Positions 1 through 64,000 of a stretch of 64,000 nucleotides of DNA are shown here, in pieces. The translations under genes and the position numbers were made by a program. The notes beneath the pieces are model-generated. The model saw only the letters and a program-made list of their open reading frames with translations, had not been told where the DNA came from and made no database searches. The stretch covers positions 1 to 64,000 of the forward strand of contig JADLBU010000106.1 of assembly GCA_020847535.1 (NCBI GenBank), given 5' to 3'. The DNA is from Phycisphaerales bacterium. Lineage in GTDB: Bacteria; Planctomycetota; Phycisphaerae; Phycisphaerales; UBA1924. The number at the start of each line of letters is the position of its first letter. The stretch's first letter is position 1.

Positions 1-103
1 CTCCGTCGCCATGTACGCCGCTCCATGACGCGTCAGCGTTGCCGGCCAAGCCTGCTCGCCGCCGCCTTCGATCACGCGGGCCTCTCTTTGTGACGCCTCG
101 TGC

Positions 104-364
104 CTATATCTGCGCAGAAATCAATAGTTCCGAGAGTGTGATGCGGTAGGGTTTGTGTCTGGGATTGAGAGGGAGGGGAAGGTAGTCGCGCCAGTCCGAT
201 GCGTAAGCGTGCATGACCGCCGCGTTCTGGCGAAGCCGTGAGGAGGTAAGTCCGAGCTTGGCGGATGCGCGTGAGCTGGCGATCGTCGGGAGAATAATCG
301 CCACGGCCAAAGCGATGACTGCGATCACGACGAGTATCTCGATGATGGTCCAAGCCTTTCTCAC
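104..364 (-). CDS. Short type IV pilin-like (pseudopilin) protein
   Basis: The 86-residue product begins with a prepilin-type N-terminus: a short basic leader (MRKA), then W-T-I-I-E with the conserved glutamate at mature position +5 (residue 9), then an unbroken hydrophobic helix to about residue 28. Such helices are processed by a PilD-type peptidase and assemble in pilus or type II secretion-like fibres; here Ala rather than Gly precedes the predicted cut. The GTG start overlaps the stop of the MauE-like gene by four bases (GTGA), so the two are translationally coupled. At 86 residues it is short for a pilin-like protein; a different frame stays open from the stop to the window edge, so a frameshift or a second gene cannot be excluded. 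Role unknown. Confidence 0.7.
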   Translation of the reverse strand: MRKAWTIIEILVVIAVIALAVAIILPTIASSRASAKLGLTSSRLRQNAAVMHAYASDWRDYLPLPLNPRHKPYRITLSELLISAQI

Positions 365-831
365 GATGGAGCCGCTTTCTGTTCAGGCTCGCCGATGAAA
401 TGCTGTACGAGCGTGCCGGCGGCGATGATCGCGAAGAGCCACCAGACGCGTTTGAGTTCGCCCCGCGCATCGGCCGCGAACGCCTGGAACTTTTGGAGCA
501 GCCCAAGGCATGCGCAGTCGGGCGGGTTCGAATACCGCAGTTGGATGGTGAGGATGAGGATGAAGAGAGCCAACAAGAAGATTGCGGCGAACTGAACACC
601 TGGCCGCCTCACACGGTCCATCGCCCATGTAAGGGCAATCAGAATTTCGACTCCCGAAAGCACCAGCGCAATGGTCGCCGCCACCGATTCAGGAAGGGAA
701 AACGCGTCGAATGCGGCAAAGGCGATCGCGGTCTGATCGAGCGCCGCCAGCTTGAAGACGCCCGCAAAAAGCATGACCAGCATGACGGCACCGACAGCGA
801 GCAGCGCGGTTATGGAAATCAGGCGACGCAT
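361..831 (-). CDS. MauE/DoxX-family redox-associated membrane protein
   Basis: The product has 156 residues and four predicted membrane helices (about residues 5-25, 47-70, 78-97 and 132-147). Between helices 3 and 4 lies the C-A-C-L-G motif, resembling the CxCxG cysteine pair of MauE-like members of the DoxX superfamily. MauE is needed for maturation of the disulfide-rich small subunit of methylamine dehydrogenase, so the family is linked to periplasmic disulfide chemistry (family knowledge). Here the gene follows by ten bases a gene for a secreted protein with nine cysteines and overlaps a pilin-like gene, which suggests it oxidises or maintains cysteines in those partners (inference). I chose the ATG at 831 because the first helix starts directly after it; a longer reading would run into the upstream gene. 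Confidence 0.75.
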   Translation of the reverse strand: MRRLISITALLAVGAVMLVMLFAGVFKLAALDQTAIAFAAFDAFSLPESVAATIALVLSGVEILIALTWAMDRVRRPGVQFAAIFLLALFILILTIQLRYSNPPDCACLGLLQKFQAFAADARGELKRVWWLFAIIAAGTLVQHFIGEPEQKAAPS

Positions 832-841
832 AACGGTGTGA

Positions 842-1243
842 TCAGCAATTCGCTCCTGACGGGATGACGTTGTAGCAATGCCGAAGAACTGGGGTCGGCA
901 CTTCATCGCACGCGTTTGGAGTATTGCCGCAGGTGGTACGAGTAATGTAGCACGAGCCTGCGTGGGTCTGCAGGGGGTTCGTCTGGCCGGGGCTGCCTTC
1001 GGTGACGAGCGTAACGGTATAACCGGCCTGATCAGAATCCTGGGGGCATGGCCACGTTGAACCGTCCTTGTTGCACTCGATGTCGTAGTCCGCGCAGCAG
1101 GGCGTCGATCCATTCTCGCGAAGACGAGGCGTTGAAGGACCACCTCCGGGACGGGACAAAGCGATCGCCGCGAAAGCGCACACCACCGATGCTCCGACAA
1201 GCACGTTTGCAACTCGATTCGTTGTACGATTGAATGCTCTCAT
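842..1243 (-). CDS. Small secreted cysteine-rich protein
   Basis: The 133-residue protein has one N-terminal hydrophobic segment (about residues 12-29) preceded by arginines, so it is exported or membrane-anchored. The rest is hydrophilic and holds nine cysteines (an adjacent CC pair, then single cysteines to the last residue), rich in Gly, Pro, Thr and Asn, as in a disulfide-stabilised extracytoplasmic domain. I recognise no family. The ATG at 1243 has a good Shine-Dalgarno sequence (AGGGAG about seven bases upstream). It sits immediately before the MauE-like gene, which makes it the obvious candidate client of that redox protein (inference). The odd number of cysteines leaves at least one free for an intermolecular bond or a ligand. 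Confidence 0.7.
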   Translation of the reverse strand: MRAFNRTTNRVANVLVGASVVCAFAAIALSRPGGGPSTPRLRENGSTPCCADYDIECNKDGSTWPCPQDSDQAGYTVTLVTEGSPGQTNPLQTHAGSCYITRTTCGNTPNACDEVPTPVLRHCYNVIPSGANC

Positions 1244-1266
1244 GGCCGTCTCCCTGAGGGTTGCTG

Positions 1267-2403
1267 CTATCGACCAAGCTTACGCCTTGCGACAAACAAG
1301 GTTATTACGCCGATCACGGCCAGGGTTGCCCAGCCGATCCATTTCCACCACGAAGCCGCGGCGGCCCTTGAAGCGGTGATAAAACCGTAAGTAAGCGAGC
1401 CATCTTCGTTTTTTTTGATATAGCTTTTGGTTCGATGGTCAGCAATCTGCAGCACGCGGAGTTCGCCTCTTACGACATCGCGCCCATCCATACGAGGTAC
1501 TTGGATAATCTGTTCGAGCGGCGCCGGGTTCTTGCGAACGGATTCGATTTCGAAGGTCCGCACGAGCCTGTTCGCGGAATTGAAGCGTTCGATGCGGTGG
1601 GCGAGCCAGCGTTCCATGTCTTGCGAGTATTCCCAGCCGGCATAGCGCTCGTGCTCTACGGCTGGACCTGGATATCCCTGGTGATAGACGGTGGCACGTT
1701 CGACAAAGCCGCGATTGCGTGCGGAATCCCATGTGCCTTCGAAGACATGCGCGTATGGAGAAATCGCATTGTCGGCAAGCCGACCGATCGCCCTCCATTT
1801 GTCGCCGGGGAGCAGTTCAAATCCAGTGAAAGTGAGATTGGAGGTGGCGGCGATCCCCAGACCACCATAGAGGAAGCGCGAGATCTGCGGGATCAGAATC
1901 GAGCGGCGCTTTGTCGCGGGTGAAGATGCGGGGTCGTCTGCCGGAAAAATCTCGAGCGACTGGGCGGACAGCTGCCAGGCGCCATCGGGCGACATTACCG
2001 TATCCCAATACGCATCAGTGTGGGAAAGACAGGAGCGCCAACGACCCTCTCCACCGGAGTAGAAACTGAAATGCATGATGGCGGGTTGCTTTGTGCGTGC
2101 GAAATCATCGTACGTCTCAAGCTCGTCGAGGCGGGGATGGTCCGGCTTGTTGGCGATCTGCGAACGCAGGGCATTGGCCTCCTGCTGGTTCAGCGTGGGG
2201 TACACCCGCTGGACATATACGAGTGACCATCCCGAGAGATCTGGGATCCTTTGTGCCTGGGCGATTTCCCGATCAAACCACTCGTGCAGTCGAGAAGTTG
2301 CGGAGGCGTCCTGCTGGGCAAGAGATGCAGTGGCGAGCATTATTGCTGTAAACGCAACGTAGAGATATGGACTGGTGTGTTGTGTAGGATTTTCTCGCAG
2401 CAC
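1267..2403 (-). CDS. Secreted protein of unknown function with C-terminal membrane anchor
   Basis: The 378-residue product has a signal peptide (hydrophobic run at about residues 13-30, cleavage likely after A-S-L-A), a long polar outer domain, and a C-terminal helix (about residues 350-371) followed by basic residues (ARRKLGR), a typical stop-transfer anchor. No known domain is evident. It is the promoter-proximal gene of the operon that continues with the cysteine-rich protein, the MauE-like protein and the pilin-like protein (24-base gap to the next gene). The start is a GTG about 18 bases downstream of the predicted transcription start. The gene is visibly less GC-rich than the core genes to the right (for example an eight-T run near 1410). 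Confidence 0.6.
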   Translation of the reverse strand: MLRENPTQHTSPYLYVAFTAIMLATASLAQQDASATSRLHEWFDREIAQAQRIPDLSGWSLVYVQRVYPTLNQQEANALRSQIANKPDHPRLDELETYDDFARTKQPAIMHFSFYSGGEGRWRSCLSHTDAYWDTVMSPDGAWQLSAQSLEIFPADDPASSPATKRRSILIPQISRFLYGGLGIAATSNLTFTGFELLPGDKWRAIGRLADNAISPYAHVFEGTWDSARNRGFVERATVYHQGYPGPAVEHERYAGWEYSQDMERWLAHRIERFNSANRLVRTFEIESVRKNPAPLEQIIQVPRMDGRDVVRGELRVLQIADHRTKSYIKKNEDGSLTYGFITASRAAAASWWKWIGWATLAVIGVITLFVARRKLGR

Positions 2404-2427
2404 TCGGCACCCCTCGACAACTCAAAC

Positions 2428-2458
2428 AGCATAACAGGAGAGGGGTAGAGCAAGTCAA
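2428..2458 (-). promoter_or_regulatory. Sigma-70-type promoter of the left-edge operon
   Basis: On the minus strand TTGACT (2453-2458) is followed after 19 bases by TATGCT (2428-2433), five and four matches to the -35 and -10 consensus. Transcription would begin near 2421, giving a leader of about 18 bases before the GTG at 2403. The spacer is slightly long. Position and sequence fit the head of the four-gene operon; no experimental support. Confidence 0.45.
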
Positions 2459-2545
2459 TAGTCTCGGAAAGAACATGCTGCCGTGGGGTGCGGCGAGTGG
2501 GTGGGCCTCGTATGCACCACAGTATGAGCATCCATTCAGCGGTGA

Positions 2546-3916
2546 TTACAAGCTTCGCAGGATGATCGCACCGTTCTGTCCGCCGAGGGAGCCGCTGGCG
2601 GCGAGCACATAGCGGAGCTTGGCGGGGCGCGCGGGGTGGGCGGCGGCGAGGCCGCTGGTGGGGTTGCCTGCGTTGAGTTGGGCGGGGAGCTGCTGGTGCT
2701 TCACGCACAGGGTCGCGGCGGCGGCGAGCAGGCTGCCCATGCCGGCGTTGCAGGAGCCGATGTTGGGTGTGATCGCGACGATGGGGATGGCGGAAAGGCG
2801 ATCGCCGAAGACTGCCTTCAGCGCGCCGTGCTCGGCGTGGTCCATCCAGGGGACACCGGCGGCGTGGGGGACGATGGCATCGATGTCGCTCGGCTTGAGC
2901 TTGGCATCGTCGAGGGCGTTTTCGATGGCGAACTGGAGGCCTTCATCGATATCGATGTTCGCGGTGGGTTTGCCCTGGCACCACTCGATGGGCTGGGAGT
3001 GGGCAGCGCCGAAGCCGATGACTTCGGCGTAGAGCTTGGCGTTGCGGGACTGGGCCTTGGTGAGTTCCTCGAGCAGGAGGATGCCGCCACCCTCGCCGAC
3101 GACGCTGCCGGGCGATGCGGGGTCGTAGGGGCGGATGACCGAGGCGCTGTCGGTGATGTTCCCGGTGTCGGCGAGCCGGCCGGCGAACGCGACCCGGAGC
3201 ATGCCCATGAGGTTGACCTTGCTCTCAGCGCCGCCTGAGAAGCAGAGGTCGGCATCGTCGCGCTGGATGACTCGGAGTGATTCTCCGATGGAGAGGAGGC
3301 CGCTGGCCTCAGCGCAGGTGATGGTGTTGCTGGGACCCTCGCAGCCGTGGATGATGGTCACGTGGCAGGCGAGCATGTTGGGGAGGTACTTGAGCATCCA
3401 CAGGGGTGGGAGGTTGTTGATGCCTCCGGCGCCCTGGGCGCCATCGGGGGCGGTCGCGGAGCCCCAGGCGCGCATGCTGAAGGCGTTGTCGGGGCCGGCG
3501 CGGGCGGTGACGAGGGCGGCGGTGAGTTCATCGGTCTCGGCGGCGATCAGACCGGCGCCGATCTGGCAGCCGATGCGCTCGGAGGGGTAGGTTGTTTCCT
3601 GTGCGAGGCCTTCGGAGACCATTCCGCGGGTTGTGATGCCGGCATCCTCGACGGCGGCCTTGGCAGCGCCGACGGCGAGTTCGACATCGCGCGACATGAC
3701 CTTGACGGCCTTGCGGTAGCTCTTGGGGACGTGGTCCTTGGCGGAGTAGTCCTTGACCTCGCCGGCGAGCCGGCAGGCGAAGCCGGAGGGGTCGAAGCGG
3801 GTGATGGGGGCGATCCCGCAGCGGCCGGAGACCAGGCCATCCCAGAGAGATTGGGCACCCAGTCCGAAGCTGGAGATGGCCCCGAGGCCGGAGATGACGA
3901 CGCGGCGATCGGACAT
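2546..3916 (-). CDS. Ketoacyl-ACP synthase (FabF/KAS II-like) lacking the catalytic residues
   Basis: The 456-residue protein is clearly of the thiolase-fold ketoacyl synthase family: start VVISGLGAISSFG, the G-P-S-N-T-I-T-C-A-E-A-S-G nucleophile region, and a FSGG loop. However, where FabF has the nucleophilic Cys (TACASG) this protein has Glu203 (codon 3308-3310). The first active-site His is kept (His351 in VPHAAG), but the K-S-x-x-G-H segment reads T-P-N-I-G-S-C, so the lysine is Pro and the second His is Cys389. It also carries an insertion of some 35 residues before the nucleophile loop. This pattern resembles chain-length factors or decarboxylating KS homologues, which pair with an active synthase (family knowledge). 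No partner synthase or acyl carrier protein is adjacent. The ATG at 3916 gives the family-typical N-terminus. Confidence 0.85.
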   Translation of the reverse strand: MSDRRVVISGLGAISSFGLGAQSLWDGLVSGRCGIAPITRFDPSGFACRLAGEVKDYSAKDHVPKSYRKAVKVMSRDVELAVGAAKAAVEDAGITTRGMVSEGLAQETTYPSERIGCQIGAGLIAAETDELTAALVTARAGPDNAFSMRAWGSATAPDGAQGAGGINNLPPLWMLKYLPNMLACHVTIIHGCEGPSNTITCAEASGLLSIGESLRVIQRDDADLCFSGGAESKVNLMGMLRVAFAGRLADTGNITDSASVIRPYDPASPGSVVGEGGGILLLEELTKAQSRNAKLYAEVIGFGAAHSQPIEWCQGKPTANIDIDEGLQFAIENALDDAKLKPSDIDAIVPHAAGVPWMDHAEHGALKAVFGDRLSAIPIVAITPNIGSCNAGMGSLLAAAATLCVKHQQLPAQLNAGNPTSGLAAAHPARPAKLRYVLAASGSLGGQNGAIILRSL

Positions 3917-3940
3917 GCGGTGGGATGGTAGGAGCGGGGG

Positions 3941-3966
3941 GTAGGGAGTAGGCAGTATGCAGTAGG
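3941..3966. repeat. Intergenic degenerate word repeat
   Basis: Between the ketoacyl-synthase homologue and the next gene the sequence is made of near-copies of one word (gtagg, gagtagg, cagtatg, cagtagg). Similar low-complexity word strings occur at 9077, 38589 and 55326. No function visible. Confidence 0.5.
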
Positions 3967-3977
3967 AGGGATGGAGT

Positions 3978-4727
3978 TCAGGTGGATCGCCGGCGGCGGC
4001 CGATGGCGAGGAAGCCGCCGCAGAGCGTGAGGAAGCCGGTGGGGCTTGGTATGTTCTTCGCCGCCACGCGGTCGTAGGTCTCGAGGAACCACTCGCCCGA
4101 TCGGATGCCCTTTGGCTCAAGCGTGAAGGTGACGAATGCCACTCCCTTGCCGGGCTTGCTACCCCCCGGCGGGAAGATCTTTGTATCCCCGCGATCTTGC
4201 ATGATTTCGAGCCCGCCGGTATCGACCGTGGAGTACCCCTCTTCTTTGTCCTTGTCATCCCCACTGGTCGCGACTGCCCATTCCCAAGCGATCTTGAACT
4301 TCACAGCGACTTTCTTGTCTTCGCTGTTCTCTGCCTTGATGTTGACATCGGCCTTGGATCGGTGCCAGGCCCAACCGACTGGTTCGGTGAGCACGGTTGA
4401 ACTGCCCTTGATGTAGATTCCCTGTCCGGGCTTCCAGGCAACGCCTCCCTCCCAATCCCACTTCGCTTCGCCCCGGCTGTCTGTGAATCCTGCGCCCGGA
4501 TCCTTGGTCTTGTCGCCGGATGTGGTCTTGGCTTCGGCGTTGGGAGTCGCCTTCAGGTAGAGCTTGCTGGGTTTCGCGTCGACCTTTTCGTCATCCACGT
4601 AGTAGCTATCAACGGTGATGGTGATCTTGGCGGAGCTGGAGGCGGTCACCTTTGCCTGAGCGCCCGAAGCGGCGAGCAGGATCGCGGCTGGACCAAGGCA
4701 GCAGAGATCCCGGACCGTGATGTTCAT
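3978..4727 (-). CDS. Secreted protein with PEP-CTERM-like tail
   Basis: The 249-residue product has a signal peptide (hydrophobic core around residues 10-22, cleavage after A-Q-A) and ends in a sorting-signal-like tail: I-P-S-P-T-G, a short hydrophobic helix (FLTLCGGFLAIG), and RRRR. PEP-CTERM tails are recognised by exosortase-type enzymes and mark proteins exported to the cell surface or matrix in EPS-producing bacteria (family knowledge); no exosortase is in this window. The mature part is hydrophilic, rich in Lys, Asp and Gly, with no domain I recognise. The ATG at 4727 was chosen because the signal peptide follows at once. It is divergent from the gene at 4905. Confidence 0.75.
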   Translation of the reverse strand: MNITVRDLCCLGPAAILLAASGAQAKVTASSSAKITITVDSYYVDDEKVDAKPSKLYLKATPNAEAKTTSGDKTKDPGAGFTDSRGEAKWDWEGGVAWKPGQGIYIKGSSTVLTEPVGWAWHRSKADVNIKAENSEDKKVAVKFKIAWEWAVATSGDDKDKEEGYSTVDTGGLEIMQDRGDTKIFPPGGSKPGKGVAFVTFTLEPKGIRSGEWFLETYDRVAAKNIPSPTGFLTLCGGFLAIGRRRRST

Positions 4728-4904
4728 GGTTGCAGTCCTTTCGGGGAGATGGGTGGTTTGCTCCCTCGGCCGTGGCGGCCGGGCACACACAATCTGGAAC
4801 GTTGCTTCGGCTGGTTGCTCACGCGAGAGGGGATGCTCAATCCGTGGTTATCCCCGTTAAGCGATCGCCCGGGGATCGCCGATCAATACACTGTGCTCTC
4901 TGCC

Positions 4905-5459
4905 ATGGATGCCACTCCAGCTACTCCGAACGAATCCCCAGCGCCCCACAAGGCGGCGGTGGTCGTCGATCCGGGGTGGCTGTTCGTGCTGGCGGGGCTG
5001 GGGCTGATCGGGTGTTCACTGTTGATCCCGGCGGCGGATGATCTGGCGGATGCCAGGTATCTGCGGGATCGGGCGGTGGCGATCGAAGCGCACCGGGTGG
5101 AGCGGCTGACGCGATACGAGGAGTTTTTGGAGGGTCTGCACGCCCGGGACCAGACGCTTGCGCTTTCGCTGGCGGCCTCGCAGCTCAATCAGATCCCCGC
5201 GGACCGTTCGCCGTTGCCGGTGATGGAGTCGGTGTCGGTACGGCCGGTCGCGGGGAGTGGGATGGGTGATGACTCGCCGGGGTTGACGGATGCATCGGTG
5301 TTCCCAGCGCTCGAGCCGCCGGCGCAGCGGCTGCCGGAGCGGACGCGAGCCGGTTCGATCCTGGAGCGGCTGGTGCTGTCACCCAAGACGGGAATCTGGG
5401 TGGGTCTGACGGGATCGATCTGTGTGCTGATTGGGTTGTTGCCCCGGGCGCGGCGATGA
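4905..5459 (+). CDS. Two-helix membrane protein of unknown function
   Basis: The 184-residue product has hydrophobic helices near residues 22-42 and 162-179, with about 120 polar residues between them, ending in a short basic tail (PRARR). The middle part begins with a charged, probably helical segment (ADDLADARYLRDRAVAIEA) and then turns Pro-rich. No family recognised. The ATG at 4905 is preferred to upstream starts because the protein upstream of it has no plausible structure; no strong Shine-Dalgarno sequence is visible. It converges with greA, leaving about 80 bases between them. Confidence 0.55.
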   Translation: MDATPATPNESPAPHKAAVVVDPGWLFVLAGLGLIGCSLLIPAADDLADARYLRDRAVAIEAHRVERLTRYEEFLEGLHARDQTLALSLAASQLNQIPADRSPLPVMESVSVRPVAGSGMGDDSPGLTDASVFPALEPPAQRLPERTRAGSILERLVLSPKTGIWVGLTGSICVLIGLLPRARR

Positions 5460-5540
5460 TCGTTCACATGTAGGGATGTGGTCGTGCGGTCACCGCCGGA
5501 GGGGACCGCCGGGGATCGCATCTGAACTCAAGGTTTCTGC

Positions 5541-6002
5541 TTACTGGATTTCGAGGATCTCGAAGCGCTTGACGCCGCGCGGGGTGTTCACGCGGATGGT
5601 CTCGCCCTTGCGTGCTTTCATCAGGGCTTCGCCCATCGGGCTGTTGGCGGTGACCTCGGTGTAATCCAAGGGCGGCGTCGTGGAGGCTTCGCCGACGAGG
5701 CGATAGAGGTCGACGTCGTCCGAATCGAGCTGCTTCATCTTGACGGTGGAGCCGAGGAAGACGACTTCGGAGGATTTGTTCTCATCGATGACGCTGACGG
5801 AGGCGAGGCGTTCCTGATGGCGGCGGATCTCAGCCTCTTCCATGCCCTGTTGTTCACGTGCGGCGTGGTAGTCGCCGTTCTCTTTGAGATCACCGAGGGC
5901 GCGGGCCTCGGCGATCCGCTGGGAGATCACGGGCCGATTGGCGATCAGAGCCGCCAGGCGGGCCTCGATGTTCTCTTTTTCACTGTGGGTGATGAATTCC
6001 AT
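5541..6002 (-). CDS. greA: Transcription elongation factor GreA
   Basis: The 153-residue protein is the usual length for GreA (about 158). The N-terminal coiled-coil hairpin carries the conserved tip L-G-D-L-K-E-N-G-D-Y-H-A-A-R-E, with Asp38 and Glu41 in the positions that GreA inserts into the secondary channel of RNA polymerase to promote cleavage of backtracked transcripts. The C-terminal FKBP-like domain is seen in V-T-A-N-S-P-M-G-E-A-L and G-E-T-I-R-V. The ATG at 6002 matches the family start. It is the last gene of the minus-strand block, 75 bases after a membrane-protein gene. Confidence 0.95.
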   Translation of the reverse strand: MEFITHSEKENIEARLAALIANRPVISQRIAEARALGDLKENGDYHAAREQQGMEEAEIRRHQERLASVSVIDENKSSEVVFLGSTVKMKQLDSDDVDLYRLVGEASTTPPLDYTEVTANSPMGEALMKARKGETIRVNTPRGVKRFEILEIQ

Positions 6003-6077
6003 TCGCTCGCTTCCGACAACGCGCCACTGCTGGGTCCGGTCCACAGCCGGGGTCAAGGCACTGGCTGATGGGCAAGG

Positions 6078-6971
6078 TCAATTGAATGCCGGCCGGTCGT
6101 GTTCGACCACCGGGCCGGGGAGAGCCGCGGGGGCGGCTTGCGGGTCGTGGTTCGGCGGTGCATCGGGCGGCTGGGGATGGCCGTGGTCGACACGGGGGTG
6201 CAGACCGCGGAGTGTTGCGCACAGCCAAGCGACCCCGGCGGCTGCGAGGATCAATCCGCAGGCCCGCCAGTGATCGGGCTGCACGACGGCGGGTGTGCCC
6301 AGCCAGGATCGATCGCGCGTGATTTCGAAGATAGCCGACACGGGGGACATCAGCATGAACCACGCCTGGGAGCGCTCGGGCATCGGGGGCCCGGAGGACA
6401 TCCCCCGGAGCATCATCGCCAAGGGGCCGGCGATGCACAGAAGCAGGATCAGGAGCATCCAGCTTGCGCGCTTCGCGCTGATCCGTCCGCCGACCGACTC
6501 TCTCTGCCGGATATCGATGAGCGCGAACGCGAGTACGCCGCCGGTGAAGGCGAGCCACGCGGTGGAATGGCAGGCAACGGCGGCGACCACGGAGGCATCC
6601 CAGCTGGAGAGTGCGGGCATTGCCTGGGGCCAGATGGTTGCGTGGAGCGGGAGGAGGATTGCGAATGAATCCAGGACGACCGCGCGCCTGGGGCTCTCGG
6701 GCGGGCACATCTGGCTGAGGCGTACCATTGGCCAGAAGACGGCGACCCCAAGGGCGGTGGCGGCCATGAGGAGGGCCGCGGCGGGGCGATAGATGTCGGG
6801 GGTGAGGAAGGGAGCGGAGGCGATCGAGCCGAGGCTTGCGACGGCGGCGAGCAGGAGGTAGCCGGTCCACATGAGCGCCCACGGGCGGGGTTCAGCCCGG
6901 CGATGGGCCCAGCGGTCGCGCGGATGTGCGGGAGCTTGGGGTAGAGGCGTGTTGTCGGGAGATTCATCCAC
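6078..6971 (-). CDS. Multi-pass membrane protein of unknown function
   Basis: The 297-residue product has about six hydrophobic helices (roughly residues 34-54, 62-82, 95-115, 125-150, 170-188 and 235-255) and polar, Pro/His-rich ends. I recognise no transporter or enzyme motif. It starts with GTG 18 bases after the stop of the FtsQ-like gene and is probably cotranscribed with the cell-wall genes murC-murB-ddl upstream, so a role in the envelope is a reasonable but unproven guess. Its position corresponds to no gene of the classical dcw cluster. Confidence 0.6.
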   Translation of the reverse strand: MDESPDNTPLPQAPAHPRDRWAHRRAEPRPWALMWTGYLLLAAVASLGSIASAPFLTPDIYRPAAALLMAATALGVAVFWPMVRLSQMCPPESPRRAVVLDSFAILLPLHATIWPQAMPALSSWDASVVAAVACHSTAWLAFTGGVLAFALIDIRQRESVGGRISAKRASWMLLILLLCIAGPLAMMLRGMSSGPPMPERSQAWFMLMSPVSAIFEITRDRSWLGTPAVVQPDHWRACGLILAAAGVAWLCATLRGLHPRVDHGHPQPPDAPPNHDPQAAPAALPGPVVEHDRPAFN

Positions 6972-6989
6972 CGGCTGATCGTTGGCCTG

Positions 6990-8039
6990 TCAGTCCCTGG
7001 GGAGCGGTGAGGTGGGGTAGAGCTTGGGACCTTCCGTTTCGTTCTGGACATTCAGGCCCGCGGTGGCGGAGACATCCAGGACGAGGGGGCGACCCTGCCA
7101 GTAGAGGTCGATGGTTTTTCCGCCGGCATCGATCGAGTTGTAGAGCTTCTGGATCCAGCCGATGGTGGCGAGCTTGGAGCCGGTGCCGGCCTCTCCGAGC
7201 CTGGGCTTGTTGGGCCGTCCACCCCAGTTGAGGCGTCCGCCGCCGGTGGTCACGATCGAGAGCATGTGATCGGACTGGAAGCTCCCGACATCGACACCGA
7301 CAACTTGGTTGATCCAGGGCTTGTCTTGGATGAGGCGGAGGAGTTCGAGGCCGGCCTGGATGTCTTCACCCGGCCAGGCCCTGGTGTAGTCGATTGCAGC
7401 GCCAGCGTCCGCGGGCTTGACGGAGACGCCGATCAGGGCCTTGAGCTTGGACTGTCCCGCCTCGTAAATGACGGGCATCGGCTTGCCATCCCAGGAGATC
7501 AGGTAGTCGCGACCGGCTTCGCGGACGACAGCGCTTGGGATGCGCCAACGGCCGGAGATGAAGAGCTTGGAGCCGGGTTCGCGACGGACCGTGGGTCGGC
7601 CGTCAAACCAGCCAGACTTCTCCATCGCGCTACCGACACGGCGGAGGGGATCATCCGAGAGGGGGGAAGCCGACTGACCGACTTCCCTGGCGGCCAGCGC
7701 GAGCACCTGCTCCTGCATGTGCTTGGGGAGCCAGGTGGGGACATCGTCGAGGGAGGTTGAGGAGACCGAGAGGAGGCCATCGAGGGGTGAGCCGGTGCTC
7801 GCGGGCTGGCTGTCGGTACTGATCGCGCTGAGGCTGGGCCAACTGATGGTGACGCGAGGGGCGGAGGTGCCGATGACTTCGACAACGCGTTGCTCGAGGG
7901 GGTCAAGGCCGCGATAGATGCCGATTCCCAGTGCGCCGACCACGGCGAGCGTGAGGGTACTGGCGAGCACGGACTTGAAGCCGATGCGGGCGGGCGGGGG
8001 CTCGTCCAGCTGGGGGGTATCGATCTGCTTGCGATCCAT
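6990..8039 (-). CDS. FtsQ/DivIB-like cell-division protein (divergent)
   Basis: The 349-residue protein has a cytoplasmic N-terminus of about 25 residues, one membrane helix (about residues 25-45) and a large outer domain. The outer part includes segments like those of FtsQ: a POTRA-like start (LEQRVVEVIG), and a beta-rich region (residues ~150-185) with R-E-P-G-S-K-L-F and Y-L-I-S-W-D-G that recalls the 'yLVDedG' strand of FtsQ. The main argument is position: it follows murC, murB and ddl in the order of the classical dcw cluster, where ftsQ comes next. I chose the ATG at 8039 over a GTG at 8051 because GGAG lies seven bases upstream. Sequence identity to known FtsQ appears low. Confidence 0.6.
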   Translation of the reverse strand: MDRKQIDTPQLDEPPPARIGFKSVLASTLTLAVVGALGIGIYRGLDPLEQRVVEVIGTSAPRVTISWPSLSAISTDSQPASTGSPLDGLLSVSSTSLDDVPTWLPKHMQEQVLALAAREVGQSASPLSDDPLRRVGSAMEKSGWFDGRPTVRREPGSKLFISGRWRIPSAVVREAGRDYLISWDGKPMPVIYEAGQSKLKALIGVSVKPADAGAAIDYTRAWPGEDIQAGLELLRLIQDKPWINQVVGVDVGSFQSDHMLSIVTTGGGRLNWGGRPNKPRLGEAGTGSKLATIGWIQKLYNSIDAGGKTIDLYWQGRPLVLDVSATAGLNVQNETEGPKLYPTSPLPRD

Positions 8040-8090
8040 CGGACGCTCCACTCTGCCGTTCCTGGCAGGGCCAGACTGCGGTGTATCTAA

Positions 8091-9071
8091 TCAATCGGCT
8101 CGCCGGTCCCTGGCGGCCCATCCGATAAGTGTGGCGCACAGGCGGGGCATGTCCAGTCCGATCGCCCGTGCCGCCATCGGCAGCAGGGAATGACTGGTGA
8201 AGCCCGGCATGGTGTTGACCTCCAGCATCCAGGGTCGGCCGTCATGGTCGAGCAGAAAATCCACTCTGCACAGGTGACGGATTCCTAATTCTCGGGCCAG
8301 GGCCAGGGATGAACGCTGGATCTCCTCCTTGCCCCCCGGGGGTAGGGGTGGATCGACGGTGTACCGGGTGTCGTCCCGGGTGTACTTGGCCTGGTAGTCG
8401 TAGAACTCGACGGCCGGCTCGATGCGGATGGGGGGGAGGACTTGGGGCTCGGGGCCTGCGGGATCCAGGACGCCGACGGTGAGCTCGGAGCCGGGGATGA
8501 GCTTCTCGATCATGTAGACCCGCGCGGGGTGATGGGCGATGTCGGCCCGGACCTGCGGGATCGCCTCGGCCCAGGCGCTGCGGGTGTGGCAGAGGTGAAC
8601 GCCGACGCTGGAACCCTCGTGGATGGGCTTGAGGACCACGGGCAGTTCGATAGGGCTGTGGGGGTTGTGGTCATCCCTGCCGCCGAAGATGCCGGCGGGG
8701 GCGGTGCGGATGCCGATGCGGGCGGCGGCGAGCTTGGTGGCGATCTTGTCCATCGCCAGGCGTGCGGCGAGCGGTCCGCATCCGACGTATGGGCGACCAT
8801 CCTGCTCGAGGAGGTCCTGGAGCTGGCCGCCTTCTCCGAAGGGTCCGTGGAGGACGGGGACGACGACATCTCCGCCCATGGCCTTGAGTTGGGCGGCGGT
8901 CGGGGTGTCAATGACCTGGTAGATGACGGGTATGCCTGCGGCTTCGAGGGCATCGGCGATCGCGCGCGAGCTGTTGAGGCTGACTTCGCGCTCGTCATCT
9001 GGACCGCCGCCGAGGACCAGGGCGCTGGCGCCGTTTGCGAGGGATTTGGGATGGGGTGCTTGGGTGGTCAC
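8091..9071 (-). CDS. ddl: D-alanine--D-alanine ligase
   Basis: This 326-residue ATP-grasp enzyme joins two D-alanines for the peptidoglycan stem peptide in the cytoplasm. Diagnostic stretches are G-G-x-D-D-E-R-E-V-S-L near the start, the P-V-L-H-G-P-F-G-E-G-G substrate loop, the H-E-G-S-S-V-G-V loop, R-V-D-F-L-L-D, and the C-terminal metal site E-V-N-T-M-P-G-F-T-S-H-S-L. Length is normal for Ddl (about 310-360). The start is a GTG; no strong ribosome site is visible. It lies between murB and the FtsQ-like gene and completes the cytoplasmic stem-peptide steps of a retained dcw-type cluster. Confidence 0.95.
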   Translation of the reverse strand: MTTQAPHPKSLANGASALVLGGGPDDEREVSLNSSRAIADALEAAGIPVIYQVIDTPTAAQLKAMGGDVVVPVLHGPFGEGGQLQDLLEQDGRPYVGCGPLAARLAMDKIATKLAAARIGIRTAPAGIFGGRDDHNPHSPIELPVVLKPIHEGSSVGVHLCHTRSAWAEAIPQVRADIAHHPARVYMIEKLIPGSELTVGVLDPAGPEPQVLPPIRIEPAVEFYDYQAKYTRDDTRYTVDPPLPPGGKEEIQRSSLALARELGIRHLCRVDFLLDHDGRPWMLEVNTMPGFTSHSLLPMAARAIGLDMPRLCATLIGWAARDRRAD

Positions 9072-9076
9072 TCGGA

Positions 9077-9110
9077 TTCACCACGGAGGACACGGGGAGC
9101 CACGGAGAGG
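9077..9110. repeat. Intergenic 'ccacgga' word repeat
   Basis: In the 57-base gap between ddl and murB the sequence repeats the word ccacgga/cacgggg (ttcaccacgga, ggacacgggg, agccacgga). Word repeats of this type are common in planctomycete intergenic DNA in my experience; no function is evident. Confidence 0.5.
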
Positions 9111-9128
9111 AGAAGAGAAAAGAGGGGT

Positions 9129-10064
9129 TCAGGTTCGGCGCCAGATGACGACTTCGGGATCGATCTTGACCCCGAACTGTTCGCGGACCCGGCGGGTGCA
9201 TTCATCCATGACGGCGATCACATCGCGGGCTTTGCCTTGCTTGTCGGTGGTGATGAAGTTGCCGTGCTGGGGGCTGACCTGTGCGGAGCCGATGCGGAGG
9301 CCCTTGCAGCCGGCGCGGTCGATGAGCATGCCAGCGCTGATGCGGGCGCCGGGGGCGAAATCGGCGTGGCCTTTGTCGGGGTCGGGGAGTCGCAGGGGTG
9401 CGGTGATGGTGGGGTTCTTGAAGCAGCAGCCGGCGGAGTTGTCGGCGAGCGGCTGGGTGCGTTTCTTGTAGTCCATGACTTCAAGCTTGCGGGCCTTGAG
9501 CTGGGCGGTGTCGCCTGCCTGGAGCTGGAACTCAGCGCCGGTGATGACGAGGTGGTTGAGGCCGGAGTGGCGGTAGGAAAAGGAGATCTGCTCGTGGGAC
9601 AGGGTCAGTTCGTGGCCATCGCGATCGATGGCAAAGACGCGAGAGATGAACTGGGAGATCTCGCCGAACTTGCCGCCGGCGTTCATGACGACAGCGCCGC
9701 CGACGGTCGCGGGGAATCCGGCGAGCGTTTCGAGGCCGGCGAGCCCCTGGTCGACGGTCTTGTTGATGAGCGCGGGGAGCTTGGCTCCAGCGCCGGCGTA
9801 GACCTTGCCGGTGCAGGCGAAGATCTGGACCTTCCCGAACTCGGGGCCTTCGAGGGCAAGCACGAGCTCGGGGATGCCATCGTCATCGACGAGGAGGTTG
9901 GCGCCATCTCCGAGGATGCGGGCGAGCGGGTCGGTCTGGATGCAGTGCTTGAGGTCGGGGATCGAGCGGACGCGGCAGAGCTGCTCAGCGCTGCCGCCGA
10001 CGCCGAACCAGGTGGGGATCGGGGCGTTGCGTTGGATGGCGGGGATGTCTGCCACGGCGCTCAC
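9129..10064 (-). CDS. murB: UDP-N-acetylmuramate dehydrogenase
   Basis: MurB reduces UDP-GlcNAc-enolpyruvate to UDP-MurNAc with NADPH and FAD. The FAD-binding stretch is clear (L-G-D-G-A-N-L-L-V-D, then G-L-E-T-L-A-G-F-P-A-T-V-G-G-A-V-V-M-N-A-G), followed by S-Y-R-H-S and N-S-A-G-C-C-F-K-N-P. In the last motif the proton-donor serine of Escherichia coli MurB is replaced by Cys, a variant found in many bacteria. The C-terminus ends R-E-Q-F-G-V-K-I-D-P-E-V. I chose a GTG at 10064, 14 bases after the murC stop and about 20 residues before the conserved TWFGVGG; a TTG at 10109 inside murC is the alternative. Confidence 0.93.
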   Translation of the reverse strand: MSAVADIPAIQRNAPIPTWFGVGGSAEQLCRVRSIPDLKHCIQTDPLARILGDGANLLVDDDGIPELVLALEGPEFGKVQIFACTGKVYAGAGAKLPALINKTVDQGLAGLETLAGFPATVGGAVVMNAGGKFGEISQFISRVFAIDRDGHELTLSHEQISFSYRHSGLNHLVITGAEFQLQAGDTAQLKARKLEVMDYKKRTQPLADNSAGCCFKNPTITAPLRLPDPDKGHADFAPGARISAGMLIDRAGCKGLRIGSAQVSPQHGNFITTDKQGKARDVIAVMDECTRRVREQFGVKIDPEVVIWRRT

Positions 10065-10077
10065 GGGTTCAAACAGA

Positions 10078-11670
10078 TCACTTCCTGCTGGCAAGGAAAC
10101 CCTTGCCAACTTTCCAGACGTCCCCCGCCCCCATCACCACAAGCACATCCCCGGGCCGGCAGAGGTTTTCGAGTTGCTCGATGATCGCCTCGAAGGGGTA
10201 GAGATGCATCGCCCGGACGCCGCGATGGCGCAGGCGATCCACGAGGTCGCCGGCGGTCACCTTGTGCTTCTCTTCCTGGCTGTCCCGGACGAAGTAGATG
10301 TGGGGGACGATGACGACATCGGCCTGCGAGAAGCTGGCGGCGAACTCCTCGAGCAGGTGACGAGTGCGGCTGTGCTGGTGGGGCTGGAAGACGCAGATGA
10401 GGCGACCGCCGTGCTCTTCGGGGCGTTCGGACTCGCGAAGAGCGCGGAGGGTGACATCGATCTCGGTGGGGTGGTGCCCGTAGTCGTCAAAGACGCGCAC
10501 GACGCCGGGGCCGCGGTGGTCGATGACGGGGCGCTCTCCGAGGAGCTGCATGCGGCGATCGATGCCGTGGAATTTCGAGAGGGAGCGGGCGAGGCGCTGG
10601 GGATCCGCGCCGACCATGGTGCCCAGGGCGAGCGCGGTCGCCGCGTTGACGGCGTTGTGTGCGCCGGGGATCGCCATGATCCACTCGGCGATGGTGTCCC
10701 TGCCCTTGGTCAGGCGGACACCGCGGGTCGGTGTGTCGTAGGCGATCACCCAGTCGGCTTGTGGCGAGAAGCCGATGGTCTGGACGTTGCAGGCAAGGCC
10801 GGCGGTGACTTCGCGGCGGTTGGCGCCGTCGTGGGCGATCAGGAGGTTGCCGCCGCGATCGGCGGGGGGGAGGAGCATCGCGAACTCGTGGAAGGCTTTG
10901 ACGATGTCATCCAGCGAGCCGTAGACATCGAGGTGATCGGCCTCGATGGAGCTGATGGAGGCGAGCACGGGGCGGTAGTTGTGGAAGGAGCGGTTGAACT
11001 CGCAGGCCTCGGCGACCAGGACGCCGGCGCTGCCGGACTGCGGTCCGGCGGGGATGAGTGCCGAGCCGATGCGGTAGCCCATGGGGGCGTCATCAGGCTG
11101 GGCGAGGTCGCAGCCCCGCATCAGTTGATCGCTGGTGGCGCCGACGATCACCGATGGGTCGATCCCGGCATCGGCAAGCGCGCAGCCGAGCATCGCGGTG
11201 GTCGTTGATTTGCCGTGGGTGCCGGCGATCGCGATTCCGGTGCGGCCGAGCATGCATTGGCCGAGGGCCTCGGCGTAGCTGAGGATGGGGATCCCGCGGC
11301 GGGTGGCTTCGAGGAGCTGTGGATGGTCGTGCTTGATCGCGGCGGAGGCGACCACGACATCGCAGGCCTCGGGGAGCCAGGCGTGTGCCTGGTCGAACCC
11401 GACGGGGATGCCATCGGCGGCGAGGGATTCGGTGGCATCCGTCGCGGACATGTCGGAGCCTGAGACGGCGGCGCCGCGGGCCTTGAGCATGCGGGCCAGG
11501 CCGGACATGCCGCAGCCACCGATGCCGATGAAGTAGGCCGATTTACTGGCGAACGGGATCGATTTGAGGGGTAGGGAGGATTGTGGCACGATGGCGGGCA
11601 TGGGATCGGGAGAGGTTGAGGTGGCCGGGGCGATCGGCGCAGGACAAACCGGAACGACGGGCGGGGTCAT
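10078..11670 (-). CDS. murC: UDP-N-acetylmuramate--L-alanine ligase
   Basis: The 530-residue MurC adds L-alanine to UDP-MurNAc. Residues 49-59 (GIGGCGMSGLA) form the UDP-binding Rossmann turn, 150-158 (GTHGKSTTT) the ATP P-loop, then H-N-A-V-N-A-A-T-A-L-A and D-D-Y-G-H-H-P-T-E-I, and the MurC-typical Q-P-H-Q-H-S-R-T. It has a Pro-rich N-terminal extension of about 40 residues; starts at 11670 or 11601 are both possible, so the extension may be partly untranslated. It is the first gene of the murC-murB-ddl-FtsQ-like run. Only this part of the classical dcw cluster is here; no ftsA or ftsZ follows. Confidence 0.94.
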   Translation of the reverse strand: MTPPVVPVCPAPIAPATSTSPDPMPAIVPQSSLPLKSIPFASKSAYFIGIGGCGMSGLARMLKARGAAVSGSDMSATDATESLAADGIPVGFDQAHAWLPEACDVVVASAAIKHDHPQLLEATRRGIPILSYAEALGQCMLGRTGIAIAGTHGKSTTTAMLGCALADAGIDPSVIVGATSDQLMRGCDLAQPDDAPMGYRIGSALIPAGPQSGSAGVLVAEACEFNRSFHNYRPVLASISSIEADHLDVYGSLDDIVKAFHEFAMLLPPADRGGNLLIAHDGANRREVTAGLACNVQTIGFSPQADWVIAYDTPTRGVRLTKGRDTIAEWIMAIPGAHNAVNAATALALGTMVGADPQRLARSLSKFHGIDRRMQLLGERPVIDHRGPGVVRVFDDYGHHPTEIDVTLRALRESERPEEHGGRLICVFQPHQHSRTRHLLEEFAASFSQADVVIVPHIYFVRDSQEEKHKVTAGDLVDRLRHRGVRAMHLYPFEAIIEQLENLCRPGDVLVVMGAGDVWKVGKGFLASRK

Positions 11671-11796
11671 AGGGAGGGTATCGGATCGGTTTGAAGTGGA
11701 GCGTGAGCGGATGGTGGCCCGGATTTCAAAGGCGTTTTCACTCGCAGGCTCCGCACCCAATCAAGGCCCGGACAGGCGTGTGCGGATGTGTCGGGT

Positions 11797-12699
11797 TCAC
11801 GTCGGCTCGACATGGATCAGGACATCCTTGACCTGCGGAATCTGTCGGCGGATCTCATCCTTGACGCGATGCACGAGGGTGTGGGCTTCGCGGACGGTCA
11901 TGCCGGGATCAACGCGGGTGTGCATGTCGACCCAGTAGCCGGTGCCGGCTTTGCGGGCGGCGGCCTTGTGGATGCTCTGGATGCCGGGGATGGTGAGGGC
12001 GATCGCCGACGCGCGGGTGGAGATATCCCCGGCTTGTGCATCCAGCAATTCCCGGACGGGATTGACGAGGAGTTTGACGCCGTTGAAGAGGATGACTGCC
12101 GAGGCGAGCAGGGCGGCCCAATCGTCGGCGGGTTCGTAGCCGGGTCCGCCGATGAGGGCGATCGCGATCCCGATGAAGGCGGCGAGCGAGGTCAGAGCAT
12201 CGGCGCGGTGGTGCCAGGCATCGGTATGGACAGCGCCCGAGCCGGATCGGCGTGCGGTGCGTCGGACGATGCGGAACATGACCTCTTTGCAGAGGACGAC
12301 GGCGATCAGGACGATGAGGGTGAAGGGCGCCGGTGCGTGGTGTGGCGTCACGATTTCGCGGATGGCCTCGACGGCGATTCCTATGCCTGCGCCGATGATG
12401 AGGAGAGAGACCAGGAGTGCGGCGAGCGATTCGGCCTTGCCGTAGCCGTAGGGGTGGTGTTCATCGACGGGCCGCGCGGCGAGCCGGAGTCCACCCCAGA
12501 TCAGGAGTGAGCCGGCGATGTCGGCCATGGATTCGATGGCATCGGCGACCAGGGCGTAGGAGTGGCCGATGAGGCCGGCGAACAGCTTGATGATCGCCAG
12601 GAGGGCATTGATGAGCATGCCGGCGAGGGCGAGGCGCTGGCCGCGGGCGGGATCGTGAGTGTGCGGAGCCGGCGGGGCCGGTTCGTCCTGGGCGTTCAT
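11797..12699 (-). CDS. Cation diffusion facilitator (CDF) metal transporter
   Basis: The 300-residue protein has the CDF architecture: a His-containing N-terminus, six membrane helices and a cytoplasmic C-terminal domain. Metal-site motifs are V-A-D-A-I-E-S-M-A-D (residues 51-60) in helix 2 and H-H-R-A-D-A-L-T-S (163-171) in helix 5, matching the D-x-x-x-D/H-x-x-x-D pattern. Loop H-H-P-Y-G-Y-G-K-A-E (81-90) is the family signature. The C-terminal part (H-T-R-V-D-P-G-M-T-V) resembles the dimerising regulatory domain. It would export Zn, Fe, Mn or a similar divalent cation using the proton gradient; which metal cannot be told. It is transcribed away from the gene at 12753. Confidence 0.9.
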   Translation of the reverse strand: MNAQDEPAPPAPHTHDPARGQRLALAGMLINALLAIIKLFAGLIGHSYALVADAIESMADIAGSLLIWGGLRLAARPVDEHHPYGYGKAESLAALLVSLLIIGAGIGIAVEAIREIVTPHHAPAPFTLIVLIAVVLCKEVMFRIVRRTARRSGSGAVHTDAWHHRADALTSLAAFIGIAIALIGGPGYEPADDWAALLASAVILFNGVKLLVNPVRELLDAQAGDISTRASAIALTIPGIQSIHKAAARKAGTGYWVDMHTRVDPGMTVREAHTLVHRVKDEIRRQIPQVKDVLIHVEPT

Positions 12700-12752
12700 A
12701 TCTGAGCCTAGCGGTCCGCGAACGGTGTATCTCTGGACAACAATGCCGGCTC

Positions 12753-13442
12753 ATGGACCTCCGCATCATCAGCATCGGCACGCTGGCGTTTCACCCCCTT
12801 TGGGGGGAGCGGGCGCCTGTCCGCACGGGGCACGCGACCACGACCCTGATCCGGGATGGGGACCGGACGATCATCGTCGATCCATCGCTGCCGCCGCAGG
12901 TGCTGGCAGCGAGGCTGGGGGAGCGGGCGAACATCGTGCCGGACCAGATCACCGATGTCTTTCTGACCAGCTTCCGGCCGGATGTACGGCGGGCGATCTC
13001 GCTGTTTGATGGGGCGAATTGGTGGATCGGTGAGGTGGAGCGCGAGTCGGTGGGGACTGCCTTGGCGATGCGGTTGAAGACGGAGGCGGAGCTGGAGGAG
13101 CAGGCGGACCAGGAGATCATCGAGGCGCTCTCGGAGGATGTGGGAATCCTGCAGCGGGCGAGCACAGCGGCCGACCGGTTGTCGGAGCGGATCAGCCTTT
13201 TTCCAATGCCGGGGATCACGCCGGGGCTATGCGGGTTATTGATCGAGGATCCGCGGAACACGACGATCATCTGCGGGGATGCGATCCCGACGATCGAGCA
13301 TCTGGAGCAGGGGATGATCCTGCCCAACGCGTTCAACGTGGATCAGGCGCGGCAGAGCATGGCGGAGGCGATCGAGATCGCTGATCTGCTTGTCCTTGGC
13401 CGGGACAACATGGCGATCAATCCGACGAAGCGGCCGTTCTGA
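12753..13442 (+). CDS. Metallo-beta-lactamase-fold protein without metal ligands
   Basis: The 229-residue protein follows the order of a metallo-beta-lactamase fold: a strand ending T-I-I-V-D-P-S, then D-V-F-L-T-S-F-R-P-D-V, then P-G-I-T-P-G, then I-I-C-G-D-A-I. At the HxHxDH site residues 73-78 read S-F-R-P-D-V: both histidines and the last histidine are gone, only Asp77 remains. The P-G-H-T-P-G histidine is Ile155; the bridging aspartate is kept (Asp176). A metal-dependent hydrolase activity is therefore unlikely. It may be a structural or binding protein. It is divergent from the CDF gene, 53 bases away. Confidence 0.7.
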   Translation: MDLRIISIGTLAFHPLWGERAPVRTGHATTTLIRDGDRTIIVDPSLPPQVLAARLGERANIVPDQITDVFLTSFRPDVRRAISLFDGANWWIGEVERESVGTALAMRLKTEAELEEQADQEIIEALSEDVGILQRASTAADRLSERISLFPMPGITPGLCGLLIEDPRNTTIICGDAIPTIEHLEQGMILPNAFNVDQARQSMAEAIEIADLLVLGRDNMAINPTKRPF

Positions 13443-13611
13443 TCGCCCCAGCAGCGATTCGGACCCGATCGGCCTTCACAAACCCCACACAACGGGTTCT
13501 TTATCGAGGGTTATCCGGCCCTGCAGTGGATTCGGGGCCGATCTCCGGCAACCCTTACCTTCTGGCCCCGAGTGCATCCGCAGGGTGTTCGGCCGCCAAT
13601 AGAAGTTCAAG

Positions 13612-14670
13612 GTGGATCAGCTCGACGCACGGATGCAACCGACACCCCCCACACCTCCAACGCCTCCCTCTTCCTCCACACCTCCCACTCCCATCGGCCC
13701 CCTTGCGCCCGCTTCGGGATCTTCACCTCCGTATCCGCGGCGACCCAATCAGCCAGCGCTGCCGATGAAGCCTCGGCGGGTTCGCGGGGGTTTCAAGCTG
13801 TCATCGGGGTTCAATTCGCCAGAGGCCGATGCGATCCCGTGGACGACGCAGCGATGGATCCGGGTGATCGAGCAGTCGGCGAGCGGGCCGAATCTGCTGG
13901 AAGGGGTTGAGTACGGCAAGCTCGGGCAGACCAAGCGGCTGGAGATCGTTCCGGGCGCGGTGAAGGCGTCGGTGCAGGGTCGGCAATATCGCCCGTACGA
14001 CACCACGCTCAAGGTGGGCACATTCACGCAGGAGCAGTGGGACCAGGTGGTCGCGCTGATGGCCGATCAGGCGGTGTACGCCGCCAAGCTGCTCGCCGGA
14101 GAGCTTCCTCCGAACATCGAGGAGATCTTCGCTCGCGTGGGTGTGCGGCTCTTCCCGCTCGAGCCGGGGGATGTCACGACCTCCTGCACATGCGGGGCCA
14201 CGGAGCCCTGGTGCAAGCACGCCTGCTGCATCGGTTCGCTGCTGGCGGATCAACTGGCTTCCAAGCCATTTCTGATGTTCGAGCTGCGCGGGATATCGCC
14301 ATCGGACCTAATGGAGCATGTTCGCCAGCGGCGAGCGCTGTCGGGGGTGGGGACGACCGCGGTGCCGGTGTATACACCGCACGCGGAGGGTGAGCATCCC
14401 AGCAAGCCCCTGGAAGAGTGCATCGATTCGTTCTGGGATGTGGATCCAGCGGTCCGTGAGATTGATCTGCCGCTCGAGCCGCCGGCGGTTACGCATCCGT
14501 TGCTGCGGCGGTTGGGGCCAAGCCCGTTCGCGGGAGCTCGATTCCCGTTGGTGGGGTTGCTGGCGACGTGCTATGAGATGGTGAGCCGGGCTGCGCTTGC
14601 AGGTCCGGAGCGAACCGACCAGGCCGCCGAGAACAGCGCTGCGTCGGATGATGAGGCTGAGCAGCAATAG
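13612..14670 (+). CDS. SWIM zinc-finger protein
   Basis: The protein (352 residues from the first start) carries a SWIM motif, C-x-C-x6-C-x-H: Cys192, Cys194, Cys201, His203 in S-C-T-C-G-A-T-E-P-W-C-K-H. The region before it (about 60-180) and the following F-L-M-F-E-L-R-G-I-S match the SWIM family often encoded next to SNF2-type helicases, where it is thought to bind DNA or protein (family knowledge). No helicase gene adjoins here. The first 50 residues are Pro/Ser/Thr-rich and may not be translated: starts at GTG 13612, ATG 13633 or ATG 13765 (residue 52) are all possible, and none has a clear ribosome site. The C-terminus is Ala/Glu-rich. Confidence 0.8.
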   Translation: MDQLDARMQPTPPTPPTPPSSSTPPTPIGPLAPASGSSPPYPRRPNQPALPMKPRRVRGGFKLSSGFNSPEADAIPWTTQRWIRVIEQSASGPNLLEGVEYGKLGQTKRLEIVPGAVKASVQGRQYRPYDTTLKVGTFTQEQWDQVVALMADQAVYAAKLLAGELPPNIEEIFARVGVRLFPLEPGDVTTSCTCGATEPWCKHACCIGSLLADQLASKPFLMFELRGISPSDLMEHVRQRRALSGVGTTAVPVYTPHAEGEHPSKPLEECIDSFWDVDPAVREIDLPLEPPAVTHPLLRRLGPSPFAGARFPLVGLLATCYEMVSRAALAGPERTDQAAENSAASDDEAEQQ

Positions 14671-14899
14671 CGGTTAGTACCGGTGCCCGTGCCTGGGCAA
14701 TGTCCCAGAACCAACAAGCCTGATTGGCATGCAGGACCGACAACCACGGGGCGAGTGCCTGAGTTTGCGCCATGCGCGTGACCACCGGCGCATCCGGCAC
14801 CCCGGGATGGCTCCAAGTGCTTTCCAAAGGCGATCCGCAAGCATGCCGCGCCGACGTTGAGTGCGTGTGCCGGCTTGTCGGCCGCTCCGGAGGCAACGC

Positions 14900-15163
14900 A
14901 TGACCGCTCATGATCGGACGTCGGGAAGGGTGTGGAAGCTGGCGATCGTGCTTGCCTGTGGCGCGCTCGCCGGCGGGTGTGCATCGGAAAGCAACCGCTA
15001 CGACAGCCTGGCAGCGCAGACCTCACGGCCGGGGTGGGTCGTTGGGGATTCTCTAGGCATGACGCTGGCGCCGCAGTCTCCGCAGCGGATGAGCATCACG
15101 CGGGGCAACGGCCCGACCTCATCAAGCTCGGTCGCTTCGGGTCAGGCCGATTCGGACGAGTAG
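14900..15163 (+). CDS. Small lipoprotein
   Basis: The 87-residue product has a lipoprotein signal peptide: charged N-terminus, hydrophobic run LAIVLACGAL and lipobox L-A-G-G-C with the acylated cysteine at residue 27. The mature part is about 60 residues, rich in Ser, Gln and Pro, with no recognised domain. The start is well supported by CGGAGG eight bases upstream of the ATG. Function unknown. A hairpin follows at 15194. Confidence 0.65.
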   Translation: MTAHDRTSGRVWKLAIVLACGALAGGCASESNRYDSLAAQTSRPGWVVGDSLGMTLAPQSPQRMSITRGNGPTSSSSVASGQADSDE

Positions 15164-15193
15164 GTCACTCAACACAAATCCACGATTCATGAG

Positions 15194-15225
15194 ACGCCCG
15201 GGCTTCGGAGGAGGAGCCCGGGTGT
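15194..15225. terminator. Bidirectional hairpin terminator
   Basis: An 11-base-pair stem (15194-15204 with 15215-15225, core cccgggct/agcccggg, one G-U pair) with a ten-base loop lies between two converging genes that end at 15163 and 15248. There is no T-run, so it may work as a barrier or with Rho. Confidence 0.55.
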
Positions 15226-15247
15226 GTCATTGCGCTCGGGGTTGTGC

Positions 15248-15943
15248 TCAGCGCTTCGGTTGCGTCGGGGCCGGGGTGGAGGTTGGGGTAGTGCCGGTCT
15301 TGGATGGGATCCGTGTCGGGCCGGGGAGCGGGTTCGTGGTCGAGCTGGGCTTGGCGGGGCTTGTGGGGGTCGTGGGCGCGACGGTGACCGGGGTTGTCAG
15401 CGTGGTTGAAGCGGGCTTGGGACCGACGGCGAGCACTCCGGGCTGGCTGGTCAGGGCCGGATCGAGCTTGTCGGTGGCCTGCGGTGTCGAGAGGCGTTTG
15501 CGGATTTCGGTGAGGATTGCCCGGGACTGGGCCTCATCGCCCCAGAAGCCGACCTTGATCTTCACATCGGTGACACCGCTGCTGAGGCGCGAGAGGGCGA
15601 TCGTGACGCGATCATCGTGCGCGGTGCGGGCGGCGAGCGTTGCGTTGAGGCGGTCCTTGGTCTTTTCGACGAGGCGCAGTTCGAGCCCGCTTATGGCATC
15701 CTGGGTGGCAGCGTAGACATTATCGATGGAGGCGTGTTCGATCGCCGCCAACTCGCGCGAGAGGATGCCGTATTCGACGGGGCCGGGGTGCGAGAGGGGG
15801 GTGGCTTCAGCGCCGGCGGTGGTGGTTCGTGGGCGTGGAGGCGCGGAGCTCGAGCAGCCCAGGGGGATGACCGCCAGTGCGGCGAGCAGGAGGGCGGTGC
15901 GGGTGAGGGCAGCGGTGGTCGGGGTGGTCGTGGGGCTGCGCAT
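15248..15943 (-). CDS. Lipoprotein, DUF3568-like
   Basis: The 231-residue product has a lipoprotein signal with lipobox I-P-L-G-C (Cys30). The central part (about residues 70-165) has the features of DUF3568-type lipoproteins: S-I-D-N-V-Y-A-A-T-Q-D-A, L-E-L-R-L-V-E-K-T-K-D, V-K-I-K-V-G-F-W-G-D-E-A-Q-S and I-L-T-E-I-R-K-R-L. The last 60 residues are Pro/Thr/Ser-rich and probably disordered, perhaps reaching through the cell wall. The ATG at 15943 gives the signal peptide directly. Function of the family is unknown. Divergent from the gene at 16120. Confidence 0.7.
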   Translation of the reverse strand: MRSPTTTPTTAALTRTALLLAALAVIPLGCSSSAPPRPRTTTAGAEATPLSHPGPVEYGILSRELAAIEHASIDNVYAATQDAISGLELRLVEKTKDRLNATLAARTAHDDRVTIALSRLSSGVTDVKIKVGFWGDEAQSRAILTEIRKRLSTPQATDKLDPALTSQPGVLAVGPKPASTTLTTPVTVAPTTPTSPAKPSSTTNPLPGPTRIPSKTGTTPTSTPAPTQPKR

Positions 15944-16119
15944 GGGAAATCCTCGGGTGCGGAGCGGGGGCAACCTTGAGAGATCGGCAGGGGGTTGCGG
16001 GAACGATGAAAGTTCCGGGGGTGGGTACCCGGAACCGATTGGGGCGATGCGGGTCGAATCGGGGTTGACCGGGGATGGTGCCGGCCGGGGCTCTCCGGGC
16101 ACCGGGTGAAGTTGCTGTG

Positions 16120-16941
16120 ATGAACGATCAGATGAACCGTCGGGGGGCGATCCGGCGGGGTGCGGGGGCGCTGGGGATCTCGGCGGTGCTTCCTTCGGGG
16201 GTGGTGCTGGCCGCGCAGCCGGCGGGGGCGGTGTCGGAGGGTGGGCCGTGGACGGGGTTCCCACAGCAGAATCCGGCGTGGGTTCGGGAGACCGTCGGTG
16301 CCTCTCACAGGGATGAGAAGCGAGTCCGCGAGCTGGTCGGGGAGCATCCCGCGCTTGCCAACGCGGCGTGGGATTGGGGGTTTGGAGATTGGGAGACCGC
16401 GCTGGGGGCGGCCGCGCACACGGGCCGGCGAGCGATCGCCGAGTTCCTGATCGCCAGCGGCGCGCGGATCGACATCTTCGCCGCGGCGATGCTGGGGTAC
16501 GTGGATGTCGTCCGTGAGCTGGTCAAGGCGAGCCCCGGCACCCAGAAGACACGCGGGCCACACGGCATCCATCTCTTGGCGCACGCCAAGGCCGGCGGGG
16601 AGCAGGCGGCCAAGGTTGTCGAGTACCTCGAATCACTCGGCGGGGCGGGCGATCCCTTGCCGACGCAGCCGTTGACCCCCGATGACCAGAAGAAGTACAT
16701 CGGTGAGTTCTCGTACGGACCGACTGAGACGGATCGGCTCAAGGTGCTGCAGGAGAGGGATGAGCTTTGGGTGTTGGGGGCGGATCAGGGCAAGCGAAGG
16801 CTCAACCATATCGGGAATCACGAGTTTTTCCCGACAGGTGCGCCGGGAGTGCGGTTGCGATTTGGAAGCGATGCGAGTGCAGCCGGCAACCTCTCGGTCG
16901 TTGATGGACAGTTCCGCCTTGATATGGTGCGGCAGCGCTGA
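16120..16941 (+). CDS. Tat-exported ankyrin-repeat-like protein
   Basis: The 273-residue product begins with a twin-arginine-type leader (N-R-R-G-A-I-R-R-G-A-G-A-L-G-I-S) and a hydrophobic stretch, so export in folded form by Tat is likely. Residues about 70-165 contain ankyrin-type units: R-V-R-E-L-V-G-E-H-P-A-L-A-N, T-A-L-G-A-A-A-H-T-G-R-R-A-I-A-E-F-L-I-A-S-G-A and V-D-V-V-R-E-L-V. The C-terminal 90 residues (Y-I-G-E-F-S-Y-G, then L-W-V-L-G) resemble the beta-rich lipocalin-like tail found after peptidase or amidohydrolase domains, here without an enzyme domain. Function probably protein or ligand binding. Confidence 0.7.
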   Translation: MNDQMNRRGAIRRGAGALGISAVLPSGVVLAAQPAGAVSEGGPWTGFPQQNPAWVRETVGASHRDEKRVRELVGEHPALANAAWDWGFGDWETALGAAAHTGRRAIAEFLIASGARIDIFAAAMLGYVDVVRELVKASPGTQKTRGPHGIHLLAHAKAGGEQAAKVVEYLESLGGAGDPLPTQPLTPDDQKKYIGEFSYGPTETDRLKVLQERDELWVLGADQGKRRLNHIGNHEFFPTGAPGVRLRFGSDASAAGNLSVVDGQFRLDMVRQR

Positions 16942-16978
16942 CGGCGGTTCGCCAAGATGCAAAGAGACCTGCTGGCGA

Positions 16979-18718
16979 TCAAAGTTCGCCCGCGCCCGCC
17001 AGCGTCCTGAACGACCGCCCTTCCTTGATCACCTGCCGGATCTGCGAGAGGCGTAGTCCGGCGGGCTTGAGGGCGCCGGTGGCGCTGAAGAGGCCGCCAG
17101 AGCGCATCTCGGGGGAGTTGGGGGCATCAACCAGCTCCTGCCAGCAGGCGCTGATGACGTAGGGCTTGGAGAGGCAGACCTGCATCACGCGCAGGAGCCA
17201 GTCGGCCTGGGCCGGATCGCTCCAGGGCCTGCGCCACCAGCCGCCATCGGGGGTGTGCAGCGTGGGGCTGCCGGGAAGGGGAGGGGATTCGGTGGGAGGA
17301 TTCGCGGGGGGCGGGATTGGGGCGCTCGGGGCTCCCAGGGCGGTGATCGCGATCGGCTTCTCGAGGGCTGCGTAGCGATCCAGCATCGCCGAGAGCGAGG
17401 CGAGGTCGCGCACCGACTGGCCTGAGACCGGCTGGCCGAACTGGAGGCGCAGGCCGATCGCATCGATGTGCATCCCGACCTGCCCGATCGCATCGGCGAA
17501 CAGGAGCGGGGGGACGGACCTGCGGTTGATCGCGTGGTACTCGCCGAAGGGCTGGGCGATCTCGACCTGTACCTTGCCCGCGGGGTGAAGTTTGCGGACC
17601 AGCATCACGCACAGGCGGGTGAGGTCGATGATCTGGTCGAAGCCGAGCTTGAAATTGGTATTGACATTGAGGCCCGAGACGATGGTCCAGCGAGCGACCG
17701 TACGGCGATAGCGGGTGATGACGCTCTGGACGTGCTCGAAGATGAGCTCGCGCAGGGTGTCGTAGTCGTTCTCCCAGATGTAGAGCCACTCGGGGATGCA
17801 GCCAGCTCGCAGGTCGATGACCGGGCCGGCCCAGACGGGCAGGCGCGCCTGGCGGACCGCCCATTCGATCCAGCGATCGGTGCCGGCGAACGAGTACTTG
17901 CCTTCCTGGGGCTCGAGGTCCTTCCATCGCATCGGCATGCAGACAAAGTCGCAGGAGGCGGCGACCACGCGCTGCAGTGGTTCGGAGAACTGCGCGGGGC
18001 TGACCGAGCAGCCGATCGAGGGGACACCTGGGACGATCGCCATTCCCGATCCTGGCACGATCGCGGGGGCGAGCGGCTTGGGGGGCTCCTGCGTGATCGC
18101 CGAGACACGGTTGACCGCGTTCGCGTAGGTCTGGCCTGAGACCCGACCGGCGAGTGAGCGATCGGCGTTGACAAGGGCGAGGCGCTCCCCTGCATCGACC
18201 GCCAGCGAGAGTGCGACGTGGGCGAGCCGATCGGCATCGCTGGAGAAGCCGTGGTGGGCGGTGGGGGTGTGGGTCTTGGGTCCGGCGCGCTGGGCGATCA
18301 GGGCTCCGGTGAAGGCCTGCCGAGCGCGCTCGAAATCGAGCATGATGGGGTCGTCGGCGGGGAGGTCGAACAGGCCCCAGTCTTCGAGCTTGTTGAGGAA
18401 GAGCATGATCTGATGCCGGGCGAGCTCAAGCATCAGGAGATAGGGGACTGGCCGTTCGGGCAGGAGGCAGGTCTTGAGCGTCAGCATTCCCAAGCCGGCG
18501 GGAGCGCCGGCGGTCGAATCCCTGGCGGGTGGTCCATCGAGCACGATCTGGATGCACAAGCCCGCCGCCTCGGATCCGGGTTTCTCGCACGTGAGCAGGC
18601 CATCATCGAATCGGACGTTCCCCGGCAAGGGCAGATCGTCTGGCCCGAAGAGGTGCGCGTGCCGCCCGGACCAGGGCGAGCTGGCGGTGTTGTTGTCAAA
18701 GGCGGCGAAGCTGAGCAT
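16979..18718 (-). CDS. GH10-like TIM-barrel protein without catalytic glutamates
   Basis: The 579-residue protein has an N-terminal domain (to about 230) of unknown type and then a GH10-like barrel: C-S-V-S-P-A-Q-F, M-R-W-K-D-L-E-P-Q-E-G-K-Y-S-F, L-I-F-E-H-V-Q-S-V-I-T-R-Y, and the motif around residue 344. Where GH10 xylanases have W-D-V-V-N-E this protein has W-T-I-V-S-G (344-349), so the acid/base Glu is Gly349; the nucleophile strand I-T-E-L reads I-T-A-L with Ala460. It should therefore not hydrolyse glycosides by the GH10 mechanism. It lacks a signal peptide, so it may bind a carbohydrate or polymer in the cytoplasm, or be exported otherwise. It is divergent from purC. Confidence 0.65.
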   Translation of the reverse strand: MLSFAAFDNNTASSPWSGRHAHLFGPDDLPLPGNVRFDDGLLTCEKPGSEAAGLCIQIVLDGPPARDSTAGAPAGLGMLTLKTCLLPERPVPYLLMLELARHQIMLFLNKLEDWGLFDLPADDPIMLDFERARQAFTGALIAQRAGPKTHTPTAHHGFSSDADRLAHVALSLAVDAGERLALVNADRSLAGRVSGQTYANAVNRVSAITQEPPKPLAPAIVPGSGMAIVPGVPSIGCSVSPAQFSEPLQRVVAASCDFVCMPMRWKDLEPQEGKYSFAGTDRWIEWAVRQARLPVWAGPVIDLRAGCIPEWLYIWENDYDTLRELIFEHVQSVITRYRRTVARWTIVSGLNVNTNFKLGFDQIIDLTRLCVMLVRKLHPAGKVQVEIAQPFGEYHAINRRSVPPLLFADAIGQVGMHIDAIGLRLQFGQPVSGQSVRDLASLSAMLDRYAALEKPIAITALGAPSAPIPPPANPPTESPPLPGSPTLHTPDGGWWRRPWSDPAQADWLLRVMQVCLSKPYVISACWQELVDAPNSPEMRSGGLFSATGALKPAGLRLSQIRQVIKEGRSFRTLAGAGEL

Positions 18719-18876
18719 CCGCGGAAGAGACCTCTAGGCGGGATTCACGGTGCGGAACCTCCCAGGGAAATCTCCCGTGGGGATGGACGGACAGGACCGA
18801 CAGTGTAGTAGCTCGGGGAGAAGCCGACGGGGTTGCAGGGCCGCTTGGGCGGGGGCCGTGCGACGTATCGTTGGGC

Positions 18877-19860
18877 ATGGCCCAATCGATGCCCTTGCAG
18901 CCGCCTGGCTCGCCCGGTTCGGGGGAGCCGGCGGTACTTGCTACGGACCTCAGCCTTGCCGGCCGGCGAGCCGGAAAGGTGCGGGATGTGTATGAACTGC
19001 CCGGCCAGGCGGGATCCCCGCCGCGGCTGCTCATCGTCGCGACCGACCGGATTTCGGCGTTTGATGTCGTCATGCCGACGCCGATCCCTGGGAAGGGTCG
19101 GCTCCTGACCGAGCTGGCCGTCTTCTGGCTGAAGTTCATCGAGGAACGCGGCATCTGCAAGACCCATCTGATCTCGACCGATGAGGGTCAGGTGCCAGCC
19201 TCGGCGTTCCAAGGGCATGTGACTCGTCAGGATCTGGCGGGACGGACGACGGTGGCGCGGCGATGCCGGGTGGTGCCGATCGAATGCGTCGTCAGGGGGT
19301 ACATGGAGGGCTCTGGGTGGAAGGAATACCAGCAGACTCAGAGTATCTGCGGTGTGCCTCTCCCGGCGGGGCTGCGGCAGTGCGACAAGCTCCCCGAGCC
19401 GATCTTCACGCCGGCGACCAAGGAGGAGGGGGGCAAGCATGATGAGAACATCTCCTTCGATCGGGCGTGCGAGCTGGCGGGCCGGCCGCTGATGGAATCG
19501 CTGCGGGACAAGTCGCTGGAGATCTACCGGGCGGCATCGCAGCACGCGCAGGATCGCGGGGTCATCATCGCCGACACGAAGTTCGAGTTCGGGATCCCCA
19601 TCAATGGTGAGGAGAAGGCGCAGCCGATCCTGATTGATGAGGCTCTGACTCCCGACAGCTCGCGCTTCTGGCCCGCCGATGGATACCAGCCCGGCCGTGC
19701 GCAGAGCAGCTACGACAAGCAGTATCTGCGGGAGTACCTGCAGAGCCTTGTCGATGGGGGCAAATGGAACAAGCAGAGCCCGGGGCCCACGCTGCCGGAG
19801 CGCATCGTGGATGCCACGCGGGCCAAGTACGCACAGGCGCGAGATCTACTTGTGAGTTGA
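18877..19860 (+). CDS. purC: Phosphoribosylaminoimidazole-succinocarboxamide synthase
   Basis: PurC joins CAIR and aspartate in de novo purine synthesis, using ATP. The 327-residue protein has G-K-V-R-D-V-Y-E-L (residues 33-41), A-T-D-R-I-S-A-F-D-V (55-64), the P-I-E-C-V-V-R-G-Y central motif, K-H-D-E-N-I-S, D-T-K-F-E-F-G and D-E-A-L-T-P-D-S-S-R-F. It is of the longer, eukaryote/planctomycete-like type rather than the 240-residue E. coli type. ATG 18877 is preferred to a TTG six bases upstream. Its last 15 bases overlap, tail to tail, the end of the coiled-coil gene on the other strand. Confidence 0.95.
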   Translation: MAQSMPLQPPGSPGSGEPAVLATDLSLAGRRAGKVRDVYELPGQAGSPPRLLIVATDRISAFDVVMPTPIPGKGRLLTELAVFWLKFIEERGICKTHLISTDEGQVPASAFQGHVTRQDLAGRTTVARRCRVVPIECVVRGYMEGSGWKEYQQTQSICGVPLPAGLRQCDKLPEPIFTPATKEEGGKHDENISFDRACELAGRPLMESLRDKSLEIYRAASQHAQDRGVIIADTKFEFGIPINGEEKAQPILIDEALTPDSSRFWPADGYQPGRAQSSYDKQYLREYLQSLVDGGKWNKQSPGPTLPERIVDATRAKYAQARDLLVS

Positions 19861-21618
19861 CGATGCCTTGCCCGACGGGGCGGGGCGATCGGGACGGCCG
19901 GCGGCGCGGATCGCCTCACCCAAAGACGCACGGGATTGGTCGGCCTGCTCGCGCAGCTCTTCGAGCCGCTGGATCGCCGATGAGACCCCTTCGTACAGCC
20001 CGGCGGCACGGTCGATCAGGCTTGCCAGCGTTCCATCCGTGGGCGCGGGAGTGCCATCGGCGTTGACACCCACGAGCATGCTTGCCTGGTTGCAGAGGTT
20101 TTCCAGGTGCCGCACGCTCTCACCGCCGGCGTTGGCGAGCCGTTCACGGAAATGTTCAACGTGCTGATCGAGGGTCGGCTCGAGGATCTGCGTGAACCTG
20201 CGGATGGGTTCGATCTGCGCCTGGATCTCGGCGACCATGCCGGCAAGTGAGTTCTCTGCGTGTGCGAGCTGGTCGCGCAGGCTTGCCTGCGATGCGGAAA
20301 CCGAGTCGATCGTGCCTTGGCCCAGGTCGATGAGGCGTGAGGCGACCTCGGCGCCCGCCTTCATCGCTGCATCGGCGGCGGCAGCGCCGGCATCGGCAGC
20401 GCTCGCGGCGGCCTGCTCGGCCCTGGCCTCCATGGCGCCGGCCTGGGATTCCAGCCGGCGGGCGTGCTCATCGAGCTGTTCGTTGCGGCGGGCATCCTGC
20501 GCGAGGAGCTGGTCCTCGTGGCGGTTGAGGGCGTCGTTGATCTGGCGATCGGCCGATTCGCGGACGCGCTGCTCGAGGCCGGGGAGGGCCTCTTCCAGCA
20601 GTGCTTCGAGCTTGCGTCGCGACTGTTCGACGAGCTGCTCCCGGCGCTGGTCGAGTTCGGCGGTCGCTTCCCGGATCTTGCTCGCGGCCATCTCATCGAG
20701 GCGATCGGCCTGGGTGCGGAGGGTGACGAGCCGTCCTGCGGCCTGGTCTACCAATTCGCGAAGGCGCAGATCGACCGCTCCGACTTCATCCTGGGTCTTG
20801 CGGGACATTGTCTCGGCGTGGCGGGCGGTGGTGTCGATGAGGTTGGCGAGCTTGAGATCGGCCTGCTCGCGTGCGGTGCGCAGGCGATCCTCGGCGGTTT
20901 CGATCTGGGCATCGAGGCGTGAGATGAGGTCCGCGGCCCGCTTGTCGGCCTGGCGGATGGGCTCGGCGAGCCGCTCGGCGGCGGAATCGACCTGGGAGCG
21001 GGTGATCTGTTCGAGCCCCTCGGCCTCGGTCGCGAGCTTGGCCCGTGCCTGGTTGATCTGCTCGCAGGCCTGTTCGGCATCGGCTTGGAGGCGAGCGCGG
21101 CGGGCATCGATCTCTTCGGCGGCCCGGGTGGTCAGCAGGCGCAGGCGATCTTCCTGCTCGGCGGTCGCCGCGGTGAGGCGACGGGTGAAGTCCGCCAGGC
21201 GGGCATCGATGATCTGTCCCAGGGATGCTTCGAGGTGCTCGGTGAGCTTGTTGCGATCGATCGCCAGTTGGACGATCTGCTCGGCCTTGGCGACCCGCTG
21301 ATCGAGGGCCGGGGCGACCTTGAGGGCGGCTTCGAGGCGGGCCTGGAGCTGACGGGTCGCCTCGCGGAGGCTGTCTCCCATCGCCTTGACCTCGCCGGCG
21401 GTTCCGTGGAGGGCCTGGCCCTGGCTGGCGGCGTCGCGCACAAGTTGCCGAAGGGCGGCGGAGAGTTCGTCGAAGGCGCGGCGATCCAGCACCTTGGGGG
21501 TGATGAACACATTGTCGATGATGTGGTCGGCGTCGAAGGTCGGCTTGGGGGCCGATCGGTCGGCGGGAGCGTCCCCGCGAATCTTCCTGGATCCCTGCGC
21601 CGTCGCCGTTGAACTCAT
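19846..21618 (-). CDS. Long coiled-coil protein of unknown function
   Basis: The 590-residue product is almost entirely predicted alpha-helical coiled coil from about residue 50 to 560, rich in Ala, Glu, Arg, Gln and Asp with heptad spacing (for example R-L-D-A-Q-I-E-T-A-E-D-R-L). It has no signal peptide, no membrane helix and no catalytic motif. Its composition recalls cytoskeletal or scaffold proteins and the large coiled-coil proteins common in planctomycetes, but that is a general resemblance. The ATG at 21618 fits a 207-base divergent gap with the pseudouridine-synthase gene. Its 3' end overlaps purC by 15 bases. Confidence 0.7.
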   Translation of the reverse strand: MSSTATAQGSRKIRGDAPADRSAPKPTFDADHIIDNVFITPKVLDRRAFDELSAALRQLVRDAASQGQALHGTAGEVKAMGDSLREATRQLQARLEAALKVAPALDQRVAKAEQIVQLAIDRNKLTEHLEASLGQIIDARLADFTRRLTAATAEQEDRLRLLTTRAAEEIDARRARLQADAEQACEQINQARAKLATEAEGLEQITRSQVDSAAERLAEPIRQADKRAADLISRLDAQIETAEDRLRTAREQADLKLANLIDTTARHAETMSRKTQDEVGAVDLRLRELVDQAAGRLVTLRTQADRLDEMAASKIREATAELDQRREQLVEQSRRKLEALLEEALPGLEQRVRESADRQINDALNRHEDQLLAQDARRNEQLDEHARRLESQAGAMEARAEQAAASAADAGAAAADAAMKAGAEVASRLIDLGQGTIDSVSASQASLRDQLAHAENSLAGMVAEIQAQIEPIRRFTQILEPTLDQHVEHFRERLANAGGESVRHLENLCNQASMLVGVNADGTPAPTDGTLASLIDRAAGLYEGVSSAIQRLEELREQADQSRASLGEAIRAAGRPDRPAPSGKASSTHK

Positions 21619-21825
21619 CCGGCAAGCTCCCGCCCGGCATCCTGCACCCGGGGCTTGTCCAGGGCCGCATCCGGCGTGTGGCACCATCCTGATGCCGCGC
21701 GGATCGCCCAACCTGACAACACGGGGCTTTCATCGGACTTTCGCCCCTTGCGCGTTCAAAGCGCCGTTTTTTGCGCCTGTGATCGACCCCATCGCCCCCG
21801 TCCACCCCCATCTAGACTTGCTGCG

Positions 21826-22749
21826 GTGCATCGATCACATACGAATCACGGCCGTGAACCTGTCGGCGACTCCCCGGGTGTTCGTCTCCAGCGCGTCCTG
21901 GCCGATGCCGGGGTCGCCGCGCGACGGGTCTGCGAGAAGTTCATCACCGAGGGTCGTGTCGAGGTCAACGGGGAGGTCGTCACGACCCTCCCGGTCTTCG
22001 TCAATCCCTCCGAGGATCACATCACGGTGGATGGCAGGCCCATCCCGCGAACGGGGGGACGGTCCGGACGGGGGTCTCGCAAGCACTACATCCTTCTTCA
22101 CAAGCCCGACCGCACGCTGACGGTGGCGACCGATGAGCCGGGGATCGATCGGCGGACGGTGCTGGACCTGGTTGATCACCCATCCAAGCCGCGGCTGTTC
22201 CCGGTCGGCAGGCTGGGGTGGGATGAGACCGGGCTGGTGCTGCTCACCAACGATGGGGAACTGGCCAATCGGCTCACGCACCCCAGTTACGGGGTGCCAA
22301 AGACCTACCTGGCGAGTGTGAAGGGCCAGGTCAACGATGCGGACCTCCCGCGGCTGGCCAAGGAGATGTTCAAGCTCCAGCGGCTCGCCGCGCGGCAGGC
22401 GGGACGTATCAAGTCGTCGCATGTCGAGATGGAGATCATCAAGCGCGAGCCCGGCAAGACCACGCTGAGGGTCGTGATGCGCGAGGGCAAGAACCGCTAC
22501 GTCGGGGATGTCTTGGGCAAGTCGGGGTTTCCGGTGCGGAAGGTTGCCGCTGTAGCGCTGGGGCCGCTGGTACTCCGCGGGTTGCCGCTGGGGGCGTGGC
22601 GCGAGCTGACCCGGGAAGAGGTGCGGGCCCTTCGACAGGCGTGCAGGGGTGAAAGCGCGACCGGCAACAACCCGATGAAGAGAAGACCACCCCGCCAGGG
22701 TCCAGGGACCGAGGAGCGACACCGCGCGGGTGGGACGGGCCACTCATGA
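21826..22749 (+). CDS. RsuA/RluB-family pseudouridine synthase homologue with Gly at the catalytic Asp
   Basis: The 307-residue protein has an N-terminal S4 RNA-binding domain (R-L-Q-R-V-L-A-D-A-G-V-A-A-R-R) and the RsuA/RluB core: K-P-D-R-T-L-T-V, L-F-P-V-G-R-L-G-W-D-E-T-G-L-V-L-L-T-N-D-G-E, P-K-T-Y and M-R-E-G-K-N-R-Y. In the family the motif is G-R-L-D, where Asp is the nucleophile; here residue 131 is Gly (GGG, 22216-22218) while the Asp two residues on (133) is retained. Either the enzyme is inactive and only binds rRNA, or another residue serves. The start is a GTG at 21826; its stop overlaps the YihY gene by ATGA. Confidence 0.85.
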   Translation: MHRSHTNHGREPVGDSPGVRLQRVLADAGVAARRVCEKFITEGRVEVNGEVVTTLPVFVNPSEDHITVDGRPIPRTGGRSGRGSRKHYILLHKPDRTLTVATDEPGIDRRTVLDLVDHPSKPRLFPVGRLGWDETGLVLLTNDGELANRLTHPSYGVPKTYLASVKGQVNDADLPRLAKEMFKLQRLAARQAGRIKSSHVEMEIIKREPGKTTLRVVMREGKNRYVGDVLGKSGFPVRKVAAVALGPLVLRGLPLGAWRELTREEVRALRQACRGESATGNNPMKRRPPRQGPGTEERHRAGGTGHS

Positions 22750-24641
22750 TCGCCAAGCGTTCCAACAGAACCTCACGCCCACCGGAGGCTCCGGCGGGGA
22801 TCATTCATCGGTTCGCGACTCAGCGGGCTGCGCCGGGCATCGGGATTCCCAGGGAGTTGGCGGCGAGCCTGCTCTCTCCATCGCGCTGGACGGTGCTTTC
22901 CTCGCAGTTGCCGGCGATGGCGGCGGCGCTTGCGTACCGGACGATCTTCGGGCTTATTCCTGTGCTGGTGATCGGGCTGATGGTGATCGGCGCGTACGCG
23001 GAGGAGAAGGAGATCTCCAAGGTCGTCACGCGGATGCTGCACTTCGCCGGCCTTGATCAAGTCGCCGTCGATTCGGGATCCGAGAGCGAGGTCGGGCTGG
23101 ATGCGGTCGATCCTGTCGAGGATGAACCGAATCCGGGTACCGATCCGGTGACGGCGAATCCGCCCACGGCTGCGCCGACGCCGGGTGCAGGCTCTGACAC
23201 GGCCAAGCCCACCGATGCTGCGGCAGACGGCTCGACGGTGAGCCAGGATCCGACGCCCCCGGTGGGCCCCAAGGCGTCACCGCCCCAGATCTCCAGCCAG
23301 CGCCTTGATGAGTGGATCGGGAGGCTGGTCAAGCAGGTCCGCACGATCCCGTTCCGCACGATCGGCTTTGTGGGGTTGGCGGCGCTGATCTACGCGGCGA
23401 TCTCGATGCTGGTGGAGATCGAGCGTGCGTTCAACCAGATTTATCGCGTCCCGGCGGGTCGGTCGTGGTGGAGCCGGGTGACGCGATATTGGACGCTCCT
23501 GACGCTGGGCAGCATCGGGCTGTTTGCGACTTTTTACGCGACCGATGCGTTCATCTCTCGCATCGACAAGGTGCAGGGGTGGAGCCTGATGGACCTGATC
23601 CGCGGGGATCCTCAGAGAACGGCGGAGAAGGAAGCCGAGAAGGAAGCGATCAAGGAGGCTTCGGAGGACATCAAGAGCCCGACGGCCGCGGCGGTCGCCG
23701 AGATCGCGCAAGAACCGCTGCCGCCGAAGATCGACAGGGAGGATGTGTTCTCTCTGCGCACGGTTCTGGGGTACGCGACCACGGTGCTCATCACGACGGC
23801 GTTCATGACGATCATCTACAGCGTGGTGCCCAACGCGCGGGTGCGGCTGACGGCGGCGATCAGCGGGGCGTTCGTCGGGGCGCTCCTGTGGGAGGCCGCC
23901 AAGTGGGCGTTTACGTTCTACGTCAAGAGCGCGGGGTACACGAAGCTGTACGGGGCGCTGGCGCTGTTGCCGTTGTTCCTTCTGTGGGTCTATGTCGCGT
24001 GGCTCATCGTTCTTTTCGGCCTGTTCATCAGCTACTCGATCCAGACGCGCGGGGCACGGTCGGTCACCGTCATCTCCGATGGCGGGAAGGGGATCATCGA
24101 TCCGGCATCGATCCTGCTGGTCGCCGGCGCGGTGGGCCGGCAGTTCCGCGGCGGCAAGTCGGTGGATGCTGAAGATGCCGCCAAGGCCACGGGGCTGGAG
24201 CAGGGCATCGTGGTTGCGATGCTGGAGGCGATGGCGGGTCGTGGGCTGCTGCATCGCGTGATGACGGGTGATGATGAGGCCCGCTTTGCGCTGGCGAGGC
24301 CGCCTGAGATGATCCCGATCTCGGAGTGCCTGGCGATCGGTGATGAACTGTGTGAACGGCCTTCGGGGCGAGCGCTGCCGCCGGGGGCGGATGTTTCGCT
24401 GGCGTGCATAATGCGGCCGCTGGAGCAGGCGCGGGATGAGGCGATGAAGGACCGGACGCTTGCGGACTTCCTTGGTCTGCCGTGCGAACCTGCCCCATCC
24501 ACCATTACATCGGTCCCGAGTTCGACTGCTGCCCCGAACCCCCCGAACCCCCCGGCATCTCCGGTTGCCGCGGTGGTGGACCGGCCGCCACCGTTGCCGG
24601 TCGAATCGATCGATCCATCGCCTAAGATGAGTCCCGGGTAG
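22746..24641 (+). CDS. YihY/BrkB-family inner-membrane protein with extra domains
   Basis: The 631-residue protein has the YihY/BrkB core: helix with [40 protein letters not shown] and the last helix pair. Two things are unusual: a Pro/Thr/Asp-rich insertion of about 90 residues (about 105-195) after the first helix, and a second charged insert (around 290-330). After the core comes a winged-helix-like C-terminal domain (about 460-560) and a Pro-rich tail. Older names (RNase BN) for this family are wrong; function is unknown. The start overlaps the upstream stop by four bases, so the two genes form a coupled pair. Confidence 0.85.
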
Positions 24642-24699
24642 CTCTTGGTGGACCAGTGGTGGCCCCGATGGCGGGGACGATTCAATCAGGGATCACGAC

Positions 24700-25263
24700 A
24701 TGGGTTTGGAAGCAGCCCTTTCAACCGATTTCTACGCGACCACCCAGCTCAAGAAGCTGGTGAACTGGTGCCGCAAGTCATCCATCTGGCCGATGCCGTT
24801 CGCGACCGCGTGCTGCGGGATCGAGCTGATGGCGACCGCCTCCAGCCGGTATGACATGGCCCGCTTCGGCATGGAGCGCATGAGCTTCAGCCCGCGTCAG
24901 GCAGATCTGTTGATCGTCGCCGGGCGGGTTGCGGTCAAGATGATGCCGGTCCTTCAGCGCATCTACAAGCAGATGACCGAGCCCAAGTGGGTGCTCTCGA
25001 TGGGCGCATGTGCCTCGACCGGCGGTGTGTTCGACACGTACGCCGTGGTGCAGGGTGTCGATCAGTTCATTCCCGTGGATGTGTACGTGCCGGGATGTCC
25101 TCCGCGGCCTGAGCAGCTCATGGAAGGGATCATGGCGATCCAGCGGTTCATCGAGAAGGATGGGCTGCCTCCGGCGGGCAAGCGGGCGCCGCTGGGCTTG
25201 GTGATCGAGCCGACGCACGCGGTACGGCCGCAGCCGGTGGGCCTGACAATCGGCGCGAACTGA
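24700..25263 (+). CDS. nuoB: NADH-quinone oxidoreductase subunit B
   Basis: NuoB carries the terminal [4Fe-4S] cluster N2 of respiratory complex I, next to the quinone site. The 187-residue protein has the four ligands: Cys38-Cys39 in A-T-A-C-C-G-I-E, Cys104 in M-G-A-C-A-S, and Cys133 in [16 protein letters not shown] and V-D-V-Y-V-P are typical. It stands alone: neither nuoA upstream nor nuoC/nuoD downstream is present, though nuoB is nearly always in the nuo operon. Start ATG at 24700. The rest of complex I must be elsewhere in the genome, or a second nuoB exists. Confidence 0.95.
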
Positions 25264-25315
25264 TTCCCCGCGACGGCTTGCCTCTGTATGTGGGCCTGCT
25301 TTCTTCAATCAGCAC

Positions 25316-26323
25316 ATGAGCACCCTCGACTCTTCTGACCCGCCCACGATCCCGCCTCGGGATCCGGCGGGGCACAAAGGAACATTCGGGACGGTGTCGG
25401 TCGTCGGCGGTTGTGCCAGCGATCTGCCGGGCACGCTGCGGATGATCGGCGCCCCGGTGCTTGCCGCTCGCGGAGCGCTGCGGGCGGGTGCGGGGCTGGT
25501 GCGGCTGGTGATGCCCGCGCCGATCCTCAACGCCGGGATCGCCATGCTTCCATCGGTCACGGGCGCTGCGTTGCCGGTGGATGAGCGCCGGCAGATCGAG
25601 GGCTATCGCGCGGCCCCTGAATTGGATCGCCAGCTCGCGGCGAGCCGGTGCATGGTGATCGGTCCGGGGCTTGGTGGAGCGCCGAGCACGACGGCGATCG
25701 TTTTGAGGGCGATCCAGCAGGAGGATGTGCCGATCGTGCTGGATGCCGATGGGTTGAATTTGCTTGCCACGGTTCCCGAGTTCTGGCGCGACCTGCGGGC
25801 GAGGGTGATCGTGACGCCGCATCCGGGTGAATATCGCCGGCTGTCGGCACCGCTCAACATCACCCTGGATCCGACGGATCCGGCAGCGCGACCAGAGGCC
25901 GCGGCCCAGCTCGCCCGGCGGCTGGGTGTGATCGTGGTGCTCAAGGGCGCGGGGACGGTTGTCAGCGATGGGCACCGGACGTGGATCTGTACACGCGGGC
26001 ATGCGTGCCTGGCGACCGGGGGTACGGGGGATGTGCTTGCCGGAGTCATCGGGGGGCTGGTGGCGCAGTTTGTGGGGGGTGCGAGCGAGGCGGTGATGCT
26101 GGCGGCGATACCGGAGAAGTTCAGGGCAGCGCTGGCGGCTTCCAAGGCCAAGACGGCGCCCACGCTCGATCTGTTCGATTGCGCGCGGCTGGGCGTGCAG
26201 ATCCATGGGATGGCGGGGGAGATGTGGGCCAGGAGCCACGGGCAAGCGGGGTTGCTTTCCGAAGAACTCGCCGACCTGGTTCCGGAGACGATGGATCAGC
26301 TGCGGTCGGAGCCGTCGGCTTGA
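25316..26323 (+). CDS. nnrD: ADP/ATP-dependent NAD(P)H-hydrate dehydratase
   Basis: NnrD repairs NAD(P)H that has been hydrated spontaneously, restoring NAD(P)H with ADP or ATP. The 335-residue protein has the ribokinase-like fold: K-G-T-F-G-T-V-S-V-V-G-G (21-32), G-P-G-L-G, D-A-D-G-L-N (143-148), V-T-P-H-P-G-E (166-172), and the catalytic A-T-G-G-T-G-D-V-L (233-241). The NnrE epimerase domain that is often fused to it is absent here. The start ATG at 25316 follows a short gap after nuoB. The C-terminal segment (about 275-300) is Ala/Lys-rich. Confidence 0.92.
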   Translation: MSTLDSSDPPTIPPRDPAGHKGTFGTVSVVGGCASDLPGTLRMIGAPVLAARGALRAGAGLVRLVMPAPILNAGIAMLPSVTGAALPVDERRQIEGYRAAPELDRQLAASRCMVIGPGLGGAPSTTAIVLRAIQQEDVPIVLDADGLNLLATVPEFWRDLRARVIVTPHPGEYRRLSAPLNITLDPTDPAARPEAAAQLARRLGVIVVLKGAGTVVSDGHRTWICTRGHACLATGGTGDVLAGVIGGLVAQFVGGASEAVMLAAIPEKFRAALAASKAKTAPTLDLFDCARLGVQIHGMAGEMWARSHGQAGLLSEELADLVPETMDQLRSEPSA

Positions 26324-26500
26324 GCCGGCGGGCGTTGGCGACCACCAAAGACCGGCCTTGTTCCTTTGCTCGCCCTTGAACAAGCGGTACGTGAAGGCGT
26401 TCCCCGTCTATACGACCTCCGCCTCAAGTCGGAGGCTCGGAGGCGTGGACCGGATGCGTGTTGCCGATGCGTGCCCTTGTCGTTCCTACGCTTGCCCGCA

Positions 26501-27940
26501 ATGTCTCCAGTCATCCAACCTCCCAACGGTACGCGTGACCTGTATCCGATCGAGGCGGCGCGGCGGCGATTCATCACCGAGGCGTGGCGTCGAGTTTCGA
26601 TCAATCACGGGTTCGAGGAGATCGATGGGCCGACCTTCGAGCACCTTGAGCTGTACACCGTCAAGTCGGGGGAGGGGATCGTCTCGGAGCTGTTCTCGTT
26701 CAGGCGGGAAGGCGGGGAGAAGGACTTTGCGCTGAGGCCGGAGTTCACCCCGACGCTGGCGCGGATGTACGCGGCGAAGGCCAAGAGCTTGTCTTCGCCG
26801 ACGAAGTGGTTCACGGCGGGGCCGTTCTTTCGGGCGGAGCGGCCGCAGCGGGGGAGGTTGAGGGAGTTTTTGCAGTGGAATTGTGATGTGGTCGGTGCAG
26901 CACTCCCGGAAAAACCTACGCCCTTGGATGTTGCAGCGGCCAACACGCGAGCCGATTCCGAGATCATCTCGTGCTGCATCGACCTGCTTCGGGAAATGGG
27001 GCTGACCGCCCAGGATGTGACGGTCCGAGTAAGCAATCGACTGTTGATCGCCGACATTCTCGAAGAGATCGACATACCGAGGAACAGGCACGACATCGCG
27101 CTGGCCGCATTGGATCGCAGCGCGAAGCTGAATGAACAAGAGATGGCGGAATTCTGCCGCAAGCAGGGATTGCCTGCGACATTCGTCAGCCGCTTCAATG
27201 AGTTCCGAAAGAAGTATGAAGATCTCCCAGCCGTTCGGGGCACAACCGGTCAGATGCTGGACCGGACACGCGGCATAGGCTCGGTGCTTGCACTCTACAA
27301 CATGCTTACCGAGAACGGATACCAGGAATGGATTGAACCAGACTATTCGGTAGTTCGCGGCCTTGCCTACTACACCGGCATGGTCTTCGAGGTCATCGTC
27401 GACGGCGAGCGAGCCGTCGCCGGTGGCGGCAGGTACGACAACCTCATCGAGATGTTCGGGGGCCCGCCGACGCCAGCGGTCGGGTTCGGCATGGGGGATG
27501 TTGTTCTTTCGCTTGTGCTCCAGGACAAGGGCTTGATGCCCACCGATGCCGAGCTGCTCGAGATCGCCGGCATGCGGCCGGATGTGTTTGTGATCTCGAA
27601 CGGGACACCAGAGGCGGATGCTCGGCTTGGGGGAGTGGTGGCGGAGCTGAGAAGAGGTGGAAAGGCAAAGGCTGGAGATGGGGTAGACACAGGCAGGATG
27701 CCTGTGCCACGAGATGGGGTAGGAGGTGGGCTGCACGTTCGCCGGTCGTACAAGGCGACCAAGAAGATCGGCAAGCTGCTCCAGGAGGCGGGAGATGTCC
27801 GTGCCAGGTTCGCCGTGATTCTTGAGTCGGGGACGGAGGCGACCATTAAGAACCTCCAGACCGGAGAGCAGGATCAGAGCAGGACGGCGATCGATCAGCT
27901 CGCGATGGAGCTTCGCAAGCGGCTGGCTGTGGTTCGATAA
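26501..27940 (+). CDS. hisS: Histidyl-tRNA synthetase with in-frame palindromic insertion
   Basis: The 479-residue class II synthetase charges tRNA-His. It shows motif 1 (P-N-G-T-R-D-L-Y-P), motif 2 (F-F-R-A-E-R-P-Q-R-G-R-L-R-E-F-L), the HisA signature G-L-A-Y-Y-T-G-M-V-F-E, motif 3 G-G-G-R-Y-D-N-L, and a C-terminal anticodon-binding domain (about 370-479). Inside that domain, between A-E-L-R-R and V-R-R-S-Y-K-A-T-K-K-I-G, there is an extra stretch of about 25 residues containing D-G-V-D-T-G-R-M-P-V-P-R-D-G-V, encoded by a palindrome flanked by 12-base direct repeats. The frame is kept. ATG 26501 gives the family N-terminus. Confidence 0.95.
   Translation: MSPVIQPPNGTRDLYPIEAARRRFITEAWRRVSINHGFEEIDGPTFEHLELYTVKSGEGIVSELFSFRREGGEKDFALRPEFTPTLARMYAAKAKSLSSPTKWFTAGPFFRAERPQRGRLREFLQWNCDVVGAALPEKPTPLDVAAANTRADSEIISCCIDLLREMGLTAQDVTVRVSNRLLIADILEEIDIPRNRHDIALAALDRSAKLNEQEMAEFCRKQGLPATFVSRFNEFRKKYEDLPAVRGTTGQMLDRTRGIGSVLALYNMLTENGYQEWIEPDYSVVRGLAYYTGMVFEVIVDGERAVAGGGRYDNLIEMFGGPPTPAVGFGMGDVVLSLVLQDKGLMPTDAELLEIAGMRPDVFVISNGTPEADARLGGVVAELRRGGKAKAGDGVDTGRMPVPRDGVGGGLHVRRSYKATKKIGKLLQEAGDVRARFAVILESGTEATIKNLQTGEQDQSRTAIDQLAMELRKRLAVVR
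27675..27722 (+). repeat. Palindromic element with 12-base flanking direct repeats inside hisS
   Basis: A perfect inverted repeat (8-base arms cacaggca/tgcctgtg, 3-base loop; 27688-27706) sits between two exact copies of gagatggggtag (27675-27686 and 27711-27722). The copies are 36 bases apart, so the duplicated unit is twelve codons. This is what a small inserted element with a target-site duplication would look like; it adds T-G-R-M-P-V-P-R to the protein. Confidence 0.8.
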
Positions 27941-28016
27941 ACTCCGACGGTGCCGCAAGCCGAACGGAAAATCCCTCTGCTCGCCAGGCTGCTGGACACG
28001 GCGATCTACACCGTCG

Positions 28017-28355
28017 ATGATCGCGGCGACGGGACGGCTGGGCTGCCTGTGGGGTCTGCTCATCGCGCTTGCCATCGTGGGGGTTGTGGTGGTGACGATC
28101 CTGGCGAAGAAGCTCCTGGTGCTTCTTTTCATCCCGCTGCTCCTGGCGGGTGTGGCCGTGGTGACGTCCGCGCGGCGACACGCGCACTTGAAGTCGATGG
28201 CGCAGATCGGAATGGAGCTCATCGCCCGGGATGCCTGCCCGTGCTGCGGTGGCGCTGTCCGCAAGGCGTTGACCATCCGGTATGGAGAGCGGCTCTGCGA
28301 TTCCTGCGGAGCAACGTGGCGGGACTCGAATTGCGCACCTCGGCGGACGGGGTAG
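28017..28355 (+). CDS. Small membrane protein with zinc ribbon
   Basis: The 112-residue product has two or more adjoining hydrophobic helices (about residues 10-50) and a C-terminal zinc ribbon, C-P-C-C-G-G ... C-D-S-C-G (spacing about 20), probably a cytoplasmic metal-binding knuckle. No family recognised. The start is unclear: the 60 bases before the ATG at 28017 look more coding in another frame (from a GTG at 27950, ten bases after hisS), so either the true start lies here or a frameshift has separated an N-terminal part. It lies between hisS and dnaE on the same strand. Confidence 0.5.
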   Translation: MIAATGRLGCLWGLLIALAIVGVVVVTILAKKLLVLLFIPLLLAGVAVVTSARRHAHLKSMAQIGMELIARDACPCCGGAVRKALTIRYGERLCDSCGATWRDSNCAPRRTG

Positions 28356-28470
28356 GCGTGCTGCGGAAGGGGGCCGAGCGGGGGTGAATGCCCCTGGCAC
28401 ATGCCGCGGGGCCACGGAGAACTCTGTCAACAGCTTGGCGAGCGGCGGTATGCCTGTGTACCGTTTTCCG

Positions 28471-31400
28471 ATGGCCGATGCCGCCCCGCAATCCGTACCG
28501 CGAACCGCTCTGCCGCCGCATGAGCAGTTCGTGCATCTGCACCTGCACACCGAGTACTCGCTGCTGGATGGCGGCAACCGGATCGACAAGCTGATCAACC
28601 GGGTCGCCGAGCTTGGGATGACCGCGGTCGGCATCACCGACCACGGCAACATGTTCGGCGCGGTCTCCTTCTACCAGCAGTGCAAGGACAAGGGGATCAA
28701 GCCCATTCTGGGCGTCGAGGCGTATGTCACCCCGCCGGGCAAACCGCGAACGGATCGCACGTACTCGGGCGGCGGTGAGGGTGGGTATCACCTGGTGCTG
28801 CTCTGCGAGAACCTGGAGGGGTGGAACAACCTTCTGTACCTGTGTTCGGAGGCGTTCCTCACGGGCTTCTACTACAAGCCCCGGATCGATCGCGAGATCC
28901 TCGAGAAGCATTCCGCGGGCCTGATCGCGATCAACGGCCATCTGGGCAGCGAGATCGGTGAGCACCTCCTCGACTACGAGCGCAGCGGGGATGAGAAGTG
29001 CTGGCGAGCGGCGGTTGAGAGTGCGCAGTGGCACAAGCGGGTGTTTGGTGGCAAGGCATCAGGCAACGGGCATCAGGCATCAGCAAACACCAAAGGCTCT
29101 TCCCCTGATGCCCAATGCCCAATGCCTGATGCCTCTTCTTCCCGCTTCTACATCGAGCTCCAGCACCACGTGCAGGAGCAGAACTCGATCAACAAGCACC
29201 TGATCAGGCTCGCCCGGGAGTCGGGCTGCCCGCTGGTCTGCGACAACGATTCCCACTTTCTGCTCGCGCAGGATCACGATGCCCACGACACCCTGATCTG
29301 CATCTCGACGGGCAAGCTCAAGACCGATGAGAACCGGATGCGGTACCCGGCGCAGCTCTACGTCAAGAGCCCGCCGGAGATGCGTGAGCTCTTCGAGCCC
29401 TATGGGGATGCGGGCCGGGAAGCGCTCGACAACACCGTCAAGATCGCCGAGCGCTGCAACGTCGAGCTGCCGCTGGGTGTCAACAACGCGCCGATGGTGA
29501 AGGTGCGGCGAGCAAATGGGGCACAGGCGGCAAATGCGGCACAGGCGGCAAATGCGGCAAACGTCGAGCCCGGAGGAAAGCGAAGTGGGACTGCCCGCAA
29601 CCCTGCCTCCGCCGATCCGTGGTCAGGTCTGCCGCGATGGGATGATCCGAAGTTCGCCGGGGATCTGACCGCCTGGTACACGGCGTATTGCGCCGAGTTC
29701 GAGGTTGTCCCGTTCCATGTTGAACCGGCGGCGAGCGATGAGGAGCGCAAGAAGCTGCTCGCCGAGGCCAAGGCCCAGTGCGACGCCGCGCTGCGTAGGT
29801 TGTCGGAGGCCGGCTTTATCTGGCGATACGGGCCGGATGTGAGCGGTGGGGGGGGCAAGTCCGTGACCGCCGGCCGAGCGGAGCAGGTTGCGCGCCTCGA
29901 GCGCGAGCTGGGGATCCTCGCCGACAAGAACATCTCCGCCTACTTCCTGATCGTCTGGGACTTCGTCAACTGGGGCCGCCAGCGCGGCATCCCGGCGAAT
30001 GCAAGAGGTTCGGGCGTCGGCACGATGGCCGGCTATGTGCTGGGTCTTTCCAACGCGTGTCCTGTTCGTTACGGGCTGCTGTTTGAGCGGTTCACCGATC
30101 CCGATCGCAGCGAGTATCCCGACATCGACATTGATCTGTGCCAGGATGGCCGCGGGGATGTCATCAACTACGTCCGCCAGAAATACGGCCACGTCGCCCA
30201 GATCATCACCTTCGGAACAATGAAGGCCAAGGCGGCGGTGCGCGATGTCGGACGCGTGATGGGGATGTCGTTGCCGGATGTCGACAAGATCGCCAAGCTC
30301 ATTCCCGAACAGCTCCACATCACGCTCGACAAGGCGCTCGAGCAGGAGCCCGACCTCCAGAAGCTCTACAACGCGGACGATCAAGTCCGCCGGCTCATCG
30401 ACAACGCCCGCACGCTCGAGGGCCAGGCGCGCCACGCGAGCGTGCATGCCGCGGGCGTCATCGTCGCGACCCGACCCCTGTACGAGATCGTGCCGCTCTA
30501 TCGCCAGGCGAGCAGCGGGGAGCACGAGATCGTCACGCAGTGGGATGGCCCCACGTGCGAGAAGATGGGCCTGCTGAAGATGGACTTCCTGGGCCTGCGG
30601 ACGCTCAGCGTCGTGGAGCGCTGCAAGAAGCTGATCGCCGAGTCGATGGGCGAGGCGGAGGTCTGGCGAGCCGTGGGGCGGGAGGACGAGTTCAAGACAC
30701 GGCCGGCATCTTCGAAGAACGCTGTCTCGGTCGCTCACCCTCTCGACCTGGATCGTCTCGATTTCGCGGATCAGCGCGTCTTTGACATCTTCCGCCGGGG
30801 GGATACGACGGGTGTGTTCCAGTTTGAATCTCCCGGCATGCGCCGGCTTCTCATCGACATGAAGCCCGACCGGCTCGAAGACCTGATCGCCGCCAACGCC
30901 CTCTTCCGTCCGGGCCCGATGGACCTCATCCCGGATTACAATCGTCGCAAGCACGGGACGGATCGCGTCCCGCTGGTTCACCCGATTGCCGACAAGTTCA
31001 CCAATGAGACGTACGGTGTCATGGTCTATCAGGAACAGGTGATGCAGATCGTCCACGAGCTGGGCGGCATCCCCCTGCGCGCGGCGTATTCGCTCATCAA
31101 GGCGATCAGCAAGAAGAAGGAGAAGGAGATCGGCAAGAACCGGCCGGTCTTCATCGATGGGGCACAGAAGAAGGGCCTGAGCAAGGCGGCGGCCGAGGAG
31201 CTCTTCGAGAACATCCTCAAGTTCGCGGGCTACGGCTTCAATAAGAGCCACTCGACGGGTTACGCGATCGTTGCGTACCAGACCGCGTATCTGAAGACGT
31301 ATTTCCCCGCGCAGTACATGGCGGCGTTCCTCACCTACGAATCCGCCGCCAGTGCGGTCGCGGACTGGATTCCGTACGTGGAGGATGTAAAGAAGGCCCG

Positions 31401-32751
31401 CACGGTTGATCCCAAGACCGGGGCGATCATCCGTCCGGGGCTCGAGGTTCGTCCGCCGGATGTCAACAAGTCCAAGGCGGCCTTTGCGGTGGTGTTTGAT
31501 GAGAACGAATCACGAGATGCCCGCCACGGGCATATCCGCTTCGGGCTCGCGGCGATCAAGGGGGCGGGCGACAAGGCGATCGAATCGATCATCGCGGAGC
31601 GAGAAGGCATCCCTGCCGCTGCCAAGGCCGGGGCTTCTGATCCATCGCTTCGTCCATCCGTCATCTCGTCGCCCCGTCACTTCTCATCACTCTTTGACTT
31701 CTGCGAGCGACTGCTTGCCCGCGGTCCGGGCGTCATCAACAAGGCGACCATCGAATCGCTGATCAAGTGCGGCGCTTTCGACAGCGTGCATGGGATGAAC
31801 AACCGCGCGGCGATGATCGCGACCATCGAGCAGGCGATGTCCGCAGGCCAGAAGGCGGCCGCGGACAAGGCCTCGGGCCAGGGTGCGCTCTTCGGCTTCG
31901 GGGGACCGCACAGCGCTGACGATGCGGCCAAGGCAGCGCCCGCGATCACGCTCGCCAAGACTTCACCCTGGAACACCAGCGATGCTCTGACACATGAGAA
32001 GGAGGTGCTGGGCTTCTACGTATCGAGCCACCCGCTCGATGCGTGGAAAAACTGGTCGTCGATCTTCACCACCGCGACCACTGTCTCTACCAAGGAGATG
32101 CCCAAGGACACGCGCGTGGTTCTCTCGGGCCTGGTCGCCGCCGTGCGCACGCTGATCGTCAAGAACGGCCGATCCGCGGGCCAGAAGATGGCGGCGATCA
32201 CGCTCGAGGACCAGTCCGGCACGATCCCGTGCGTGATGTTCTCGGATGCCTACGCCAAGTTCGGGCACTTCGCCGAGCCGGACAGGATCGTGTTCATCCT
32301 GGGCCGCGTGGATACATCGCGCGGGGATGTCCAGGTCCTCATCGAGCGGATCGCACCGATCGATGGTGTTCCCTTGCAGCCGGGGAGGCTCCAGGTTCTC
32401 GTCGATGAGAATCGGCTCAACGGCAGCGCACCGGCGGTGCTTCAGAAGGTCGCGGGGATGATCCGGGATGTCGGGGTGACTGGCAGCAAGGGGGATGAGA
32501 AGGCCGCTCGTGAGAAGGGCGAGGAGACCGTGCTCTTCCCGGTAGAACTGGCTGTCGCGACCGCGGATCGGACGGCGATCCTGGCGCTGCCATCGAGCAC
32601 GCGGATCCGGATCGATGCCGGGGTGCTCAAGGAGTTTGAGCACTGGCTGGGCTCGGGAAGCGTCAAACTGATGGGCGGCGTATGGGCGGAGAAGTTTGAA
32701 GAAAAGAACCGCTGGGGCAGCGGCAAGCCGCGTCGGTTCGATGACGAATGA
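28471..32751 (+). CDS. dnaE: DNA polymerase III alpha subunit
   Basis: The replicative polymerase subunit: 1426 residues against about 1160 in E. coli. It has the PHP domain (H-L-H-L-H-T-E-Y-S-L-L-D-G near residue 25), the palm with catalytic aspartates in P-D-I-D-I-D (551-555), the finger region with K-M-D-F-L-G-L-R-T-L and D-T-T-G-V-F-Q-F-E-S, F-N-K-S-H-S-T-G-Y, and a C-terminal OB fold (V-L-S-G-L-V-A-A-V-R). The extra length comes partly from two low-complexity insertions, near residues 195-221 and 348-364, both encoded by repeats. ATG 28471 is chosen; an ATG at 28450 is also in frame. It converges with the ExbB-like gene, 8 bases apart. Confidence 0.96.
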   Translation: MADAAPQSVPRTALPPHEQFVHLHLHTEYSLLDGGNRIDKLINRVAELGMTAVGITDHGNMFGAVSFYQQCKDKGIKPILGVEAYVTPPGKPRTDRTYSGGGEGGYHLVLLCENLEGWNNLLYLCSEAFLTGFYYKPRIDREILEKHSAGLIAINGHLGSEIGEHLLDYERSGDEKCWRAAVESAQWHKRVFGGKASGNGHQASANTKGSSPDAQCPMPDASSSRFYIELQHHVQEQNSINKHLIRLARESGCPLVCDNDSHFLLAQDHDAHDTLICISTGKLKTDENRMRYPAQLYVKSPPEMRELFEPYGDAGREALDNTVKIAERCNVELPLGVNNAPMVKVRRANGAQAANAAQAANAANVEPGGKRSGTARNPASADPWSGLPRWDDPKFAGDLTAWYTAYCAEFEVVPFHVEPAASDEERKKLLAEAKAQCDAALRRLSEAGFIWRYGPDVSGGGGKSVTAGRAEQVARLERELGILADKNISAYFLIVWDFVNWGRQRGIPANARGSGVGTMAGYVLGLSNACPVRYGLLFERFTDPDRSEYPDIDIDLCQDGRGDVINYVRQKYGHVAQIITFGTMKAKAAVRDVGRVMGMSLPDVDKIAKLIPEQLHITLDKALEQEPDLQKLYNADDQVRRLIDNARTLEGQARHASVHAAGVIVATRPLYEIVPLYRQASSGEHEIVTQWDGPTCEKMGLLKMDFLGLRTLSVVERCKKLIAESMGEAEVWRAVGREDEFKTRPASSKNAVSVAHPLDLDRLDFADQRVFDIFRRGDTTGVFQFESPGMRRLLIDMKPDRLEDLIAANALFRPGPMDLIPDYNRRKHGTDRVPLVHPIADKFTNETYGVMVYQEQVMQIVHELGGIPLRAAYSLIKAISKKKEKEIGKNRPVFIDGAQKKGLSKAAAEELFENILKFAGYGFNKSHSTGYAIVAYQTAYLKTYFPAQYMAAFLTYESAASAVADWIPYVEDVKKARTVDPKTGAIIRPGLEVRPPDVNKSKAAFAVVFDENESRDARHGHIRFGLAAIKGAGDKAIESIIAEREGIPAAAKAGASDPSLRPSVISSPRHFSSLFDFCERLLARGPGVINKATIESLIKCGAFDSVHGMNNRAAMIATIEQAMSAGQKAAADKASGQGALFGFGGPHSADDAAKAAPAITLAKTSPWNTSDALTHEKEVLGFYVSSHPLDAWKNWSSIFTTATTVSTKEMPKDTRVVLSGLVAAVRTLIVKNGRSAGQKMAAITLEDQSGTIPCVMFSDAYAKFGHFAEPDRIVFILGRVDTSRGDVQVLIERIAPIDGVPLQPGRLQVLVDENRLNGSAPAVLQKVAGMIRDVGVTGSKGDEKAAREKGEETVLFPVELAVATADRTAILALPSSTRIRIDAGVLKEFEHWLGSGSVKLMGGVWAEKFEEKNRWGSGKPRRFDDE
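29054..29134 (+). repeat. Long inverted repeat inside dnaE
   Basis: Arms of about 30 bases (29054-29083 and 29105-29134) are near-perfect inverted copies built from the words ggcatcag and ctgatgcc; the outer 12 bases (aggcatcaggca/tgcctgatgcct) match exactly. The loop is about 21 bases. The unit is in frame and adds some 27 residues between the PHP segment ending H-K-R-V-F-G-G and the normal R-F-Y-I-E-L-Q. Confidence 0.75.
29512..29563 (+). repeat. 18-base tandem repeat in dnaE
   Basis: Nearly three copies of an 18-base unit (gcaaatgcggcacaggcg) encode A-N-A-A-Q-A repeats at about residues 348-364, in the second linker-like insertion of DnaE. Being a multiple of three, copy-number changes would not alter the frame. 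Confidence 0.8.
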
Positions 32752-32759
32752 TCGCGGAA

Positions 32760-33530
32760 CTACTTGCCTTCCACCGGCACTTGCTCGACCACCTGCCCGC
32801 ACACCACCGTCCCGCGCGTGCAGATCCGGTCCACGATCGAGCGGTAGAGCCCGAACACGAACAGGCACGGGATCGCCAGGCACAGCCCCAGCAGCGTGTG
32901 GAAGAGGGCCTTGGAGATGCCCAGCGAGAGATCCGCGGGGCCTGCCTGTCCGCCCGATGCTCCCAGGCTCGTAAAGGCCAGGATCATCCCCCAGACCGTG
33001 CCGGCGAGTCCGACGAGGGGGCCGAGGTTGCCGATCACGTTGAGCAGCTCGATCCGCCGGAACCAGCGTGCGGCCTCTTCGGCGGCGGCGAGTTCGGCGG
33101 CTTCGCGGACTGCATCACGGGTGTTGCCGGCCGCGAGCGCAGCGCGCATGACACGCGCGACGAACGAATCGTCTCTGGCCGCGAGTTCGCGTAGATCCTG
33201 CCAGCGCTTGGCGGAGGCAAGGTCAATGATCCGATTGGTCGATTCGCGCGGGAGGATCCGGGATTCGCGGATATCGATCAGGCAGCTGATCGCCACCGCC
33301 ATCGCGATTACCGATCCGACCACCAGCAGCACCGTGAACAGGTCAAACGACTGGCGGAAGAGCGACCAGAGCCCGGATTCCCCAAGCCCACCGGCCATCG
33401 CCGGAGATCCGCCTGCCGGAGTTGGCGGGGTTGCCTGGTTGAACGCCATGCCGACCGCGGCGAACACGGAGATCATGCCTGCGATCACGACGATGCTCCA
33501 CGACCTGATTCCCGGACGCCTTGCGTGCAT
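32760..33530 (-). CDS. MotA/TolQ/ExbB-family proton-channel protein
   Basis: The 256-residue product has an N-terminal helix, a second helix pair near residues 60-83, a cytoplasmic stretch rich in Ala/Arg/Glu (about 90-150), and the family core with two helices: L-N-V-I-G-N-L-G-P-L-V-G-L-A-G-T-V-W-G-M-I-L-A-F and G-I-S-K-A-L-F-H-T-L-L-G-L-C-L-A-I-P. Such proteins form the pentameric channel of TonB- or Tol-type energy transducers, paired with ExbD or TolR. No ExbD gene adjoins, so the partner is elsewhere. The ATG at 33530 precedes the first helix. Confidence 0.85.
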   Translation of the reverse strand: MHARRPGIRSWSIVVIAGMISVFAAVGMAFNQATPPTPAGGSPAMAGGLGESGLWSLFRQSFDLFTVLLVVGSVIAMAVAISCLIDIRESRILPRESTNRIIDLASAKRWQDLRELAARDDSFVARVMRAALAAGNTRDAVREAAELAAAEEAARWFRRIELLNVIGNLGPLVGLAGTVWGMILAFTSLGASGGQAGPADLSLGISKALFHTLLGLCLAIPCLFVFGLYRSIVDRICTRGTVVCGQVVEQVPVEGK

Positions 33531-33607
33531 GGCCGATGATAGACGATCGGGCTGGCGCTGTGGCTGTGCCGACAAGCCCGGATCGCAGAGCTCGCAGAAC
33601 CTTCCGG

Positions 33608-34288
33608 TTATGCATCGCTCTCCAGGTCCTCGGCCTTGGCATCCCGGCTGATGCGATACTCCCCGCTGAACCACCTGTGCAGGTCCGCATCCCGCGCCCG
33701 GGCATCGGCGAACGGGTAGCTCGGGTGCGTGGGGGCGATCCACGTGCCGGTGATGCGACAGCGGGCCGGCTCGCGCTCGAGGAACTTGTCCAGCCCGGGC
33801 CGCTCCGTCCATGTATCGGGCAACTCGATCGCAACGCGACGGGAGCTGGGTCCGACCGCATCGATCGCGATCGTCGCACCCGTGGGTGGCCGGGCATCTC
33901 CCAGTTTCTCCGGCCACTCGATGATCGCGGCGACATCCGGGAGCGGTTGGGATCCCGGGCCGAAGTAGCGGTCCCATCCCAGGGCATCCAGCTCATCGGA
34001 ACCCGATAGGCGGTATGCATCGATATGGGCGATCCTGTGGATACCGCGATCGTGCCCCGCGCTGGCGGCGGGCAGGTCGTACTGGTTGATCACGACGAAC
34101 GTCGGGCTTGAGACCATCCTCTCGTTGCCGCCGAGCCCGCGAACGATCGCCCGTGTCAGCGTTGTCTTCCCGGCCCCGAGGCCTCCCACCAGGGCGATCG
34201 CATCCCCGCCGCGCAGCAGCGATGCCAATCCCACACCCAGGGCCTGGGTGTACGCCTCGCAGGAGCTGTCTCGTTCGACCGTGATCAC
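33608..34288 (-). CDS. tsaE: TsaE-type ATPase fused to a degenerate YacG-like zinc-finger tail
   Basis: TsaE is the ATPase that works with TsaB and TsaD to make threonylcarbamoyl-adenosine in tRNA. Residues 35-43 (GGLGAGKTT) are the Walker A loop, followed by S-S-P-T-F and the H-I-D-A-Y-R-L motif; I-I-E-W-P-E-K-L is typical. After residue 165 comes a 50-residue tail that matches YacG, a zinc finger that inhibits gyrase: C-R-I-T-G, P-F-A-D-A-R-A, D-L-H-R-W-F-S-G-E-Y-R-I. YacG has C-P-x-C-G and P-F-C-S-x-R-C; here three of the four cysteines are replaced and only Cys177 is left, so zinc binding is unlikely. The GTG start overlaps the PfkB-gene stop by four bases. Confidence 0.88.
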   Translation of the reverse strand: MITVERDSSCEAYTQALGVGLASLLRGGDAIALVGGLGAGKTTLTRAIVRGLGGNERMVSSPTFVVINQYDLPAASAGHDRGIHRIAHIDAYRLSGSDELDALGWDRYFGPGSQPLPDVAAIIEWPEKLGDARPPTGATIAIDAVGPSSRRVAIELPDTWTERPGLDKFLEREPARCRITGTWIAPTHPSYPFADARARDADLHRWFSGEYRISRDAKAEDLESDA

Positions 34289-35466
34289 GCGTGCGTTTCC
34301 CCCGCTGGCAGCCTACGCAGAAACTCCATCAGCCGCTTCAGCGTCGGGGAGCCGGCATCGCGGACGTATGCCCCGCTCAAGCCGCACGCGATCGCCAGGC
34401 ACTGCTGCAGCGGTAACTTCAGGCATTGTCCCAGCGCAAAGCCCGCGTTGAAGTGGTCCCCTGCGCCGGTAGAGAGCTTGGGGGTCCGGGTGAACGGGCC
34501 ATCAAACCACGCCGAATCTCCGCCTGAGTCCGCGGCCGCTGCGCCCTCGCGCGGGTGAATCACCACGCAGTCGATCCCCAGGGCATCACGGATCTGTACA
34601 GCGCTGTGCTGGATCGCCGCGCCCAGCGTCTGCATGTCCTCTTCCTCGGCGGAGTTCAGGCCCAGCACGCTGGCGATCCGCTCGGACTCGGCCTGGTTGA
34701 GCCCGAGCGTGAGCGGGATCATCGAATCCATGCGCTTGAGCATCCCGAGGGCCCGCTCTACATCACCATCGGTGCGCTTGGCGGGATCGCACAGGTCAAT
34801 GAAGATCCGTTTGCTTCGCGGCTCGCGCAGCTTGGGGAACACCTCCTCGCAGAGCCCGCGCCAGATCTCCTCGACTCCGCCCATCATCACCCAGTTGACC
34901 ATCCCGATCAGCGATGACCTGTCGATGTGGGCGATCAGCGATTCAACACCCACCACCCGCGTGATCGCCTCCCACGTCACACCCTGGATGTTCGCGGGCT
35001 TGCCCAGCATGATCTTGCCATCGTCGAACTCCAGGGCATCGGTGAATGCCGGCGGCGCCACGGGGATCACCAGCTGGCACCGCGCTGCGAACTCCTCGTA
35101 GATCGGGTGCAACTGCCGCGGATCCTGCGGCTGACCAACAGCGCCGATGTATGTCACCTGTGCGCCGACCTGTCCCAGCGCGCCGGCGAGCAGGGGGCCA
35201 TTGCCGCCGAACCGCTCCTCCTGCACGACCAGCTCGATGTTGGTGCTCTTGCCCGCGGCCGTTGCAGCGCGGGCGGCGAACTGACCTATGGTGGCGATCC
35301 TGCTGTAGCCATCCGTGGTCATCGCCCGACGCTGATCCACCACGTGAATGATGGAGTCGATGAAGGCATCGAAACCGACCAGGGCATGCAAGCCCGGGAT
35401 GCGGGGGGCTGCATCGGCGAGACTCTGGGCCGCGGACTGTGCAATCATTGAACGGGAACTGCTCAT
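34285..35466 (-). CDS. PfkB-family carbohydrate/nucleoside kinase
   Basis: The 393-residue protein has the ribokinase fold signatures: F-G-G-N-G-P-L-L-A-G-A-L-G-Q-V-G near residue 90 and the C-terminal T-G-A-G-D-H-F-N-A-G-F-A, whose Asp is the catalytic base. Substrate cannot be told; the N-terminal part (V-G-F-D-A-F-I-D) is unusual for a sugar kinase. The ATG at 35466 is 31 bases from a divergent small gene. Its stop overlaps the start of tsaE, so the two are coupled. Confidence 0.85.
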   Translation of the reverse strand: MSSSRSMIAQSAAQSLADAAPRIPGLHALVGFDAFIDSIIHVVDQRRAMTTDGYSRIATIGQFAARAATAAGKSTNIELVVQEERFGGNGPLLAGALGQVGAQVTYIGAVGQPQDPRQLHPIYEEFAARCQLVIPVAPPAFTDALEFDDGKIMLGKPANIQGVTWEAITRVVGVESLIAHIDRSSLIGMVNWVMMGGVEEIWRGLCEEVFPKLREPRSKRIFIDLCDPAKRTDGDVERALGMLKRMDSMIPLTLGLNQAESERIASVLGLNSAEEEDMQTLGAAIQHSAVQIRDALGIDCVVIHPREGAAAADSGGDSAWFDGPFTRTPKLSTGAGDHFNAGFALGQCLKLPLQQCLAIACGLSGAYVRDAGSPTLKRLMEFLRRLPAGETHA

Positions 35467-35497
35467 GTGACAGGTAATGTAGCGAAGAGGGACGAAT

Positions 35498-35776
35498 GTG
35501 GCGGAGATGACCTGGGCACTCCTGGATGCGGTTGAGCTGGCACACGAGCTCGCGGTCGCCATACGGAGGCGGCGATGGGGGGATTGCATCCTCCCGGGGA
35601 TCATGCTCACGATTCTGCTCGCGGTGGTCGCCTTTCTGGCGTACCTGCTCTGGTCCTTGGGCTGGGTCGGGAAGGTGCTGGCGATCGCGGCTCTGGCGGC
35701 TCTGCTGGCGGTGGTTCTGATCGTTCACTGGATCCGAAGCGCCCTGCGCGGCAAGGAACAGGAGCCACCGCGATGA
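35498..35776 (+). CDS. Small two-helix membrane protein
   Basis: The 92-residue product has two hydrophobic helices (about residues 33-53 and 58-78) joined by a short turn, with basic and acidic ends. No family recognised. It starts at a GTG (35498) close to the divergent pfkB gene and its stop overlaps the rdgB start (ATGA), so translation is probably coupled. A role in the envelope is possible but unsupported. Confidence 0.5.
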   Translation: MAEMTWALLDAVELAHELAVAIRRRRWGDCILPGIMLTILLAVVAFLAYLLWSLGWVGKVLAIAALAALLAVVLIVHWIRSALRGKEQEPPR

Positions 35777-36435
35777 TCGAGATCGTGCTCGCCACCGGCA
35801 ACCCGCACAAGGTCGAGGAGATGTCGGCGATCTTCGCCGGGTTGTTGCCGCCGAATGCGATCCGCCTCGTGGGGCTCAGGGATCTCGCGACGATGCTCAA
35901 GATCACCGAGCCCGCGGAGACCGGCGGCACGTTCGAGGACAACGCGAGCATCAAGGCTGTGGAGTACACCCGGCAGACAGGCATGTGGTGCCTGGCCGAC
36001 GATTCGGGTCTTGAGATCGATGCCCTGGGCGGCCGGCCGGGCGTGATCAGCAGCCACTACTGCACCGATGGCCGCGAGGCGGGCATGAACCGGCGGGAGC
36101 GTGATGGGGCGAACAACCAGCGCGTGATCGCGGAGCTTGCCGGAGTCTCTCCAGAGAACCGGACCGCCCGGTTTGTGTGTGTGATGGCGCTCTCGCGGGG
36201 CCTGCAAGACAGGGACTCGCTACTCGTTCGCGGCACCTTTGAAGGCCGCATCGGACTTCCCGGCGAAGTTCCACGCGGCGATCACGGCTTCGGCTACGAC
36301 CCGCTCTTCCTGGTTGCTCCCGAATACAGGTTTACAAGCGCGGAGCTTCCTCCGGACCGCAAGAACCAGCTCAGCCATCGCGCTGCCGCCGCCCGGCTGA
36401 TGGCCGATCGCCTGCGATCGATGCTTCCGGGTTGA
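35773..36435 (+). CDS. rdgB: XTP/dITP diphosphatase (house-cleaning NTPase)
   Basis: The enzyme removes non-canonical purine triphosphates from the nucleotide pool. The 220-residue protein has A-T-G-N-P-H-K-V-E-E at the start, T-F-E-D-N-A, the metal-site loop A-D-D-S-G-L-E-I-D-A-L-G-G-R-P-G, G-F-G-Y-D-P-L-F and a final S-H-R-A-A-A. The length is slightly above average (about 195-200). Start at ATG 35773 overlaps the stop of the preceding small gene. Confidence 0.93.
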   Translation: MIEIVLATGNPHKVEEMSAIFAGLLPPNAIRLVGLRDLATMLKITEPAETGGTFEDNASIKAVEYTRQTGMWCLADDSGLEIDALGGRPGVISSHYCTDGREAGMNRRERDGANNQRVIAELAGVSPENRTARFVCVMALSRGLQDRDSLLVRGTFEGRIGLPGEVPRGDHGFGYDPLFLVAPEYRFTSAELPPDRKNQLSHRAAAARLMADRLRSMLPG

Positions 36436-36437
36436 AC

Positions 36438-37295
36438 TCACGCGCTTGGCGGGGGTTCGAGACCTTCCGGGATCGGATCAAGATCCGCCTGCGTCAATTC
36501 TCCCGGCAGCGCATGGAAGGCCCGCGCCTGCTCGATCGTGAACGGCGCGGCCTCGGTGCGTACCAGCGATTCGAGCATCCCGCCGGTTTCCAGCGCTGCG
36601 CCAAGATCGCGAGCCAGGCTGCGGACGTAGAAGCCCTTGCCGCTGCGGATTTCCAGCGTCAGCATCGGCCAGTGGTAGGCGAGCACGGCCAGCGAGTGGA
36701 CTTCGACCCGCTTGGCCTGCAACGGCACCGCCTGGCCCTCGCGGGCGAGCATGTACGCACGTGATCCGGCGATATTGACCGCCGAGTGCGCGGGCGGGAT
36801 CTGATCGATCGTGCCGGTAAACCGTGCCAGCACCAGATCGATCTGCTCCCGAGTGGGCGGCTCAAGACTGCTTGCCTGGCGCACCGCCGGATCCGGGGAA
36901 CCCGCACCCGTCACGTGCTTCTCATCGAACACTCCCGCCCCCGGCGCTGGTCCCACCAGCCCGCGATTGACATCCAGCTCCATCCCCGGCGTGTACAGCA
37001 CCGCCTCGCTCTCGTGGTCGTGGGTCGCCGACACGTGCGCCAGATCGATGATTGCCGTGTACCGCTTCCGGCTCGCCATGATCTGATTGCAATACCGGGT
37101 CGCCTTTCCCACCAGCACCACAAGCACGCCGCTGGCGAGCGGATCCAGCGTCCCACCGTGCCCGACCTTGACACCCTTTGGCGCTCCGCCGCGGCGAAGC
37201 TTGGCCCGGACCGCCGCGCACATGTGCATCGATGTCGAGCGGTACGGTTTGTCGATCACCAGGATCCCGCACAGTGGGGTGGGCGGTGTTGTCAC
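36438..37295 (-). CDS. truB: tRNA pseudouridine-55 synthase
   Basis: TruB makes pseudouridine 55 in the T loop of tRNAs. The 285-residue protein has I-L-V-I-D-K-P near the start, G-H-G-G-T-L-D-P-L-A-S-G-V-L-V-V with catalytic Asp51, Y-T-A-I-I-D-L, Q-I-P-P-A-H-S-A-V-N, and V-R-S-L-A-R-D-L-G. It has an extra loop of roughly 45 residues in the middle (around P-G-A-G-V-F-D-E). I chose the GTG at 37295: its last bases overlap the stop of the upstream ArnT-like gene (GTGA), and the first residues fit the family. The catalytic Asp is intact, unlike in the RsuA-type protein at 21826. Confidence 0.94.
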   Translation of the reverse strand: MTTPPTPLCGILVIDKPYRSTSMHMCAAVRAKLRRGGAPKGVKVGHGGTLDPLASGVLVVLVGKATRYCNQIMASRKRYTAIIDLAHVSATHDHESEAVLYTPGMELDVNRGLVGPAPGAGVFDEKHVTGAGSPDPAVRQASSLEPPTREQIDLVLARFTGTIDQIPPAHSAVNIAGSRAYMLAREGQAVPLQAKRVEVHSLAVLAYHWPMLTLEIRSGKGFYVRSLARDLGAALETGGMLESLVRTEAAPFTIEQARAFHALPGELTQADLDPIPEGLEPPPSA

Positions 37296-39184
37296 GGTTG
37301 CCCGCCTTGTGGATGAGCATCCCCCGCGGAACGGTCCCGTTCGACGATCTGCCAATCCACGACGAACGACCCCTTCACAGTACCCAGCAGGCGATAGCCC
37401 TTGGCGAGATCTCCGGAGTCATCGAGGACACCCCCGCTCGATGTGACCCCGCCGCGCACGATCGCGATTCGGTCCGGAGAGCCATCAAGCCACGCGACGA
37501 GCTGGTCCCTATTCAAGCGTGTCACGCGTCCGCGCGTGCCGTAGATCATGCTGTCCTCGTGATACTCACTTCCCAGCGGGCGATCCTGGACTCCGGCCGT
37601 ATCGAGCGCGGCCAGCATCCGTCGCGTCGTCGCACCCGGCAGCACAAGCGGCGCGAACGATGTCAGGAACGCAACCCACAGCGCGATCGCCAGGGCCCCC
37701 ATGGCGAACGTCGCCTGCCACAGTTCCAGGGCTCGCAGATGTCGCCAGGCGCGCATCAATACCGCCAAGAGGCACGTCGTCCCCACGGCGATCAGCAGGG
37801 TTCCTATTGAAGCCACCGCGCCACCGCCCGTTGTCGCAAAGCGGATGCACACCGCAGCCAGGATTGCAAGCCAGAAGCAGGTGCCGATGACACCCCATGC
37901 ATTGAGACCGAACCCATCGAGCTTGCTCAGTGTGGCTTTGGCGCGCTGAGGCGAGAGCTGAAGGAGTGCCCGCGCGCTCAATATCGCGATTCCCGGGTAC
38001 ATCGGCACGGTGTAGTGGGGGAGTTTGGTGCCCACGATCTCGAAGACGATCCACGCCGGCAGGATCCACGCCAGGCAGAACAACTCGCCCGCTCTCCCGA
38101 CAGCGGCGCCGCGGAGCGAGCGACCCACACCGGTGATCGTGGCGAACACGCCGCGGCGAGCTTCCTCAGCACGCTGGACATCACGCGGCTTGAACACCCT
38201 CCGCCACGCCCGCACCACGCCCTGCATCGCCATCACGCTACCGGGCCAGAAGAGGACCGCGAGCAGGAGCGTGTGATACCCGGGCGGTCCCCAGTGACCC
38301 TCCTTGGCCACGATGCTGCGCCCGATCGTCTCGTCATAGACGATGTCCAGGTATCGCGACCATCCGATGTGCTGACCGACCATCCACACCCACGGACCCA
38401 CGCACGCCAGCAGCACCACCACACCGATCAGCGGCCGCAGCGACCACACCCACCTCCATCGCCGTGTGGCCAAACAGATCCCAAGGACGGTCAGCAATGC
38501 AATCATGGGCCCGATCGGCCCCTTGGCAAGAACGCTCAGCCCTATGCCAATCCAGAAGACCACCGACCACTTCAGCGTTCCCCCACTCCGTCTCTTCGTC
38601 TCTCGTTCTCTTCGTCTCTTCCAAACCTCCCACAATCCCCACTGCATCCCCACGACCATCGCGAGCAGCAACTGATCCGCGCGCGCCTGATGGGCATCAA
38701 ACACCACCACCGGGCAGATCGCCAGCAGCGCAGCCCCCAGCCACCCCGCCCGCGGATCCATCATCGAGCACCCAAGCCGCCACGTCAGAAGCACCGCGAA
38801 GATCGCCGACAGCACGCTGGGTACGCGATACATCCAGATCGCATCGCGCAGAGGATCCCCACCCGTGAAGACCCACGCCGATGCGACCTGGAGCCAGTAG
38901 ATCAGCGGTGGTTTGTTCAGCCTCGGCCGGTCCTGCACTTTCGGGATCGCCCAGCCGCCATCGTGAAACACCGGATCCAGCCGATCCTTCGGGAACGTTG
39001 CCGCCTCGAACATCTGCCGGCTCGCCTGGGCGAACCGGGCTTCATCCCGGTCGATCGGCGCGATGGTGAACAGACCCGGCACATACACTGCAAGGCACAG
39101 AACCACCAGCGCAAGGCCCCCCAAGGGCCCGCAAGCCCATCGCCTCAGATTCCCAGGCATGATCCGACGGTCACCCATCCGCAT
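37292..39184 (-). CDS. ArnT/PMT-type membrane glycosyltransferase
   Basis: The 630-residue protein has about 11-12 membrane helices and the GT39/GT83-like motif D-R-D-E-A-R-F-A-Q-A-S after the first helix, with K-P-P-L-I-Y-W-L-Q in the first outer loop. Such enzymes transfer a sugar from a lipid carrier to lipid A or proteins at the outer face of the membrane. The first 10 residues could be shorter (ATG at 39160). An unusual Arg/Glu-rich cytoplasmic stretch (W-K-R-R-R-E-R-E-T-K-R-R) is encoded by the word repeat at 38589. Overlaps truB by four bases, and its start is back to back with the PAP2 gene. Confidence 0.85.
   Translation of the reverse strand: MRMGDRRIMPGNLRRWACGPLGGLALVVLCLAVYVPGLFTIAPIDRDEARFAQASRQMFEAATFPKDRLDPVFHDGGWAIPKVQDRPRLNKPPLIYWLQVASAWVFTGGDPLRDAIWMYRVPSVLSAIFAVLLTWRLGCSMMDPRAGWLGAALLAICPVVVFDAHQARADQLLLAMVVGMQWGLWEVWKRRRERETKRRSGGTLKWSVVFWIGIGLSVLAKGPIGPMIALLTVLGICLATRRWRWVWSLRPLIGVVVLLACVGPWVWMVGQHIGWSRYLDIVYDETIGRSIVAKEGHWGPPGYHTLLLAVLFWPGSVMAMQGVVRAWRRVFKPRDVQRAEEARRGVFATITGVGRSLRGAAVGRAGELFCLAWILPAWIVFEIVGTKLPHYTVPMYPGIAILSARALLQLSPQRAKATLSKLDGFGLNAWGVIGTCFWLAILAAVCIRFATTGGGAVASIGTLLIAVGTTCLLAVLMRAWRHLRALELWQATFAMGALAIALWVAFLTSFAPLVLPGATTRRMLAALDTAGVQDRPLGSEYHEDSMIYGTRGRVTRLNRDQLVAWLDGSPDRIAIVRGGVTSSGGVLDDSGDLAKGYRLLGTVKGSFVVDWQIVERDRSAGDAHPQGGQP
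38589..38622. repeat. Coding word repeat 'cgtctctt'
   Basis: Near-copies of one word (cgtctctt, cgtctctc, gttctctt, cgtctctt) make a low-complexity stretch of 34 bases inside the ArnT-like gene, coding the Arg/Glu-rich segment R-R-R-E-R-E-T-K-R-R. It belongs to the same class of word repeats as those at 3941 and 9077. Confidence 0.55.
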
Positions 39185-40100
39185 CGCACGCGACTATAAC
39201 CGGGGTCTTACACCACCGGTGCGGTGGGTCCATGCCGCCTGGGCCCTCCTCGCCCGCCCTGTTCTCGACCTCATGGAGTGGTGCCTGGCTCCCAACCGCC
39301 GCTACTGGGCCGGGAGTCTGCTGCTCGCCGCGGTCGCGATCCCCCTGGCGATGCCCTTCGATCCTGATATTCGAGACGGGTTGATGTCGGTGTACGGGAG
39401 CATGGGCGGTGATGTCCGCCGGGAGATCGGCGCCTGGCAGCAGTACGGCGCACTGGTCTCTGTTCTGGTGATCGCCCTGGTCATCATCAAGCTCGACCCT
39501 GGCAAGGTCCGACGGCTCGCCGACCTGGCGCTCGCATCGGTCCTCACCGCGACCATTACGCTGGTTCTGAAAATCTTCATCGGCCGGCCCCGTCCCAAAT
39601 ACGACGATCCCTTCACGTTCCTCTGGCCCGGGGGGCAATACCCGATCGTCCGTGATGGCAAGCCCGTGCTCGCCGGCACGCTCGACCCATCCGCCGGGAG
39701 CGAGCTGTGGTCGATGCCCTCCAGCCATACCTCCGCAGCGGCGGCCTTGACCGTCTTCATCATCACCCTCTACCCCCAGCTCCGATGGATCGCCATCGCC
39801 CTGCTGGTCATCGTCATCATCGGACGCACGACGCTGGGCAATCCGCCCGCGCATTGGCCCAGCGATGTGATCGCCGGCGCGGCCCTGGGCTGGCTGATCG
39901 CCGGAATCGTGATGCACCATTCGCTGGGAACACGGTTGCTCGATCGCGTCCGGCATCGCAAGCGAGTACCGGATGCGGCCGCGGGAGAGACTCAGCCGGC
40001 CGATTCGATGACGCCGACAATTCACGCGCTACAGGCCGGCGAACCGGCGGCATCGCACCAACCCCCGGCACCAAAGGTGAAAGAAGCAGCTCATCACTGA
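39159..40100 (+). CDS. PAP2-family membrane phosphatase
   Basis: The product (313 residues from ATG 39159) has about five helices and the three phosphatase motifs: K-I-F-I-G-R-P-R-P, S-M-P-S-S-H-T-S and G-R-T-T-L-G-N-P-P-A-H-W-P-S-D. Such enzymes act on lipid phosphates, for example undecaprenyl diphosphate or phosphatidate. Start is uncertain: the ATG at 39159 lies in a CATG shared with the ArnT-like gene's possible start on the other strand, and ATG 39273 is an alternative that precedes the first helix. The C-terminus is Pro/Ala-rich and disordered. Confidence 0.8.
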   Translation: MIRRSPIRIARDYNRGLTPPVRWVHAAWALLARPVLDLMEWCLAPNRRYWAGSLLLAAVAIPLAMPFDPDIRDGLMSVYGSMGGDVRREIGAWQQYGALVSVLVIALVIIKLDPGKVRRLADLALASVLTATITLVLKIFIGRPRPKYDDPFTFLWPGGQYPIVRDGKPVLAGTLDPSAGSELWSMPSSHTSAAAALTVFIITLYPQLRWIAIALLVIVIIGRTTLGNPPAHWPSDVIAGAALGWLIAGIVMHHSLGTRLLDRVRHRKRVPDAAAGETQPADSMTPTIHALQAGEPAASHQPPAPKVKEAAHH

Positions 40101-40115
40101 GTGTCCTGCGCCCGA

Positions 40116-41600
40116 TCAGACAGCGGCCGGCTTTGGGCGCTCCGCCCCGTGCGGACACTCGTGCTCGAACATCCGCGCGATCCGCAGGAGCTGACCCTCC
40201 GACCACGCCGGACCGACCAGCTGCATCCCGACCGGCAGCCGCGTGCCATCGATCTGCGCAAACCCGCCTGGAACCGTGATCCCCGGCAGGCCCGCGAGGT
40301 TCACGCCCACCGTGTACAGGTCTTCCAGGTACATCGCGAGCGGATCATCGACCTTCTCCCCGATGCGGAACGCCGGCCCCGGCGCTGCGGGCATCAGGAT
40401 CGCATGGCACCCCTCAGCGATGAACGCGGCATCGTAATCGGCCTTGATCTTCCGCCGCACCTTTAGCGCGGTGTTGTAGTACGCATCGTAATACCCGCTG
40501 GAAAGCACGTGCGTTCCGAGCATGATCCGCCGCTTGACCTCGGGACAGAATCCCTCCGCACGGGAGCGGTTGTACAGCTCCAGCAACCCCTCGCCCGCGC
40601 CGATCCGCGCGCGATGGCCGTAGCGAATCCCGTCAAACCTCGCCAGGTTTGATGATGCCTCCGCTGGCGCCACGATGTAGTACGCGGCGATCCCGTAGTC
40701 GGTCATCGGCAGGTCGATCTCGACGATGCGAGCCCCCAGCTTCTGGTACGTCTTGACGGCTTCCTCGAACGCCCGCGCAACGCCCGGATGATTCGCCGTG
40801 TTGCTGGCCTGCCTGGGCACGCCGATCACCAGCCCGGTCACGGGCCGGTCCAGATCGTGAGAGAACCGCTCGACCGTGTGGTTCGCCGATGTCGAATCCA
40901 AGGGATCTGGCCCGCAGATCACCTCAAGCGCCAGCGCGGCATCCTCCACCGTCGCGGTCAACGTCCCGATCTGATCCAGGCTCGAGGCGAACGCGACCAG
41001 CCCGTATCGCGAGATGCGTCCGTATGTCGGCTTGATCCCCACGATCCCGCACAGGCCCGCGGGCTGGCGGATCGAGCCGCCGGTGTCCGACCCAAGCGCC
41101 AGGGGCACACCCCGCGCTGCCACCGTCGCAGCCGATCCTCCCGAACTCCCCCCCGGCACGCGCGATGGATCCCACGGGTTCCTGGATGGCCCGAACGCGG
41201 AGTTCTCCGTGCTCGATCCCATCGCGAACTCATCGAGGTTCGTCTTCCCCACGATGATCGCCCCGGCATCGATCAGCTTCTGAGCTGCGGTCGCGGTGAA
41301 CGGTGATTCGTACTGCTCGAGCATCCGCGAAGCGCACGTCGTGCGTCCCCACGAGAGGCAGATGTTGTCCTTGATCGCCACCGGCACGCCCGCCAGCGGG
41401 AGCGAATCCCCCTCGCCGCAGGCGATCCGCTCATCGACCGCCTGGGCCTGCCTGATCGCCTCATCGTCGAAGACCTGCAGATACGCCTTAAGTCTGGGCT
41501 CGTCGGAGCGCACCGACTCCAACGCCCGACGAGCAAGCTCGACCGCCGAGACCCGCCGGTCTCTCACCGCCATGCCGATGCTTGAAAGCGAATCGTTCAT
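40116..41600 (-). CDS. gatA: Asp/Glu-tRNA amidotransferase subunit A
   Basis: GatA is the glutaminase of the enzyme that converts misacylated Asp-tRNA-Asn and/or Glu-tRNA-Gln to the amide. The 494-residue protein has the amidase-signature triad: Lys77 (A-I-K-D-N), Ser152 (G-G-S-S-G-G-S) and Ser176 (S-D-T-G-G-S-I-R-Q-P-A). The C-terminus ends with the usual P-V-G-M-Q-L-V-G-P-A. It is the last gene of the gatC / DUF2314 lipoprotein / gatA run; its start overlaps the stop of the lipoprotein gene. GatB is not in the window. Confidence 0.96.
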   Translation of the reverse strand: MNDSLSSIGMAVRDRRVSAVELARRALESVRSDEPRLKAYLQVFDDEAIRQAQAVDERIACGEGDSLPLAGVPVAIKDNICLSWGRTTCASRMLEQYESPFTATAAQKLIDAGAIIVGKTNLDEFAMGSSTENSAFGPSRNPWDPSRVPGGSSGGSAATVAARGVPLALGSDTGGSIRQPAGLCGIVGIKPTYGRISRYGLVAFASSLDQIGTLTATVEDAALALEVICGPDPLDSTSANHTVERFSHDLDRPVTGLVIGVPRQASNTANHPGVARAFEEAVKTYQKLGARIVEIDLPMTDYGIAAYYIVAPAEASSNLARFDGIRYGHRARIGAGEGLLELYNRSRAEGFCPEVKRRIMLGTHVLSSGYYDAYYNTALKVRRKIKADYDAAFIAEGCHAILMPAAPGPAFRIGEKVDDPLAMYLEDLYTVGVNLAGLPGITVPGGFAQIDGTRLPVGMQLVGPAWSEGQLLRIARMFEHECPHGAERPKPAAV

Positions 41601-42067
41601 CGTATTCCGCGCTCTCGCTGAATCTCCTGGAGCACCTTGGACTGAAAACCACCGATCATGCTGTCACGACCCTTGGCGATGATCCAATCCGTGATGTCCG
41701 CGGTCTTGATCGTCACGGTGTCGCCGAACTTGTGCCCGATGTCGTTGTTGGGCTCGTTGTCGATGACGCCTTCAACCTGGTCACCGTCGATCTTCTTGAC
41801 CTGCAGCCAGATGAACTCCTTGCCATCGGTGCTCTTGACGGCAAAGCCGGTCTTCACCGCGTAGGCGGTCATCGGCGCCCTGTTCTTGAACGCCGCAACG
41901 AACTCCGGCCAACGGCGCTGCGCCTCGGCCGCTGCCTCGATCATCCTCGGGTCGTTGTTGTCCGTGCGGACGACGGACTCGCTCGACTCCCCGGGGCCGC
42001 ACCCTGCTTGAGACATCATCGCTGCCGCAAGGCACAGGCCGCAAGCAACTCGTCCTGCAAGCCTCAC
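41597..42067 (-). CDS. DUF2314 lipoprotein
   Basis: The 156-residue protein has a lipoprotein signal with lipobox M-S-Q-A-G-C (Cys23) and a DUF2314-like domain: A-Y-A-V-K-T-G-F, F-I-W-L-Q-V-K-K-I, E-G-V-I-D-N-E-P, I-G-H-K-F-G-D-T-V-T-I, I-T-D-W-I-I. The function of DUF2314 is unknown. The GTG start overlaps the gatC stop by four bases and its stop overlaps the gatA start, so an exported lipoprotein is translated between two subunits of a cytosolic enzyme, which is odd. Confidence 0.8.
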   Translation of the reverse strand: MRLAGRVACGLCLAAAMMSQAGCGPGESSESVVRTDNNDPRMIEAAAEAQRRWPEFVAAFKNRAPMTAYAVKTGFAVKSTDGKEFIWLQVKKIDGDQVEGVIDNEPNNDIGHKFGDTVTIKTADITDWIIAKGRDSMIGGFQSKVLQEIQRERGIR

Positions 42068-42375
42068 GCTCCACCTCCATCCTCAAGCACGCGCGGGATG
42101 CGTACGAACCGCTCGTGCGCTTCGGGAGCCATCTTCAGCAGCGCGGCGATCGGCAGCGCCGGCCCCGGGACATCGTCATCAAGACGATTGACGGCATCGG
42201 CGACATTGGTCAAAGGCTCGACGCCCTCGAGGTTCAGCGTGCTGAGCCGGTTCACGTACCCGAGCACCGCTGCAAGCTGCGGCTGAAACCGGGCAACCTC
42301 GCCGTCGGACAGCTCCAGCCGCGCCAGCCTGGCGATCTTGCGCACGTACTCGGGTGAAAGCTCGTGGGAAGCCAT
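42064..42375 (-). CDS. gatC: Asp/Glu-tRNA amidotransferase subunit C
   Basis: GatC is the small structural subunit that wraps around GatA and GatB. The 103-residue protein has the family pattern: L-S-P-E-Y-V-R-K-I-A-R-L-A-R-L-E-L-S-D at the start and L-E-G-V-E-P-L-T-N-V-A in the middle, with a final segment resembling P-E-A-H-E-R-F-V-R-I-P-R-V. The ATG at 42375 is directly after a gap of 11 bases to the glycosyltransferase gene. First gene of a coupled gatC / lipoprotein / gatA run. Confidence 0.92.
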   Translation of the reverse strand: MASHELSPEYVRKIARLARLELSDGEVARFQPQLAAVLGYVNRLSTLNLEGVEPLTNVADAVNRLDDDVPGPALPIAALLKMAPEAHERFVRIPRVLEDGGGA

Positions 42376-42386
42376 GGTCAAGAGTA

Positions 42387-43553
42387 TCACCGAGCCCTGG
42401 GCTTCTCCGATTCAGCCAGCGCCGATTCGATCCGCCCGATCATCGCATCCATTCCCAGCGCTGCGCCGATCCGCTGCGCCCGCGCGGCGGCGATCGCTCG
42501 CCACGCCGCGCTGCTTGCTGTCGCGATCCCCGCCGCCCATCCCGCCGTGCTCGAGTCGCTCACGATCAGCCCCGCCGATGTCTCCCCGGTGGCATCTCCG
42601 CGAACCAGTTCCGCGCCGATCGCCCCCGCCTGAACAACCACGGGCTTGCCCATCCGCAGGGCATCGGAGATGAATCGTCCGGCGCGGCCGGCCTCGCCGG
42701 CGGTGCCGTACACGATCGCGGCATCGGACGCCGCGAGCAATGCATCCATCCGTCGCGTTCCGCCCATGATCCGCGCTCCGCGCCCCAAATGCGCCCGATC
42801 GCACGCCCGGCGGATCGTGTGCGTCTTGCGGCCGGCGATCACGATCACAGGATCATCCGTTCGCGAGCGCCGGCAGCGTGCAGCGCCCGCGAGCATGTTC
42901 ACCAGGCCCGGTCGATCGGCATGTACCGCGCTGGTCACAAACACCGGGGCATCATCCGGGATATCGAGCAGTTGACGGATCCTCCGCCGCGCTTCGGCGG
43001 TGTGTTCGGCATCCATTGGCGATAGCGCGCTCGCGAATACAAGCCCGATCCCGTTCGTTCCCGCCGGTGGATCTCCGAAGTGTCCCATCCTTGAGCCCTG
43101 CCGCTCGGCAAGTTCCAGCGCTCGCCGCTCGGCGAACCACGCTTGGATCGCCCACGGCCGATGCACCACCTCCATCACCGCCGATGCCGGCCTGTGCGAT
43201 CGCACGGCATGCACCATCGTCGGGACGATTCCCATGCCCAGCGGGATCCAAAGGTCGGCCGGCGCGTATCGCGTGAACGAGATCGTGCGCTGATCCGGCT
43301 CGCTCGCGGCAAGCTCTCGGCACCACCTGGCAAACCCGAGCGGCTCCGCCCCGCGCAGCGTTCGCCGGGGACGACGAACAAGCACGCGCAGGTTTCCGGT
43401 ACCGCCGGAAAGCACGCGATCATCCTCGAGCCCATCGCACGCCAGCAAGACCCGATGCCCCCGCGATGCCAACCCGGAAGCAATCCAAGCCGGCCACGCG
43501 CTGTTCGCCCACGGCATGGAGCGGATGTACTCGGCGAGCACGAGGATGTCCAT
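42387..43553 (-). CDS. GT-B-type glycosyltransferase (GT4-like)
   Basis: The 388-residue protein looks like a GT-B glycosyltransferase: an N-terminal domain beginning M-D-I-L-V-L-A-E-Y, and a C-terminal domain with S-D-A-A-I-V-Y-G-T-A-G-E-A-G-R-A-G-R, which resembles the donor-binding E-x7-E region of GT4, and a helix I-S-D-A-L-R-M-G-K-P-V-V. I cannot name the substrate. The start overlaps the O-antigen-ligase gene stop (TGATG). It probably works with the adjacent ligase in building a surface glycan. Confidence 0.7.
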   Translation of the reverse strand: MDILVLAEYIRSMPWANSAWPAWIASGLASRGHRVLLACDGLEDDRVLSGGTGNLRVLVRRPRRTLRGAEPLGFARWCRELAASEPDQRTISFTRYAPADLWIPLGMGIVPTMVHAVRSHRPASAVMEVVHRPWAIQAWFAERRALELAERQGSRMGHFGDPPAGTNGIGLVFASALSPMDAEHTAEARRRIRQLLDIPDDAPVFVTSAVHADRPGLVNMLAGAARCRRSRTDDPVIVIAGRKTHTIRRACDRAHLGRGARIMGGTRRMDALLAASDAAIVYGTAGEAGRAGRFISDALRMGKPVVVQAGAIGAELVRGDATGETSAGLIVSDSSTAGWAAGIATASSAAWRAIAAARAQRIGAALGMDAMIGRIESALAESEKPRAR

Positions 43554-45025
43554 CAACCCGCCCCTCCGGGAGACCGCATCCCCGGCGGTGAGCTGTGCGG
43601 CACGAACGATGGGCACAACCCCAGAAGCGTTGCCAGGAGCGCTCCGGTTTGCGCGTTGAGGTGCACCGGATCAAACGCGCTCACCAGCAGCAGCCCGACG
43701 AGCGCTCCTGCCGGCGCCCATTCGTATGCGCCGAACCGGCGCCAGCGATCGGTCCCCAGCACCCACGCGTTCCGCAATCCGATCACGATCACCGCGAGCG
43801 CGGGGATGAGCCCCGCAAGCCCCGTGGTCGCGGCGATGTGCAGGATCCCGTTGTGCGCGTGGTCGTGTACCGATTGCCCGCTCGCATCAACCCCGCGTGA
43901 TGAGAGCATCTGTTGCACCGCCGGCTTGTACACGCCAGCACCCACACCTCCCCATGGATGATCCCGGAACAACTCCCACGCCCAGATTGCCATCCCGATG
44001 CGAGCGCCCGTGTCGGTGCGATATTCACCCTTCGCAAGTGCTGTCGCGATCTCCTGGCGAGCCAGCTCGAATCGCCGGGCAATCGATCCGCCGGTGAATT
44101 GCCAGCCGACGATCCCCGCGAATAGCAGGAGTACAACCACCGTGATCGCAACCGCTCGCCGCTTCCAGAGCCCCTCTCCGAGGGAGGGGTTGGGATGGGT
44201 TACTGCCGTACTTCCGTTGCCTTGTTGTCCACGGTTGCGACCAACCACCACCGCCGCGATCGCGCAGACAACGATCAGTCCAGCTCCAGCAACCCACGCC
44301 CCACGCGTCCCGCTCGCCAGAATCCCCGCCGTGGTGACCACGCACGCCAGCCCGGCGAGCAATCGCCTGCAAACCGGGCCCGGCAGCAGCAAACCCGGCA
44401 AGTGAAGGCCCAGGGCAGCTACCAGCACCGTCCCGCAGATCACCGGTGGCCACCACCCGCTGTATCGATCCGCAGCCCGGTCCCATGTCGGCACCGGCCA
44501 CCCGAGCTGCACATGGAGGAACTGTGAGAGCTGCGTCGCGTTTCCGATCAGGCACCCGATCCCCAGAGTCACGGCGAGCGATCGGCGATGCTGGATTACC
44601 GGCCACATCAGCCCCAGCGCCCACAACCAGCGCACCTGCCCCGCTTGCTCCAGCCATTGGCCCTGTCCGCCAATGGCCCACCACCGGCTGACCAACTGCA
44701 CCACCCAGAAGCTCGCCGCCGCCACGAACAGTGGCTGGAGAAGCATCGACAGCACGTATCGCCAGTTCCGGTGCATCCGAATCAGGACCGCCACCAAGAG
44801 CGGGATCCCCGCGATCTCAACAAAGCTGACGGGCCAGGTCGCAAAGAAACACCAGAAATGTGCGCACAACAGGGTCGGCCGGCGCCCCCATACCCCATCC
44901 CAGGGGTCGGTCTCAAAGACCCGCCCGGTCTTCTCCCGGCTGATCCAGCCCCCTGAGATCGCCCATTTCACCCAGCCACCGCCGCTGGAGGGCTGCCCGA
45001 CGACGGATGCTGCCCTGCCCGGCAT
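43553..45025 (-). CDS. O-antigen ligase/polymerase (RfaL/Wzy-like) membrane protein
   Basis: The 490-residue protein has about 11-12 helices and the O-antigen ligase signature region: S-G-T-R-G-A-W before a helix, and later D-H-P-W-G-G-V-G-A-G-V-Y and H-D-H-A-H-N-G-I-L-H-I-A, whose His/Asp residues are typical of the outer catalytic loop. Ligases move a surface polysaccharide from its lipid carrier to an acceptor. Residues about 279-285 (H-P-N-P-S-L-G-E-G-L) come from a palindromic repeat that also occurs in the beta-mannosidase gene. The ATG at 45025 is chosen; the region upstream of it is Pro/Ser-rich and unconvincing. Confidence 0.8.
   Translation of the reverse strand: MPGRAASVVGQPSSGGGWVKWAISGGWISREKTGRVFETDPWDGVWGRRPTLLCAHFWCFFATWPVSFVEIAGIPLLVAVLIRMHRNWRYVLSMLLQPLFVAAASFWVVQLVSRWWAIGGQGQWLEQAGQVRWLWALGLMWPVIQHRRSLAVTLGIGCLIGNATQLSQFLHVQLGWPVPTWDRAADRYSGWWPPVICGTVLVAALGLHLPGLLLPGPVCRRLLAGLACVVTTAGILASGTRGAWVAGAGLIVVCAIAAVVVGRNRGQQGNGSTAVTHPNPSLGEGLWKRRAVAITVVVLLLFAGIVGWQFTGGSIARRFELARQEIATALAKGEYRTDTGARIGMAIWAWELFRDHPWGGVGAGVYKPAVQQMLSSRGVDASGQSVHDHAHNGILHIAATTGLAGLIPALAVIVIGLRNAWVLGTDRWRRFGAYEWAPAGALVGLLLVSAFDPVHLNAQTGALLATLLGLCPSFVPHSSPPGMRSPGGAG
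44169..44196 (-). repeat. Palindromic repeat family 'NPSL(x)EGL', copy 1
   Basis: The 28-base stretch contains a hairpin (44171-44189; cccctctcc paired with gggagggg, one G-U pair) and differs from the copy at 61685-61712 at only four of 28 positions. In this gene it is read in frame as H-P-N-P-S-L-G-E-G-L. Confidence 0.8.
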
Positions 45026-45238
45026 CTGGATGGGTGGGCTTTCGGGGGTGTTGGGGGTGGATTCGGGTGTTTCCAAGGAATGAAACCGGGAGGACGGCCG
45101 ATGGTAACAAGAGGGTAACGGGGCGACCTCACTCCCGCCTCGGGGTGAACCGCGGGGGTGGGAGCTGCGTCCCGGTGTGGTACCCTTTGCGAGGGCAGTG
45201 ATCAGGTTCCGCGGGTGCGAAGCAAGGAAGAGCCAGCG

Positions 45239-47062
45239 ATGGAAGAGATCGGCAGAGTCGTACGGTCCGCCGCAAACCGGCTCCTCTTCACCAGCTTCCT
45301 GCGGGAGCTGATGGTGCTGGCGACCGCCGCGGTCATCGGGCTGTTCGTTGCGGTGTTCGTCCAGCGGCTCTTCGGACTCACCTGGCCGTGGCAGACGATC
45401 TTCATCAGCACCGGGGGCGCGGTGCTGCTGGGGGCGATCCTGGTTTCGGTCATCAAGCGCAAGGACTCGCTGGGTGTGGCGCGTGAGCTCGACGACCGCG
45501 CAGGCCTGCGCGAGAGCCTGAGCACCGCGATGTGCGTCAGCAAGGAAGAGGATCCCTGGAGCAAGGCCGTCGTGGAGACGGCTCGCCAGCGGGCGGTCTC
45601 GGTCAAGGTCCGCGATGCGGTCCCGATCGAAGCCCCGCGTCTCTGGCCCGTGACGGTTGCCGCCGCCGGGGCGCTCGTGCTCGCGTGGCTTGTCGTGCCC
45701 AACTGGGACATCCTCAAGATCCTCGCCAAGAAGGATGAGATCCAGAAGCAGCAGCAGGAACTGGTCGCCGCCAAGACCGATGTCGAGCAGCGCACCCAGA
45801 AGCTCGAAGCGCTCCTCGAGAAGGCCAAGGTCCAGCTCAAGGATGAGAAGCCCGATGAGGCCACCGACCAGGCCAAGAAGGCGGAGGAACTCAAGAACCC
45901 CGAGGAAGTCCGCCGCGCAGCCGTCAAGCGCATCTCCGAGGTCGCCGACCGGCTCTCGCAGATGAAAGACAGCGAGAAGGCCCAGCAGATGGAGGCCCTC
46001 AAGGACCAGCTGCGCCAGCTCCGCCAGTCCACCGATGGCCCGCTCAACGAGTTCGAGCGCCAGCTCGCACGCGGCAACTTCGACAACGCCAAGAAGGAGC
46101 TCGAGGATCTCGCCAAGAAGATGTCCGAGGGCAGCATGTCCAAGGAGGACGCCGCCAAGGCCAAGGCACAGCTCGAGAACCTCTCCAAGCAACTGGACAA
46201 GATCGCCGCCGACAAGAAGGAGCTTCAGAACTCCCTCGAGAAGCAAGGTCTTACCAAGGAGCAGGCCAAGGAGCTCATGCAGAAGGCCGGCGCTGCGGAT
46301 CCCAAGGAACTCCAGAAGGCCCTCGACCAGCTCAAGCAACTCTCTCCCGAGCAGAAAGAGCAGTTGATGAAGCAGGCGATGGCGCAGATGAAGGCCTCAC
46401 AGCAGGCCCAGAAGATGGCCGAGCAGTGCAAGCAGGCCGGCGAGGGCATGCAGGGCAACAAGATGAACCAGGAAGGCATGGAGGGCATGCAGGGGATGAT
46501 GGGTGAGCTCTCCGATTCCGAGCAGATGAGCCAGGAGATGGATGCCGCAATGGCGGCGATGAAGGAGTGCAACGCCCAGCTCGCCGCCCTGAGCCAGTGC
46601 CTGGGTGGTAACGGCAATTGCCTCTCGGAGTTCGCCGGCATCGGCCAGTGGCGCGAGGGCGACACCAACAAGCAAGGTTCCGGCTCCGGCGGCCCTGGCC
46701 AGGGCCTGGGCCCCAGCCCCGAGGCAGCTCCCACCGACTACAAGATCGCGAAGGAGAAGGCCAACGTTAATACTCAGGACGGCCCGATCATCGGCAGCCG
46801 CCTGGTGTGGGGGGAGCAGATCCGCGGCGAATCGCACGCGGCCTTCTCCGAGGCCGTCGAGTCCAGCGACAAGGCCGCCAGCGAGGCCCTCGACAGCATG
46901 ACCATCCCGCGCCAATACCACGGGGCGGTCAAGAGCTACTTCGGCACGCTCAAGGAAAAGGCCGACAAGAACGCCGCCACGAATAGCAAGCCCGCCGATG
47001 GCAAGGCTCCAGCGCAACCCGCCAAGCCCGCGACCGACGCCAAGGATTCGAGCGGAAAGTAA
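45239..47062 (+). CDS. Large membrane-anchored coiled-coil protein
   Basis: The 607-residue protein has two or three N-terminal helices (about residues 22-42, 52-72 and 138-155) and then a very long coiled coil (about 160-430) rich in Gln, Lys, Glu and Ala (for example Q-K-Q-Q-Q-E-L-V-A-A-K-T-D). The C-terminal third is Met/Gln/Gly-rich and disordered. It resembles the big membrane coiled-coil proteins encoded in planctomycete gene clusters with MoxR ATPases and VWA proteins, but none of these is adjacent. The ATG at 45239 follows agccagcg with no strong ribosome site. No function assigned. Confidence 0.7.
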   Translation: MEEIGRVVRSAANRLLFTSFLRELMVLATAAVIGLFVAVFVQRLFGLTWPWQTIFISTGGAVLLGAILVSVIKRKDSLGVARELDDRAGLRESLSTAMCVSKEEDPWSKAVVETARQRAVSVKVRDAVPIEAPRLWPVTVAAAGALVLAWLVVPNWDILKILAKKDEIQKQQQELVAAKTDVEQRTQKLEALLEKAKVQLKDEKPDEATDQAKKAEELKNPEEVRRAAVKRISEVADRLSQMKDSEKAQQMEALKDQLRQLRQSTDGPLNEFERQLARGNFDNAKKELEDLAKKMSEGSMSKEDAAKAKAQLENLSKQLDKIAADKKELQNSLEKQGLTKEQAKELMQKAGAADPKELQKALDQLKQLSPEQKEQLMKQAMAQMKASQQAQKMAEQCKQAGEGMQGNKMNQEGMEGMQGMMGELSDSEQMSQEMDAAMAAMKECNAQLAALSQCLGGNGNCLSEFAGIGQWREGDTNKQGSGSGGPGQGLGPSPEAAPTDYKIAKEKANVNTQDGPIIGSRLVWGEQIRGESHAAFSEAVESSDKAASEALDSMTIPRQYHGAVKSYFGTLKEKADKNAATNSKPADGKAPAQPAKPATDAKDSSGK

Positions 47063-47104
47063 TGTGTGATGCCGACGCGCGGGCTACGTTCGTGGCCGAG
47101 CCGC

Positions 47105-47122
47105 GACCGCAAGGGTGCGGTC
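47105..47122. terminator. Hairpin between converging genes
   Basis: A perfect seven-base stem (gaccgca, 47105-47111, with tgcggtc, 47116-47122) and four-base loop lies just after the coiled-coil gene and at the stop of the converging PEP-CTERM gene. No T-run follows, so its use as a terminator is uncertain. Confidence 0.35.
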
Positions 47123-47816
47123 ATCGGCGGCGACGACCGGCGGCGAGCATGATCCCGGAAATCCCAAGCGCTGACGGCGCGGGGATCTGGACGATCTGGA
47201 GGCCGTTGATGACGCTGGTCTGGCTTTCCTCACCGGTGCCCTGAAAGTACGCGACGACGAATAGAGTTTGGTTGCCTGTGATCGCAAAATCGTACGTGCA
47301 GTACGTCTCCCCGAGAATCTGATGACCCGGCCATGCAGCGTTGTAGTCAACAACGGCCCTAGACTTCGAGCCCGTCTGTGGATCGACAAAGTCAAACACA
47401 CTTTGGAAGTCGCCGAAGAGGGATCCTGCCCATCCGTATACAAAGGCTCGGTACTGCCCTGGCATCAATCCGGCTACTTGAAGCATCGATGATCCCACGG
47501 AACTCGCGCCCGAGTAATCTTCGATGAGCTTTTGATCATCATCGCCCGCGCCAGGCACTTCCAGCGTTCCTCTGTTTCCATCAAAATAAAACGTCACGCC
47601 AGTTGAGTTCCCGGAAACTTCCTTCGCTCCGGTCAACAGGCCTACCTGCAGGTTCCAGAAACCGGTCTGGCTGGCTCCGCCGCCATATGCCGAGGTTGGG
47701 ACGGTCGAGCCAGGATTGCCGATGTCCACGTTGAAGCTCTGTGCGAAGCTCACCGGCGCAAGCACGCTCAACGCAGCCACGGCTGCACAGTACCCATGAA
47801 GTGAGATTCGCTTCAT
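47121..47816 (-). CDS. Secreted protein with PEP-CTERM-like tail
   Basis: The 231-residue protein has a signal peptide (hydrophobic core A-A-V-A-A-L-S-V-L-A, cleavage after S-F-A) and a PEP-CTERM-like tail: I-P-A-P-S-A-L-G, a short helix and R-R-R-R at the end. The mature part is rich in Gly, Ser and Asn with Y/F residues, as in beta-rich secreted matrix proteins. The window has a second such protein (3978-4727) but no exosortase. It is divergent from the N-terminal fragment at 47912, and its GC content is lower than that of core genes. Confidence 0.75.
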   Translation of the reverse strand: MKRISLHGYCAAVAALSVLAPVSFAQSFNVDIGNPGSTVPTSAYGGGASQTGFWNLQVGLLTGAKEVSGNSTGVTFYFDGNRGTLEVPGAGDDDQKLIEDYSGASSVGSSMLQVAGLMPGQYRAFVYGWAGSLFGDFQSVFDFVDPQTGSKSRAVVDYNAAWPGHQILGETYCTYDFAITGNQTLFVVAYFQGTGEESQTSVINGLQIVQIPAPSALGISGIMLAAGRRRR

Positions 47817-47911
47817 GCTCACGAAGGTACCCGAGCCATTCAAGAGAATCTAGAGGTTTTTGGAACACCCGATACTGTTTGTCGGTTTGAATTCTTACAA
47901 GGAGTGAACAC

Positions 47912-48004
47912 ATGACACTCAAGAAGGTCAAGTTTAACGGCGGCGTGATACTGAACCCCCCCCCTAACGTGGTCGTTCTCGCGAGGTTCTCCGTCGTTGA
48001 CTGA
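47912..48004 (+). CDS. N-terminal fragment of the 977-residue protein, out of frame
   Basis: ATG 47912 has the best Shine-Dalgarno of the region (AAGGAG six to seven bases upstream). It codes for M-T-L-K-K-V-K-F-N-G-G-V-I-L-N-P-P and then runs through nine cytosines (47956-47964) and stops at 48002. With eight cytosines it would continue directly into the large frame that begins at 47997 (reading L-T-W-S-F-S-R-G-S-P-S-L-T-E-D-G). So this is probably the true start of the next gene, broken by one base in the C-run. Confidence 0.6.
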   Translation: MTLKKVKFNGGVILNPPPNVVVLARFSVVD

Positions 48005-50930
48005 GGATGGACAATCAGTCGGCAGTAATTCCGCACGTTATACACCCTACAAACTTCTTTGTGGTGCTCCCGCTTTGGAACTGCTCGTTTCCGCGAACCG
48101 GCAGTACATTGTGGGAGGTGGCCACTGGTCAAATGGATCCCCGGCATGGGTCCTCTGGACAAAGGCGGGAAGCACAAGCACCGTTGACATCTTCGTCGGC
48201 AGCTTCTCCACCTCGTTCGATCACACCGACATTTGGACGGAAATCGTGCCGAGCGTCTTTGACGACGACTTGTTGCTCGGATCCGAGCTGCCATGGCGGG
48301 AAATCCCACGCGCTTTCGCAATTGCCGATGGACTCGTGCTAGCGGCTACAACAAGCTTCGACACCAACGAAGATGTCCGAAAGTCGGTCGCTCTCGTGTG
48401 GTGGAATCCGTCGTCCCTTGCTTGGGAACGAGCTGAAAGAACTCCCGCTCGAGAGCCCTATGCAGACCGCGGACAGACTTGGATGCTCACAGGTCCGTGG
48501 TGCAAAGGCCGGGACACCAACGCCATCACCGACTGCTTTGTCGCGATGGTCGACTACAGAAATAAGAACGAAGATCCAGAACTCGATGCCCTGGGGGGAT
48601 TCCTGGTACTCGCGCGGGCGACCAGAGACGACGACACATCGGACTGGGATCCACCGACAGCGCAGGTCGTCTACGAGGCGACTTTCCCCGATTTCGATGG
48701 CGGCGCTGATTCCGATCACCGCATCGACGATGGCATTCACACCCACTCCGGAAGCGTGCTTTTCACGGGTGAGACGGGGATGATCGTGACTATCTCGATC
48801 GGGGACGGCAGGCCCAACAACCGTCTGGTGACGCTCGCTCGATCGAACTTTGCCGACTTTGACGATGGGCAGGCCAAGGAACCAGAGCCGCCATCGCCGA
48901 GCGACCCCGGGGATGGCAGCACGTACCCGCCGCCCTATGAAACCCAGAATGGCTGGACGACCTACGAGGATCGGGAGGGGCAGCGTAGGCGGATTCGCTT
49001 CACGGATGCTGCATGGATCGCCAGCGCCAAGACACTCCAGCACGAAGCATTTACACGCTACATCCACACGATCGACTGGCCGATCGAGATCACCGACGGG
49101 AACAGCGGCAACGGCAGCGGCGTGGTGCTTATCAAAGGCAAGACCGCCGACGACACACTCCTTCTCAACCGTGCGATCAACAGCGCCAATGCTTCTGTGG
49201 ACGGCCAGGTCTACTGCGGCTCTTCATCCCAGATCATCGGTCAAGCGCCGCTGTCGGATGATGACGCCATCCTCCTGGGCAGCGACGAGAGCATCACCAT
49301 GCTCCTTCGGACAACCATCACCGATGCGGAAGACCGCATCCTGCCCGAGGTTGTGTATGGCATGCCGACGGAGATCCGTCGCGGCACGGGTGGTCAGGAT
49401 GACATCCTCAACTGGAATTGCTTCCTGATCTACTGCGCGCTTCCGCGCAAGGGCGAGCACTACGCGGCGATCGTCGAGGGAGGGAACATCGGCGGCTGGC
49501 AGGATCTGCGGAACGCATCCAGCCTTCTGTACTCGAAGGATGGGGAAACTTGGAGCCAGGCCTTCGCACTCCAAGACAATGCACATCCGACGTGCGCGTT
49601 TTATGGCACCAGCCATCTTATCTTCCCGTTGCGGAAGATCGGTGGACAGGCCACCGAGCATGTCGCGCTGGCCAAGATCCCCGTGCCTGCAATCATCAAG
49701 GCCCGGCCGATCTCGATAAGCCCGGGCGGCACCAACATCCTCAGGGCCTCGGGCTGGGATTCGGAGAACCTCGAGGAAATATTCGTCGGAGCAAACATTC
49801 CGCAGTTCAGCAACAACTTGTCCCCAGTCGATCGCTCCGACCTGGCGACCATGTTCAATCACCCCGTCGCGGCTCCGCCCTGCTTCGGACCGATCTTCCG
49901 GGTGCGGATGACCGAATCATCCTACCTGGGCGTTTTGAAGATCGCCAGCGGCATCGCGGAGGGGGAGCAGCTTCGCCTGCGATATTTCGTGCACCTCCTC
50001 CAACCGCCGCTCGCACCGAGTGGTGACCCCACCTCCGAAGACATCGAAAACTCCGCTGTCGCAGGCGCGCTTCGCTGGACTTTCGGATACGGAGACTTCT
50101 ATAGCGGCACCAAGACCCGACCGGCCGACAACCGCGCGATCGGCGGCACAGGCTGGATACCCATCACGCACTTCATCGACACAGCGGATTTTTCGCCAGG
50201 CTCATGGCCGGTCGATCTCGTAGCCGAGGTCGTGGGCGCTTCGACCCAGTTTATCAGGCAAGACTTTCTGATCGCGATGGACTACATCGTCAGGGACGGC
50301 GGCGAGGATGCGCGCCCGGAATGCCCAGTGCAGCCTCTGCAGTGGCCCGAAGGCATCAATCCGACGGTCGAGGACCAACTGACGATCTCTGGCCTTTCGT
50401 GCGGCTCGAACTGGACAATCTATGCCGGTGGGCGGATTCCAGACTTCGGCGCGGACTATTTCAGCGGACAAAATGGCCTGCCGGACAATCCCGCATTCAC
50501 GTTGTGGCAATCCAACTCTTCCTTCATCAAGGTCTTCATTGATCGTTACACGGCGGATCCCGCGGACGGCACGGCAGTCCGATTCAAGGATCACAACGGC
50601 GATCAGATCGTGGTTCGCATGCCCTCAGGCCTTCCCACCAACTTTGAGCAGCCGTTCTTCCCGCTGCGCGGGCGGCAATTCCTGATCGGGATCTCGAAGA
50701 TCGGCACCGGATCGAACAACTATCGCGTGTGGGTGTCGATCGGCGGCACGGTGGTCGCCGTGGCGACCGGAACGCTCGCCAACGTCCAGCCCGGCAAGAT
50801 CAAGACCGGAGATGAGAACAACGAGAACCCCGATGGGCTTGACTACTTCGGGTTCGCCGTGGATTCCACCACGGCGACCAGCGAGGCCGATGGCAAGACG
50901 GCGCTCCAGACGCTGAGTTTCCTGCTCTGA
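47997..50930 (+). CDS. Large protein of unknown function (977 residues)
   Basis: No recognised domain. There is no signal peptide in this frame and no membrane helix; the sequence is rich in Thr, Asp, Ser, Gly and Trp with short repeats like S-K-D-G-E-T-W-S-Q-A-F that resemble beta-propeller (BNR-type) units, so a mostly beta structure is likely. Codon choice is less GC-biased than in the neighbours, which suggests transfer. Taken alone the frame has only a TTG start at 47997 with no ribosome site; the good start at 47912 is one base out of frame because of the C-run. It may be a phage- or surface-related protein; I cannot tell. Confidence 0.6.
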   Translation: MTEDGQSVGSNSARYTPYKLLCGAPALELLVSANRQYIVGGGHWSNGSPAWVLWTKAGSTSTVDIFVGSFSTSFDHTDIWTEIVPSVFDDDLLLGSELPWREIPRAFAIADGLVLAATTSFDTNEDVRKSVALVWWNPSSLAWERAERTPAREPYADRGQTWMLTGPWCKGRDTNAITDCFVAMVDYRNKNEDPELDALGGFLVLARATRDDDTSDWDPPTAQVVYEATFPDFDGGADSDHRIDDGIHTHSGSVLFTGETGMIVTISIGDGRPNNRLVTLARSNFADFDDGQAKEPEPPSPSDPGDGSTYPPPYETQNGWTTYEDREGQRRRIRFTDAAWIASAKTLQHEAFTRYIHTIDWPIEITDGNSGNGSGVVLIKGKTADDTLLLNRAINSANASVDGQVYCGSSSQIIGQAPLSDDDAILLGSDESITMLLRTTITDAEDRILPEVVYGMPTEIRRGTGGQDDILNWNCFLIYCALPRKGEHYAAIVEGGNIGGWQDLRNASSLLYSKDGETWSQAFALQDNAHPTCAFYGTSHLIFPLRKIGGQATEHVALAKIPVPAIIKARPISISPGGTNILRASGWDSENLEEIFVGANIPQFSNNLSPVDRSDLATMFNHPVAAPPCFGPIFRVRMTESSYLGVLKIASGIAEGEQLRLRYFVHLLQPPLAPSGDPTSEDIENSAVAGALRWTFGYGDFYSGTKTRPADNRAIGGTGWIPITHFIDTADFSPGSWPVDLVAEVVGASTQFIRQDFLIAMDYIVRDGGEDARPECPVQPLQWPEGINPTVEDQLTISGLSCGSNWTIYAGGRIPDFGADYFSGQNGLPDNPAFTLWQSNSSFIKVFIDRYTADPADGTAVRFKDHNGDQIVVRMPSGLPTNFEQPFFPLRGRQFLIGISKIGTGSNNYRVWVSIGGTVVAVATGTLANVQPGKIKTGDENNENPDGLDYFGFAVDSTTATSEADGKTALQTLSFLL

Positions 50931-50936
50931 CGGAAA

Positions 50937-52355
50937 TCACATTTTCCACCGTGTCCCCGTCAGCGTCCCATCCACCGCGCGCTTGTGCTCCTCGTATCCC
51001 TTCCGCCCCATCAGCCCGAAGGTCGCCTGCTTGCCGAGTTCGACCGCAGGCTGGTCGTAGGCATCGATGTTGAGCATCAGCCCCGCGTAGCTGGTCGCCA
51101 CCTGCCACAGCCAGATGAACTGCCCGACGTGGAAGGCATCGATCTGGGGGAACGTGATGGTGTAGTTGGGGCGCTGGCTCTCGACGAGGGCGTACTCGGT
51201 CGCGCGTTTCTCAGCGGCCATCAGCTGCGACATGGGCCGGCCCTCGAGGTACGCGATCGCCTCCACGCCAAGGCCCGTCGGGATCGGGGCCTCGTGGCGG
51301 AACTTCGCCGTTTCGACCAGTCCCAGCACCTTGTCGTTGGGGCCTTCGCGATAGAGCTGCACCTGCGAGTGCTGATCGGTGGTTCCCAGCGCCTTGATGG
51401 GTGTGAATCCCGCGAACACCGTCTCGCCGGTGCGGTCTACGCGTTTGCCCAGGGACTCTGCCCAGAGCTGGCGATACCAGTCGGCGAGCAGGTAGAGCGC
51501 GTTGCAGTACGGCATCATGACGTGGTTGGTCTTGCCCTTTGTGGTGCCCAGTTCGACCAGCAGGAACGCGAGCATCGCCGCCGGGTTCTTGAGCAGGTCC
51601 GGCTCCCGGCATGCGCTGTCCATCTCCGCAGCGCCGGCGAGCAGGGCCTCGATGTCGATCCCGCACATTGCCGCCGAGAAGAGCCCGACCGGGGAGAGCA
51701 CACTGAACCTTCCGCCCACACCGTCGGGCACGGGCAGGGTCGCGAACCCCTCGCGATCGCAGATCTGCCGCATCGTGCCCTTCGCCGGGTCGGTGATCGC
51801 CACGATGTTCTTGCCGTACGCTGCGCCCAGCGCCTTCTTGAGGGCATCCCGGATGATCATGAACTGTGCCGCCGTCTCGGCGGTCTCGCCGGACTTGCTG
51901 ACGACGTTGAAGAGCGTCTTGGATAACCCGCCGGGGCACGCAGCGCAGAACTCCAGGGCAGAGCCGAAATACTCGGGATCGACGTTGTCGATGACGAAGA
52001 TCCGCGGTCCCTTGCGCTTGGCGCCATCGAGCAGGTTGTGGGTCGCCGGGTTCAGCGCCGACTGCAGCGCGATGTTGCCCAGGGCCGAGCCGCCGATCCC
52101 CAGCACGATCATGTTGTCGAACTTGCCAGCGCAGCTCTCGGCGACTTGCCTCACCTGGCGTATGTGGTCTGACTTCACGGGATCCAGCGGCAGGCTTCGC
52201 CAGCGCTCCCACCCCTTGCCGCGCGTTTTCTCCAGGCTCGCGGTGAGGTTGCGGATGTTCTGCGCGGGTTGTCCAGCCGGGTCGAAGACCGCGGCATCAA
52301 GCCCGTGGGAGCCCACGCGATCGGACAGGCAATTGGCGTAATCGAGCCTCAGCAT
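50937..52355 (-). CDS. pgi: Glucose-6-phosphate isomerase
   Basis: The enzyme interconverts glucose-6-P and fructose-6-P in glycolysis. The 472-residue protein has V-L-G-I-G-G-S-A-L-G, V-V-S-K-S-G-E-T-A-E-T (the phosphate-binding SIS-like loops), G-V-G-G-R-F-S-V-L-S with the family's Arg, and T-D-Q-H-S-Q-V-Q near the active-site His. It is of the compact bacterial type (E. coli has 549 residues). The ATG at 52355 gives the normal start. It ends six bases from the converging 977-residue gene. Confidence 0.94.
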   Translation of the reverse strand: MLRLDYANCLSDRVGSHGLDAAVFDPAGQPAQNIRNLTASLEKTRGKGWERWRSLPLDPVKSDHIRQVRQVAESCAGKFDNMIVLGIGGSALGNIALQSALNPATHNLLDGAKRKGPRIFVIDNVDPEYFGSALEFCAACPGGLSKTLFNVVSKSGETAETAAQFMIIRDALKKALGAAYGKNIVAITDPAKGTMRQICDREGFATLPVPDGVGGRFSVLSPVGLFSAAMCGIDIEALLAGAAEMDSACREPDLLKNPAAMLAFLLVELGTTKGKTNHVMMPYCNALYLLADWYRQLWAESLGKRVDRTGETVFAGFTPIKALGTTDQHSQVQLYREGPNDKVLGLVETAKFRHEAPIPTGLGVEAIAYLEGRPMSQLMAAEKRATEYALVESQRPNYTITFPQIDAFHVGQFIWLWQVATSYAGLMLNIDAYDQPAVELGKQATFGLMGRKGYEEHKRAVDGTLTGTRWKM

Positions 52356-52403
52356 GGCGAGCAGGGTAGAGACCCACGCGGCGGCTCGCACGCGAGCGGT
52401 TAT

Positions 52404-54419
52404 TCAAACCGCATCCCGGGCATCCCCACCGTCACGGGAATCCGAATCGGCGGCCGAGGTTACGAAGGGCACCCGGTGGGTGAAGCTCATGGCCGTCTGG
52501 GCGGCGGCGCTGGCCATGCCGCGGCACCAGAACTCCAGCACGAGCGTCTTGTAGATCGCCTCGGTCCAGATCGGCAGGCGGAAGCGGTGGTTGGTCATTT
52601 CGGCGGCGGCTTGGGGGGCGATCACGCCGTGCTCGACCAGGTAGCCGTTCTCGAGGGAGAGCCGGTACGCATCGATCAGGTGCGTCATCCACGTCTTGTG
52701 CGGGGGTGTGAAGCCGCGTTTGGGGCGGTTGAGCAGGTTCTCGGGCACCAGGTCCTTGGCGGCGGTCTTGAGCCAGTGTTTGTAGGGCAGGCGATGATCG
52801 GGCTGGGTCTTTCGCAGCCCAACGGCCAGTTCGGCGAGCCTGTAATCGCAGAGGGGAAGACGCAGCTCGACCGAGTTGATCATCGAGAGCCGGTCCCCCT
52901 GCACGATCCCGTTCTCAAGGAGGTACGTTTCGCAGATCAGCTCCGTGAACATGACGGGCAGATCGCCCCACGGACGTGGCCGGCGGAAAATCGAGGATGG
53001 ATCGTGGCGGAAGGCCTGGGCCGCGAACGCAGGCGTGAACATGCGCCGCACCAGCCACCGGGCACGCTGGTACGAGGCGTTGCCGTTGTAGAAGATGAGC
53101 TGGTCTTCCGGCGCTCCGTCATCCGGGTGCGCCTGGGCCCACCCAAGCCAGCGCTGCGAGAGCCGGCTTGCCGCGAACTTGAGCGATGCGGGAGTCAGCC
53201 CGTTGGGGAGCAGCCGCCGGAACGGATCGCCGCGCCGGGCGGAGCCGTTCTCAGAGCCGCTCTTGGCGATCGACGCCTCCAAGGAATCACGAACCCATCC
53301 GTACCCCCAGAAGAGCTCATCGGCCCCCTGTCCTTGCAGCAGCACGGGGATGCCATTGTTCTTGGCCAGGCGTGAGACGGAGTAGTACCCGTGTCCGGCG
53401 GGGTCGGCGATCGGATCGTCGCGCCAGAGTGCTCGTTCCGGGAAGAGTTCAACGACCTCGCGCGGGTGGACCTCGATTTCGTGGAACGGCATCTCCAGCC
53501 GCCGCGCGGTCTCGTGCGCCAATGAGCGCTCATCCTGCTCGGGCCGGCCGGGATAACCGACCGTCAGCGCATGGATCAGCCCCGGTCGCCGCTTGGCGGC
53601 CAGCGCGGCGACCATCGTCGAGTCGACCCCGCCCGAGAGCGCCACTCCCACGGGGACATCGGCGCGGATGATCAGGTCACCGATGCGCTCGAGCTCCTCA
53701 CGGATCAGCGTCGGCGGATCTCCCTCGACCGGCGGGGCATCGGACAAGCGCCAGTAGCGCTTCTCGGTGACCTTCCACGGCTCCAGGTCGATGAGCAGGT
53801 ACGAGCCGGCCGGCAGCTTGCGCACACCCTTGACCGCGGTGTACGGTTCGGGGATGTAGTTGTAGTGGAAGTACAGATTGATCGGACCGGGGTCGAGCTG
53901 GAAGGGGATCACCCCGCCCGCGAGCAGGCAGCGCAGCTCGGAGCAGAACCACACCTCATCCGGGCGCTCGACGAGATAGATCGGCTTCTCACCCAGCCGA
54001 TCCCGGCCGATCATCACGCGCTTGTTCTTGATGTCATAGAGCGCGAAGGCGAACATCCCGCGGAGCTTGTGGATGCACTCGGGTCCCAGTTCCTCGTAGA
54101 GGTGGAGGACCGTCTCGCAATCGCTGTGGGTTGCGAACCGATGCCCTCGGGCTTCGAGTTCGGCCCGCAGCTCGACGTGGTTGTAGATCTCACCGTTGGC
54201 GACCACCGCGAGCGAACGGTCTTCGTTGTAGAGCGGCTGCCATCCGCCGGCCAGGTCGATGATCGACAGTCGGCGCATCGCGATGTGCGCATGGTCGTCG
54301 GAGTACTCGCCATCCCCATCGGGTCCGCGATGGACCATGGCGCGATTCATCCGGCGCACAGCCGCCACCTGGCCGGACGTCCGGATGATCCGACTCACGT
54401 GACCCGCGATCCCGCACAT
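52404..54419 (-). CDS. asnB: Asparagine synthetase (glutamine-hydrolysing)
   Basis: The 671-residue enzyme has the N-terminal class II glutaminase domain (catalytic Cys2, then R-G-P-D-G and N-G-E-I-Y-N-H) and the ATP-pyrophosphatase domain with S-G-G-V-D-S (262-267), V-E-L-R-L-P-L-C-D-Y-R and P-K-R-G-F-T-P-P. It makes asparagine from aspartate, glutamine and ATP; members of this type also act in exopolysaccharide clusters. The C-terminus has a tail of about 30 residues. The ATG at 54419 lets Cys2 be exposed after Met removal. Divergent from ppa. Confidence 0.93.
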   Translation of the reverse strand: MCGIAGHVSRIIRTSGQVAAVRRMNRAMVHRGPDGDGEYSDDHAHIAMRRLSIIDLAGGWQPLYNEDRSLAVVANGEIYNHVELRAELEARGHRFATHSDCETVLHLYEELGPECIHKLRGMFAFALYDIKNKRVMIGRDRLGEKPIYLVERPDEVWFCSELRCLLAGGVIPFQLDPGPINLYFHYNYIPEPYTAVKGVRKLPAGSYLLIDLEPWKVTEKRYWRLSDAPPVEGDPPTLIREELERIGDLIIRADVPVGVALSGGVDSTMVAALAAKRRPGLIHALTVGYPGRPEQDERSLAHETARRLEMPFHEIEVHPREVVELFPERALWRDDPIADPAGHGYYSVSRLAKNNGIPVLLQGQGADELFWGYGWVRDSLEASIAKSGSENGSARRGDPFRRLLPNGLTPASLKFAASRLSQRWLGWAQAHPDDGAPEDQLIFYNGNASYQRARWLVRRMFTPAFAAQAFRHDPSSIFRRPRPWGDLPVMFTELICETYLLENGIVQGDRLSMINSVELRLPLCDYRLAELAVGLRKTQPDHRLPYKHWLKTAAKDLVPENLLNRPKRGFTPPHKTWMTHLIDAYRLSLENGYLVEHGVIAPQAAAEMTNHRFRLPIWTEAIYKTLVLEFWCRGMASAAAQTAMSFTHRVPFVTSAADSDSRDGGDARDAV

Positions 54420-54616
54420 CGAGAACTACTACCTTTCCCCAGGGCCATGCCGTTCCTGAGTCGGCATGGAGGATGGACACCGAACCACTCCGGCCGGCGG
54501 CACGAGCGTGGAGCCGTCCGGGCACGACGTCGTGCCTTGGGGGTTCCCTCCCCCCAACATCGACGGGCAAACATAGCAAATTTGGATACCGAACCAAAGT
54601 TCAAAGCTATTCACGG

Positions 54617-54654
54617 GGTTCGTGAGGGTACGAGAACCGAACCGAACACGAACC
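54617..54654. promoter_or_regulatory. Inverted repeat upstream of ppa
   Basis: A perfect eight-base inverted repeat (ggttcgtg 54617-54624, cacgaacc 54647-54654, spacer 22) lies between asnB and ppa in a 283-base region that is lower in GC. It could be a regulatory site or a leader hairpin of ppa. I see no clear promoter with it. Confidence 0.3.
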
Positions 54655-54702
54655 GCCGCCACGACCGATTGGGGGACGCCAGCCCCTCCCTACCCTCCGG
54701 TC

Positions 54703-55269
54703 ATGATTCACCCATGGCACGATGTGACACCTGGTCTAGAAGAGGCGCCTCTCCCGGAGTGCTTCCGTGCCTTGATCGAGATCCCCAAGGGGTCGAACCT
54801 CAAGTTTGAACTCGACAAGGGCACAGGGCTACTCAAGCTGGACCGTGTACTTTCCTCCGCTGTGTACTACCCGGCCAACTACGGTTTTATTCCCCAAACG
54901 CTCGCTGAAGACGACGATCCTCTCGATGTGCTGGTTTATTGCACCGAACCTATCCCGCCCATGACGCTCTGCTGTGCCCGTGCCGTGGGCCTGATGACCA
55001 TGATCGATCAGGGCAAGCCCGACCACAAGATCATCGCCGTCCTCATGCAGGATCCCATCTACCAGGAATTCCAGGTCGCCAGCGCCTTCCCCAAGCACAT
55101 CTTCAAGCTCCTCCGGCAGTTCTTCGAGGACTACAAGGCGCTCGAGGAGAAGGATGTCGAGGTCGATGAAATCCTGCCCGCCCAGGCGGCGTTCGCGATC
55201 GTCGAGGATTCACTCCAGCGTTATTGGAACTCCCGCCGAATGGGACAGATCAAGGGTCTGATAGTCTGA
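54703..55269 (+). CDS. ppa: Inorganic pyrophosphatase
   Basis: A family I soluble pyrophosphatase of 188 residues that drives nucleotide polymerisation by hydrolysing PPi. It has E-I-P-K-G-S-N-L-K-F-E-L-D-K, Y-P-A-N-Y-G-F-I-P-Q-T-L, and the metal-binding E-D-D-D-P-L-D-V-L-V, then I-D-Q-G-K-P-D-H-K-I-I-A-V. All ligands appear to be present. ATG 54703 is chosen over earlier starts, which would add a Pro/Thr-rich stretch with no similarity to the family. Followed by hpt 87 bases on. Confidence 0.93.
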   Translation: MIHPWHDVTPGLEEAPLPECFRALIEIPKGSNLKFELDKGTGLLKLDRVLSSAVYYPANYGFIPQTLAEDDDPLDVLVYCTEPIPPMTLCCARAVGLMTMIDQGKPDHKIIAVLMQDPIYQEFQVASAFPKHIFKLLRQFFEDYKALEEKDVEVDEILPAQAAFAIVEDSLQRYWNSRRMGQIKGLIV

Positions 55270-55325
55270 ATCCCCAACGCGCGGGCCTCCACCACCAACG
55301 CTCGTCACCGTACCCTTGCCCCTCT

Positions 55326-55350
55326 GCTATTTGCCATTTGCGATGTGCCG
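55326..55350. repeat. Intergenic word repeat 'ttgcc / gtgcc'
   Basis: Near-copies of one word (tatttgcc, atttgcga, tgtgccgt) sit just before the hpt start. Same class as the other word repeats in the window; no function evident. Confidence 0.4.
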
Positions 55351-55356
55351 TTTCCC

Positions 55357-55953
55357 ATGTTCCCCGAGATCGATCACATCCTCTTGAGCCGCGAGCAGAT
55401 CGCCGCACGCGTGCGCGACCTGGGTGAACGGATCGCCAAGGACATCAACAACGATCGGCTCGCCGATGCCGATGCCGAGGTTGTCATCATCCCTATCCTG
55501 ACCGGGGCGCTTGTCCTGACCGCCGATCTCATCCGGGAGCTTCCCCTGAGGCTCAGCCTGCGCGTGGTCGCGGTCTCCAGCTACCCGGGGGCTTCCATCA
55601 GCTCCAAGGGGGCCAAGATCCGCGGTGAACTCCCGCAGAACCTGGCCGGCAAGCATGTGCTCATCATCGATGACATCCTCGACTCGGGGCAGACCATCGG
55701 CCTGGTCAAGGAACTGATCGCCGAGCAGCGGCCGGCGAGCCTGCGAACCTGCGTGCTGTTGCGCAAACCCGAGACCTGCCGCATGCGCCACGTCGATGTC
55801 GAGTACGTCGGCTTTGACATCCCCAACGAGTTTGTCGTCGGCTACGGACTCGACTACGACGGGTTCTATCGCAACTACCCGCAGATCGCGACTCTCAAGC
55901 CCGAGGCGATCGCCGCGGCGAGCCGCGCCACCAAGCCCGGATCCAGTCAGTGA
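55357..55953 (+). CDS. hpt: Hypoxanthine phosphoribosyltransferase
   Basis: A purine salvage enzyme of 198 residues that makes IMP/GMP from hypoxanthine/guanine and PRPP. It has V-I-I-P-I-L-T-G-A-L-V-L-T-A-D-L, the PRPP loop V-L-I-I-D-D-I-L-D-S-G-Q-T, and V-G-F-D-I-P-N-E-F-V-V-G-Y-G-L-D-Y at the C-terminal base site. The ATG at 55357 fits; a GTG at 55345 is also possible. Its TGA overlaps the start of the PH-CoaE gene (GTGA). Confidence 0.93.
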   Translation: MFPEIDHILLSREQIAARVRDLGERIAKDINNDRLADADAEVVIIPILTGALVLTADLIRELPLRLSLRVVAVSSYPGASISSKGAKIRGELPQNLAGKHVLIIDDILDSGQTIGLVKELIAEQRPASLRTCVLLRKPETCRMRHVDVEYVGFDIPNEFVVGYGLDYDGFYRNYPQIATLKPEAIAAASRATKPGSSQ

Positions 55954-57092
55954 CCACCGTGTCGGCCAGCGTCCCCGAGTTCATTCTCTCGCCGGGCGAG
56001 CGGATCATCCTGTCGCAGCGCGCCAGCCTGTGGATCATCATCCTGCGCCCCGCGGCGTGGTACATCCTCATGCTGCTGGCGCTCGCCGCGGCGTGGGCCG
56101 CCAGGCACGGCTTCTTCACCGATCTGTGGGGTCTGTTCGCGGGACTGTGGTTCACGGTGCTTTTCCTGCGGCTGGTGTGGGATGTGCTGGACTGGGCCCT
56201 GCGACGACACATCCTGACCGATCGGCGCATCGTGCGGGCCTCGGGTGTGCTGCGCCGGACCATGGCCGATCTGCCGCTGAGCAATATCGAGTACCTGGCG
56301 ATCGACCGCTCGCTTCGCCAGCGCTGGATCGATGTGGGCACGCTCGCCGCGGGCACCAAGGGAATCGGCATCCCCGAGATTCTGTGGCTCTATGTTCCGC
56401 GCTGCCAAGTCGTGATGGAGAATGTTCGCCGGGCCTTCGAGGCCTCGCGAGGCGGGCAGGTTGCCGAGCGATTACCCCCCGTGACCGTCATCGGGCTTGT
56501 GGGTGGCATCGGATCGGGAAAGAGCACGGTCGCCGCCGAGCTGGCATCTCTGGGATGCACGGTCGTCGACAGCGATCTGGCCGCGCGCGAGATCCTGCTG
56601 CGGCCGGCCGTCCGGGATGAACTCGTCCGATGGTGGGGGGCGGGGATCCTGAGCGACATCGGCCAGGTTGATCGCAAGAAGGTCGCGGGCATCGTGTTTG
56701 CCGATTCAACGCAGCGAGCCCGGCTCGAAGCGCTGGTGCATCCGCTGATCCGGGATGAGCGTTCACGGGTGGTCGAACGCATTGGGCGAGCGGGCGGCGG
56801 GATCGTCGTGATCGATGCCCCGCTGCTCTTTGAGGCCGGCGTCGATCGCGAGTGCGATGCGGTGGTCTTTGTCGATGTGTCCAGGCAGATTCGGGCCGAT
56901 CGCGTGCGCGCCCGCGGGTGGGATGATGGTGAACTGGATCGCCGGGAAGCGGCCCAGATGCCGCTGGATGAGAAACGCCGGCGTTCACAATTCATCATCA
57001 TCAACGATGGGGACAGAACCGCCCTGCATGCGCAGGTTCGAGATCTGATGGAACGCTGGCGACGGGCTGCGCCCTCTCGCACCAGTATGTAA
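55950..57092 (+). CDS. coaE: Fusion of a membrane bPH2 domain with dephospho-CoA kinase
   Basis: The 380-residue protein is one uninterrupted frame. Residues 1-165 form a bacterial PH (bPH2, YdbS-like) module with two hydrophobic helices (about 34-50 and 60-77) and the domain's strands (H-I-L-T-D-R-R-I-V-R-A-S-G-V-L-R-R, then L-S-N-I-E-Y-L). Residues 178-375 are CoaE: P-loop G-G-I-G-S-G-K-S-T (185-193), V-D-S-D-L-A-A-R-E-I, H-P-L-I-R-D-E, and D-A-P-L-L-F-E-A-G. CoaE phosphorylates dephospho-CoA, the last step of CoA synthesis. In most bacteria it is a soluble 200-residue enzyme, so the fusion would tether it to the membrane. GTG start at 55950. Confidence 0.88.
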   Translation: MTTVSASVPEFILSPGERIILSQRASLWIIILRPAAWYILMLLALAAAWAARHGFFTDLWGLFAGLWFTVLFLRLVWDVLDWALRRHILTDRRIVRASGVLRRTMADLPLSNIEYLAIDRSLRQRWIDVGTLAAGTKGIGIPEILWLYVPRCQVVMENVRRAFEASRGGQVAERLPPVTVIGLVGGIGSGKSTVAAELASLGCTVVDSDLAAREILLRPAVRDELVRWWGAGILSDIGQVDRKKVAGIVFADSTQRARLEALVHPLIRDERSRVVERIGRAGGGIVVIDAPLLFEAGVDRECDAVVFVDVSRQIRADRVRARGWDDGELDRREAAQMPLDEKRRRSQFIIINDGDRTALHAQVRDLMERWRRAAPSRTSM

Positions 57093-57201
57093 GTGGTTTA
57101 TTCGCGTGTACTTACGAACCAGTCCGTGCTGCGCGCTCCAATTCGAGGGAACCAGAACCCGCTTTCGTCCCGCACCGTAAGCAGGCATATACTGTGGTCC
57201 G

Positions 57202-57221
57202 ATGCGTCGCACGCGACGCAT
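57202..57221 (+). promoter_or_regulatory. Perfect 9-base hairpin in the rho leader
   Basis: Arms atgcgtcgc (57202-57210) and gcgacgcat (57213-57221) are exact inverted copies around a two-base centre, followed by a pyrimidine run (ttctctttccc). It would lie at the very 5' end of a transcript starting near 57200. It could protect the end of the RNA, end transcription early, or be an operator. Confidence 0.5.
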
Positions 57222-57236
57222 TCTCTTTCCCACCGA

Positions 57237-57323
57237 ATGAACCGGGTTCTAGCGTCGGCAGCCACCGTGGGCGGTCTGTCGGCGGCGAGCGTGCGTTATC
57301 GCCGCGAGCGGGAGATCCGGTGA
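57237..57323 (+). CDS. Possible leader peptide upstream of rho
   Basis: An ATG opens a 28-residue frame (starting M-N-R-V-L-A-S-A-A and ending R-R-E-R-E-I-R), about 80 bases before the rho start. E. coli rho also has a short leader ORF, rhoL. There is no strong ribosome site, so this is weak evidence. Confidence 0.25.
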
Positions 57324-57405
57324 CCCGTCCAAACTCACAGGCCTCAGACACCGGGCCTGGTGTTTTCCGAATCCACAACAGGTGACCGGTCAAGGAACGT
57401 CCGCT

Positions 57406-59463
57406 ATGGGCAAGGCCCCGAATTCTTCCGAGGGAGATCCCCGATCCATGCAGTCTGATATGCCCCGCGGACGCGTCCGCCAGGGCGCTGCCCCGCGCAG
57501 GGAAGCGCCGCGAGATACCGGCGGAGACTCCGCGCCGGCCCCGGAAGCCCGGACCACACCGCCACCCAGCCCCTCGAGCGCCAACGGCTCTCCCGCGGAT
57601 GCTCGCCCCGCACGTCCTCCGCAGGATGGCGGAGAGGCGCGATCCGATCGCGGGGGAGAGCGGCCGGAACGTGGTCAGGATCGAGGCGGTGATCGTTTCT
57701 CCGATCGAGGACCCGACAGGGGGCCAGACCGAGGTCAAGACAGAGGTCCGGATCGTGGCCCAGACAATCGAGGTCAGGACAGGGGTTCCGATCGGGGCCC
57801 GGATCGGGGCCCGGACAACCGAGGTTCTGACCGCGGTCAAGACCGGTTTGATCGCCCACAACAGGGTGGCCAGGGTGGGGAACAGTCCGGTGGTGGGGGT
57901 GGTGGGGGTGGTGGGGGTGGTGGGGGTGGTGGGGGTGGTGGCCCCGGTGGACCGCAGGGCGGGCCGATGCAGTACGGCGGTGGAGGCGGCGGCGGGGGTG
58001 GATATCCGATGGATCGCGGCTTCCGTCGCAAGCGCAAGAAGCGCAAGGGCGGCGGAGGTATGCCCGGCCACATGATGATGGGCGGGGGCGGCATGGGCCG
58101 GCCCCAGTTCGATCACAGCCTTCCAAGCGATGAGGAACTCGAACGCGAGGCCGCGGAACTCGAACGGATCGCCAAGACCGCCGATCCGCGAGCGACTCCT
58201 GATTCAATTTCGATCAGCGATCTGCAGCGGATGAAGCTCGAGCAGCTTTACACGGTTGCCGAGAGGGAAGGGCTGGTCGATTTCCACCAGCTCTCCAAGC
58301 AGGATCTGACGTTCAAGATCTTGAAGGCCCGCGCTGCCAAGCAGGGTCTCATGTTCGGAGAAGGCACGCTCGAGATCATGCAGGACGGCTTCGGCTTCCT
58401 GCGATCACCCGAGCAGAGCTATCTCCCCGGTCCCGACGACATCTACGTCTCACCTTCGCAGGTCCGGCGATTCGGCCTGCGGCGCGGGATGGTCGTCCGC
58501 GGCGTGGTGCGCCCGCCCAAGGAGAGCGAGAAGTACTTCGCCCTCCTGCGCGTGGACACCGTCAACGGCTACGCCCCCGGCAAGATCCACGACCTGACCA
58601 ACTTCGAGGACCTGACGCCCCTGCACCCCGAGGAGCGGTTTGTTCTCGAGACCACGCCCGACGAGATCGAGGCCCGCATCATCGACCTGGTCGCGCCGAT
58701 CGGAAAGGGACAGCGAGCCCTGATCGTCGCCCCGCCGCGAACCGGTAAGACGGTCCTCCTGCAGAAGATGACCAAGGCGATCACCAAGAACTATCCCGAC
58801 GTCAAGATCATCGTGCTCCTGGTGGATGAGCGTCCCGAGGAAGTGACCGACTTCCGCCGCAACACCGCCAACTCCGTCGAGGTGGTCGCCAGCACGTTCG
58901 ACGAGGTCTCGGGCCGCCACGTCGCGGTTGCCGACATCGTGATCGAGAAGGCCAAGCGCATGGTGGAGTTCGGCCAGGATGTCGTCATCCTGCTCGACTC
59001 GATCACCCGCCTCGCGCGTGCGTACAACGCCGAGATGCCGCACTCGGGCAAGATCATGACCGGCGGCCTGGATTCCAACGCCCTGCAACGGCCCAAGAAG
59101 TTCTTCGGCGCTGCCCGCGCCATCGAGAAGGGCGGCTCCCTGACCATCATCGGCACCGCGCTGGTCGACACGGGCTCCAAGATGGATGAGGTCATCTTCG
59201 AGGAGTTCAAGGGCACCGGCAACAGCGAACTGCACCTGGACCGCAAGCTGATGGAGAAGCGCATCTACCCGTGCATCGACATCCCCGCCTCCGGAACGCG
59301 CCGCGAGGAGCTGCTGCTGGATCCCAAGGAGCTGGAGCTGGTGCATCGCCTCCGCAAGGTTCTCAGCGACATGAACGTCGTCGAGGCCATGGAGCTGATC
59401 CGCACCAGGCTCAAGAAGGTCAAGACCAACGCCGAGTTCCTCATGACCATGGCCCTGGGCTAA
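57406..59463 (+). CDS. rho: Transcription termination factor Rho with a disordered N-terminal region
   Basis: The 685-residue protein is longer than E. coli Rho (419) because of some 250 extra N-terminal residues: Pro/Ala/Ser-rich, then D-R-G-P/Q-D repeats (about 100-150), a run of about 18 glycines, and a basic patch (F-R-R-K-R-K-K-R-K). The core follows: RNA-binding domain with G-F-G-F-L-R-S and [12 protein letters not shown], then the P-loop A-P-P-R-T-G-K-T (442-449), [13 protein letters not shown], and [14 protein letters not shown] 57406 is chosen: AAGGA lies about nine bases upstream. The DRG/Gly region could promote condensates, as shown for Rho in Bacteroides. Confidence 0.95.
57710..57845 (+). 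repeat. DRGPD-coding repeat array in rho
   Basis: Degenerate short repeats (units of about 9-12 bases such as ggcccggatcgg and gacaaccgaggt) code for repeated D-R-G-P-D, D-R-G-Q-D and D-N-R-G units in the disordered N-terminus of Rho. Length changes would stay mostly in frame. Confidence 0.7.
57889..57942 (+). repeat. 9-base GGTGGTGGG tandem repeat in rho
   Basis: Five exact copies and one near-copy of ggtggtggg code for the glycine run of Rho. The G-rich strand is the coding strand, so the mRNA could form G-quadruplexes. Copy number could vary without shifting the frame. Confidence 0.85.
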
Positions 59464-59484
59464 GCCCTTTACCGGGGGGCGCTC

Positions 59485-60801
59485 ATGGCCGCGCTGGCTG
59501 TCCTGCTTCTCTTGATCCTGATCAACGGCGTGCTCGCGCTCGCCGAGATCGCGATCATCTCCTCCAAGAAGATACTTCTCCGTCAGGAAGCCGAAGCCGG
59601 CAACTCCCGCGCCGCCGCCGCGCTCGCGCTTGCCGAGAACCCCAACCTCGTTCTATCAACCACTCAGACCGGCATCACGCTGGTGGCGATCCTGTCGGGA
59701 ATGGTCGGTGAGGCGGCGCTCGCGGATGACCTTCAACGCGCGATCGAGCCGATCGAACTCATCAAGCCCTATTCGCACCTGACCGCATCCATCATCACGG
59801 TCGTCGGCATCACCTACCTCTCGCTCCTGCTGGGGGAGCTTGTCCCCAAGCGCTTCGCGATCGCCCACCCCGAGCGGATCGCCAAGTTCATGGCCATGCC
59901 GATGACCCTGCTTTCCAAGGCGACGCACCCGATCGTCGTCCTTCTGAGCCTCTCGACCAACCTTGTTCTCAAGCCCTTCTCCCGCCTGATCGCCGCCGGG
60001 CAGGCCGTCACCGAGGATGAAGTCCGCGGGATCATCCAGCAGGCCGCTGAGCAGGGAGTGCTCCAGGTCGCCGAGCACCAGCTTGTCGAGCGCGTCCTGC
60101 GGCTGGGAGATCAACAGGTCCGCAACCTGATGGTTCCCCGCACCGAGATCGAGTGGCTCGATGCCGATGCGGGGATCGAGCAGATCAAGGTCGCGGTCGC
60201 CACCAGCGTCCACTCGCACTTTCCGGTCTGCCGTGGTTCACTGGATGACATCGTCGGGGTCGTCCATGTCAAGGATCTCATCCGCCACGCCCTGGTCAGC
60301 GACAACATCAGGGTCGGGGATATTGCCCGCGTGCCGCTGTACATTCCCGAGGCGACCCAGGCGATCAAGCTCCCGGACCGGTTCCGCCAGGCGGGCACGC
60401 GGTTCGGGTTCGTCGTCGATGAATACGGCGGCGTGGAAGGTGTCATTACGCTCAACGATGTTCTCGAGGCGCTCATTGGTGAGGCCGCGACGCCCGAAAC
60501 GGTGCGCGACACGCTCGCCGTGCAGCGGGCCGATGGCTCGTGGCTCCTGGATGGCGGCCTGCCGATCGATCAGCTCAAGAGCCTGACCGGTCTGGATGAA
60601 CTGCCGAAGGAAGATGCCGGGGAGTACACGACGCTGGCGGGCATGGTGATGGCGGTGTTGGGGCACATCCCGCGGACCGGGGAGCTGTTCCAATGGCAGG
60701 ACTGGCGGATCGAGGTGATCGATCTTGATGGGCCGAAGATCGACAAGGTGCTGGCGAGCCGGGTGTCGCCGCCTGAGGCGGAGGATCTGAGCGAGGCCTG
60801 A
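59485..60801 (+). CDS. CNNM/CorC-type membrane transporter (HlyC/CorC family)
   Basis: The 438-residue protein has the DUF21 (CNNM) membrane domain (residues 1-180: three or four helices; E-I-A-I-I-S-S-K-K; L-S-T-T-Q-T-G-I-T-L; L-L-G-E-L-V-P-K-R), two CBS domains (about 195-320: M-V-P-R-T-E-I, F-P-V-C-R-G, V-D-E-Y-G-G-V-E-G-V-I-T-L-N-D), and a C-terminal CorC_HlyC domain (about 340-430: D-G-S-W-L-L-D-G). Such proteins export Mg or Co. It follows rho by 21 bases and may be cotranscribed; it converges with the mannosidase gene. Confidence 0.93.
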   Translation: MAALAVLLLLILINGVLALAEIAIISSKKILLRQEAEAGNSRAAAALALAENPNLVLSTTQTGITLVAILSGMVGEAALADDLQRAIEPIELIKPYSHLTASIITVVGITYLSLLLGELVPKRFAIAHPERIAKFMAMPMTLLSKATHPIVVLLSLSTNLVLKPFSRLIAAGQAVTEDEVRGIIQQAAEQGVLQVAEHQLVERVLRLGDQQVRNLMVPRTEIEWLDADAGIEQIKVAVATSVHSHFPVCRGSLDDIVGVVHVKDLIRHALVSDNIRVGDIARVPLYIPEATQAIKLPDRFRQAGTRFGFVVDEYGGVEGVITLNDVLEALIGEAATPETVRDTLAVQRADGSWLLDGGLPIDQLKSLTGLDELPKEDAGEYTTLAGMVMAVLGHIPRTGELFQWQDWRIEVIDLDGPKIDKVLASRVSPPEAEDLSEA

Positions 60802-60816
60802 CGATCCTTGAGGTGA

Positions 60817-63243
60817 TCAGGCTGGGCTTCCGATATCGCTCGTGCAGCGGATCAGGCCTGCGATGCAGTCTCTCCATTTCTCGATGCTCTCGCTCGTACG
60901 GATTCGCACGATGCGATGCTCCCCTGGCGACAGCGTGAATACCTGCTCATCGCATTCGGAATCGGGATCGATGCGGTCCCCGAGCACGACGATGTCGCGC
61001 ATCAGGCGCTGCGTGGTGATCTCGACGGCGATGCCGCCATCCACACCGCTCACGATCGCATCAAACGCCGCGCGTGCGTGAGGCACTTCCCAGTCGGGGA
61101 TGCCGAACCAGCGGACGGTTTCCACACCCGGCGCTTCGAGAACAGCGTGCTGGGTTCGCCAGTCCGCGATCGCCTCCAGTGTTCCAATACGGCTTGCCGA
61201 TCGCGCGGGTACATCGATCTGGATCGCTCGCTCATCGCGGCGAACGGCATCGGCGTCCGCAATCCACGCGATCCCTTGCGTCCGCCAGTCCGCATCGGTG
61301 TCATTCACCGCGAACAGCGCTGGCGATCCATCCACCAGATGCACCGACAGGATCCGCGGCCGCATCGCCGCCCTGGCCGCGTACCACGCCGGCTTCTTCC
61401 GACCGGCCGAATCGATCAGAGACCAGGACAGCCCCGGCCACGCATCATTCAACTGCCAGATTAGTGTGCCCATGCATCGCGGACGGTTCACGCGATGCCA
61501 CTCGACCCCCGTCCGGATCGCCCGGGCCTGGATCACCTGCGCGGCGAAGTGCCATTCATCGAAATCGCGCGGCCGGCGGAACACGGCATCGATCGGGTCG
61601 TCGTACCAGCGCTTGTTGCCGCCGGGCCCGCGCTGGCGGTGGGCGAGCATGGAGCCCATCAGGCCCGCGGACCACGAGTCCGAAAGCCCCTCCACGAGGG
61701 AGGGGTTGGGGAGGGCCGCCGCCAAACTTCCCGTGGATGAGCCCGCCGCAGAACCTTCGGTACTCGGAGCGATTGCGTGCGGAGGCACGCCGGGGTTTGT
61801 CGAACGCAACCCACGCCTATCCCCTCCCTCTGGGAGGGGCGCCAGTCCTGCCTCTTTCAACGTCGCGTAATTGCTCGGGGACTGCTGCCCGAACTCCGAG
61901 CAGAATCGCGGGATTACCTTCTGATACTCACCGCTCCACGTGTCCCAGTAGTTCACATCCCACGAATGGCGATCCCCCTTGTCGGTGTCGTTGGGATGGA
62001 TTGATTCATCGCCCGACCACGGGCTGTCGTGCCAGTATGGCCGTGATGGATCGACCTCGGCGATGATGCGGGGTAGCAGGGCGTGCCAGTACCCGTGTCC
62101 CCACGTCTGACCTGGTGCGAGCTTGGTCTTGAATCCACCGTTACCCCACGATTGATACGCCCAGTGATTCTCGTTGCCGCCGCACCACAGAACCACCGAA
62201 GGATGCCGTGACAACCGCGCCACCTGGTATCGCGATTCGGCCTCCACTTGCGAGCGGATCGGCTCTTCCTCCGGGTAACAGGCGCACGCGAACATGAAGT
62301 CCTGCCAGACCATGAGCCCGAGTTCATCGCAGATGTCGTAGAACCAGTCGGGCTCATAACGTCCGCCACCCCACACGCGGATCATGTTCATGCCGCAGTC
62401 TCTGGCGTCTTGGAGGCGAGCGCGGACTGTCTCTGGCGTGCGATCGGAGGGAAACAGGCCTTCGGGTATCCAGTTTGCGCCTAAGCAGAAAACTCCCGCG
62501 CCGTCGAAGTGGGGCCTTGCATGCCCCGCATTCATGAATTCCGGCGGGAAGGTTGCGGGACAATCGACGGCACCCATCGCGTGCTTTGCGGCGTCAAGGT
62601 GTATTGCATGCCGTGGCGAGCCTTCGAGCATCACCTCACCCGTAATCCCACACCCCGCAACCCGCGGCCCCCAATCCCACTCAAAGCTGCTCGCGCACTT
62701 GCGGATCATGTTGTACGGCGACCAATCGCCGTTGACAGGTCGTGGACCCAGCCGTGCGGATTCGGCGGCGATGTAACGGAGCGGGCTTGAGAAGGTGATC
62801 GCCAGCGTGTTGCGGCCGGGATTCACGAGCCCGCGAACGCTGAACCTGTGCGGTGTGAATTCGTTCTGCGCTGAACCGATCGGCACACCATTGAGTTCGA
62901 TCGCGGCGATCGTGTCGAGGGAATCGAAGACCAAATCGATTTCATTACAACGCAGCAGCGCGGGGCCTGAAGGGCCCTGGCCCGCATCAGAAACCTCAAA
63001 CGCCGCCTCGTATCGCCAATCCACCCACCCCACCCAAGCGCACAACTCTTCATTCATCCCAACCCGCGGATCGCCGATCACCCCCGCCCTGATCAGATCC
63101 TCATGCACGCACCCCGGCACCTTCGCCGGCACCCCCGCGACGATGCGATCCCGCACGTGCGGTGGCACGCGCGGGAGATCCCCGACCGCCCGCACGGTCC
63201 AGCCAAGCTCGCACAGCGATTGATGGATCGGAAGCCCTGTCAC
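60817..63243 (-). CDS. Glycoside hydrolase family 2 beta-mannosidase
   Basis: The 808-residue protein has the GH2 layout: jelly-roll N-terminal domain, Ig-like domain and TIM barrel. The acid/base is Glu358 (W-C-G-G-N-E-N-H-W) and the nucleophile Glu450 (F-C-S-E-F-G-Q-Q), as in beta-mannosidases; W-G-G-G-R-Y-E-P and M-I-R-K-C-A-S-S-F-E-W-D-W-G-P are typical. There is no signal peptide, so it acts in the cytoplasm, or is exported another way. About 50 residues after the nucleophile (469-519) are an insertion bounded by two hairpin repeats. The start is a GTG at 63243. Confidence 0.92.
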   Translation of the reverse strand: MTGLPIHQSLCELGWTVRAVGDLPRVPPHVRDRIVAGVPAKVPGCVHEDLIRAGVIGDPRVGMNEELCAWVGWVDWRYEAAFEVSDAGQGPSGPALLRCNEIDLVFDSLDTIAAIELNGVPIGSAQNEFTPHRFSVRGLVNPGRNTLAITFSSPLRYIAAESARLGPRPVNGDWSPYNMIRKCASSFEWDWGPRVAGCGITGEVMLEGSPRHAIHLDAAKHAMGAVDCPATFPPEFMNAGHARPHFDGAGVFCLGANWIPEGLFPSDRTPETVRARLQDARDCGMNMIRVWGGGRYEPDWFYDICDELGLMVWQDFMFACACYPEEEPIRSQVEAESRYQVARLSRHPSVVLWCGGNENHWAYQSWGNGGFKTKLAPGQTWGHGYWHALLPRIIAEVDPSRPYWHDSPWSGDESIHPNDTDKGDRHSWDVNYWDTWSGEYQKVIPRFCSEFGQQSPSNYATLKEAGLAPLPEGGDRRGLRSTNPGVPPHAIAPSTEGSAAGSSTGSLAAALPNPSLVEGLSDSWSAGLMGSMLAHRQRGPGGNKRWYDDPIDAVFRRPRDFDEWHFAAQVIQARAIRTGVEWHRVNRPRCMGTLIWQLNDAWPGLSWSLIDSAGRKKPAWYAARAAMRPRILSVHLVDGSPALFAVNDTDADWRTQGIAWIADADAVRRDERAIQIDVPARSASRIGTLEAIADWRTQHAVLEAPGVETVRWFGIPDWEVPHARAAFDAIVSGVDGGIAVEITTQRLMRDIVVLGDRIDPDSECDEQVFTLSPGEHRIVRIRTSESIEKWRDCIAGLIRCTSDIGSPA
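61685..61712 (-). repeat. Palindromic repeat family 'NPSL(x)EGL', copy 2
   Basis: Hairpin at 61687-61705 (cccctcc paired with ggagggg), 24 of 28 bases identical to the copy at 44169-44196. Here it is read in frame as L-P-N-P-S-L-V-E-G-L. It borders an insertion in the beta-mannosidase. Confidence 0.8.
61821..61839 (-). repeat. Palindrome cccctccc-tct-gggagggg
   Basis: A perfect eight-base stem with three-base loop, 115 bases from the NPSLxEGL hairpin in the same gene, read as A-P-L-P-E-G-G. With the copy at 61685 it brackets the extra segment of the beta-mannosidase. Confidence 0.75.
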
Positions 63244-63460
63244 AGCCGCGGATGGTAGTGGTGATTACACCCCCCCCAAAGCCCCATCGATTCAGGTCCG
63301 TATGCCGAGTGTCACGGCCACGTAACGCGATACCGTACCTCCATCGGGCGTGATGGAACTGCCCTCCCGTCCGCACGTTAGATTGTGGGTCCGCTGCTCG
63401 CCAGCCGCCGATACTGCGGCGAGCGCCCGATCCGCCACCGCGATCACCCGGAGCATCCCA

Positions 63461-64000
63461 ATGACCACGCCAATGACCCCCTCCTCCGCCCCCACCCACG
63501 CCAACCGCCTCCTGCTCGCCGGCCTGCTCGCCGTCTGCGGGCTTGCCGCCGCCTTCACGATCGCCACACCCCAGGGGACCACTCAACCCACCGCGGGACA
63601 GCCCAATTCCGCACAGCCCAACTCCGCTCAGCCAAGCTCCATCCAGCCCGTCGCCCCCCTCCGCCGCGCGACCGATGCTCGCGGCAACACGATCAAGCTC
63701 GAATCGCTCCCGATCAAGCGCATCACCCTCTATCGCTCCGGTGTCGGCTCCTTCGAGCGCCGCGGCGTCATCGATGGCGATGCCTCGGTTCAGCTCCGCT
63801 TCAACACCGACCAGGTCAACGACATCCTCAAGTCGATGGTCGTGCTCGATCTGGGCGGTGGACAGGTGGACAGCGTCAGCTACGGCTCCAAGGAGCCGCT
63901 CGCCAAGCGGCTTGCCAGCTTCGGTGTGGACATCTCCGACAACCCCAGCGTCAAGGAACTCCTGAGCCAACTCCGCGGCAGCAAGGCGACCATCTCAACA
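63461..64000 (+). CDS. Secreted protein, probably DUF4139 type (3' end outside the window)
   Basis: The open frame begins at ATG 63461 and is unbroken for 180 codons to the window edge. The start of the product is a signal peptide (L-L-L-A-G-L-L-A-V-C-G-L-A-A-A-F), followed by a Gln/Pro/Ser repeat (Q-P-N-S-A-Q-P-N-S-A) and then a domain beginning I-T-L-Y-R-S-G-V-G-S-F-E-R-R-G with N-D-I-L-K-S-M-V-V-L-D-L-G-G-G, as in planctomycete DUF4139-type proteins. Function unknown. Divergent from the mannosidase gene by 217 bases. Confidence 0.75.
   Translation, partial: MTTPMTPSSAPTHANRLLLAGLLAVCGLAAAFTIATPQGTTQPTAGQPNSAQPNSAQPSSIQPVAPLRRATDARGNTIKLESLPIKRITLYRSGVGSFERRGVIDGDASVQLRFNTDQVNDILKSMVVLDLGGGQVDSVSYGSKEPLAKRLASFGVDISDNPSVKELLSQLRGSKATIST

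Follow-up and report, generated by a model that had tools for sequence, protein, structure and literature searches.

The window, a stretch of 64,000 nucleotides from the draft genome of a Phycisphaerales bacterium (G000; 4.94 Mb in 134 contigs), contains at 26501–27940 on the forward strand an open reading frame for hisS, the gene of histidyl-tRNA synthetase (HisRS, 479 aa), which is host to a short palindromic element. The product matches Pfam PF13393 with 138 bits and the NCBIfam hisS profile TIGR00442 with 263.8 bits, slightly below the cut-off of 286.75, and is of the Phycisphaerales type: its relatives are Phycisphaerales, in agreement with the planctomycete host named in a preliminary description of this DNA. 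The element, placed by that description at 27675–27722 on the forward strand, codes for about residues 392–407 of HisRS and is delineated by the sequence, by an alignment of 40 copies and by a coil in an AlphaFold2 model. It begins with a 5′ arm, GAGATGGGGTAG (27675–27686, forward strand), which ends in a GTAG tag (27683–27686) one base ahead of a palindrome (27688–27706, forward strand) made of an 8-bp stem, with halves CACAGGCA (27688–27695) and TGCCTGTG (27699–27706), and a 3-nt GGA loop (27696–27698). A 3′ arm, again GAGATGGGGTAG, follows at 27711–27722 on the same strand. The perfect stem and its 3-nt loop are exactly as first described, the two 12-base direct repeats are indeed exact and spaced by 36 bases, and the reading frame of hisS stays open throughout.

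Two further repeats were observed in the window. A lone GAGGTGGGGTAG lies at 7009–7020 without a palindrome, perhaps as a relic or by chance. At 29055–29145, dnaE (DNA polymerase III alpha) has an in-frame insert, GNGHQASANTKGSSPDAQCPMPDASSS, composed of heptamer-like repeats (GGCATCA, and TGATGCC in the inverted orientation), with five matches against 0.29 expected.

A dispersed family of GTAG-tagged palindromes

Within the window, the core of the hisS element occurs, with up to three mismatches, at a single place (once per strand), against 0.03 occurrences expected. Genome-wide, ACAGGCNNNNTGCCTGT with up to one mismatch has 95 forward matches (two for a reversed-pattern control), and a strand-specific 22-mer with up to three mismatches has 63 + 49 (none for the control). 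A covariance model built on 40 seed sequences, the hisS copy itself being one of them, recovers 109 copies at E ≤ 0.01, 107 of which were read; the hisS copy, with a footprint at 27663–27726 on the forward strand that includes the 5′ arm, scores best of all (80.3 bits). The search for the CACAGGCA-GGA-TGCCTGTG core and its kin that had been proposed at the outset thus yields many copies, about 109, and the window expectation together with the genome copy counts against controls rules out a chance palindrome in hisS.

The consensus of 40 stand-alone copies reads GTAG-A-N-G-N-GGTAGA(C/T)C, followed by the stem ACAGGCn-GGA-n'GCCTGT and then by GCCAC-GAGATnGGGTAG, so that GTAG adjoins the stem as GTAGA(C)-stem. 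The loop-closing pair of the palindrome covaries: it occurs in all four forms (A:T, G:C, C:G and T:A), and 17 of the 40 copies differ at both of its bases. In all, 98.8% of stem cells are paired as compared with 92.7% in shuffles; the covariation rests on this one pair, as the others hardly vary, partly since the seed pattern fixed them.

The two exact 12-mers around the hisS palindrome had been taken for a target duplication made by a very small, independently mobile unit. However, the 3′ 12-mer is family consensus: regardless of the preceding sequence, 43 of 66 stand-alone copies have it with no more than two mismatches. The right-hand repeat in hisS is therefore the element's own 3′ arm. 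No similar duplication accompanies the other copies: one tandem array excepted, the next longest left–right direct repeat after that of hisS has 9 bases, and it has no more than 7 in 58 of the 66. The 12-mer is also missing from the corresponding loops of relatives. Such an independent unit is accordingly extremely unlikely, and of the original proposal it is the small, dispersed, multicopy element that stands, whereas its target duplication falls. Target-site duplication of the MITE or IS type is likewise discarded for stand-alone copies by the 66-copy survey. The tandem array itself, at G000:C97:34657-34940 (L082), has a period of 73 and alternating hairpins of the hisS-type family.

With its short palindrome, GTAG by the stem, dispersed copies and association with both flanks of a REP-associated tyrosine transposase (RAYT), the family has the hallmarks of GTAG REPs. 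What hisS contains is a GTAG-tagged REP of the non-autonomous sort, one of the terminal-repeat family of a REP-RAYT-REP element that G000 also carries; taken alone, it is ordinary.

A tolerant loop in HisRS

Thirty hisS loci were fetched, the window's own among them, and the loop at the REP site is variable among the others. The nearest, that of the congener G103 (71% identity), lacks the REP and is 17 codons shorter at the site, having AELRRSTGRQSHGLHVRRSY where the window hisS has AELRRGGKAKAGDGVDTGRMPVPRDGVGGGLHVRRSY; the extra stretch therefore amounts to 17 codons rather than to the twelve given in the preliminary description. Another congener, G074, has a different and longer insert in the same loop, and many distant relatives have other, unrelated longer ones, which indicates that the site tolerates inserts in general. 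The REP is absent from the hisS genes of the relatives compared, and so is the 12-mer GAGATGGGGTAG from their HisRS loops; these relatives are too distant for an exact empty site. Neither transposition nor excision nor polymorphism was observed. An old, conserved part of HisRS is dismissed as an explanation of the segment by the variability of the loop and its shortness in G103. At two loci (L089 and L098), different in-frame tandem repeats (CTCAGGACTCAGG...) occupy the loop that holds the REP here.

In the AlphaFold2 model, HisRS residues 386–412 are without secondary structure, between a helix (370–385) and a strand (413–415), and pLDDT falls below 50 at 398–405 while it is mostly 88–96 in the rest of the domain. 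This coil and its low pLDDT suggest that the REP is tolerated as a disordered surface loop. It sits in frame in the anticodon-binding domain, in a surface loop that tolerates inserts.

REPs inside other genes and inside a MITE

Elsewhere in G000, REPs lie in frame in the genes of a pyridoxal-dependent decarboxylase, a CoA transferase and a PEP_mutase-family lyase, in carB (two copies), in an aroD-aroE fusion and in valS, which has three; for one intragenic host, L065, no Pfam match was obtained. By codon score, 7 of 66 stand-alone REPs and none of 41 MITE copies are intragenic, at thresholds chosen by the authors; the valS pair around the RAYT and the carB pair fall below these thresholds and were added after profile evidence.

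A MITE is a second vehicle for the hisS-type REP. Of the 107 copies read, 41 sit within a unit of roughly 90 bases with inverted GAGACTGTTTCAGAA ends (e.g., L008, L014 and L059), so that the REP is a hitch-hiker in a DNA-transposon MITE that looks IS5-like. This MITE is mostly bordered by TTA/TAA duplications, and target-site duplication is thus a property of the MITE alone. At L002 and L041, REP-carrying MITEs occur in tandem pairs, with one flank common to both.

A transposase gene inside valS

There are seven Y1_Tnp matches in G000, one of which, a RAYT with inverted REPs on both sides, is located inside a 1362-aa open reading frame that encodes valyl-tRNA synthetase (ValRS). NCBIfam finds the valS profile in two stretches of this frame, separated by a match to NF047646 (REP-associated tyrosine transposase) of 81.5 bits, or of 86.9 bits on the RAYT part alone (cut-off 80), and Pfam agrees. 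G000 has one valS gene, and all valS matches are its two halves in one frame. RAYTs are typically genes of their own; that of G000 is not, which does not place it outside the RAYT family. It has an HUH motif MPDHVH and a catalytic tyrosine in YIVNNP. Its sole match in the PDB is TnpArep 4er8, which is weak (E 0.015). The terminal arms are two 35-mers, CTACCCAATCTCGTGGCACAGGCGTCCCGCCTGTG and the same sequence with the covarying pair changed, otherwise identical.

The guest occupies, as judged from empty relatives, a variable ValRS loop ahead of the FHPERY...WCISRQLWWGH segment. Most relatives have a guest-free ValRS, the empty loop being readable in 28 of 30, and the synthetase motifs are kept across the alignment of guest-bearing and empty proteins. 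In a 1151-aa model of ValRS with its guest, the RAYT (518–650) forms a separate alpha/beta domain with block pLDDT mostly of 79–97, and the linkers (474–513 and 656–693), in which the REP-coded stretches are included, have pLDDT around 25–34. Foldseek with the whole model returned synthetases only, with ValRS 1gax as the best PDB match. The guest RAYT is thus predicted to fold as a separate domain outside the ValRS core, joined to it by disordered linkers encoded by REPs.

The host protein might be freed of its insert by translational bypass or by RNA or protein splicing. Strong hairpins at both guest ends would suit such a removal: across the 52 guests described below, the best ones have mean energies of −17.4 and −16.0, against −12.6 in host-gene controls. 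On the other hand, none of the embedded copies interrupts the frame, the Pfam matches of ValRS-RAYT include neither a Hint nor an intein domain, and a guest modelled outside the core on disordered linkers would not need to be removed. A mature host protein without its guest is, in our judgement, quite unlikely.

In-frame RAYTs across the family and the phylum

When the 120 genomes of the family were searched with the RAYT, 46 of them yielded 58 matches, all of which were read. A total of 52, from 43 genomes, lie in frame within housekeeping open reading frames: valS (21), rdgB (15), leuS (13), and one each in an hscA/dnaK-like gene, a glycine C-acetyltransferase-like (kbl-like) gene and miaA. 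Five of the others are stand-alone and form a more distant subgroup (L292–L296), and the last, L291, runs off the start of its contig. The same sites recur across genera, namely profile positions about 365–377 in valS, about 120 in rdgB and about 235 in leuS, the latter with 11 of the leuS guests and the remaining two at about 521. In several genomes two or three genes have a guest, as do valS, leuS and rdgB in G025.

As G000 and many of the other genomes are drafts, an artefact of assembly or annotation in metagenome bins has to be considered. The same arrangement is nevertheless present in the single-contig assemblies of G067 (valS) and G107 (rdgB), and independent genomes agree with one another. 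The sole rdgB is the guest-split one in 15 of 15 genomes, with the second half at the end of another contig in G017 and G084, and the leuS above cut-off is the guest-bearing one in 13 of 13, with a further, partial leuS-like fragment on a different contig in G075 and G008. An artefact is therefore exceedingly improbable. The housing of RAYTs in housekeeping genes is seen in dozens of genera.

In a sample of the phylum, RAYT matches were found in 50 of 343 genomes, and among those read outside the family most are ordinary short genes. Host homology is present on both sides of the RAYT at four of 27 loci outside the family (valS of another family in the order, purH, alaS and an FAD/FMN oxidoreductase) and on one side at seven (fabZ at three, Eco57I-type at two, DUF1156 and a DEAD helicase). 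Open-frame RAYTs in purH, alaS, fabZ, Eco57I-type and other genes outside the family are those of L309, L311, L312 and L319–L324.

Condition and history of the guests

The embedded RAYTs, 53 with the addition of L298 to the 52, have kept the two HUH histidines in 53 and 52 cases, the tyrosine in 52 and a tryptophan in all 53. Guest dN/dS is 0.14–0.37 in six of eight pairs, similar to the host parts, the other two pairs being saturated. That the guests are passive fossils, free of stops merely because the host requires an open frame, would accord with the fact that this frame enforces a stop-free state regardless of the guest, but catalytic residues kept in 52–53 of 53 at deep divergence, the low dN/dS and the abundance in G067 of the guest's own repeat family make this very unlikely. 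In that genome, the terminal repeat of the resident valS guest occurs 61 times (31 + 30, up to three mismatches, the guest's own pair included), against none for the control. G100, of the same genus as G067, has 32 copies of the repeat and no RAYT match; G000, whose guest has other arms, has no copy of it.

The left and right arms are mutually inverted beyond all 40 shuffles at 49 of the 52 guests, L240, L243 and L258 being the exceptions, and the best flank hairpin beats the mean of host-gene controls on the left in 50 and on the right in 45 of them. Across the 120 genomes, the association between RAYT matches and matches to the window REP model is only moderate (32/14/34/40; Fisher p = 0.014), with 34 genomes in which REPs are present without a RAYT match.

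On a tree built from 63 RAYTs, 11 changes of host label suffice, compared with 35.5 in shuffles; many inner branches are weak, and those with good support force at least two changes for valS and at least four for the leuS-235 site. A stand-alone RAYT on a long branch, L315, is placed among the rdgB guests. The label changes imply that guests stay long at a given site and yet have passed from one host gene to another or arrived repeatedly.

Long residence at the same sites across genera and low dN/dS would also be expected of a domesticated accessory domain, immobile and now at the service of host enzymes, for example in nucleic-acid binding by ValRS or the leuS product. Such a role fits poorly with hosts as unrelated as valS, leuS, rdgB, the hscA-like and kbl-like genes and miaA, and purH and alaS outside the family, with guests that bear their own inverted REPs, both HUH histidines and the tyrosine, and with the lack of a guest in the ValRS of most relatives. 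Domestication is, on balance, unlikely.

A probably mobile enzyme in the frame of its host

Taken together, the hisS REP is likely to come from a REP-RAYT-REP family whose transposase is an in-frame guest of the only valS of the genome, attached by disordered linkers that the REPs themselves encode. The guest RAYT would be translated as part of the synthetase, would cut REPs and move them by way of their single-stranded DNA hairpins, and would thereby scatter short REPs, that of hisS among them, while selection would leave only in-frame insertions in tolerant loops. As its frame lies within an essential gene, the guest would be both expressed and protected by its host. The mobility of REP and RAYT is inferred. 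Several points count against this reading: most stand-alone REPs are outside genes, REP and RAYT co-occur only moderately across the genomes, G100 has the G067 repeat and no RAYT match, and one of four other Y1_Tnp genes among the seven of G000 could encode the mover.

For the family as a whole, it is somewhat more cautiously proposed, as a fairly probable reading, that RAYTs have a distinct way of life, persisting as catalytically intact in-frame guests of single-copy essential or housekeeping genes such as valS, leuS and rdgB, that their terminal REPs serve at once as hairpin substrates and as flexible linkers, and that the host gene shelters them much as it would an intein, but without splicing, and ties their expression and retention to its frame, short REPs being scattered from there in trans. 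To our knowledge, the long-term persistence of RAYTs without an obvious benefit is an open question. The proposal offers a simple, testable answer: any frameshift or nonsense mutation that removed a transposase sharing the frame of an essential enzyme would also kill the host. If true, it would also mean that the synthetases of many uncultured planctomycetes contain a DNA transposase domain, that a common arrangement escaped surveys in which long RAYT proteins were dropped, and that small repeats are able to serve as ready-made in-frame protein linkers.

Comparison with known systems

Inteins and homing elements are selfish enzymes that reside in frame within conserved essential genes. The RAYT guests resemble them in being a selfish enzyme in frame within an essential gene; unlike inteins, they have no splicing domain, are REP-flanked HUH/Tyr transposases and are apparently retained in the protein. 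The in-frame residence of transposases in essential genes looks new: the open-licence PMC literature yielded no description of a housekeeping gene that contains a RAYT, and a term search of the available text of PMC3116915 and PMC3686654 gave no occurrences. As the literature covered was open-licence only, the absence of an earlier report is not proven.

The preliminary description had likened the hisS element to the in-frame palindromic elements of Rickettsia. Rickettsia RPEs are also palindromes in frame in coding genes, but they bear a different tag, CGTC at one end in RPE-4 and RPE-6, and no associated transposase is reported for them in the available part of the source, whereas the hisS family is GTAG-tagged and has a RAYT partner (PMC3733652). 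The tag thus sets the likeness aside and takes the hisS element out of the Rickettsia RPEs.

The closest counterparts are the GTAG REPs, with a palindrome stem of 5–13 bp and a loop of 2–20 (Table 1 of Di Nocera et al. 2013, PMC3733652). As excerpted from that work, they share with the present family a small dispersed GTAG palindrome, an association with RAYTs, in-frame genic copies and an occurrence in Planctomycetes; the hisS family differs in its longer unit, which has another GTAG arm on the 3′ side of the stem, in having many copies inside a MITE and in having its RAYT inside an essential gene (PMC3733652). The REPtron of Stenotrophomonas maltophilia likewise has an 8-bp perfect palindrome, a 3-nt loop and GTAG, and related RAYTs recognise GTAG and a hairpin in single-stranded DNA, with cleavage at CT; there, RAYT and REP are described as a separate REPtron, and an in-frame host gene is unmentioned in the accessible part of the text (PMC8266576). 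Finally, TnpAREP subclass 2.4 offers another in-frame insertion tied to REPs and RAYTs, according to the portion of the study at hand (Quentin et al. 2018, PMC6006769), in which, however, it is the REP that lies within tnpAREP, whereas here it is the transposase that lies within a housekeeping gene.

Follow-up and report, generated by a model that had tools for sequence, protein, structure and literature searches.

A single gene on the minus strand of the window (the whole stretch of 64,000 nucleotides that was analyzed) fused a TsaE ATPase with a YacG-derived domain: tsaE-yacG (33608..34288; ORF list and Pfam), encoding 226 amino acids from a GTG start. TsaE is the ATPase of the TsaBDE complex, which makes tRNA t6A, and YacG is a small zinc protein that inhibits DNA gyrase in E. 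coli. The layout, all on the minus strand, comprised the ATPase domain at approximately residues 1-165 (33794..34288; Pfam, alignment, and AF2 model), a short linker at residues 166-176 (33761..33793), which alignment showed to be very variable in length among relatives, and the zinc-less YacG-derived domain including an acidic C-terminus at residues 177-226 (33611..33760; profiles and model). The stop codon (33608-33610) was directly 3' of this domain, and the interval in which the sequence-only reading had placed the tail corresponded exactly to the domain plus this codon.

The ATPase portion was a complete TsaE. Pfam matched the family at residues 11-144 of the 226-amino acid protein (E 1.3e-28), and TIGR00150 (TsaE) scored 63.5 bits, above its cut-off of 60.1. 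The ATPase motifs were intact: Walker A (GGLGAGKTT, 35-43), SPTF (61-64), HIDAYR (88-93), and EW (124-125); Walker A and the conserved EW were invariant in the alignment of relatives. This part of the AF2 model was similar to TsaE of the TsaB2D2E2 complex (6n9a_E, Z 20.9), and TsaD was also encoded in the genome of the window (343 bits against a cut-off of 296). The GTG start overlapped the end of the upstream ketohexokinase/PfkB-type gene (34285-35610, minus strand) by 4 bases (34285-34288), and this suggests translational coupling between the two genes. No sigma-70-type promoter or terminator was seen near tsaE-yacG.

The sequence-only reading had claimed that the tail was homologous to YacG with three of the four zinc cysteines replaced, and a profile search gave a significant match. 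When the whole protein was scored, YacG PF03884 matched at residues 177-223 with 23.9 bits (E 3.3e-5), slightly below the cut-off of 25.5; the tail scanned alone reached 27.5 bits and, in the whole-genome search, 26.7 bits, both above this cut-off. The NCBIfam YacG model PRK01343 also matched the protein (1.1e-7). At the zinc site, C177 (33758..33760, minus strand) was the single survivor, while the second, third, and fourth ligands were replaced by T180, A194, and A198, respectively, and the 53 cysteine-lost members of the family were in this or almost this condition; the C-terminal motif proposed in the same reading was present as D202-L203-x-x-W206 and Y211-R212-I213. Chance resemblance was ruled out using a control profile built only from standalone, cysteine-intact YacGs found elsewhere in the phylum: the window tail scored 23.9 bits, against a maximum of 9.5 bits among 10,600 shuffled tails, and all 53 cysteine-lost tails were above every shuffle. 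As a single sequence, the window tail gave only chance matches among PDB chains (best 0.14), and a profile of 34 cysteine-lost tails was needed; its top matches were the E. coli YacG structures 4TMA and 1LV3 (E 1.3e-4, next match 0.077), with W206 aligned to W40 of E. coli YacG. Profile-profile comparison of cysteine-lost with cysteine-intact fused tails gave a probability of 99.7%. No second YacG was detected in the genome of the window at E<=0.001 by whole-genome profile search, and at E<=1 the sole additional match was 17 residues inside an unrelated long frame.

The predicted structure agreed with this assignment. The AF2 model of the window protein averaged a pLDDT of 89.7 (82-94 for the ten-residue blocks spanning residues 171-220); a cysteine-intact fusion modeled as a control (L279) contained the same elements with a lower confidence in the tail (~80). 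In Foldseek, the tail model matched gyrase-bound YacG (4tma_J, probability 0.99), and VIA-align superposed 4tma_I on residues 173-218 of the model (45 of 47 residues, rmsd 3.6) with a Z of 5.8; common arrangements can also reach values in this range, though the match here covered nearly the whole YacG chain. Since AF2 models no zinc and may be drawn to the family fold, the predicted match to gyrase-bound YacG is support and not proof; the Z would be weak if taken by itself, but it is in agreement with the independent sequence evidence. The identity of the tail as YacG, together with its conservation (see below), is in our judgment nearly certain.

YacG was searched for in 392 genomes from the phylum, 61 from the window's family, and 121 from the order, and 135 loci were extracted and classified: 75 in the window's family (f1) and 60 in five other families of the order. 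Throughout the order, yacG was the next gene after tsaE, mostly overlapping or close behind it; elsewhere in the phylum, none of 35 loci had TsaE within ~1.5 kb of yacG (a shorter span where a contig ended). Matches to YacG in the phylum families f61 and f37 were weak and partial only, and were discarded. Three states occurred in the order: separate genes with four cysteines, fusions with four cysteines, and fusions with cysteines lost. Of the 75 loci of the window's family, 53 were fused with cysteines lost, 14 separate and intact, and 5 fused and intact, 1 was an intact copy at the edge of a contig, and 2 had no tail, whereas all 60 loci of the five other families were intact (33 fused and 27 separate). 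Separate copies of yacG had four cysteines in 41 of 41 cases; two of them (G465 and G469) at first appeared to lack the first cysteine, which was merely shifted by two residues. Cysteine loss was thus seen only in fused copies and only in the window's family. A sequencing error or mis-assembly was ruled out by the presence of this state in 53 genomes; cysteine-lost tails were retained across more than 40 genera, and the named carrier records were Phycisphaerales, Phycisphaeraceae, Phycisphaerae, and unplaced Planctomycetota metagenome genomes. The tail is therefore a recurrent feature of other planctomycete TsaE proteins, a point that the sequence-only reading had left to such a comparison.

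Several loci showed how the states may be connected. In three genomes (G402, G481, and G465), tsaE and yacG were separate with their frames parted by a single stop codon, which offers a simple route to fusion. One tail (G395) had an intermediate pattern, C-S-A-C, at the zinc positions. Truncated tails lacked the first part (G442) or the end (G522 and G414), the copy in G522 being one more cysteine-lost tail. In G399, a genome of the cysteine-lost clade, the TsaE frame broke before the tail through a frameshift or stop (L122 and L269), and no recognizable YacG domain followed downstream of the break. Some genomes of the order possessed TsaE and no YacG, suggesting that the function of the latter is dispensable, which counts against the reading favored below. 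Separately, TsaE proteins of several alphaproteobacteria (L293, L294, L296, L305, L306, L325, L329, L330, L337, L343, and L346) carried a C-terminal domain of ~350 amino acids, kinase-like by eye, and C-terminal fusion therefore appears to be tolerated by TsaE beyond planctomycetes.

The history of cysteine loss could not be resolved from the TsaE tree, which was too short on its own, and a GyrB tree of 81 genomes was used. All 44 sampled cysteine-lost genomes fell within one clade of 50 genomes (SH-aLRT 100), in which three cysteine-intact genomes (G421, G325, and G409) were nested. The minimum numbers of changes on this tree were three for the cysteines and six for the fusion, and a constraint keeping the cysteine-lost set together was rejected (p-AU 0.0008). 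The nested genomes and this rejection ruled out a single loss in a clean clade, and indicate either parallel losses or one loss followed by restoration or replacement. The GyrB protein at L179 (genome G000, contig C4) was ~890 amino acids long against a model of 639 positions; the excess was apparently mostly in the C-terminal half and was common to relatives.

The cysteine-lost tails had the consensus CPxTG..V.PDSPTxPFADERARxADLxRW. The first cysteine (C177 in the window) was invariant in 52 of the 52 tails having the position, an invariance for which the reading favored below does not account; the second zinc position was T or S, and the fourth was A in 89%. The tryptophan equivalent to W40 of E. 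coli (W206; 33671..33673, minus strand) was held in 53 of 53 cysteine-lost tails and was invariant in all copies examined, and F17, D26, and W30 (domain numbering) were invariant in 133 sequences. The C-terminus remained acidic, with a median net charge of -3 in cysteine-lost tails versus -3.5 and -4 in the intact sets. Mean entropy over the non-cysteine columns was 1.38 bits in cysteine-lost tails versus 1.79 in fused intact and 1.66 in separate intact copies, a difference not to be over-read since the cysteine-lost set is taxonomically narrower than both intact sets. Among within-genus pairs, which share lineages and hence are non-independent, the tail had a smaller pN than the ATPase in every one of the 21, and a smaller dN/dS in 15 of 20; the pair formed by the window and its genus mate gave dN/dS values of 0.146 (tail) and 0.279 (ATPase). 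These substitution patterns indicate strong purifying selection on the tail and no decay, and the tail probably still has a job, being strongly conserved despite the loss of the zinc cysteines. The term "pseudo-YacG" used in the sequence-only reading, in the sense of a dead remnant, does not fit such selection, nor the retention of the gyrase-contacting tryptophan and the acidic C-terminus. A pseudo-domain drifting after a read-through fusion would account for the absence of three of four zinc ligands and for the few copies truncated at the start (G442) or end (G522 and G414); nevertheless, the entropy and dN/dS values largely refute it, the invariant W, F, and D and the retention in more than 40 genera also oppose it, and we regard it as very improbable.

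The reading that we favor, by a modest measure of confidence, is that the tail descends from YacG, no longer depends on metal, is tethered to TsaE, and probably still binds GyrB; on retained gyrase binding taken by itself, our judgment is evenly balanced. The phenylalanine at the F513 position of GyrB, located via the DADVDG motif of the E. coli sequence, was kept in 81 of 81 genomes. According to a review (PMC10886550), E. coli YacG touches the core of GyrB through its zinc finger, where insertion of a tryptophan is critical; its C-terminal region reaches across GyrB and GyrA and prevents DNA from binding. A second paper (PMC5507300) names YacG residue 40 and F513 of GyrB; it writes F40, while by alignment residue 40 of the 4TMA chain is W. 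The proposal of GyrB binding is made because the tryptophan, the acidic C-terminus, and F513 of GyrB are all kept. On the other hand, in E. coli it is the zinc finger itself that touches the core of GyrB (PMC10886550), and loss of the zinc site could therefore alter or abolish binding; W206 may also be conserved for packing in the fold and not for gyrase binding.

Under this metal-independent reading, overlapping tsaE and yacG genes would have been fused in several lineages by loss of the stop codon or a change of frame. In the window's family, the fused domain would then have lost its structural zinc site, usually by C2>T/S, C3>A or other, and C4>A, the rest of the fold being held by new conserved residues (V8, P13, P16, D/S19, and E20 in domain numbering) and also by tethering to TsaE. 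W206 would insert into the TOPRIM pocket of GyrB and the acidic C-terminus would be laid toward the DNA gate of GyrA, so that a YacG independent of zinc and attached to the TsaE ATPase would restrain gyrase, with TsaE itself presumably retaining its t6A role. A further, unlikely elaboration is that, in this clade, the nucleotide state of TsaE, an essential ATPase, or its engagement in TsaBDE sets the amount of YacG domain available for restraining gyrase, with C177 as a possible redox switch replacing the zinc site.

Cysteine loss was confined to fused copies (0 of 41 separate ones), and the lost tails have a conservation code of their own, CPxTG and DSPT-PFADERA, that is absent from intact copies. 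Both observations would also fit a repurposed domain that lost zinc after fusion, abandoned its gyrase role, and is now part of the t6A machinery, for example in a TsaE-TsaD or TsaB contact or as a cap regulating the ATPase; yacG and tsaE are neighbors throughout the order, possibly a sign of a long-standing functional connection. Given that the loss of zinc comes after fusion and that the code is distinct, we keep repurposing as the main rival, a tentative possibility short of probable. Four cysteines are present in all 33 fusions found outside the family and in 5 of those within it, so that fusion alone is not enough to release the zinc site. Furthermore, the residues kept (W, DL, F, and the acidic end) are those common to gyrase-binding YacG, and a linker of very variable length, down to zero, is easier to reconcile with a tether than with a fixed interface.

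Two other explanations were considered. In a zinc-limited lineage, zinc sites of several proteins might have been replaced while the function of YacG stayed ordinary, and evidence of this kind came from ribosomal protein L36, which had lost zinc ligands (e.g., RRSKDCQ...VINKKNPRFKQRQG) in five cysteine-lost genomes (L357, L365, L369, L374, and L405 in G002, G384, G408, G446, and G422), whereas no cysteine-intact genome among those examined showed such a loss. Four of these five belonged to one GyrB sub-clade of nine genomes, in which G439, G427, G412, and G442 keep a normal L36. However, L36 was fully liganded in most cysteine-lost genomes, so that cysteine loss in YacG appears to be older than, or independent of, general zinc sparing; the L36 of the window's own genome keeps all ligands, and zinc sparing was rejected as the main cause and is improbable. 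The link between two processes, tRNA modification and DNA topology, that the sequence-only reading drew from the fusion is only a possibility, and the fusion may simply be the outcome of the old overlap between tsaE and yacG. A neutral fusion of this kind, combined with a role of YacG in the phylum other than gyrase inhibition, could draw on the finding that deletion of yacG in E. coli left the potency of the tested gyrase inhibitors unchanged (PMC5507300), and our literature search found no test of the role of YacG in planctomycetes. We consider this combination highly doubtful given that the pocket residue of GyrB and the W40 equivalent of YacG are kept, though both are possibly conserved for other reasons.

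No description of a TsaE-YacG fusion or of a zinc-free YacG was found in the literature search, although such absence is not proof; YacG and YjeE together, or a TsaE fusion in planctomycetes, were likewise without mention, and TsaE and YacG were co-mentioned only in an unrelated Vibrio comparison. Treble-clef/TRASH domains that lost zinc (NosL/MerB-like, YlxR-like, and U-box) have been reviewed (PMC4999995), and a text search of that review brought up no YacG among them; the loss of ligands with the fold kept by other means is common to those domains and the present tail. The latter would be a clear case of a zinc knuckle turned into a metal-free fold under selection. The order provides a natural series of one gyrase-inhibitor domain (separate with zinc, fused with zinc, and fused without zinc), which opens directly to experiment the questions of what in YacG binds gyrase, of whether this requires zinc, and of whether planctomycete gyrase is restrained via a protein tied to translation fidelity.

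In comparison with known TsaE (PF02367; YjeE, HI0065, and YdiB), the window protein shares a complete ATPase with all motifs and a TsaD in the genome, and differs by the additional C-terminal YacG-derived domain. With known YacG (PF03884; E. coli YacG, 1LV3, and 4TMA), the tail shares the sequence profile, predicted fold, F27, D36-L37, W40, acidic C-terminus, and occurrence as a single YacG-like sequence in the genome. On the other hand, YacG is a small stand-alone protein with four ligands (C-x2-C ... C-x3-C), whereas the domain in the window is the C-terminal part of a 226-amino acid TsaE, keeps one of the four, and has gained conserved residues in the stretch from the knuckle to the helix. 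The cysteine-intact TsaE-YacG fusions in other families of the order (e.g., G185, G220, G303, and G380) have the same domain order and linker position, and differ from the window protein in their four cysteines and strong YacG scores.
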